A stretch of 27,866 nt of DNA, taken from positions 1 through 27,866 of IMG/VR virus record IMGVR_UViG_3300033149_003888; one strand, written 5' to 3'. How positions within the stretch are numbered: position 1 is the first letter of the stretch; every line of letters begins with the position of its first letter. Source of the DNA: a virus. Below, one piece after another: positions 1 through 27,866 of this stretch. A model generated the notes under the pieces. It had not been told where the DNA came from, did no database searches, and saw only the letters and a program-made list of their open reading frames with translations. Both the position numbers and the translations under genes were made by a program.

Positions 1-1
1 C

Positions 2-193
2 AAGGGCTGTATCGCAGTATCCGCTAATAAAGTATACTGGATATTACGAAAAGAAAGCTGCTTGGTTCAATGGTGGAGAGAGGAAGATAAAAGCAAGATG
101 AAATTTTTTAAAGCAACAACGGTAATGAAAAAGTTAAATCTGAAAGAAGGGGTTAAGGTGCTTATAAATAAAGGCAAAATCAGTAAGGCTTAA
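2..193 (+). CDS. Partial hypothetical protein, C-terminal 63 residues
   Basis: The frame is open from base 2 to a TAA at 191-193, so this is the end of a gene that starts left of the window. The visible residues are strongly basic, with Trp pairs (VQWWREEDK) followed by lysine-rich segments ending KGKISKA. No domain is recognised. The next gene begins 12 bases after the stop and in the same direction, which is consistent with one operon of small pre-terminase phage genes. A basic tail of this kind could bind nucleic acid, but that is only a composition argument. The reality of the frame rests on its openness and its spacing to the next Shine-Dalgarno site. Confidence 0.55.
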   Translation, partial: KGCIAVSANKVYWILRKESCLVQWWREEDKSKMKFFKATTVMKKLNLKEGVKVLINKGKISKA

Positions 194-205
194 AAGGGGG
201 ATGAG

Positions 206-634
206 ATGATACCAGAAAAAGAGATTAGAGAAGCAACGGAAAGACTGAAACAAATATTAAGCTCTGTTTATTTTAACGGATTAGAATCATTTTGGCAAGG
301 TATGCTTGAAGAAGACATTGAAACTATATTGACTCTTGCCAACGCCTATCTAAACGTGAAGGGGTTTCCGGAGGAACATGAAATTTTAGGAGAAAAAGAA
401 GAAGTTTTTTCTGCCGATGATATGAATAGAGCTTATAATGAAGTCCTTCAGGACTGCAAACTTGCGGTGATTAAAAATAAACTGAGCGTAGAAGATATAG
501 AAAAAATTATCTATTCCAGGATTAAACATAAATGGCGAGATAATGATGGAAATGAATACACACTTTTATGTGGAAGTCAAGAAAAATTAGCCAAAGCAAT
601 CCACAAACTAATCAAGAAAAGGATGGGGGTATAA
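206..634 (+). CDS. Hypothetical phage protein, 142 aa, helical
   Basis: The start ATG at 206 follows a purine run (AAAAGGGGG, 192-200) at good spacing. Another ATG at 201 lies too close to that run and is in a different frame. The protein is charged and mostly predicted helical by eye (EKEIREATERLKQIL at the N-terminus, EKLAKAIHKLIKKR at the C-terminus) with no cysteine pairs, signal peptide or membrane segment. I do not recognise the family. Its stop overlaps the ATG of the next gene (TAATG, 632-636), so the two are probably translationally coupled. Position among small genes before the terminase suggests an accessory or late-early role, but nothing in the sequence fixes it. Confidence 0.8.
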   Translation: MIPEKEIREATERLKQILSSVYFNGLESFWQGMLEEDIETILTLANAYLNVKGFPEEHEILGEKEEVFSADDMNRAYNEVLQDCKLAVIKNKLSVEDIEKIIYSRIKHKWRDNDGNEYTLLCGSQEKLAKAIHKLIKKRMGV

Positions 635-1107
635 TGGATATAAGCAAAGAATATATAAAAATGTGTGAGAAAGTGATAGAAATACAAAAGTTATGGAAGC
701 CACAAAATGGCGATTATTTTTACAGTAAAGTGCTTCCAGAAGTGCATATTTTAACTATTAGAAAAGAAAGCGATATGGCTTGTGGTGATGAAGTATTTTT
801 TAATAATAGATATGTTTATTACAATAGAACATATAATTCTTCTATTGAGGATAAAAAGAAGGAACAACAACAAATAGAAGAATGGAAATCAGAACATATA
901 TTTCTTCCTCGACAAGACCAGTTGCAGGAGATGATAGGAGGAACAAGTTATTTTTTAATTACAAAAATGTATCATAAATGCCAAAGAATAAGTGAGCATA
1001 TATGCCCTTACAAATCATCAATGGAACAACTCTGGTTAGCGTTTGTGATGAAGGAAAAACACAACAAGGTTTGGGATGGGGAAGATTGGAAGGCGAGCAA
1101 TGACTAA
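634..1107 (+). CDS. Conserved-looking phage protein of unknown function, 157 aa
   Basis: The ATG at 634 is preceded by GGATGGGGG (621-629) and overlaps the previous stop by one base. The longer open frame from 568 runs inside the previous gene and has no good ribosome site. The C-terminal part contains IFLPRQDQLQEM (about 94-105), then EQLWLAFVMKEKHNKVW near residue 140. From memory, this 'LPRQDQLQ ... EQLWLAFVM.EK.NK.W.G..W' layout recurs in uncharacterised proteins of many low-GC phages, especially just ahead of packaging genes; I know of no function. The N-terminal part has a W-P-GD segment (WKPQNGDYF). No membrane segment is present. The stop overlaps the next gene by 8 bases. Confidence 0.82.
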   Translation: MDISKEYIKMCEKVIEIQKLWKPQNGDYFYSKVLPEVHILTIRKESDMACGDEVFFNNRYVYYNRTYNSSIEDKKKEQQQIEEWKSEHIFLPRQDQLQEMIGGTSYFLITKMYHKCQRISEHICPYKSSMEQLWLAFVMKEKHNKVWDGEDWKASND

Positions 1108-1483
1108 AAAACAATATTGTCCACAATGTAAAAATGATATGATCCCAAGACAATGGCAGAATCGAATTAAGTGGATATGTCTTTCTTGCGGAATAATGTG
1201 GTGGGATGGCAGCACGTCAACACCGGCCACACAAGAAGTATTTGATTTGAGGAAAAAGTGCCATAAGAAATTTGACCAATTATGGAAATCTGGGGAAATG
1301 ACAAGAAAAGAGGCATATAAATATATGCAGAAAATAATGAACCTGCCAAAACATAAATGCCATATTGGTATGTTTCAAAAAACAGAATGCGAAAAATTGT
1401 TGGGTTTGTTTGAAGAAAAGGCTGGGGGTATGAAGATAAAAATAAAAGATATAGTAAATTTAAAGAGAGGAGGAATAATATGA
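1100..1483 (+). CDS. Small zinc-ribbon protein, 127 aa
   Basis: The start at 1100 follows GGAAGGCGAG (1088-1097); an in-frame upstream ATG at 1076 lacks a comparable site. Residues 7-10 are CPQC and residues 26-29 are CLSC, spaced as in a treble-clef or zinc-ribbon knuckle with aromatic residues nearby (WICLSCGIMWW). The rest is basic and helical, with a segment (RKKCHKKFDQLWKSGEMTRKEAYKYMQKIM) resembling the 'zinc ribbon plus helical arm' proteins seen in phage genomes. Such proteins bind DNA, RNA or a partner protein; the family does not tell which. It overlaps its left neighbour by 8 bases and its right neighbour by 4 (ATGA), so it is embedded in the operon. Confidence 0.8.
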   Translation: MTKKQYCPQCKNDMIPRQWQNRIKWICLSCGIMWWDGSTSTPATQEVFDLRKKCHKKFDQLWKSGEMTRKEAYKYMQKIMNLPKHKCHIGMFQKTECEKLLGLFEEKAGGMKIKIKDIVNLKRGGII

Positions 1484-1833
1484 TTAGGGTAAAAGTTATG
1501 CAATCTTATGACTACAACCATTTTGAAGTGTGTTTAGGCACAGAGGATGAACCAGACTATAAAAAAGCAAACGAGCTAAGAAAAACAGCTCAGAGATTAA
1601 CAGATGAAGCTATTCGACAATATAAAATTGCTAAAGAATTAGCACGCAAAAAAGACTTATTAGTTGGGGAAAGGAATAGGCTTCTTGAAAAAGTGCTTGT
1701 GTTTAAGAACAGTAAACCATCATCGGAATGGACAGCTGAGGAAAAAGCACAAGTGAAAGCATTAGAAGATTATGATTATTGGACACAATATGATTATGAT
1801 TATGAAGATGAAGATGAAGAAAATGAAATATGA
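1480..1833 (+). CDS. Hypothetical protein with acidic C-terminus, 117 aa
   Basis: A strong ribosome site (GAGAGGAGG, 1465-1473) precedes the ATG at 1480, which overlaps the previous stop as ATGA. The centre is a probable helix or coiled coil rich in Lys, Arg, Glu and Leu (residues about 25-75). The last 25 residues are extremely acidic and tyrosine-rich (DYDYWTQYDYDYEDEDEENEI), a low-complexity tail that could mimic nucleic acid or mediate protein contact. No family is recognised. The acidic tail is encoded by a GAT/GAA/TAT-rich stretch that also reads as a Met/Lys-rich peptide in another frame, which explains the inflated upstream extension of the following gene. Confidence 0.8.
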   Translation: MIRVKVMQSYDYNHFEVCLGTEDEPDYKKANELRKTAQRLTDEAIRQYKIAKELARKKDLLVGERNRLLEKVLVFKNSKPSSEWTAEEKAQVKALEDYDYWTQYDYDYEDEDEENEI

Positions 1834-2005
1834 TATTAGGTTACTATTGAAGAAAAAACTTAATGGTTTGCTAACTACATATAAAAAAAGGCAAGACCCG
1901 CCTAAAAGCATGAAAGCGGCATCTAAACCGATTAAAGCTCCGAAGGGTGTAACCTACAATGAATTGTACAATGCAATTCTGGGGGTAGAAAGGAGATGGT
2001 TATGA
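1823..2005 (+). CDS. Small basic protein, 60 aa
   Basis: The frame is open from 1772, but its first residues are a Met/Ile/Lys shadow of the acidic tail of the previous gene, so I place the start at ATG 1823 (ATG 1814 is an alternative two codons upstream of it). It gives a 60-aa basic protein (MKYDIRLLLKKKLNGLL...) with KPIKAPKGVTYNELYNAIL near the C-terminus. The ribosome site is weak (GAAGATGAAG), so translation probably depends on coupling with the upstream gene, which it overlaps by 11 bases. The function is unknown. It ends four bases into the next gene. Confidence 0.55.
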   Translation: MKYDIRLLLKKKLNGLLTTYKKRQDPPKSMKAASKPIKAPKGVTYNELYNAILGVERRWL

Positions 2006-2463
2006 ATTTATTTAAAGAAATTGACTCTTTAAGTTATGCGGTAGGATTTGGTTTTTTAGTGTTTTTATTTGGAGTAATTATTAACACGATTGTTAAGTTT
2101 TTTATAGCTATATCTAAGAAGGTCAAGGGGAAAAAGGTTGACTCATTTGAGATTGCAGAAGGTTGGCATTTTATGTGGCGGTTTACGCTTGCTTGTGGCG
2201 CAGTGTTTCTTGTTTTTAGCTTAGTTTTAATTATTTGTAACTGGTTCAGCTATGCAAATGAGGCGATAGGAAAAGTGTTATACGAAGAACAATCAGGTAC
2301 ACTTGTTAAGAATTGCAATTTTTACAAAGGAGTAACTTTTGAAGTATCAAGCATGGGTGAATTAGAAAGCATAACGATTGACGGTAGTGAAGCGATTGAC
2401 GGTAGTGAAGTGAATCTCGATGAGAAGGAAAAAGGAAGGTGGAGCAATGAAAATTACAACTAA
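2002..2463 (+). CDS. Small membrane protein with two TM segments, 153 aa
   Basis: AGAAAGGAG (1987-1995) is correctly spaced for ATG 2002 rather than the ATG at 1996 that abuts it. Two hydrophobic stretches are clear: residues about 12-35 (YAVGFGFLVFLFGVIINTIV and following) and about 60-85 (TLACGAVFLVFSLVLIICNW), separated by a basic loop containing KKVKGKKVD. This implies an inner-membrane protein with both loops of moderate size and a hydrophilic C-terminal tail of about 60 residues. The tail contains a tandem IDGSE duplication. Phages carry such proteins for superinfection exclusion or lysis timing, but there is no diagnostic holin arrangement (no endolysin next to it), so I leave the role open. 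Confidence 0.78.
   Translation: MNLFKEIDSLSYAVGFGFLVFLFGVIINTIVKFFIAISKKVKGKKVDSFEIAEGWHFMWRFTLACGAVFLVFSLVLIICNWFSYANEAIGKVLYEEQSGTLVKNCNFYKGVTFEVSSMGELESITIDGSEAIDGSEVNLDEKEKGRWSNENYN
2375..2410 (+). repeat. Perfect tandem 18-bp repeat, two copies
   Basis: The unit CGATTGACGGTAGTGAAG occurs at 2375-2392 and again at 2393-2410 without mismatch. It is in frame and encodes IDGSE twice in the C-terminal tail of the membrane protein. Perfect identity, including third codon positions, points to a recent slippage duplication. Confidence 0.95.
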
Positions 2464-2779
2464 ATACGATTGGCTGGAATATGTAAGAATAAAAGACCTT
2501 GATAATGTCATAGGTAGAATAGTAAAAATAATTTTCGATGGGGTAATATCTTACAATGTGCAGTATTGGGTGAATGGGAAGATTGAATTTGTTAATTTGT
2601 ATGAGGATGAAATTTCTCAATGGGAGGTGGAAGATGAAGCTGATAGAAATAGTCAGGAAAATCAGGGAAGTGGACAAAAGCAATCTCGGTGTGGTAAAGT
2701 ATGTTTTAACGGAAGAAGAAGCGGTAGAGATGATAGGAGAGAAGATTGTAGACTTTGTAGTGGGGGTCGTGAAGTTTAG
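2447..2779 (+). CDS. Hypothetical protein, 110 aa, with doubtful C-terminal third
   Basis: ATG 2447 follows AAGGTGGAG (2436-2444). Residues 1-63 look like a normal small beta-rich protein (YDWLEYVRIKDLDNVIGRIVKIIF..., then a VQYWVNGKIEFVNLYEDEISQWE segment). This is reminiscent of small SH3-like phage proteins that respond to a 'read the ligand, hold the strand' pattern, but I claim no family. From about residue 64 the composition changes to Arg/Ser/Asp/Gly/Cys-rich sequence, exactly where a second gene starts in another frame at 2634. The last 47 residues may therefore be a genuine overlap, or the result of a lost stop codon. It overlaps the membrane gene by 17 bases. Confidence 0.6.
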   Translation: MKITTKYDWLEYVRIKDLDNVIGRIVKIIFDGVISYNVQYWVNGKIEFVNLYEDEISQWEVEDEADRNSQENQGSGQKQSRCGKVCFNGRRSGRDDRREDCRLCSGGREV

Positions 2780-2876
2780 CCAGGGAGGATCTAAAGATGG
2801 CAAGGAAGGGGTTATCGGCAACACAGAGAACATTGCGGGAATTGAGAAACCAGGGCAGGATTTGCGGAATAGTTGA
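2634..2876 (+). CDS. Small overlapping hypothetical protein, 80 aa
   Basis: A very strong ribosome site (GGGAGGTGG, 2622-2630) precedes ATG 2634. The first ~52 residues look like a regular helical/beta protein (MKLIEIVRKIREVDKSNLGV, then VVKYVLTEEEAVEMIGEKIV). The last ~28 residues overlap the following gene and look like out-of-frame sequence. The gene therefore overlaps both neighbours: 146 bases with the gene on its left and 80 with the one on its right. Function is unknown. The quality of the ribosome site and the normal amino-acid make-up of the N-terminal part are the arguments for it being translated. Confidence 0.6.
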   Translation: MKLIEIVRKIREVDKSNLGVVKYVLTEEEAVEMIGEKIVDFVVGVVKFSQGGSKDGKEGVIGNTENIAGIEKPGQDLRNS

Positions 2877-3183
2877 AAAATATAACAGATTCGCGGGGCC
2901 GTTTGGGAAAAATTTTGACTTGTTCGGGTTTATTGATATTATCGCCCTTGACCCGGAAAGGGGCATAATAGGAGTTCAAAGCTGCGGGCAATCTTTTTCC
3001 GCTCATTTAAAGAAAATCACAGAAGAAAGGAACGAAGAATGTTTTGAATGGCTACGGTGCGGCGGGAAAGTAGAGTTATGGGGATGGCGCAAGGTAAAGC
3101 TTCAAAGAGGCGGGAAAGCCATGCGCTGGAGGCCCCGGATAAAAGAAATAACACTCAAGGATTTGGACTGTAAACAATGTTAA
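2797..3183 (+). CDS. Putative PD-(D/E)XK nuclease-fold phage protein, 128 aa
   Basis: ATG 2797 follows CAGGGAGGAT (2780-2789). The order of elements is an N-terminal helix (LSATQRTLRELRNQG), a beta strand (GIVEKYNRF), then NFDLFGFIDIIAL and GIIGVQSCG, a His-containing helix (SFSAHLKKI), a Trp/Leu segment (CFEWLRCGGKVELWGWRKVK), then a basic C-terminal part. 'FGFxD ... GxQ' after an initial helix is the arrangement I know from small phage proteins related to VRR-NUC or Holliday-resolvase-like nucleases. The metal-binding Asp would be within FGFID and the usual E/Q-x-K is Q-S-C, so the catalytic Lys is missing or displaced. This is a remote, memory-based assignment. It is the last gene before the regulatory gap ahead of the terminase. 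Confidence 0.6.
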   Translation: MARKGLSATQRTLRELRNQGRICGIVEKYNRFAGPFGKNFDLFGFIDIIALDPERGIIGVQSCGQSFSAHLKKITEERNEECFEWLRCGGKVELWGWRKVKLQRGGKAMRWRPRIKEITLKDLDCKQC

Positions 3184-3186
3184 ACC

Positions 3187-3215
3187 TTGACAAATAAATC
3201 CTATTGTGCTATTTT
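3187..3215 (+). promoter_or_regulatory. Sigma70-type promoter upstream of the packaging genes
   Basis: A perfect -35 hexamer TTGACA (3187-3192) is followed by exactly 17 bases and then TATTTT (3210-3215). A TG at 3207-3208, one base before that hexamer, makes an extended -10. It begins four bases after the stop of the preceding gene, in the only sizeable intergenic gap of the left half. Transcription would start near 3222, upstream of both the leader ORF and the terminator hairpin. The match to consensus is seen directly; activity is inferred. Confidence 0.7.
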
Positions 3216-3236
3216 TATAAATGGCAGGGGGTTTAT

Positions 3237-3257
3237 ATGTTAAGAGATAAATTTTAA
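3237..3257 (+). CDS. Possible 6-residue leader peptide (MLRDKF)
   Basis: A GCAGGGGG run (3224-3231) is followed at usable spacing by ATG 3237, six codons and TAA 3255-3257. The stop lies directly against the ascending arm of the downstream hairpin. Placement between promoter and terminator is what a translated attenuator leader looks like, but an ORF this short can occur by chance. There is no run of a single regulatory codon, so an amino-acid-sensing attenuator is not supported. Confidence 0.25.
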   Translation: MLRDKF

Positions 3258-3295
3258 AAAAAAGCTGTACTCAATTTAAGGGTATGGCTTTTTTT
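3257..3295 (+). terminator. Rho-independent, symmetrical (bidirectional) terminator
   Basis: The ascending arm AAAAAAAGCTGTAC (3257-3270) pairs along its whole length with GTATGGCTTTTTTT (3282-3295), with two G-U wobbles and an 11-base loop. The flanking A-run and T-run make it able to act on either strand. It lies about 55 bases before the small terminase start and downstream of the promoter at 3187-3215. It may therefore end the left operon and also attenuate transcripts entering the late genes. Confidence 0.8.
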
Positions 3296-3349
3296 GTGAA
3301 AATAAAGGTATAAGAAAAAATCTAAAAAAACAAAGAGGAAACATAGAAA

Positions 3350-3742
3350 ATGGCAAATGAACAAAATTTAATAAAATTTAAGCCTGGACAGTCAGGAAAT
3401 CCGAAAGGCAGGCCGAAAGGGAGCAAGAATATATCTACTTATTTAAAAGAATTTCTTGAGTGTTCTCTTGAAGTAACTAATCCGATTTCAAAGAAAAAAG
3501 AAAAGTTAAAACTTGCGGCCGTTATCGCGTTGAAGCAGATTAAAAATGCTCTTAATAGCGATAGACAAGCGATAAATGATATAATGGACAGGTTGGAAGG
3601 GAAGCCTGTTCAGAAGCAGGAAATTGATGCTAATGTAAATACAATTGAAGTAATAGATTTTGGGGCTGACGAGTATGGCGAAGATGAAAGTAACAAGGGT
3701 ATTCAGGGAAAACCAAAGGGCAAAGACGCCGATAGTAGTTAA
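3350..3742 (+). CDS. Small terminase-like DNA-binding protein with DUF5681 motif
   Basis: Residues 9-27 carry FKPGQSGNPKGRPKGSKN, the signature of DUF5681 proteins, which are typically encoded directly ahead of large terminase genes and are regarded as small-terminase or packaging-associated proteins. The following ~60 residues are helical (LKLAAVIALKQIKNALNSDRQAINDIMDRLEG), and the last 40 are acidic and then Lys/Gly-rich. The ATG at 3350 follows AAAGAGGAAA (3330-3339). The expected job is to recognise phage DNA and load the large subunit. The gene overlaps the large terminase by 68 bases in a different frame, which is long for this pair and makes its C-terminal tail suspect as a fast-evolving region. 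Confidence 0.85.
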   Translation: MANEQNLIKFKPGQSGNPKGRPKGSKNISTYLKEFLECSLEVTNPISKKKEKLKLAAVIALKQIKNALNSDRQAINDIMDRLEGKPVQKQEIDANVNTIEVIDFGADEYGEDESNKGIQGKPKGKDADSS

Positions 3743-4898
3743 CCAAGGAGGCTCGAGATCTACAAAGACATATTCTATTGCTCAGTTGCTAATAATAAGG
3801 GCTTGCAAAGTTTACAGAAATTTTATTATATCAATTTGCAGAAAGACATTTCCGAGTTTAAAATCTTCGGTAATGCGTGACTTCTTTGAAATATTAGGCG
3901 GTTTAGGATTATATAAAAAGTCAAACCATAATAAGAGCGATCATACGTATTTGCTCAATGGTAATTTGTTCGAGTTCTTGTCTTTGGATATGCCGCAGAA
4001 AAAGCGCGGGGCAAAAAGAAATATTCTTTGGATGAATGAGGCGAATGAATTCACGTATGAGGATTATATCCAGTTGGCAATGAGGACTTCGGGGCAGATA
4101 TTCATGGATTATAATCCTTCGGAAGAACATCATTGGATATATGACAAGATAATACCTTCGCCGGATTGCACATTTATAAAATCTACTTATTTAGATAATC
4201 CCGCGTTGCCGAGGATAATCAGAAGAAGGATTGAAGCGTTAAGAGAAAATGGGGATGATAATTATTGGCGGATATATGGGTTAGGAGAAATAGGCAAATC
4301 GACAAAGACAATATATACCAATTGGGATATTGTTAGGGATGTGCCTAAGAATTATGATGATTTCGTTTGGGGGTTGGATTTCGGGTATAATAACCCTTCG
4401 GCGTTGGTTGGGATTTGGGTAAAGGACAAAGAAATATGGGTAAGAGAGTTTATCTATGAAACCGGATTGACTAATCAGGCTTTGATTGAAAGAATGGAAG
4501 AAGTTATGCCGGATGAATTTAAGGGAAAATTGGTCAAGGCGGATAGCTCAGAGCCGGATAGAATACAAGAAATTGCTGATGCGGGGTTTAACATATTGCC
4601 TGTCAAGAAAGGAAAGAATTCAGTTAAACATGGGATTGATGTTCTCAAGAGGACAAAAATCCATATTACAGGTGATAGTGTAAATTATAAGAAAGAGATA
4701 AAAGGTTACGCGTGGAAGGTTGATAAAGACGGAAATATTATTGATGGCGAACCTGTTAAGTTTAAAGACCATTTAATGGATGCGACAAGATACGGCATTG
4801 GGCTTGACGCTGAAGAATTCCAAGTTGAAACAATAGAAACGATAGTTGCTGAAGATTTGGAAATGGGAGTCGAGGAAGTTAACATAGGAGATTATTGA
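3675..4898 (+). CDS. Terminase large subunit, 407 aa
   Basis: This is the ATP-driven DNA-packaging motor and nuclease. The Walker A is GGSRSTKT (residues 25-32). The Walker B/catalytic acid region is NILWMNEANEF (about 117-127), followed by a coupling segment with MDYNPSEEHHW. The C-terminal RNase H-like nuclease has an Asp in WGLDFGYNNPSALVGIW, another in VKADSSEPDRIQEI, and the final KDHLMDATRYGIGL. This is the Terminase_3 / Terminase_6C type layout at a normal, slightly short, length. ATG 3675 is preferred over a TTG at 3660; ATG 3684 is a close alternative. The stop overlaps the following ATG by one base (TGATG). Confidence 0.95.
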   Translation: MAKMKVTRVFRENQRAKTPIVVNQGGSRSTKTYSIAQLLIIRACKVYRNFIISICRKTFPSLKSSVMRDFFEILGGLGLYKKSNHNKSDHTYLLNGNLFEFLSLDMPQKKRGAKRNILWMNEANEFTYEDYIQLAMRTSGQIFMDYNPSEEHHWIYDKIIPSPDCTFIKSTYLDNPALPRIIRRRIEALRENGDDNYWRIYGLGEIGKSTKTIYTNWDIVRDVPKNYDDFVWGLDFGYNNPSALVGIWVKDKEIWVREFIYETGLTNQALIERMEEVMPDEFKGKLVKADSSEPDRIQEIADAGFNILPVKKGKNSVKHGIDVLKRTKIHITGDSVNYKKEIKGYAWKVDKDGNIIDGEPVKFKDHLMDATRYGIGLDAEEFQVETIETIVAEDLEMGVEEVNIGDY

Positions 4899-5245
4899 TG
4901 GAAAGAAAAAAAGTATATTTAAAGTTATCGTCACAGGTAGCAGTAAAGGCGGAAACCGATTCAAGGTTTAAAGATTATGTTATGAATTCTGTTAAAAGAT
5001 TTATGAAAAGCGATTGGGGAGAGGGATTGAGTCCGGACGAAATAATTGATAATGATGCTGCGGAAAGAAACGGCGGAGATATTTTAGGATATTATACCAA
5101 TAAAGATAATCGCAGAATGGAACTCGTAATAATTTTTCCAAGGCATAGAATGTTCATCGAAGTTTTGTTTACTGAAGAATTATGTAGACAAACAATACCA
5201 AATAAGGCTATAGTATATAGCGTAGGGGGAAGGCTGTTAAATTAA
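4898..5245 (+). CDS. Hypothetical protein between terminase and portal, 115 aa
   Basis: ATG 4898 overlaps the terminase stop (4896-4898) and has AGGAG at 4886-4890. The N-terminus is beta-like (KKVYLKLSSQVAVKAETDSRF). It is followed by RFMKSDWGEGLSPDEIIDNDAAERNGGDILGYYTNKDN and then two strands ending in FPRHRMFIEVLFTEEL. The pattern W-G-E-L...D...N..A...G..ILG.Y...... resembles, from memory, a family of small 'plasmid-related' proteins common in Firmicutes mobile elements whose function is unknown. I regard that as a weak lead only. Position between terminase and portal is unusual for an accessory gene; it would be expressed with the packaging genes. Confidence 0.8.
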   Translation: MERKKVYLKLSSQVAVKAETDSRFKDYVMNSVKRFMKSDWGEGLSPDEIIDNDAAERNGGDILGYYTNKDNRRMELVIIFPRHRMFIEVLFTEELCRQTIPNKAIVYSVGGRLLN

Positions 5246-5257
5246 ATGAGGTGATAA

Positions 5258-8200
5258 ATGAAAATCTTCGGGTTAGAAATCTTATCGAGAAAATCTTATG
5301 ATGTTCTTACGGAAACGCAAACAAAAATTATGCGGGCGTTAGAAGATTTGGATTGGGTAAATCTGAATGAAGATAAAGACATAAGTATTTTTCTTTCCGG
5401 GGGGGTAAGAAGAGCGATTAAAGAATCAAAGATTTTTTGGTATAATAATCCTCTGGCAGGGCATTGGGTTAATTTAACAACATGGTTTGTTTTTGGAGAA
5501 GGCATTTCAAAGCCGAAAAGCAAAGATAAAGATATTCAAGCGATAATTGACGAATTCTGGGAAGACCCAGATAATAAACTTTCCTTAACTTCCTACCAAG
5601 CGCAAATCAAATTAAGTAATAAAATTCAATATGAAGGAAACCTTTTCTTTTTATTATTTGATGATGAAGAAGGGAATGTCCGAGTCCGAGTATTAAATAC
5701 GGAAGAAATCAAGGATATTATAAAAAATCCTGAAGATAAAATGCGCACAGATTTTTATAAAACCATGCAGATGATAAAAGAATATGATTTTAGATCAGAT
5801 AGTTTTATCACAAAGGGAAACGCGGTTGTATATTATCCTGATAAGGATACATTTAAGCCTGAATATTATGGTATCCCAGGAAATAAGTTGGGGCAGGCAA
5901 GGATTTATCATGTGGCGATAAATGCGGATATAAATGATAAATATGGAATTCCTGAACTATTTCGGGGCAATGCTTGGATGAAAGCGCATAAGGACATGGC
6001 GGGGGATTTGGCGACTTTCATTAAATCGCTTGCTAAGTTTGCTTGGAAGAAGAAGGTCAAAGGAACGCAGGCGCAGATTAACACATTGAAAGCGGCATTG
6101 AAAGCAAGGACTGATTTGAAAAATATTGGGCCAAGTACCGGCTCTACACAGCTCGAGAATGAAGGCGTTAATTTGCAGGCGATAAATACTCCGACAGGCG
6201 GTGTTAAGAACAGCACGGAAGGTTTAAAGTCTATGCAGTTAATGGTAAGCGCGGCCTCTGGAACACCTTATCAGTATTTTGGAGACCCGAGTTGTTATGA
6301 TAAAGAAACGATGGTTTTAACTGAAAAGGGATGGATAAAACATAAAGATTGGATTAATGGAATTAAAATCGCTTCATATAATCCGCAGACGAATTTTCAA
6401 GAATATATCGAGCCTGAAGAATTAAGAATATTTAACTATAAAGGCAAGATGATAAGTTTTCAGAACAAACAGACTGATATTGTAGTAACTCCTAATCATA
6501 GAATGTTTGCGGCCCCTGTTGCGCAGCGGAAAAGGAAAACAACAGGAGATAAATATAATACTGTTGGCAGGAGATACAGATTCATTGAAGCTCAAGACAT
6601 ATTAAAATCTGAAAGAACTCATGGATGGAGAATTATAAACACTGCATCGTATGAGGGGACAATAGAATATAAGAACAAAGATTTTATGAAATTAGCAGGG
6701 TATTATTTAAGCGAGGGGCATTTGACAAAAACAAAGAAGGGTTCATTTGTAATTGGTTTATCTCAAAATGAAGGCGAAACATTAAATAATATGCGTGCTG
6801 TTGTTAAAAGTTTAGGCTATAAATGGCATGAGACATCTAATCAAACAGGATGTATCACATTAAATATCTGCAATAAAAAATTATATAACAAATTATTATC
6901 AATGTTCGGCAAGTTGTCGGGGAATAAATTCATAGACAAAGAAATATTCGAATATGATTTTGAAAGCAGGTGGGCTTTATATCAAGCGATGATGGAAGGT
7001 AATGGAGGCAAAGCCGGAAGGGGATGTTTTAGGTATTCTACTAAGTCAAAACGATTAGCTGATGATTTTCAAATCCTTGCGATGGGGTTAGGGTTTGGAG
7101 TAAGTATAAAATTAGAAAGACAAGGGAAGGTTTCAATATATAAGGTTCTTTTAAGATGCCACTGGAAAACATCAATTATTTTACCTAAACATATAAAACA
7201 AATAGATTATAATGATAAAGTTTATTGTTTCCACGTTCCGCCTCATCATTTATATATCACTCGAAGAAATGGGAAAACTGCTATACAAGGAAATACCGGA
7301 AACCTTGCGACAGCTAAGACCATGGAATTGCCTTTATTGAAAAAGTATCTTGCGAGGCAGAAGCTTTTCCAGGATATATATAATACAATTTTACAGTATG
7401 TTATTGATCGGAAAATAAGTGTGGGAATGCTTGAAGGCGAAGAAATCATCGATGAAAAAAACCAGAGGGTAATATATAAAACAAAAAGGGATAGGGCAAT
7501 TGATCTTGATTTTCCGCCGATAACAGAAGCCGATTTGAAAGAGGCGGCAGAGGCATACACAAAGGCGAAAGACGGGAAGCTTATCAGCAGCGAGCTGGCT
7601 TCGCAGTTGTTTATGTTGGACGCCAACGTTAATAATATCGATCAGGAGATTAAGAAATTAATTGCGGAGGTTGCTAATGAAAAGAAAACAGCCGAACCGG
7701 AGCCGGTGAAAACTGATGAAGGAATAAAAAATAAAATTCTTGCTAAGCCGCTAAAAGAAGCTGTAAGTCAGGCTAAGCCAGATAGGTTTGTAAAAAAAAG
7801 CAATTTTCTCCAAGGGCGGTTGAATGCGTTTAAGAAGGCGATAGGGAAGAATTTTAATAAGTTGAGATCGGATATAAACAAGAATTTAATGATCAATGGG
7901 ATAAATGGGAACATTGTGGGGTTAGTAAAGGATTTTGATGGGATATTGAATAAGTTTGCGTTGAATATGCAGGAGAGCGCAAAGATTTATTTCCCTGAGG
8001 CGATAGATATTGGCACGAAATATATGCAGTCCATATTGAAAGAAAAAGGAATTAAGATCGAGGAAACTATATTTGAGAAGAATAAAGACAGAGAAGATAT
8101 AGAAGAAACCATTTTTACTTTGAATGAAATTGAAGGGCGAGGAAAGACGTTATTGGAGAAAAGCTTGAACTGGAATGAAGAACATTTGAAGAATTCATTA

Positions 8201-8533
8201 ATACCGGATATAAAGAAAAAAGTGAATAGTTCTTTTGTCATCCCAGCTGAAACCGCTGCCGCATTAAGGGCGGCTGTTAATGAATCAATTGATTCTTTTG
8301 AAGGAAGAATTAGTTTATATGTTGGAGCTTTCTGGACTGTTGAAGAGAATGCGGTGAAAGAGGCGGGGCGAGATACTAATATAATGGCTAATTTCGCGGG
8401 GGCTGAAGATGAGGATAATTGCGCGGGGTGTAGGGCGGCTTTGAATGGAAATCCTTGGAATATAAACGATATACCTGTTCCAGGCGAATTGGATTGTTTA
8501 GGGAATTGTAGGCACGCGATTCAAGTAATATAG
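5258..8533 (+). CDS. Portal protein fused to MuF-like domain, interrupted by an intein (1091 aa precursor)
   Basis: This encodes the dodecameric portal ring through which DNA enters the capsid. Portal sequence covers residues 1-345 and resumes at 680 (TGNLATAKTMELPLLKKYL), the conserved 'FGD.STGNLATA' portal motif. Residues 346-679 are an intein. After the portal (to about residue 820) there is a basic linker, then an approximately 250-residue helical region ending in DNCAGC...LDCLGNCRH (Cys 1055, 1058, 1080, 1084; His 1086). That is the Cys-rich C-terminal signature of SPP1 gp7 / Mu gpF minor head proteins, which are normally separate genes. The mature spliced product would be 757 aa. SD TGAGGTGA (5247-5254) precedes ATG 5258. 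The portal-MuF fusion is seen in the continuous frame; splicing is inferred. Confidence 0.93.
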   Translation: MKIFGLEILSRKSYDVLTETQTKIMRALEDLDWVNLNEDKDISIFLSGGVRRAIKESKIFWYNNPLAGHWVNLTTWFVFGEGISKPKSKDKDIQAIIDEFWEDPDNKLSLTSYQAQIKLSNKIQYEGNLFFLLFDDEEGNVRVRVLNTEEIKDIIKNPEDKMRTDFYKTMQMIKEYDFRSDSFITKGNAVVYYPDKDTFKPEYYGIPGNKLGQARIYHVAINADINDKYGIPELFRGNAWMKAHKDMAGDLATFIKSLAKFAWKKKVKGTQAQINTLKAALKARTDLKNIGPSTGSTQLENEGVNLQAINTPTGGVKNSTEGLKSMQLMVSAASGTPYQYFGDPSCYDKETMVLTEKGWIKHKDWINGIKIASYNPQTNFQEYIEPEELRIFNYKGKMISFQNKQTDIVVTPNHRMFAAPVAQRKRKTTGDKYNTVGRRYRFIEAQDILKSERTHGWRIINTASYEGTIEYKNKDFMKLAGYYLSEGHLTKTKKGSFVIGLSQNEGETLNNMRAVVKSLGYKWHETSNQTGCITLNICNKKLYNKLLSMFGKLSGNKFIDKEIFEYDFESRWALYQAMMEGNGGKAGRGCFRYSTKSKRLADDFQILAMGLGFGVSIKLERQGKVSIYKVLLRCHWKTSIILPKHIKQIDYNDKVYCFHVPPHHLYITRRNGKTAIQGNTGNLATAKTMELPLLKKYLARQKLFQDIYNTILQYVIDRKISVGMLEGEEIIDEKNQRVIYKTKRDRAIDLDFPPITEADLKEAAEAYTKAKDGKLISSELASQLFMLDANVNNIDQEIKKLIAEVANEKKTAEPEPVKTDEGIKNKILAKPLKEAVSQAKPDRFVKKSNFLQGRLNAFKKAIGKNFNKLRSDINKNLMINGINGNIVGLVKDFDGILNKFALNMQESAKIYFPEAIDIGTKYMQSILKEKGIKIEETIFEKNKDREDIEETIFTLNEIEGRGKTLLEKSLNWNEEHLKNSLIPDIKKKVNSSFVIPAETAAALRAAVNESIDSFEGRISLYVGAFWTVEENAVKEAGRDTNIMANFAGAEDEDNCAGCRAALNGNPWNINDIPVPGELDCLGNCRHAIQVI
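6293..7294 (+). mobile_element. LAGLIDADG-endonuclease intein inside the portal gene, 334 aa
   Basis: The element starts at Cys346 (CYDKETMVLTEKGW, block A), followed by block B TPNH (411-414). Two dodecapeptide endonuclease motifs follow, LAGYYLSEG (479-487) and YQAMMEGNGG (575-584), with Glu as the acidic residue in both. Then come block F (VYCFHVPPHHLYITRRNG, 655-672) and terminal IQGN (676-679), followed by Thr680 as the +1 nucleophile. The penultimate residue is Gly rather than the common His, a form often met in phage inteins. The flanks rejoin as GDPS/TGNLATA, which is an uninterrupted portal motif, so insertion is exact. Full endonuclease motifs suggest it can still home. Base composition matches the surrounding gene. 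Confidence 0.93.
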
Positions 8534-8544
8534 GGAGCTGAACC

Positions 8545-9339
8545 ATGTCGATAAAAAAAGTAATAACGGTTAATTTTGGAAGCAGAAAAGGCGGACTTTC
8601 TACCGTTGGATATGCTTTATATGATAGTGCCGGAGCAATCATAGGGTCAAGGATAACGTCTGGGGTTGTTGAGGTTGTGTCTGGGAAAGGGATTTATCAG
8701 GCGGATATAACATTTGATGATACATTTCGGGGGCAAGTTTTATGGGACACGGGAGAGGCGACACCATTATACGCGAGTGTTGCGTTTGATTATAGGAGTA
8801 TCAGCGAGGGGCCGGCGTTGACACAAGGGGTTATATCCGTTGATGGCGGGTTAAAAAAGAAAGACCTGGAAAAAATATTTAAGAAGTTAGATTCAATATT
8901 AAAAATTGTAAAAGGGAATAAAACAGCAGGAGATGAAATCGTGGAAGGGATTCAAGATATGGCTTTAAAAGTGATTCATCAGAATAATAATGTTAAAAAT
9001 GATTTAAAGACATTGATCAAGAATTTGAATGAATCGATAGAAGATAATTCCAAAAAGGATTATTCTAATAAAATTACTCAATATATTTCACTGAATGAAT
9101 CATTAAAAATGTTCCAGAAAAAGATAGAAGATTATAATAAATTTACAGAAAAAAATATCCAAACATTGCAAGAAAGTTTGAAAAGTGTTAATATTAAAAT
9201 AGAAGAATTGAATAATGAAAAAAATTTAAACCAAAATCAATGGGAGGAAATAAAAGAAGGGATATTAACAATCGGGAATGCTTTGGAAACGATAATAGAT
9301 TCGCAGAAATTAAATACTATTGTTAAAAATTTGCGATAG
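8545..9339 (+). CDS. Head-region protein: beta domain plus long coiled coil, 264 aa
   Basis: ATG 8545 follows AGGGAG (8532-8537). Residues 1-~95 are a beta-rich domain with glycines and alternating hydrophobics (VGYALYDSAGAIIGSRITSG, VSGKGIYQADITFDDTFRG). From about residue 105 to the end the sequence is Lys/Glu/Asn-rich, with heptad-like Ile and Leu spacing, and forms one long coiled coil. It contains IEELNNEKNLNQNQW and no cysteines. The domain pair resembles a virion fibre or head-spike arrangement, with a globular or immunoglobulin-like N-terminal part and a coiled-coil stalk. Its location between portal and protease supports a structural or morphogenetic role. I recognise no named family. 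Confidence 0.8.
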   Translation: MSIKKVITVNFGSRKGGLSTVGYALYDSAGAIIGSRITSGVVEVVSGKGIYQADITFDDTFRGQVLWDTGEATPLYASVAFDYRSISEGPALTQGVISVDGGLKKKDLEKIFKKLDSILKIVKGNKTAGDEIVEGIQDMALKVIHQNNNVKNDLKTLIKNLNESIEDNSKKDYSNKITQYISLNESLKMFQKKIEDYNKFTEKNIQTLQESLKSVNIKIEELNNEKNLNQNQWEEIKEGILTIGNALETIIDSQKLNTIVKNLR

Positions 9340-9348
9340 GGGGTTATC

Positions 9349-10929
9349 ATGAAAGGGTTACAAGGACTTGCATTAAAGGCATCAAGGTTAAAGGTTGCGT
9401 TGATTGAACAGGCAAAAAAGGCAAAGAAGGATTTTTCTGCTTTGAGTGATATTATTGAAAAAGACGGAAAAAATGATGAATCTTTATTTTTAAATAATAT
9501 TACCGAGATCACAGAATTTGCTCAAACAGTAAGGAAAGAAAAGATAAAAGAATCTGATTCCCCCGCGGTGTTTGCTTATTTAAAAGAATCAAAGGATTTA
9601 ATTGCAGAAGAAAAAGATAAGTATTCAATGGATGTAAGAATGAAAGCGAATACAGCGATTGAGATTATCGAAAGTATTATAACATTGTCTGAACCCTATA
9701 CTTTTGAGAATGCCCCTGAGTGGGTTAAGGAGTTGCCTCTAAAGGCGAAAGATGCTTGGATTAAAGCGTTTAATTCCGCTCTTTCTCAATATAATGATGA
9801 GGGGAAGGCGTTTGCGACCGCTAATTCTATGCTCAAGAAAATGGGGTATAAGAAAAAGGGCGATAGGTGGATAAAAGAAGCTGGCGGTACTGCGGATAGC
9901 GATATAATTGAAATAACCGAAGCTGGGATTGATGGCGAGTTTGTAGTTGATGATTATTTGAGCTTAAAAGAAGCTTCTTATGATAAAACAAATGGAATAG
10001 TCGAGGCGGTTTTGATTGAGGCTGGGACTAATTACGAAAAGAAAAGGCATTATCCGGTAAGTACGATTCGAGAGGCGGCTCCGATATTCAAGGGGTTGAA
10101 AATGTATATTAATCATCCGACATCACAGGAAAATAATCAAAGGCCGGAAAGAGATTTAAGAGATTATGTATCCACTATTGTCGAATCAAGGGCAGAAGGC
10201 GGGAAAGCGATCGGGACAATAGTAATTCATGATAAAGATTTGAGAGAAAGAATGGAGAACCCAGTATTTAGAAATAATGTTGGGTTATCCATAAACATGG
10301 GCGGTCGAGTTTCGATCGGGAAAGTAAACGGACAAACAATGCAGATTGTGGAAAAAATCTTCCGCAGACGGCAAAACGGCCCTGCTTCAGTAGATTGGGT
10401 GACAGAGCCGGGGGCGAGAGGACGAGTAACTAAGTTATTGGAGTCTAATAGAAAGGATGATGAAATGAAAATTGAAGAATTGACTCTAAAGGAGATTCAG
10501 GAATCAAGGCCTGACTTATTGGAAGCGTATGTTAAATCGTTAAAAGAGGGAAAAGCTCTTGAGAAAGCACAGAGTGAATTGCAAGAGGCGAATAAAAAAA
10601 TTGCTGAGTTCGAGAAAGCCGAATCTTTGCGTAAGCAGGGTGAACTTATCGAAACCGCGTTAAAAGAGAGCAAACTTCCTGATGTTGCGAAAAATCGCAT
10701 CAAGACTCAAATTGCCGAATCCGGTGTTGTTTATGAAACAGAAGAGAAGTTGAAAGAAACAATTTCCGGCATGGTTAAAACTGAGCTTGAGTATATTAAT
10801 CAGTTCAGTAAAAAAGGAAAAATCAAAACAGGAGCTTCTACAGATGGCAATGAAAAAAGCCTTGTAGAATCTTTTGAAAATGATCTTGTTCAAATAATGG
10901 GGTTAGAGGAAAAGAAAAGCGAAGAATAA
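9349..10929 (+). CDS. ChaB-domain / capsid maturation protease / scaffold fusion, 526 aa
   Basis: Three parts are visible. Residues about 119-176 (ENAPEWVKELPLKAKDAWIKAF, ending KKKGDRWIKE) match the ChaB family, a small helical domain common in phage head proteases. Residues about 215-362 are the protease: KMYINHPTSQENNQRPERDLRDYVS, VGLSINMGGR, then SVDWVTEPGARGRV. His256 (NHPT), Ser314 (GLSI) and Asp349 are likely active-site residues by analogy with phage capsid maturation proteases having a 'dHPT ... GxSI.. G' layout. Residues 373-526 are a Glu/Lys-rich coiled coil, i.e. an internal scaffold. It would cleave scaffold and capsid delta-like parts during prohead maturation. The ATG at 9349 follows ATAGGGGG (9338-9344). 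Confidence 0.88.
   Translation: MKGLQGLALKASRLKVALIEQAKKAKKDFSALSDIIEKDGKNDESLFLNNITEITEFAQTVRKEKIKESDSPAVFAYLKESKDLIAEEKDKYSMDVRMKANTAIEIIESIITLSEPYTFENAPEWVKELPLKAKDAWIKAFNSALSQYNDEGKAFATANSMLKKMGYKKKGDRWIKEAGGTADSDIIEITEAGIDGEFVVDDYLSLKEASYDKTNGIVEAVLIEAGTNYEKKRHYPVSTIREAAPIFKGLKMYINHPTSQENNQRPERDLRDYVSTIVESRAEGGKAIGTIVIHDKDLRERMENPVFRNNVGLSINMGGRVSIGKVNGQTMQIVEKIFRRRQNGPASVDWVTEPGARGRVTKLLESNRKDDEMKIEELTLKEIQESRPDLLEAYVKSLKEGKALEKAQSELQEANKKIAEFEKAESLRKQGELIETALKESKLPDVAKNRIKTQIAESGVVYETEEKLKETISGMVKTELEYINQFSKKGKIKTGASTDGNEKSLVESFENDLVQIMGLEEKKSEE
10465..10929 (+). CDS. Nested in-frame scaffold protein, 154 aa
   Basis: ATG 10465 lies in frame within the protease gene and has an excellent internal ribosome site, AAAGGA (10452-10457), seven bases upstream. 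It would produce only the coiled-coil scaffold (MKIEELTLKEIQESRPDLLE onward) without the protease. This is the arrangement of lambda C/Nu3, where the scaffold is made in excess from an internal start. Its product is Glu/Lys-rich with no cysteines, matching a disposable scaffold. The start and site are seen directly; use of the start is inferred. Confidence 0.65.
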   Translation: MKIEELTLKEIQESRPDLLEAYVKSLKEGKALEKAQSELQEANKKIAEFEKAESLRKQGELIETALKESKLPDVAKNRIKTQIAESGVVYETEEKLKETISGMVKTELEYINQFSKKGKIKTGASTDGNEKSLVESFENDLVQIMGLEEKKSEE

Positions 10930-10984
10930 GCATAATTCTATTAACAGAATAAATGCAAAAAAGTGAAACGAAAGGTGGTTTGAA

Positions 10985-11356
10985 ATGGCTAAAAATTTCG
11001 TATATTCAGGACAGAGAATCCATGTTTCTCCTTCTTCTCCTGTTGCATCTGGGGTGTTGACAAGAGTAAATGGTTTTATCGGCATACCGTTAAATAATGC
11101 GATTGCCGGTGAATCAGTTGCTTTTGCGATTGAGGGTGTTTGGGGTTTGACTTGGGATTATTATGCAGCAAGCCAGCCCGCAAAAGGGACTATTCTGTAT
11201 TGGGATACCACAGCAAGCGGGCTTTCTTTAGGCGCGGCAAATGATGATTTTGCGGCAATTAAAGTTGTCAAGGCTGTAAGTGCTGCTAATGGCAGTTTCC
11301 AGGGAAAGATTCTTGATAGTGCTAATGGAAGGCCTGTTGGACAGGATCAGGCGTAA
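10985..11356 (+). CDS. Capsid decoration/cement protein, DUF2190 type, 123 aa
   Basis: The N-terminus MAKNFVYSGQRIHVSPSSPVASGVLTRV and the later GVWGLTWDYYAA..., KGTILYWDTTA segments follow the DUF2190 pattern, a trimeric beta protein that decorates or stabilises capsids (like lambda gpD in role). A glycine at GFIGIPLNNAIAGESVAFAIEGVW occupies the family position for the conserved turn. It lies directly upstream of the major capsid gene, as expected. AAAGGTGG (10971-10978) precedes ATG 10985. No cysteine, TM segment or signal peptide is present. Confidence 0.85.
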   Translation: MAKNFVYSGQRIHVSPSSPVASGVLTRVNGFIGIPLNNAIAGESVAFAIEGVWGLTWDYYAASQPAKGTILYWDTTASGLSLGAANDDFAAIKVVKAVSAANGSFQGKILDSANGRPVGQDQA

Positions 11357-11428
11357 AAGCTTGCTACGATAGGCACATTAGTATTTTAAGAAAGTAATTT
11401 ACTTGAATTAAGAGTTTGGAGGTTTATT

Positions 11429-12397
11429 ATGAGAAGATCATTATTAAAAATGTATAGTGATTTAAAAGAAGCTAATTCTACAAGTGATTTTCCTAAATTG
11501 CTTGCGAATGTGATGCACAAGGCATTGATGAAAAAATTCAAGGGTGTTCCTTCCCCCTGGAGAAGCTATACCATGCAGAGCACATTGAGTGATTTCAAAA
11601 CTCATAAAAGAGTATGGCTGGAAGAAGCTCCTGATCTATTGTTAAAAGAAGAATTGGGGCCTATTGAAGGTTCAAAATTAAAAGAAAATGCGTATGATAT
11701 TTATCTCAAGACTTATGCAAGGGAATTTAGCGTAAGCAGAGAGACAATCATCAATGATGATTTGCAGGAACTGAGAAGACAGCCGGAAAGATTTGGTAGA
11801 GCGGCGGTAAGGACTTTAGTTAAAAAGATTGTTGACCAGATTGAAGGTGATGGAAATACATATGATGGTAAATCACTTTTTCATGTTAATCATAGCAATT
11901 CAGGGTCTACAACCTTGGCGAATTCAGCGGCGGGAATTGCGGCAGTTTCAGCGGCAATGACAGCTATTGAGAACGCAACTGATGAAGGCGGTGAAAAGCT
12001 CGGTCTTACAGCGAAATATCTGCTTGTACCGCCTGATCTTGAAGATACTGCTCTTAGAATTGTTAAGGGGCAGAGTTTTATTCCTGTAAGTACTTCAGGC
12101 GGAACAACTGCTATCGGAAAAGCGACAAGGCTTGAAGTTCTGGTTGAACCGTTCTTAACAAGCTCGACTGGTTGGTATGTTCTGGCTAGTCCAGATGATG
12201 CACCTGTTGTTGAAGTCGGGTTTCTGAATGGAAAAGAAACTCCGGATCTGTTAATCAAGAGAGCGGAAACAATTCAGGTCGCAGGCGGCGAAGAAGATCC
12301 TTATGGATATGAATTTGATGATATGAGTTTCAAAGTCCGCTATGATTGGGCCTTAGCAAGAGCAATGTATCAGGGAATATATAGAGGGAAAGCCTAG
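11429..12397 (+). CDS. Major capsid protein, Mu gpT-like HK97 fold, 322 aa
   Basis: The sequence follows the Mu-like head subunit gpT pattern. It has a helical N-terminus, then KTYAREFSVSRETIINDDL (residues about 93-111), GRAAVRTLVKKIVDQIEGDG, SLFHVNHSN, and a central KYLLVPPDLEDTALRIV segment. The C-terminus has VVEVGFLNGKETPDLLIK and a Tyr-rich FDDMSFKVRYDWALARAMYQ. Length is normal for a gpT-type subunit, with no long delta domain, which fits the separate scaffold upstream. GGAGGT (11418-11423) precedes ATG 11429. A 13-bp perfect hairpin follows the stop and could shield this transcript. It assembles the icosahedral shell. Confidence 0.9.
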   Translation: MRRSLLKMYSDLKEANSTSDFPKLLANVMHKALMKKFKGVPSPWRSYTMQSTLSDFKTHKRVWLEEAPDLLLKEELGPIEGSKLKENAYDIYLKTYAREFSVSRETIINDDLQELRRQPERFGRAAVRTLVKKIVDQIEGDGNTYDGKSLFHVNHSNSGSTTLANSAAGIAAVSAAMTAIENATDEGGEKLGLTAKYLLVPPDLEDTALRIVKGQSFIPVSTSGGTTAIGKATRLEVLVEPFLTSSTGWYVLASPDDAPVVEVGFLNGKETPDLLIKRAETIQVAGGEEDPYGYEFDDMSFKVRYDWALARAMYQGIYRGKA

Positions 12398-12411
12398 TTG
12401 CGAGCTGTCCT

Positions 12412-12443
12412 AGGGAGATGGTTACTCCCCTAACCATCTCCCT
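12412..12443 (+). terminator. Perfect 13-bp hairpin after the capsid gene
   Basis: AGGGAGATGGTTA (12412-12424) and its exact reverse complement TAACCATCTCCCT (12431-12443) flank a 6-base loop CTCCCC. The 3' side continues as a pyrimidine run (CCCCCCTCTTCCCCTT) rather than a T-run. It is therefore either a weak terminator that steps expression down after the capsid gene, or a processing/stability element at the capsid mRNA 3' end. It sits 14 bases past the capsid stop. Confidence 0.7.
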
Positions 12444-12476
12444 CCCCCCTCTTCCCCTTAAAAAAGCAGGTGAGAT

Positions 12477-12851
12477 ATGAGTTTTACATTTGACACAGGA
12501 ACAAATATTGGCAAAGTCAGAGCATTGATAAAAGATACAAATGCGTCTGATTTTTTATTATCTGATGAAGAGATAAATGTTTATTTAGGTATTACTTCAA
12601 ATGAAGTGTTGAGTGCTTCTGCTATGGCATTGAGGGCTATTGTCGCGAATAAAGCTTTGGTTGAAAAATTAGTTGCTTCCGGTGATTATAAAGAAGACAA
12701 CAGAGGGACGGTTAAGGTACTGCTTGCGTTAGCTGATAGTTACGAAAAGCAGGCGAATTCTATGCCCGCAGAAGCGTATTTAGAGCAAAATCTTAACGAT
12801 TTTTCTTATATAGACAATTTATATCGAAGGATATTAAGGGGAGAAGAATAA
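12477..12851 (+). CDS. Head-tail adaptor (connector), 124 aa
   Basis: The N-terminus FDTGTNIGKVRALIKDTNASD is followed by FLLSDEEINVYLG, the 'T.IGKVR.LI.D.....F.DEEI..FL' pattern of phage head-tail adaptors (HK97 gp6 / lambda-like connectors). The middle is helical with Ala repeats (SASAMALRAIVANKALVEKL). The family forms a ring under the portal. AGCAGGTGAG (12466-12475) precedes ATG 12477. It is followed after two bases by the pyruvyl transferase gene, the start of the unusual sugar block. Confidence 0.85.
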   Translation: MSFTFDTGTNIGKVRALIKDTNASDFLLSDEEINVYLGITSNEVLSASAMALRAIVANKALVEKLVASGDYKEDNRGTVKVLLALADSYEKQANSMPAEAYLEQNLNDFSYIDNLYRRILRGEE

Positions 12852-12853
12852 TA

Positions 12854-13813
12854 ATGAAAGTATTTGTGCTTAATTGTGCTGATACTGGGAATTTTGGAGA
12901 TGATATAATATTTGAAGGGGTAAAAAACAGGATTAAAATTCAATTTCCTGAACACAAAGAAATAATTTCAATTAAAAGAATAAATAAAGAAATAGCACAA
13001 ATAATAAGTGAGGATGATTATTTAATTATCGGCGGTGGCGAATTATTATCTTCTTCTGATATTTTAAAACAAATAACAAGCAATGATATTAGATGCCGAT
13101 ATGAATTTTATTCGATAGGAGTTGGCAGCGAAAGCGATATAAAGCCTTATATTGATAAATTAAAACCTGCTGTATGGTCAGGCAGGACTAAGGAAGATTG
13201 CAGAATATTGAATAACGCGGGGATTAAGGGTGTTCTCCATAAAGCAGATCCTCTATTTGATTGCGGTATAAAATTTAGAGAAAAAACGGATTTAATCGGC
13301 ATAAATTTTAAAAATATAAATAAAAACAATGATTTTATAAGAGACGCCGCTTTTCAGCTTGATAAATTACTTGAAAAGGGGATAAAAGCCGAACTTATCG
13401 CGCTGAATTGCCGAAGCAGAGAAGTTATAAAATATTATGGAGAAGATATATATATATCTGATTGTAACGACTTGGAATTGATGTATAAAATAAGCAATTT
13501 AATGGTTAATAAAATAAACATTGTGTATTACAAGAATAACCCTTTAGAGTTTTTAAGCGTGTTAAGCCGGTATCGAGGAATAATCGCAGAGAGGCTGCAT
13601 TGCATAATGAGCGCGTTTTATTGCGGGATAGATTTCAGAGCCATAAGTTATCATAAAAAAATAGATAAGTTTTTGGAAGACCATGATTTAAAAAGCAAAA
13701 AAATTAAGGGGGTGCGGAATGGATTAAGTAATATTGTTAATGAATTAAATAATCTTAAAAAAAGAGGTTCAGGAAACCTAAAAGGAGAAAATCGAGATGA
13801 AAATCTTGCATGA
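12854..13813 (+). CDS. Polysaccharide pyruvyl transferase family protein, 319 aa
   Basis: PF04230-type features are present. GNFGDD (12-17) is near the N-terminus, and IGGGE (59-63) follows. A central GIKGVLHKADPLFD segment has the 'DP' motif. The C-terminal AERLHC (245-250) is followed by ISYHKKIDKFLEDHDL (264-279), a strong family signature. Members add pyruvate ketals to sugars in exopolysaccharides or cell-wall polymers (e.g. CsaB, WcaK type), using phosphoenolpyruvate. The gene overlaps a GT4 gene by 17 bases and starts two bases after the head-tail adaptor, so it is co-translated with structural genes. Its substrate cannot be read from the sequence. Ribosome site GGGGAG (12838-12843). 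Confidence 0.88.
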   Translation: MKVFVLNCADTGNFGDDIIFEGVKNRIKIQFPEHKEIISIKRINKEIAQIISEDDYLIIGGGELLSSSDILKQITSNDIRCRYEFYSIGVGSESDIKPYIDKLKPAVWSGRTKEDCRILNNAGIKGVLHKADPLFDCGIKFREKTDLIGINFKNINKNNDFIRDAAFQLDKLLEKGIKAELIALNCRSREVIKYYGEDIYISDCNDLELMYKISNLMVNKINIVYYKNNPLEFLSVLSRYRGIIAERLHCIMSAFYCGIDFRAISYHKKIDKFLEDHDLKSKKIKGVRNGLSNIVNELNNLKKRGSGNLKGENRDENLA

Positions 13814-14807
13814 ATTAAACCAATTGGATTTCGGCGGTGTTGAAAAAGTAGTCAGGAATATCATCAAGTTTGATAAAGAAAATGAACATACAATCCTTGC
13901 CCATAGAGACGGGGCTTATCGGGAAGAACTTGAAAAAGTAGGGGCAAAAATAATTATTGCTGAAAGGGATAAAGAGGTTATTTTACAAGCGGATGTTATC
14001 CATGTCCATTCAGGCGGTGGGCAAAGTAAATTGATTTCAGATGTTGGTGCTGTTGTGCCTGTCGTGGAAACATTGCATTCCCCTGTGAGATCTTTGGTTG
14101 ATAATAGCCTCATATCTCAACGGGTTGGGGTGACAGATGTTGTAAGTAAAATGAATCATAATTGTATTACGGTCCATAATGGAATAGATTTTAGCGATAT
14201 GGAGACTACTAAAAGCAAGGATGATATAAAAACGGAATTGGGAATTCCAGCCGGAATTCCTATTGTCGGCAGGTTAGGGAGGTTAGGTCAGGATAAAGAG
14301 CTTGAAAATTGGCTTTTAACGTGTTTTTATTTACAGCAGGAAGGTGTTTCATTTACCCCAGTTATTATTGGCCCAGAGGCCTCAAATGCTAAAGGATATA
14401 GGGGTAAATTGAAACTTCAGGCTGAATCTTTGCCGGTTAAAGGGGTTGTTTGGGCGGACGCAAAGGTTGACATTGCAAATTATTTGCAGATTATGGATGT
14501 TTTTCTATATCCTTCCCCGACAGAAGGGTTCGGATTGGTGTTTGTAGAGGCAATTTATTGCGGCGCAACAGTAGTTACTTATAAAACTGATGTAACAATG
14601 GAATTAATCGGCGGATATGCGAGATTAACGGAAAAAAGTATTTATGGGCTTCGGGATGGGGTAAAAGATGCTTTGGATAAAGAATTTGCCTCATCGTTCC
14701 AGGATGATGGGAGGCAGTTTGTGATTGATAATTATTCGGCGCAAAGAATGTCTGCTGATTATCAGGATATATATCGGAAAGTGAAAGAAAATGAGCAATC
14801 TAACTGA
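13797..14807 (+). CDS. GT4-family glycosyltransferase (GT-B fold), 336 aa
   Basis: The N-terminal half has LDFGGVEKVVRNI (10-22, typical GT4 opening) and IHVHSGGG. The C-terminal half has VHNGID (126-131), GRLGQDKELE (161-170) and SPTEGFGLVFVEAIYCGATVV (240-260), whose E243 and E251 form the E-x7-E pair that binds the donor nucleotide. It is a retaining sugar-nucleotide-dependent transferase, probably cytoplasmic. It is slightly short for the family, so the acceptor side may be trimmed. It overlaps the pyruvyl transferase by 17 bases and the following connector gene by 17. AAAGGAG (13780-13786) precedes ATG 13797. Confidence 0.9.
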   Translation: MKILHELNQLDFGGVEKVVRNIIKFDKENEHTILAHRDGAYREELEKVGAKIIIAERDKEVILQADVIHVHSGGGQSKLISDVGAVVPVVETLHSPVRSLVDNSLISQRVGVTDVVSKMNHNCITVHNGIDFSDMETTKSKDDIKTELGIPAGIPIVGRLGRLGQDKELENWLLTCFYLQQEGVSFTPVIIGPEASNAKGYRGKLKLQAESLPVKGVVWADAKVDIANYLQIMDVFLYPSPTEGFGLVFVEAIYCGATVVTYKTDVTMELIGGYARLTEKSIYGLRDGVKDALDKEFASSFQDDGRQFVIDNYSAQRMSADYQDIYRKVKENEQSN

Positions 14808-15396
14808 TATATTAACAGGCAGAGCAAACATAAATAGAAGGACTGCATTTGTTCTTGATGAGGTTGTGCCTGCGGCGACATTAAATCCGGACAGGAATCC
14901 GGCAAAAGCGAGCAGATTAGTTGTAAAGGTTGCCGGTGCAACAGTTTTATCAGGCTTAGTTAATGTTAATGGTAATGTTGCGGAAACTTTTAATTTTAGC
15001 GAAAATGGCGTAGTTGTTGGGAGCAAGGATTTTTCATCAATAGCTACAAATGGCGTAACTATTTCTGGAATTGAAGGCGGTTCAATATCAATAAAAGCGG
15101 TAAGCAGGACAGGGCAGGAAAACACACAGGAAGAAAGAATATACTCTGATTTACCTGTTAGGTTTTATGTCAAAAGGGAAACTGGAAATACAATTGTTAT
15201 GAAGCCGCAGGGGCAAGAAAGCATGATGAAGTATAAAATGCTTGTGGGGCCGGATTATGAAATAAAGGCTAATGATATTGTGTATGCTGTTTCAGGAGTT
15301 ATTGGTTTAACTAGGGGGGTGGTTGAGTTTGCGCAGATGTTTTATGATTTTGCGGGTGCAAGCCATCATCTGGAATGCAGGTTTAAAGATGTTTAA
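14791..15396 (+). CDS. Structural protein with beta-sandwich and head-closure-like C-terminus, 201 aa
   Basis: Residues about 35-110 form a beta-rich, Ig-like domain (RLVVKVAGATVLSGLVNVNG, then GSKDFSSIATNGVTISGIEG). The C-terminal ~70 residues (MKPQGQESMMKYKMLVGPDY..., ending FAGASHHLECRFKDV) have the HHxE ending and strand order I associate with head-tail stopper/closure proteins, in which a beta core seals the connector. Assignment is by pattern and location between the adaptor and gp10-like genes. An Ig-like domain on a connector is a plausible glycosylation target, but that is inference. It overlaps the GT4 gene by 17 bases. Confidence 0.65.
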   Translation: MSNLTDILTGRANINRRTAFVLDEVVPAATLNPDRNPAKASRLVVKVAGATVLSGLVNVNGNVAETFNFSENGVVVGSKDFSSIATNGVTISGIEGGSISIKAVSRTGQENTQEERIYSDLPVRFYVKRETGNTIVMKPQGQESMMKYKMLVGPDYEIKANDIVYAVSGVIGLTRGVVEFAQMFYDFAGASHHLECRFKDV

Positions 15397-15411
15397 TAAA
15401 GGAGGCACAAG

Positions 15412-17769
15412 ATGTCCAAATATGCGATAATTACAACAGTACACAATTCAATCAAACACACTGTTAATTGTGTAGAGAGTGTTTTAGCTCATTCAAAAGA
15501 CTTTGAAATGGTAATTGTTAATAACGGTTCTACAGACGGCACTACAAATTATTTGCGTGAAATAGCTGAAAAGCATGGTAATTTTCATATCATAGAAAAC
15601 AAAGAAAACAAGACTTTTGCCGCGGGGAATAATCAGGGGATTGAATTTGTAAAAAAGAATTTTTCTTCAGTTGAATATATTATCTTCTTAAATAATGATA
15701 CGGTTGTTACACCTAATTGGATTAGCCGAATGGAAGGACATTTTGATAATGTGCCGATTAAAAATATCGGGATGGTTGGCCCTGTTTCTTCGATGTCAAA
15801 TGGGCATCAAATGGTAGGCCGGCAGGATTCAGAGGCTTGGTATAGTCAATATCGGGGAAGGTGGAAACAAGCAGGGATATTGTTCGGCTGGTGTATTATG
15901 GCAAAAGCCAAAGTAATCGAAAAAATCGGCGGATTTGATGAGAGGTTTAAAAATAGCCATGAAGATAATGATTTGTGTTTAAGAGCGCAGCTTGCTGGGT
16001 ATAAACTTATTATCGCCTATGATACTTATATACATCACCTGGGGCAGGGAACAATAAGAAATAAGTATGATATAGAAAAATACAAGGAAAATGGATTTAT
16101 TAACAGGGAAAGATATTACGATAAATGGTATAAGCCAGGGAAGAAAAAGCTTGTGGCGGTATATAGGACTAATGGGGGGAAATATCTTGAAAAGAGCTTA
16201 GAGCAGACTTCTAAATTTGCAAATCATATAATCATTCATTTTTGCAGGTTTGCAAGAGATATAAATAGAGCGGAATATATTGGACAGCTTAGCAAGAAAT
16301 TTCCTAAGATTACAAAGGTAGAGTTTTATGATGGTATTTTCCAAGAAGATTATGAGAGAAACTGGTTGCTGCAGGAAGCGTTGAAGCTGAATAAAGCAGG
16401 TGAAGCTGATTGGTGCATTTCGATTGATGATGATGAAATATATGAAGATAAATTTATTGAACAATGTCAGGCGTTAATGAATCCGAGAAATCCGGAGATA
16501 TTTGCTTATTGGTGCCATTGGCGGACAATTTGGGAAACTCGGCCGGATGGAGAATATTACAGGACTGATTCTACATTCGGCAGGTTCAGCAATTATCGGT
16601 TTTTCAAATTAATTCAAGGGCAGGAAATATATCATGTAACTCATCCAGAGGGGCATCATTGCGGGTCTGCGCCGTTAATTGCTATGGAAAATACAAAATG
16701 GACTAATATTAGAGTCAAGCATTTAGGATATGACACCTCTGAACAGAGACAGAAAAAATACGAATTCTATGAGAAAAATGATAATTTTAAGAGAAAAGAA
16801 GATATAGGATATGAAGATTACCGGCATTTGATAAGTACGAAGGTAGAATTACAAAAATATTGTCCAGACCATGGGATAAGCTGTTTAATAATGGTCAAAA
16901 ACGAGGAAGAACACATATTAGAATGTTTAGAAAATATATATTATTTAGTTGATGAAATAGTGGTTATAGATACCGGCTCAACAGATAAAACTTTAAATAA
17001 AATAGAGTATTTTTCTAAATATAGCAGAATTCCGGTAAAAGTGTTTAAAATGCCGTGGGGTGATAATTATTCTATTCCAAGAAATTTCGGAAAAACAAAA
17101 TGCACAAAAAAGTATATTCTGCACATAGATGCTGATGAAAGATTTGAAATTGGAGATTTAGACAGATTGTTTAGATTGTCTGAAAAAGGGTATGATGCTG
17201 TTATATTTCATGTGGTTAATTATCTTGAACCTATTACAGAGCATAAAAAGCCGAAGTATGCTTCGACTGAGGCGATAAGATTGTTTAGAAATATACCGGA
17301 GTTTTATTATTCGGGTATTTTACATGAAACACTTGATGATTCCTTCTGCGCGTATGCGAGAAGCCATAAGATTAAATTTGATAGATCACACGTGTTATTA
17401 CATCATTATGGTTATTTAAGGCCGGAAAAAAGGTTGAAAGGCAAGTTGCAGTATTATGAAAAGCTGAATGAAAAACAGATTGAGGTAACAGAGGGAAGAG
17501 ACCCGAGACCCTATTATAATCTGGCTTTACATTATTTGAATGGTGATGATATTGGCAAAGCGATGCAGTATTTTCAAAAAAGTTTAGAATTAAATCCGCG
17601 ATTCTGGCATGCTAATCAACAGATGGCCGCATTGAAATTCAAAACTGCTAAACAATTCTTAATAAATGCTTTAGAGAATATGCCAGAGGGGCATCCGTTT
17701 ATTCCTGAAGGAAGGAAAATCGTGGATTTTCTTAACGAGCATTCTTTTGGATGCCAAAAAGTGATATAA
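15412..17769 (+). CDS. Three-domain GT2-type glycosyltransferase with TPR-like C-terminus, 785 aa
   Basis: Three GT-A/GT2-like units follow one another. Unit 1 (about 1-245): IITTVHN, NNGSTDGT (37-44), LNNDT with NND at 94-96, and HEDNDLCLRAQLAGY (183-197). Unit 2 (about 246-485): VAVYRTNGGKYLEKSL and IDDDE (338-342), less typical. Unit 3 (about 488-690): CLIMVKNEEEH, DTGSTDKT (520-527) and HIDADERFE (571-579), a KdtX/WaaE-like GT2. The tail (about 698-745) has a TPR-like YYNLALHYLNGDDIGKAMQY..LELNPRFW unit. DxD-type metal/UDP-binding acids are present in all three units. AAAGGAGG (15398-15405) gives strong translation. It probably extends a glycan in consecutive steps; the acceptor is unknown. 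Confidence 0.88.
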   Translation: MSKYAIITTVHNSIKHTVNCVESVLAHSKDFEMVIVNNGSTDGTTNYLREIAEKHGNFHIIENKENKTFAAGNNQGIEFVKKNFSSVEYIIFLNNDTVVTPNWISRMEGHFDNVPIKNIGMVGPVSSMSNGHQMVGRQDSEAWYSQYRGRWKQAGILFGWCIMAKAKVIEKIGGFDERFKNSHEDNDLCLRAQLAGYKLIIAYDTYIHHLGQGTIRNKYDIEKYKENGFINRERYYDKWYKPGKKKLVAVYRTNGGKYLEKSLEQTSKFANHIIIHFCRFARDINRAEYIGQLSKKFPKITKVEFYDGIFQEDYERNWLLQEALKLNKAGEADWCISIDDDEIYEDKFIEQCQALMNPRNPEIFAYWCHWRTIWETRPDGEYYRTDSTFGRFSNYRFFKLIQGQEIYHVTHPEGHHCGSAPLIAMENTKWTNIRVKHLGYDTSEQRQKKYEFYEKNDNFKRKEDIGYEDYRHLISTKVELQKYCPDHGISCLIMVKNEEEHILECLENIYYLVDEIVVIDTGSTDKTLNKIEYFSKYSRIPVKVFKMPWGDNYSIPRNFGKTKCTKKYILHIDADERFEIGDLDRLFRLSEKGYDAVIFHVVNYLEPITEHKKPKYASTEAIRLFRNIPEFYYSGILHETLDDSFCAYARSHKIKFDRSHVLLHHYGYLRPEKRLKGKLQYYEKLNEKQIEVTEGRDPRPYYNLALHYLNGDDIGKAMQYFQKSLELNPRFWHANQQMAALKFKTAKQFLINALENMPEGHPFIPEGRKIVDFLNEHSFGCQKVI

Positions 17770-17788
17770 AATAATCAGAGAGGGGAAA

Positions 17789-18307
17789 ATGCCTGTAAGA
17801 GGTCAAGATGTAATTGCAAAAAATATTGTTGCTTATGGCGGAGGATTTTTGAAGCACGTCAATAAGCAGATGAAAAAAATTTCTAAGCTTATGGATGAGC
17901 AAGTGCAGAAAAATGCAAGCTTGACAGACCATAGCTTACAGGATTTGAAAATGTTGGGGCATCCGTATTCGAAAAGAAACCCGCAGAAATTGCATGAACC
18001 TGATTTTTTAGTGCATAAGCAATCGGGGAAGTTATTAGAAAGCAAGTATAGCGGAATAAAAGAAGCAAGCATTTCATTATTTCAGTTGAAAGCTTCTGCT
18101 TATGTTGGTTTTGATAAAAATATAGCTCCACATGCTGTATTTGTGATATTTGGAACTTCGAGATCATTGCCAAGTGGTGTAAAGAGTGGAATGGTAGCAA
18201 GAGATGTATTAAGCGGGAGCGTGAAGCAAATAGAAAATAAAGCAGTTGAAATATTGAGAACGAATTTGAAGGATTTTAATTTCAGATTTAGAGGGGCTTT
18301 AAAATGA
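17789..18307 (+). CDS. HK97 gp10-like head-tail joining / tail completion protein, 172 aa
   Basis: The N-terminal long helix (VNKQMKKISKLMDEQVQKNA) is followed by a beta part. The family core near the C-terminus reads HAVFVIFGTSRSLPSGVKSGMVARDVL, close to the 'vefGTs.mpArpFl' motif of HK97 gp10-type proteins, followed by a final helix. These proteins link head completion with tail attachment. It has GAGGGGAA (17779-17786) before ATG 17789 and overlaps the next gene by four bases (ATGA). The order adaptor, closure, gp10-like, terminator matches siphoviruses once the sugar genes are set aside. Confidence 0.85.
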   Translation: MPVRGQDVIAKNIVAYGGGFLKHVNKQMKKISKLMDEQVQKNASLTDHSLQDLKMLGHPYSKRNPQKLHEPDFLVHKQSGKLLESKYSGIKEASISLFQLKASAYVGFDKNIAPHAVFVIFGTSRSLPSGVKSGMVARDVLSGSVKQIENKAVEILRTNLKDFNFRFRGALK

Positions 18308-18720
18308 CTGCGGAAGAAAAGGTATTGATTAAAATTAGAGAAGTTCTGATTGCTGATTCTGTTATTAAGGGATACACAGCGGACAGGGTGTATTCACAGC
18401 ACGTTAGTACGATAAATGACCCTGAATCTCCAGCCATATCATTGCACTTGCTAACAAGTGGTTCGAGGTTTGCGGAAAGAGGGATTGTTGATATGGTGAT
18501 CCAGATTGATATTTGGTTGCCTAATACAGAGTACACTCCGGATGATTTATTAGTGATTGCTGAAAGAATTCGAGCGTTATTAGATAGACAGGATTTAAAA
18601 GATTCGGGATTATCATTAACAGTAATGGGAATTGGAGAAAGTACAAGCGGCCCGATAATGTTTGAAGAAGATACAAATCTTCATCATTATCCAACAAGGT
18701 ATTCGGTGAGTGCGATATGA
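18304..18720 (+). CDS. Tail terminator-like protein, 138 aa
   Basis: The sequence AEEKVLIKIREVLIADSVIKGY...RVYSQHVSTINDPESPAISLHLL, then VDMVIQIDIWLPN...DDLLVIAERIRALLDRQDL and HHYPTRYSVSAI fits the DUF3168 / gp17-like tail terminator layout, with alternating strands and a C-terminal 'YSV' strand. These proteins cap the tail tube at the head end. Length and place between the gp10-like gene and the tail tube are right. It overlaps both neighbours by four bases. Confidence 0.8.
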   Translation: MTAEEKVLIKIREVLIADSVIKGYTADRVYSQHVSTINDPESPAISLHLLTSGSRFAERGIVDMVIQIDIWLPNTEYTPDDLLVIAERIRALLDRQDLKDSGLSLTVMGIGESTSGPIMFEEDTNLHHYPTRYSVSAI

Positions 18721-18920
18721 GTCAAGTAAAATGGACATGTTTAGGGTGTAATTTTATCCTTGGGTATGTAGAGGATAAGAGAATAATCAGGATTAAAAGA
18801 AAAGATTTATTGACTGAAACAATTTTAGGCAAGGGTGGGCAGATAACAGAATTCTGCACACGCTGTGGAAAACCTAATACATTAAGCGATGAGCCTGACA
18901 ATGAGGCTGATCCAAAATAA
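18717..18920 (+). CDS. Small zinc-ribbon protein, 67 aa
   Basis: CLGC (8-11) and CTRC (about 47-50) form a four-cysteine zinc site separated by a beta-like basic segment (DKRIIRIKRKDLL). The C-terminus is acidic. It is reminiscent of Mu Com, a translational regulator with two CxxC pairs, and of other phage zinc ribbons placed in late operons. That likeness is by motif only. The gene starts within the stop of the tail terminator (ATGA) and precedes the tail tube gene, which has the strongest ribosome site of the window. A role in RNA control of tail genes is possible but unproved. Confidence 0.75.
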   Translation: MSQVKWTCLGCNFILGYVEDKRIIRIKRKDLLTETILGKGGQITEFCTRCGKPNTLSDEPDNEADPK

Positions 18921-18922
18921 AG

Positions 18923-18933
18923 AAAGGAGGTGA
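18923..18933 (+). promoter_or_regulatory. Near-perfect Shine-Dalgarno before tail tube gene
   Basis: AAAGGAGGTGA (18923-18933) is a full-length anti-16S match five bases before ATG 18939. It predicts very high translation, in keeping with the high copy number of a tube subunit. Confidence 0.85.
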
Positions 18934-18938
18934 GTTAA

Positions 18939-19493
18939 ATGTCTGTTAATGTTCCTACAACACAACATAAGAGGTATTCTTTCGGCCCGGGAGTTGTTTA
19001 TATTGGCCCAGTGGGAAGCACCCCGACTGTTGAAATTGGTTCTGTGAAAGGAGATTCTGAGCTTAATATTGAAAGAAGCAGGCTTGAGGTTCTGCAGGGT
19101 AGCCCACAAACAAGAATTAAATCTTACGCTGTAGAAGAAAAAGTTTCCATTAAGTTTACTGGTATTGAATGGAATCTTGATAATCTTGCTTATGCTTTAG
19201 GGGCTGGTGAGACTTCTTTGAATGGCGCTGAAGAAGTTTTCGAATTCGGCGGAGATGTTGACACGTCTGAGCGAGCATTGAGATTTGTTCATATTCAGCC
19301 TGATGGTTCTACTATTGATATTCACTTATTCAAAGCTGAAGGGAATGGGACGATTAATGTCGCATTAAAAGAGACTGACATCCATGAATTTCCTTACGAA
19401 TTCTTCGCATTAGAAGCTTCTACTGATTTCACAGGCGCAGCGTTAGCTGATAAGAAGAAGAAATTTAAGATTATAAGAACAATTGCGGCTTAA
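18939..19493 (+). CDS. Major tail tube protein, 184 aa
   Basis: The pattern SFGPGVVYIGPVGSTPTVEIGSVKGDSELNIERS is a typical siphovirus tube N-terminus: a short beta strand, a Gly/Pro turn, and the 'G..kgd' segment. A beta-rich body with alternating hydrophobics and the final FKIIRTIAA strand follow. There is no added Ig domain. It is preceded by a near-consensus ribosome site and followed by two chaperone genes and the tape measure, the standard tail order. A hexameric tube subunit of this length is usual. Confidence 0.88.
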   Translation: MSVNVPTTQHKRYSFGPGVVYIGPVGSTPTVEIGSVKGDSELNIERSRLEVLQGSPQTRIKSYAVEEKVSIKFTGIEWNLDNLAYALGAGETSLNGAEEVFEFGGDVDTSERALRFVHIQPDGSTIDIHLFKAEGNGTINVALKETDIHEFPYEFFALEASTDFTGAALADKKKKFKIIRTIAA

Positions 19494-19518
19494 AACTTGT
19501 CTGAAAGGAGGCATCAAG

Positions 19519-19938
19519 ATGTCTAAAGACAATATTAAAAAAGAAGATACAAAAATATTTTTTCCGGAAGGAAAGGTTGTAAAGATTAAAGATCGGGAAT
19601 TTAGAATCATGCCTTACGTATTGAAAGAAAATCGTAAGGTAATAAAAATCATCATTGATAATTTGCAGGGGCTGGCTAATGTAAAAGGAGCATTCGAGCA
19701 ATCAAATGATCTGGAAACGATAAATTTATTGCTTGATAATTGCACTGAAGGCTTAACTGACATTTATGTTATCACATTAAAGACCGATAAGGAATGGATA
19801 GAGAATACTCTGACTTTGCATGATGAGAAAAATATTTGGGAAGCGATATTGGAGGTAAATGATTTTTCTTTTTTGTTGAAAAAAGTCAAGGAACTGGCAT
19901 CAAGAGGGAAACGGATAAATCAGACGGCACGGGTGTAA
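19519..19938 (+). CDS. Tail assembly chaperone 1 (gpG-like), 139 aa
   Basis: ATG 19519 has GAAAGGAGG (19503-19511) upstream; an upstream in-frame ATG at 19483 lies inside the tube gene and is less likely. The protein has a beta N-terminus (KIFFPEGKVVKIKDREFRIMPYVLKENRKVI) then helices (LETINLLLDNCTEGLTDI). It resembles the gpG-type chaperone that binds the tape measure. Its end overlaps an open -1 frame (see 19869-19875), and it ends in a stop that overlaps the next ATG (TAATG). Expression of the fused and unfused forms in a fixed ratio is the normal way these chaperones work. Confidence 0.83.
   Translation: MSKDNIKKEDTKIFFPEGKVVKIKDREFRIMPYVLKENRKVIKIIIDNLQGLANVKGAFEQSNDLETINLLLDNCTEGLTDIYVITLKTDKEWIENTLTLHDEKNIWEAILEVNDFSFLLKKVKELASRGKRINQTARV
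19869..19875 (+). promoter_or_regulatory. Programmed -1 ribosomal frameshift site T TTT TTG
   Basis: In the chaperone-1 frame the codons are TTT (19870-19872) and TTG (19873-19875), preceded by T19869, which makes a canonical X XXY YYZ heptamer. The -1 frame is open from 19863 (TGA stop at 19860-19862 lies just upstream) to the end of the next gene at 20219. The fused product would be about 233 aa. The downstream ORF has no usable ribosome site before ATG 19938, which favours the frameshift. I see no obvious downstream pseudoknot. Confidence 0.8.
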
Positions 19939-20219
19939 TGTTATGTTGCTTGGCTAAAGAATTCGGGTGGACAAAAGAATATATTGATAACAATTTAACA
20001 GTTGAACAGATTAATAGATATTATGAGTTAATACAACAGCAGCAAAAAGAGCATTTTTTTACTTTAGCGATAACAATTCAGCAGGCGGCAGCAAGTGCGT
20101 TTGGGAATTTACCGTCAGATAGTTTCAGGAAATTTATTGATGGATTTGTTGAAATTAAAAACAATGAAGTTAATATTGATAAAATGAAGCTTGATGGGTT
20201 AGAAATCGAGGAAAAATAA
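19938..20219 (+). CDS. Tail assembly chaperone 2 (gpT-like extension), 93 aa
   Basis: MLCCLAKEFGWTKEYIDNNLTVEQINRYYELIQQQQ looks like the gpT half of a GT-type chaperone (WT..yi..nlt..q...y). The protein is helical and Gln-rich. ATG 19938 overlaps the previous stop by one base, with only a weak site. It is most likely made mainly as the C-terminal half of a -1 frameshift fusion whose reading frame enters at 19875. The fusion binds the tape measure before tube polymerisation. It ends one base into the tape measure gene. Confidence 0.8.
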   Translation: MLCCLAKEFGWTKEYIDNNLTVEQINRYYELIQQQQKEHFFTLAITIQQAAASAFGNLPSDSFRKFIDGFVEIKNNEVNIDKMKLDGLEIEEK

Positions 20220-22414
20220 TGGCTATTGGCGGGACATTAGGCGCTTTAGTTGTAGAGATAACAACTGATTTGTCAAATCTGAATACAGGATTAAAGCAGG
20301 CTAATGCGAATGTTCAGAAATCATCAGGGGAGATATTAAAAACTGCTTCTCAAATTGGCAGGACAATGTCAATTATGGGGCTTGCGATAACAGGGGCTTT
20401 CGGAGTGGCAGTCAAGGAAGCTTCTGATTTTTCGCAGGGGATTGCGGATGTTCTTACCTTAGTCGAAGATGTCGATGGTACGATAAGAGAAAACTTTATT
20501 GAAGGGGTTGATGAGCTATCGACAGAATTCGGGGAAGCTTCTGGACAATTAACAAAATCATTGTTTGATATTCAATCTGCAACCGGCGATTCCGCGGATG
20601 CGATAAATAAATTAAGAGCGGCGACAAAGCTTGCGGTTGGCGGTAATAGTAATCTTGAGGCCTCGACCGCTGGATTGCTTACCTTATTAGAATCCTATGG
20701 AGATCAGTTAAGAGGGGCGGCAGACGGTGCTGATTTGCTATTTCAAGCACAAGTCAAGGCAAGGGCTACAGTTGGTGAATTGGCTGATGCCTCTGGGTTA
20801 TTCTTACCTATTGCAAGGCAATTAAATATCAATGTTGAGGAATTGTTTTCTACGTTTTCAAGCATGACGGTTGCTTTGGGGAACACAAAAGAATCGGCTA
20901 CCGCGTTAAGGGGTGTATTGAATGGATTTATTAAGCCGACAGAGGAATTGACAGAATTAACAGCAAAATGGGGATTTGCAACTGCACAGCAGGCATTAAA
21001 AGAATTGGGGCTTCTTGGTGTCTTGAAAAAATTAAAAGGAGTCGAGCAGGCAAGGCTTGGTGATTTATTTCCACGAATTGAAGGGTTGAAGGGGTTGTTT
21101 GCGGTATTAAAAGATCTTGAAAATGTGGAAGAAGATGTTTTGTTTTTGCGTGAAAGAGAAGGTGCGGTTGATGAAGCACTTGCGATTCAGTCGGAAGAAT
21201 TCAATCGGCAGGTTAAAATTGCCACGCAGAATTTTCTTTCTTTTGCAAGAACAATAGGACTAATTTTGTTGCCTGTTTTAAATGATTTCTTCAAACAAAT
21301 CACGCCATTATTAGAAGATATTAAGAATTTCGCTAAAGAACATGAAAAATTGACAAAATTTGTTATTGGATTGACTGCTTCTTTTGGTCTATTGTTTTTA
21401 GCCTTGGGGCCATTATTAATAGTTTTGCCAGGACTTGTTACCTTGTTGACTTCAACGGCTGTTGCGATTACAGCGATAAAAACAGCATTAACTGGGCTTA
21501 GCGGTATTGCAGCTGCGGCGTTCGCAGGATGGGGATTGGGAAGATTGCTTGGAGATGTTACCGGATTAGATGAAGCTTTAAGCGGTGAAGATGGTTTTTT
21601 CACAAAGATGTTTATTGCTTTAGAGACTGCAAAGACAAAATGGGAAATGCTCAAAAAAATAATTTCATTAGTAAAAGATGAGGCTATCGCCGCCGGGCTT
21701 GCGTCGTTGGGAATTAAAGTTGCTGAAGAAGAAAAAAGAGATGATGAAGAGGAGACTGCTAATAATGAAATTGATTTAGGAGAAATAGTTATTGAGAAAA
21801 AGGCAGAGCAGGCAAAGAACGAAGTTAATATTGTCAAAAAGAAAAATGCTTTGATCAGGGCGTTAGAAGATCAATTTAATAAAATTACGATAAAAGCAGA
21901 AGCAAACAAAGAAAAAACTCGGCAGATGTTGAGGCAACAAACTTATAATCAATTTAAGGATTTGCTTGCGCAGGCATCAGCGGAGAGTAAAACTGCGGCA
22001 AATATTTTAAAAGCAGTAAGGATCGGAGAGGCGATTGCTAATACTGCAACAGCGGTAACTCAAGCATTAGCGGTGTTTCCCGGGCCATTAGGAATAACAT
22101 GGGCTGGTATAGTTTCTGCTATGGGGGCGGCTCAAATTGCTTTAATATCAGGGGTTAAATTTGCTACTGGTACAGATACAGTGCCGGCAATGCTTTCTCC
22201 AGGGGAAACAGTTATTCCGAGAACATTTGCGGATGCGATCAGACAGGGAAGATTAACCTTGAGCGGCCCGGCAGATAAAATAGACAGGAATAATAATTCA
22301 GAAATTGAAGTTAATTTCAATATGTATGGGGATATAAATACTCCAGTGGAGCTGGATCAATTAAAAGAAGATTTCGGTGATGAAGTTAAAAACGCGCTTA
22401 AAGGAACTGGATAA
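20219..22414 (+). CDS. Tape measure protein, 731 aa
   Basis: The N-terminal coiled part (TTDLSNLNTGLKQANANVQKS) and the Ala/Gly-rich sequence AITGAFGVAVKEASDFSQGIADV follow the TP901-type tape measure pattern. A hydrophobic stretch lies around residues 378-425 (FVIGLTASFGLLFLALGPLL and following), and a coiled acidic linker is near 505-560. The C-terminus carries FATGTDTVPAMLSPGETVIP, a conserved ending motif of this family. At roughly 0.15 nm per residue it implies a tail near 110 nm (inference). It is short for the family and no lysozyme or peptidase domain is seen. It overlaps both neighbours by one base. Confidence 0.9.
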   Translation: MAIGGTLGALVVEITTDLSNLNTGLKQANANVQKSSGEILKTASQIGRTMSIMGLAITGAFGVAVKEASDFSQGIADVLTLVEDVDGTIRENFIEGVDELSTEFGEASGQLTKSLFDIQSATGDSADAINKLRAATKLAVGGNSNLEASTAGLLTLLESYGDQLRGAADGADLLFQAQVKARATVGELADASGLFLPIARQLNINVEELFSTFSSMTVALGNTKESATALRGVLNGFIKPTEELTELTAKWGFATAQQALKELGLLGVLKKLKGVEQARLGDLFPRIEGLKGLFAVLKDLENVEEDVLFLREREGAVDEALAIQSEEFNRQVKIATQNFLSFARTIGLILLPVLNDFFKQITPLLEDIKNFAKEHEKLTKFVIGLTASFGLLFLALGPLLIVLPGLVTLLTSTAVAITAIKTALTGLSGIAAAAFAGWGLGRLLGDVTGLDEALSGEDGFFTKMFIALETAKTKWEMLKKIISLVKDEAIAAGLASLGIKVAEEEKRDDEEETANNEIDLGEIVIEKKAEQAKNEVNIVKKKNALIRALEDQFNKITIKAEANKEKTRQMLRQQTYNQFKDLLAQASAESKTAANILKAVRIGEAIANTATAVTQALAVFPGPLGITWAGIVSAMGAAQIALISGVKFATGTDTVPAMLSPGETVIPRTFADAIRQGRLTLSGPADKIDRNNNSEIEVNFNMYGDINTPVELDQLKEDFGDEVKNALKGTG

Positions 22415-23175
22415 TGGGAAATATAACTTTTACGCTTAAAGATGCGAATGGAGTCGAATATAATTTTAATAATACTTTTAAGCTTAGCGGCTTGCCTTTT
22501 CGGATGAGAATAAATAATCAGAAAGTTGCGTTTTCTCATGGGGGAAAGGATATGGGCGACAATAAGATAGAGGCAAGAGATATTACTTTGAGAGGGAAAA
22601 TTCATTCAAACAGCACTTCGGATTTCGAATCGCAATTGACAGCATTAAAAGCGGCGTGTTTTAAGTTAAATCAGACATTATATTATGATAGTGATAAATA
22701 TATAAAAATTAGATGTGTTGATAGATTTCGGGAAAAGCCGAGCGCTGATGGTTCTTTCTTGGTGTGTTCTGATATTGAAATTAGGTTTTTCGCGGAAGAT
22801 CCGTTTATGTATAAAAATATTGAGACTTCAAATTTCACTTTCTTGGAATCGAGCGGACAGCAATTTGATATAAATAATCCGGGAAATGTGGATGTGTTTG
22901 TTGTTATAGGAATGACGACACGGGTTGCGAATAATGATTTTACAATTAAAAATATTACAGCCGGATTGAGCTTTTCAATGCAGGATGGGAATTTCGTAGA
23001 AGGGTCTACGATAATTTTTGATTCTATTAATGGAACTGTTAAAACGAATGGAGATAATTCTATAAGATATTTTAACGGACAATTCATAAGAATGGTTGCG
23101 GGGACAAATACATTTGAATATGTAGGGGCAACGCCTTGCGGTGTATCAATTAGATATACGGAGAGAAATTTATAA
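22414..23175 (+). CDS. Distal tail protein (Dit-like), 253 aa
   Basis: The sequence FNNTFKLSGLPFRMRINNQKV..., then AARDITLRGKIHSNS-type beta alternation, fits the Sipho_tail / Dit N-terminal domain (residues about 1-125). A second beta domain follows (residues about 140-250, ending EYVGATPCGVSIRYTERN), like a galectin-like Dit C-domain. It would form the hub ring at the end of the tail tube. ATG 22414 overlaps the tape measure stop (ATAATG). The length of 253 aa and the position directly after the tape measure are standard. Confidence 0.82.
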   Translation: MGNITFTLKDANGVEYNFNNTFKLSGLPFRMRINNQKVAFSHGGKDMGDNKIEARDITLRGKIHSNSTSDFESQLTALKAACFKLNQTLYYDSDKYIKIRCVDRFREKPSADGSFLVCSDIEIRFFAEDPFMYKNIETSNFTFLESSGQQFDINNPGNVDVFVVIGMTTRVANNDFTIKNITAGLSFSMQDGNFVEGSTIIFDSINGTVKTNGDNSIRYFNGQFIRMVAGTNTFEYVGATPCGVSIRYTERNL

Positions 23176-24407
23176 TGGCTTATACAGATAGGAAAATAAA
23201 GCGTGCCATATTTGGTTTTAGAAGGTTTAGAGATATAAGATTTAGAGAGGCGTTATTTAACGTTCTGAATTTCCCTAAACAGAATAAAGGGGTTAAATTA
23301 AAAATATACGATCGTGATGGAATTAAACTGCAAGAGATAGGGGATGATATACAGAATAATATCTTGGGAAAAGTGCGGTTTGAACTTATAGAAAGAGGAT
23401 GCGGGGCGTTTTCTTTTGAGTTAAAGGGTTTGCCTTCCATCGACATAGAATTTACGCATAGAGTTGATATCCATTTATTCGGTGATGTAAATCCTTGGTT
23501 TTCCGGTGAAGTGTTTAAATTGCCGGAAACAGGAACAACGGAGAGGCCTTATAAATATTCCGGATTTGGATATGCTTATCAGCTTGACACAACAAGGATA
23601 AATCAGGCGTATAATTCCACGGCTTTTCCGGCTTCTTCTGACCGTGAAATAGGGAAAATAGTTAAGCATTTAATGACAAATTTTATCGAGCCGAATTCTG
23701 ATATTGTATATAATGAATTTAAAATAGAATCTCCTGGCTTTGAAGTAACAGATATAAATTTTGATAGAATTTCGGCAAAGCAGGCGTTAGAAAAGCTGAA
23801 AGATATTGCGCAGAATTTTATTTATGGGGTTGATGAAAAAAGAGAATTATTTTTCAAGGCAGTTGATTCAGAAGTCAATCAAGATGCGATTAGATTTGTA
23901 GGAAAGCACATAAACAGTTTTAAGCCTAAACAGCCGGATTCAAGCGCGGTTGTAAATGTGATTGATATTGTTTCAGGGTTGATAACGTCTGGATCGAATT
24001 ATATCGCAACGGTTGAGGATACTGATTCGCAGGATACTTATGGAAAAAGATGGGCGAAATTGTCTATCCCCGAGGCATTGAATATAAATGACGCGGAAAG
24101 GTGGGGCAATTATAGGTTGTCGCAATTGAAAAATCCTAAAAAATCTGCTAAACTAAAGAATGTAGATATTATTGATCAAACAAGAATTGCGGCTGAAGGG
24201 AAAGCGCGCATATTTGACATAGATGGAACAGCACACGAATTTTATATTAAGAAAGTAATTTATACCTCATCAGAGCGGGGCATTTCAATGGATTGGCATC
24301 TTGGGGAAATAGATATTCCTTTTGAAGAGGGGATATTGGACATGATCAGAGATATAAAAAATCAAGAAGTACTGCAAGCTTCAAATGTTGAACAGTTGAG
24401 CAGTTAA
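23175..24407 (+). CDS. Tail hub / tail-associated protein, 410 aa
   Basis: The protein is beta-rich with mixed segments (KLKIYDRDGIKLQEI, GKVRFELIERGCGAFSFELKG, IDIEFTHRVDIHLFGD, YGKRWAKLSIPEALNIND). It resembles the gp27-like hub found after Dit in siphoviruses (Tal/gp37-like), but it lacks a long C-terminal lysozyme or peptidase domain, so it is the hub only. It overlaps Dit by one base. A helix (QKALEKLKDIAQNFIYG-like, written SAKQALEKLKDIAQNFIYG in the gene) separates the two domains. Function by location: forms the tail tip and holds fibres. Confidence 0.72.
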   Translation: MAYTDRKIKRAIFGFRRFRDIRFREALFNVLNFPKQNKGVKLKIYDRDGIKLQEIGDDIQNNILGKVRFELIERGCGAFSFELKGLPSIDIEFTHRVDIHLFGDVNPWFSGEVFKLPETGTTERPYKYSGFGYAYQLDTTRINQAYNSTAFPASSDREIGKIVKHLMTNFIEPNSDIVYNEFKIESPGFEVTDINFDRISAKQALEKLKDIAQNFIYGVDEKRELFFKAVDSEVNQDAIRFVGKHINSFKPKQPDSSAVVNVIDIVSGLITSGSNYIATVEDTDSQDTYGKRWAKLSIPEALNINDAERWGNYRLSQLKNPKKSAKLKNVDIIDQTRIAAEGKARIFDIDGTAHEFYIKKVIYTSSERGISMDWHLGEIDIPFEEGILDMIRDIKNQEVLQASNVEQLSS

Positions 24408-24422
24408 AAAGGGAGTGATATT

Positions 24423-25709
24423 ATGATAAATAATTTTTCTATCAAATATGATTACCGGTTCGATCCTTTCTTGGAAGTTAGTAATGCGGTATCGATAACG
24501 GATGAAGATAAGGTTGTGCCGAGCAGTTCACCTTTTTATATTGATCTTGAAGAAGTGCCCTTGAAAGAAATTCCCTCCACGATAACAGCGTATGATGTTA
24601 CTGACGGAGTTACACTTACAGAAGTAACTTCTACGCCTGGCTCAAACGAATTTCAAGTTGACTGGAAATATTTAACTGGGAAAGTTAGATTTAATTCTGC
24701 TCAAAGCGGAAATACGATAAGGTTTAATTACAAGGGGACTGGGCATTCGGTTGCTGCGACATTTCTAAATGTCTTGGCTAATTGGATCGGGGCAGGATAT
24801 ACATTAACAGATGCGCATGACCATGATGGACAAAACAGTAAAAAAGTAACAGGAACGGCTGACAATACTATTACAGGTGCTATGATTCAGCAAGATGCGG
24901 TAACAAGTGAAAAAATTCAAGACGGGACTATTAATGCGACAAATATGGCTAATTCGGCTATTACAGAAGCGAAGGTTGCCGCCAGCGCAGTTTCTCAATC
25001 GAAATTAAAAACATCACAAGGGGAAGTTTCTCATGGTGGTAGCAGTGTGGCGCAATATACTTTACCGGGCGGTGAGTATGGATTTTATCCACAAATTAAA
25101 ATGGCAAATACAGGTAGCTATACTTATGACGCAAGTATAATTGGAGAGGCTACATTTGCAGGGTGGACGTCTTATGTTACAAAAATTGGCTTAAAATCTG
25201 GAGGCGTCCCTTCATATATTTATGCACAACAAAGATATATAACTTCGTCGGGTAAAGATCATTGGATTTTCTTATTAGTGGATAAGGCAACTAAAAATAT
25301 TGTTTCTTCTTGGCAAGCACCTGACCATCCTTCTTATGGGAGTAATGCTGATGAAAATGAAATGACGCATCCGTTTGGTGCTTTCGATGGAACGAAATAC
25401 GAAGTGGTGCTTGTTGATAATGAAATACTGAACGAATTAAAAAAGAAAATTACTCGGAAAAAATCTATGCTTACTCTTATTAACGAAGAGTACATGGTTG
25501 ATGAAACTTCAAGCCCTGAATATGAACCAAGAGAAATAATCGAAATTGACGAGTTTGGCGATATGCCTGGTGAAGTCTTAGGCGAGTTTGATACTCCGGA
25601 TTGGGCGAGGATTAAAATTAAAAAGGATAAATTTACATTGAAAAAAAGAATAGTTGAAACGTTGCCTCCAATAATTAAATACAAAAGGTTAAAAAGGAAG
25701 GGTGTATAA
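24423..25709 (+). CDS. Tail fibre / receptor-binding-like protein, 428 aa
   Basis: The N-terminal ~110 residues are a beta domain (SAQSGNTIRFNYKGTGHSVA). A region with the HDHDG motif (TLTDAHDHDGQNSKK) follows. Next come short Ala/Ile repeats (ADNTITGAMIQQDAVTSEKI, then QDGTINATNMANSAITEAKV, AASAVSQSKLKT), typical of a trimeric fibre shaft, encoded at about 24,840-25,010. Then there is a globular beta domain (VSHGGSSVAQYTLPGGEYGF onward) and a highly charged, Glu/Lys-rich C-terminus. AAAGGGAGTGA (24408-24418) precedes ATG 24423. I assign it as a fibre from its repeat architecture and its place after the hub. Confidence 0.75.
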   Translation: MINNFSIKYDYRFDPFLEVSNAVSITDEDKVVPSSSPFYIDLEEVPLKEIPSTITAYDVTDGVTLTEVTSTPGSNEFQVDWKYLTGKVRFNSAQSGNTIRFNYKGTGHSVAATFLNVLANWIGAGYTLTDAHDHDGQNSKKVTGTADNTITGAMIQQDAVTSEKIQDGTINATNMANSAITEAKVAASAVSQSKLKTSQGEVSHGGSSVAQYTLPGGEYGFYPQIKMANTGSYTYDASIIGEATFAGWTSYVTKIGLKSGGVPSYIYAQQRYITSSGKDHWIFLLVDKATKNIVSSWQAPDHPSYGSNADENEMTHPFGAFDGTKYEVVLVDNEILNELKKKITRKKSMLTLINEEYMVDETSSPEYEPREIIEIDEFGDMPGEVLGEFDTPDWARIKIKKDKFTLKKRIVETLPPIIKYKRLKRKGV

Positions 25710-25710
25710 A

Positions 25711-27606
25711 ATGAAAATGTCTTGGCTGTTTTTCCCATTGTTGTTTTTTCTATCTTGTAATCTTGTGTTCGGGCAGGGAATGCCTGTATTAGACTGGGCT
25801 GAATATATCGAAACAGATACGAGCAATTTTGATAATAACCTTTCCGGTGATGATGATACGGTACAAAAAGCGTTAGATAAGCTTGATGATATGTCCAGCG
25901 GCGGTTCTATTTCAGATGATGCTTACGGAGCAAGCTGGGACGGAGATACAACAACAGGAGCGTCAAGAAATGCGATATATGATAAGATAGAAACTTTAGC
26001 TGGAGGGCACGATGCTGTTACCTTGGACGCTAATGCTGATACTTTGCTTAGCTTATCTGGTCAAGAGTTAGGGTTAGATACGCAAACGGCGAATTATATA
26101 TTTTCGGGGCCTTCCTCTGGTGCGCCCGCAGTGCCGTCATTTCGGGCATTAGCCGATGATGATATACCGAATGCGATAACTGTTACTCCAATAAACGCAA
26201 CAACTGAGTCGGCGATTGAAGCAGTTGTTGATTTGCAAGATCTGCAAGGCGCGGTTACCGACTCTCAGGTCCCTGATGATATTACCATTACAGAGACAGA
26301 TCCTAATGCTCTTTTAACCGCGGGAACTGATAATGTGAAGGACACTCATATTGACTGGGGTTCAGGGGCCGGCCAAGTTGACTCAGACGATATTCCAGAA
26401 GGAAGCACAAATTACTTTGACGATGATGGGGTTGATGATGATGTCCCGGAAGCGGGAGACTATACCAATCTTACCGGCGGTACTGCAATCACCAATTCTC
26501 CCACTGGCACTATTAACGTTGACATAGCGGCAATAACAGACGGAGACACTACACACGTTCCAAGTTCTGACGGGGTATATGATTTTTGTGAAACTACCCA
26601 AGATTATCTCAAAACCTCAGAAAATAACGATAGTGCTGACGATGTTACTGACGACAATGTCGAAAGTATGGCTACCGCAGGGGTCTCGGGGACCAGTCCT
26701 ATTAGTGATGGTGCTGGCGCGTTAGCCATGACTGATGTTTTGACAGAGGCAGAGCTGGACACAGAGGCTGAATTAGAAGCGCAAATAACAGACATGGCTA
26801 ATATTATTCAAGCCACGGAGATTGATACAGAGGCAGAATTTGAGGCTATTTGCGCGTCTTTGAACTTCATTATATCGACAGAGATTGATACGTCCGCTGA
26901 ATTAGCCGCGATTATTGGCGACGAAACCGGGTCTGGCGCGGCGGTGTTTGCTGCCTCGCCGACATTGGTAACACCGACACTTGGGGCGGCCACAGCTACC
27001 ACGCTGGACACAGGACAAGGGGCGCATGAGCTGTATGCTATGGACCAGGACGTACAAACAACAGACGCGGTTACCTTTGCCACTGTTGACACCGGCAACG
27101 GGGCTTATGAACTGCAGGACGCCTCTGATATTGCTAAGGGAATGGTAGAATTGGCGACCAGTGCGGAGACTACCACAGGCACAGACGCGGCAAGGGCGGT
27201 TACTCCCGACGGGATAGCCGGCAGTGATTATGGTAAAAGGGTTATTCAGCTTAAACTTACTAACGAAGATACCGCGCTGTCTACCGGAGACGGGGCGATT
27301 ATATTTGTTGTCAGCTCTGAACTTAACGGATATAACCTTGTTGACGCGGACGCTGCGGTTACAACTGTATCTTCTTCCGGCACTCCGACATATCAGGTTA
27401 GGAATGTTACAGACAGCGTGGATATGTTATCTACCAGCATAACAGTAGACGCCAGTGAATATACAAGCTATACTGCGGCGACTCCGCCAGTGATAGACAC
27501 TACCCATGATGATGTTGCTACAGGCGATTTAATTGCCATAGACAAAGACGTTGCCGGCACTGGCGAAAAGGGCGATATTGTTGTTTTAACGTTTCAGAAA
27601 CCGTGA
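25711..27606 (+). CDS. Secreted-type, repeat-rich tail fibre-like protein, 631 aa
   Basis: ATG 25711 follows AAAAAGGAAGGG (25691-25702). Residues 1-22 are a textbook signal peptide: KMS, then WLFFPLLFFLSCNLVFG with cleavage after G21 likely. Cys16 gives only a poor lipobox. The mature part is acidic, Thr/Ala/Gly/Asp-rich, and carries fibre motifs: FDNNLSGDDDTVQKALDKLD, GSGAAVFAASPTLVTPTLGAA, and DIAKGMVELATSAETTTGTDAARAVTPDG, all familiar from phage side fibres. There are degenerate TEIDTEAE repeats. A signal peptide on a phage fibre is odd. The gene is far richer in GC than its left neighbours, which suggests acquisition by transfer. Confidence 0.72.
   Translation: MKMSWLFFPLLFFLSCNLVFGQGMPVLDWAEYIETDTSNFDNNLSGDDDTVQKALDKLDDMSSGGSISDDAYGASWDGDTTTGASRNAIYDKIETLAGGHDAVTLDANADTLLSLSGQELGLDTQTANYIFSGPSSGAPAVPSFRALADDDIPNAITVTPINATTESAIEAVVDLQDLQGAVTDSQVPDDITITETDPNALLTAGTDNVKDTHIDWGSGAGQVDSDDIPEGSTNYFDDDGVDDDVPEAGDYTNLTGGTAITNSPTGTINVDIAAITDGDTTHVPSSDGVYDFCETTQDYLKTSENNDSADDVTDDNVESMATAGVSGTSPISDGAGALAMTDVLTEAELDTEAELEAQITDMANIIQATEIDTEAEFEAICASLNFIISTEIDTSAELAAIIGDETGSGAAVFAASPTLVTPTLGAATATTLDTGQGAHELYAMDQDVQTTDAVTFATVDTGNGAYELQDASDIAKGMVELATSAETTTGTDAARAVTPDGIAGSDYGKRVIQLKLTNEDTALSTGDGAIIFVVSSELNGYNLVDADAAVTTVSSSGTPTYQVRNVTDSVDMLSTSITVDASEYTSYTAATPPVIDTTHDDVATGDLIAIDKDVAGTGEKGDIVVLTFQKP
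26743..26910 (+). repeat. Degenerate TEIDTEAEFEA-type coding repeats
   Basis: Three units read TEAELDTEAELEA (from 26743), TEIDTEAEFEA (from 26815) and TEIDTSAELAA (from 26878). The last two starts are 63 bases (21 codons) apart. They fall in the middle of the fibre-like protein and have drifted at the nucleotide level, so they are an old duplication, probably giving a coiled or beta-helical shaft rung. Confidence 0.7.
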
Positions 27607-27614
27607 GGGATTGT

Positions 27615-27866
27615 ATGAGAGCAATAGTTATATGCTTAATATTACTGATTACTGTTAACTGTTTTGGCGCGGAATTTTTAATATTAGCCCGTCCGCATTG
27701 GTATGACCGAATAAGCGATGAGGAAAAAACCGCCCGCGAACTTGACGCCGCAGAATTTGAAAGCAGATATGTTATCGGCGATATCGTGGATGTCTTTCCT
27801 GACGGGCGGCTGGGACAATATGCCGACGCTAACGGCACGTTTTATGTCGTGCGGGTAAAGGGGTTG
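27615..27866 (+). CDS. Partial small protein with signal-peptide-like start, 84 aa visible
   Basis: ATG 27615 follows GAGGGA (27605-27610), nine bases after the previous stop. The frame runs open to the end of the window. Residues 1-19 (MRAIVICLILLITVNCFGA) are a hydrophobic signal-like or TM segment. After it comes EFLILARPHWYDRISDEEKTA, then GDIVDVFPDGRLGQ..., ending FYVVRVKGL. From memory this 'PHW ... GDxVxVxPDG ... F.VV.VxGL' form is common in small phage structural proteins found next to fibres, usually without a leader. GC-rich like the gene before it. The remainder lies outside the window. Confidence 0.6.
   Translation, partial: MRAIVICLILLITVNCFGAEFLILARPHWYDRISDEEKTARELDAAEFESRYVIGDIVDVFPDGRLGQYADANGTFYVVRVKGL

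Follow-up and report, generated by a model that had tools for sequence, protein, structure and literature searches.

What are sugar-modifying enzymes doing among the genes that join a phage head to its tail? The question is raised by an IMG/VR virus record, linear and 27,866 bases long, which in its entirety forms the stretch analyzed (hereafter, the window) and which probably represents an incomplete genome. Its genes form a siphophage run of terminase, portal, protease/scaffold, cement, capsid and adaptor, then enzymes together with connector genes, followed by tail tube, tape measure, Dit, Tal and fibres. A preliminary description had placed a polysaccharide pyruvyl transferase homologue (PvTs) and two glycosyltransferases among the connector genes, and this is borne out: all three enzyme open reading frames and the flanking structural frames are present, with clear profile matches (Table 1). 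We assign a probable adaptor function to the product at the left border from its position, and all relatives that could be read in this region have a homologue downstream of their capsid gene. At the right border, the gene of a distant relative (L053) at the position of the window neck gene matches PF04883, HK97-gp10_like.

Table 1. Capsid, connector and sugar-enzyme genes of the window, with the evidence for each assignment.
Feature	Coordinates	Strand	Evidence
Major capsid protein (MCP), lineage reference gene	11429..12397	+	PF25209 E 3.3e-42; 14 distinct relatives at >=40% identity
Putative head-tail adaptor, left border of the cassette	12477..12851	+	phrog_18316 E 3.9e-7 (profile without assigned function)
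Polysaccharide pyruvyl transferase homologue (PvTs, PF04230)	12854..13813	+	PF04230 E 1.3e-13
GT4 glycosyltransferase	13797..14807	+	PF00534 E 1.6e-16
Probable head closure (stopper) protein	14791..15396	+	phrog_615 (head-tail adaptor) E 0.0013; AlphaFold + Foldseek
Triple GT2 glycosyltransferase with C-terminal TPR	15412..17769	+	PF00535 E 3.6e-47
Neck / HK97 gp10-like protein, right border of the cassette	17789..18307	+	phrog_5 E 6.5e-4
Probable tail terminator	18304..18720	+	phrog_78 E 0.027 (weak); position conserved in relatives

Two further features of the structural genes stand apart from the cassette. The window portal is interrupted by an intein (residues 346-679, LAGLIDADG_3; window 6293-7294), and the portal of L005 has no insert at that site. 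Fibre-like or repetitive proteins with apparent signal peptides are encoded in the structural region of the window (25702-27606 and 27603-27866), L005 (2319-5102), L047 (3729-7134), L019 (11037-11786), L020 (9653-12329) and L031 (1193-1663). Such signal-peptide-like starts, read by eye, are odd for virion proteins.

The genes of the module are tightly packed, most of them with an SD-like sequence upstream, and promoter-like matches were not above chance expectation. Both of the 17-base overlaps reported for this region exist, but only one (14791-14807, GT4/closure) joins a sugar gene to a structural gene; the other (13797-13813) joins two sugar genes, those for PvTs and GT4. From this layout, the module may be expressed as one late translational unit. 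The gene order is not a product of chance, because it recurs in related phages.

Searches from the capsid, closure, GT4 and GT2 proteins reached 17 distinct phages, the window included. For an unbiased count we relied on a scan with the capsid alone, in which 18 loci at >=40% identity collapse to 14 phages. GT4 lies downstream of the capsid gene in every phage of the capsid-only scan (14/14), and a GT4 homologue is present in 17/17 of the wider set. Nine phages could be read from adaptor to neck on one contig (the window, L006, L007, L008, L028, L029, L031, L044 and L046), and all nine have the order adaptor, variable gene content, GT4, closure, variable gene content, GT2, neck. The other contigs start or stop inside the block; none contradicts the placement of GT4 before GT2, and L048 has a closure-like gene upstream of its capsid gene. 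In the order pyruvyl transferase-GT4-closure-GT2 that had been proposed for a search across phages, the last three genes recur in 9/9 and PvTs is present in 4/17. Distant relatives carry a compact block without these enzymes, namely L053 (39% capsid identity), cultured mEp460, cultured Methanoculleus virus L4768 and a second Omnitrophota element, L070. The cassette is a trait of the lineage.

Two loci outside this pattern deserve mention. In L055, which is GC-rich and still more distant, two GT4-like genes precede an HK97 gp10-like neck gene (14330-18185), perhaps an independent case or insertion. The second half of the L046 contig (L065-L067, 44-95 kb of 95 kb) is mostly on the opposite strand and resembles a further phage genome that has GT2-like, sugar dehydratase-like and radical SAM-like genes to itself; the 95 kb contig may be a chimera or a large phage.

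We compared the inheritance of the enzymes with that of the capsid. In pairwise identity, GT4 and GT2 track the capsid (Mantel r 0.75 for GT4 and 0.74 for GT2; p 2e-4, the lowest value that 5,000 permutations allow), and the adaptor, closure and tail tube do likewise. Clades L028+L029, L046+L047 and L019+L020 are recovered in both the capsid tree and the GT4 tree, and one supported conflict is a pairing of L005 with L006 in the GT4 tree. For the L046/L047 pair, dN/dS is 0.079 for MCP, 0.084 for PvTs, 0.068 for GT4 and 0.086 for GT2, values that are approximate because dS is near saturation; purifying selection on GT4 and GT2 is thus of capsid-like strength. The accessory enzymes are more varied: neither the radical SAM gene (r -0.12) nor the MptE-like gene (0.30) correlates significantly with the capsid, Methyltransf_24 does so weakly (0.36, p 0.016) and Methyltransf_11 tracks it (0.96). 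PvTs occurs in the window, L031, L046/L045 and L047, and a radical SAM gene in seven other phages, six of which also encode a stand-alone MptE-like protein; in L019, MptE is fused to a methyltransferase. PvTs and radical SAM co-occur in 0/17 phages (chance probability about 0.09), which is suggestive of mutual exclusion between PvTs and radical SAM/MptE. The preliminary description held that the sugar genes are not a moron. For the core of GT4 and triple GT2 we agree, because it is inherited with the virion genes and constrained like the capsid; the claim does not extend to PvTs, with its patchy presence and other tailoring enzymes elsewhere. A check for donor-sugar genes, as had been advised, recovered dTDP-glucose 4,6-dehydratase-like genes, none of them in the window record, in three relatives: L048 (12133-13188, directly before GT4), L019 (200-1189) and L059, on the L005 contig.

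PvTs matches PF04230 at 51.9 bits against a curated cut-off of 25.3, the match running over residues 13-267 and positions 1-279 of the 280 in the profile. Its three phage homologues (44-48% identity) also match PF04230 and occupy the same slot, each directly before GT4. Candidate PEP-site residues are R111, R247, H249 and K269. The R247-x-H249 pair and K269, which lies 20 residues after the histidine, are invariant in the four phage homologues and spaced as in CsaB, in which R306-x-H308 and K328 have roles in PEP binding (PMC10435577); R111 is, by motif alone, a candidate equivalent of CsaB R148. CsaB and Pvg1p, both PF04230 proteins, differ in having cellular roles in the cell wall or in glycans, and PvTs scores below the cut-off of the CsaB equivalog TIGR03609 (E 7.6e-14, 51.7 bits against 213.1). 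Its structural model, of moderate quality (pLDDT 72), matches GT-B proteins including Pvg1p, but it matches the whole GT-B superfamily and the structural match is therefore not specific. A pyruvate ketal is the predicted product. Acquisition of PvTs from hosts was considered and rejected, as 384 Omnitrophota genomes held no close homologue beyond the prophage described below. Searching viral contigs with PvTs gave just two short matches of 44 residues each, which were set aside; phage records held no match to PvTs or GT4, and plasmids held none to the L046 PvTs homologue. A known defence system was also rejected, with only weak matches for PvTs, and the viperin-like radical SAM similarity of an accessory gene in L007 was read as superfamily resemblance.

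The glycosyltransferases are likewise well supported by their profiles. GT4 matches PF00534 (Glycos_transf_1) at 60.7 bits against a cut-off of 26.4, and both glutamates of its EX7E motif, E243 and E251, are invariant in 12 aligned sequences. GT2 matches PF00535 at 160.8 bits and contains as many as three GT2 stretches, plus a TPR at residues 698-745; in an alignment of GT2 relatives, D96 and E184-D185 of the first domain are invariant and the third domain carries DAD (or DCD). Homologues stripped of catalytic residues, which the preliminary description had named as evidence against its proposal, are thus not what we see: PEP-site residues and glycosyltransferase motifs are conserved. By sequence, the closest solved natural glycosyltransferases to the third GT2 domain (489-690) are GmaR, a flagellin GlcNAc transferase (E 3.3e-18), and SunS, the sublancin S-glycosyltransferase (E 6.5e-10), and the GalT1 structure 5hea is also among the solved-structure matches. 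GmaR and SunS have a single GT domain, whereas the third domain here is fused behind two more, and GT2 scores far under the cut-off of TIGR04195, the SunS peptide S-glycosyltransferase family (E 4e-13, 49 bits against 350). TPR and GT domains are also combined in FlmG of Caulobacter. That protein is described as a modular cytoplasmic protein O-glycosyltransferase (PMC7591256), and the likeness is one of description. A simple hydropathy test detected no TM-like segment in any of the seven enzyme families.

Between the two glycosyltransferase genes lies the closure gene, whose position fits a head closure/stopper role. Its AlphaFold model (pLDDT 86) matches SPP1 gp16, xkdH and the phiXa and phiCD508 necks in Foldseek (prob 0.96-0.97; E >0.01 for several closure structures and none <0.001; TM 0.40-0.51 on target). 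The weak E-values are probably due to an inserted beta (Ig-like) domain at approximately residues 27-115. We rejected this insert as a universal glycan acceptor, since L028 and L029 lack it and yet keep the glycosyltransferases.

One relative points to the host. The contig with L031 belongs to an Omnitrophota MAG, and on it host genes (recognized by inspection as ribosomal-protein, dnaB and lpx genes) are followed by an integrase (PF00589, 1.8e-30), a repressor-like gene and then the phage. L031 is a prophage in an Omnitrophota chromosome, and the contig stops within its tail region. Scanning 384 Omnitrophota genomes with the GT2 alignment returned this prophage as the sole match, and the phage of the window presumably infects Omnitrophota too. 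The prophage keeps its sugar genes inside the structural block and not in a separate conversion cassette. Between their portal and protease genes, L031 (1635-2708) and L020 (4845-5873) encode multi-TM proteins, 27% identical to each other, that by eye are Wzy/O-antigen-polymerase-like and have no informative family match.

Taken together, the best reading of the cassette in our view is that it glycosylates a phage protein in the cytosol, with interchangeable enzymes doing the tailoring, and we hold this with slightly more than even confidence. The cassette would be a glycosylation set that an uncultivated siphophage lineage carries among its head-tail connector genes. GT4 and the three-domain GT2 would draw on host nucleotide sugars to assemble a short glycan, in the cytoplasm and straight onto a phage protein made concurrently, and the exchangeable enzymes would then tailor it: PvTs in the window, and methyltransferases, radical SAM with the MptE-like enzyme, or dTDP-glucose dehydratase in relatives. 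Direct attachment to protein is a prediction from sequence, and both the identity of the acceptor and late expression are likewise presumptive. We favour a phage protein as substrate because the core is fixed among virion genes, co-inherited with them and constrained, because the third GT2 domain is like protein glycosyltransferases, and because the cassette has no membrane component. A more ambitious version, which we advance only tentatively and think doubtful, is that this Omnitrophota phage lineage has made the glycan a fixed part of the virion; the enzymes would belong to the connector module, and tailoring enzymes, including PvTs with its anionic ketal, would be swapped like serotypes while the core stays.

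Several observations pull away from phage-protein glycosylation. Enzymes with GT2 and GT4 folds are also used to make lipid-linked host polysaccharide, which is where PF04230 enzymes usually act; the multi-TM proteins of L031 and L020 could be polysaccharide polymerases; and the SunS and CsaB scores are far under the family cut-offs. The main competitor is late remodelling of host surface polysaccharide (LPS/O-antigen), blocking re-adsorption to the dying cell or its debris. Pyruvyl transferases with GT4 and GT2 enzymes are typical of surface polysaccharides, the L031 host has lpx-like genes, two relatives have the Wzy-like membrane protein by appearance, and in Eggerthella lenta prophages a PF04230 gene is part of an exopolysaccharide operon (PMC8778435). 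Neither a membrane enzyme nor a flippase was found in the cassette, however, and its genes sit in the structural block, not adjoining the repressor, with the last GT2 domain nearest to protein glycosyltransferases. We judge remodelling unlikely; of the two readings offered by the preliminary description, virion (phage-protein) glycan synthesis is the better supported and late change of the host surface the weaker.

The acceptors might instead be fibre-like phage proteins, rich in Ser/Thr and bearing signal peptides, that receive their glycan before being exported, like serine-rich adhesins. Cytosolic glycosyltransferases that modify proteins in this way are known, and GalT1 is among the structure matches. 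Such proteins are encoded in the structural region of the window and many relatives, but they vary widely in position and sequence while the core enzymes stay fixed, and the signal peptides were judged by eye alone; we find this improbable. Less probable again is that the cassette is simply a place where inserted metabolic genes are tolerated, unrelated to one another and sharing no product. Several accessory genes are indeed exchanged with little or no tracking of the capsid, but the GT4 and GT2 core occurs in all members, follows capsid divergence and is equally constrained, and the separation of PvTs from radical SAM/MptE, suggestive as it is, also speaks against such a miscellany. Least credible of all, to the point of being very improbable, is glycosylation of hydroxymethylated phage DNA: phage glycosyltransferases can hypermodify DNA, according to a reference cited in PMC12619734, but a thymidylate synthase/hydroxymethylase family gene is found in 0/18 virus records (mostly incomplete), and the third GT2 domain resembles enzymes that act on protein.

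Known viral systems offer partial parallels to phage-protein glycosylation. The preliminary description called a pyruvylated capsid or tail glycan undescribed. This is too broad, because Mimivirus fibrils carry a 4,6-pyruvylated GlcNAc polysaccharide and the glycogene cluster includes a putative pyruvyl transferase (PMC9614988); we found no example in a phage. In Mimivirus and Megavirus the putative pyruvyl transferase (L143, mg538) lies beside glycosyltransferases, including the Megavirus gene mg539 with three GT domains, and the Mimivirus cluster has methyltransferases too (PMC9614988). The likeness is one of gene content: these are eukaryotic giant viruses, whose clusters also make nucleotide sugars and lie outside a connector block. 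In the mycobacteriophages Che8 and Rita (Freeman 2023, as cited in later papers), phage-encoded glycosyltransferases are linked to the virion, with glycans reported on capsid and tail-tube subunits. Those glycans are chemically shown; in the window lineage a glycan is predicted. The mycobacteriophage hosts are actinobacterial, the glycosyltransferase genes are placed close to the 3' genome end (Maravista, PMC11256854) and not between connector genes, and the citing papers note no pyruvyl transferase or exchangeable tailoring set.

The cassette is the first candidate that we found for a pyruvylated phage glycan, and it supplies a concrete enzyme set to assay. If glycosylation of a phage protein is its function, virion glycosylation would prove to be both ancient and conserved in a phage lineage outside Actinobacteria, with its enzymes encoded among the genes of particle assembly and with an outer decoration that can be switched.
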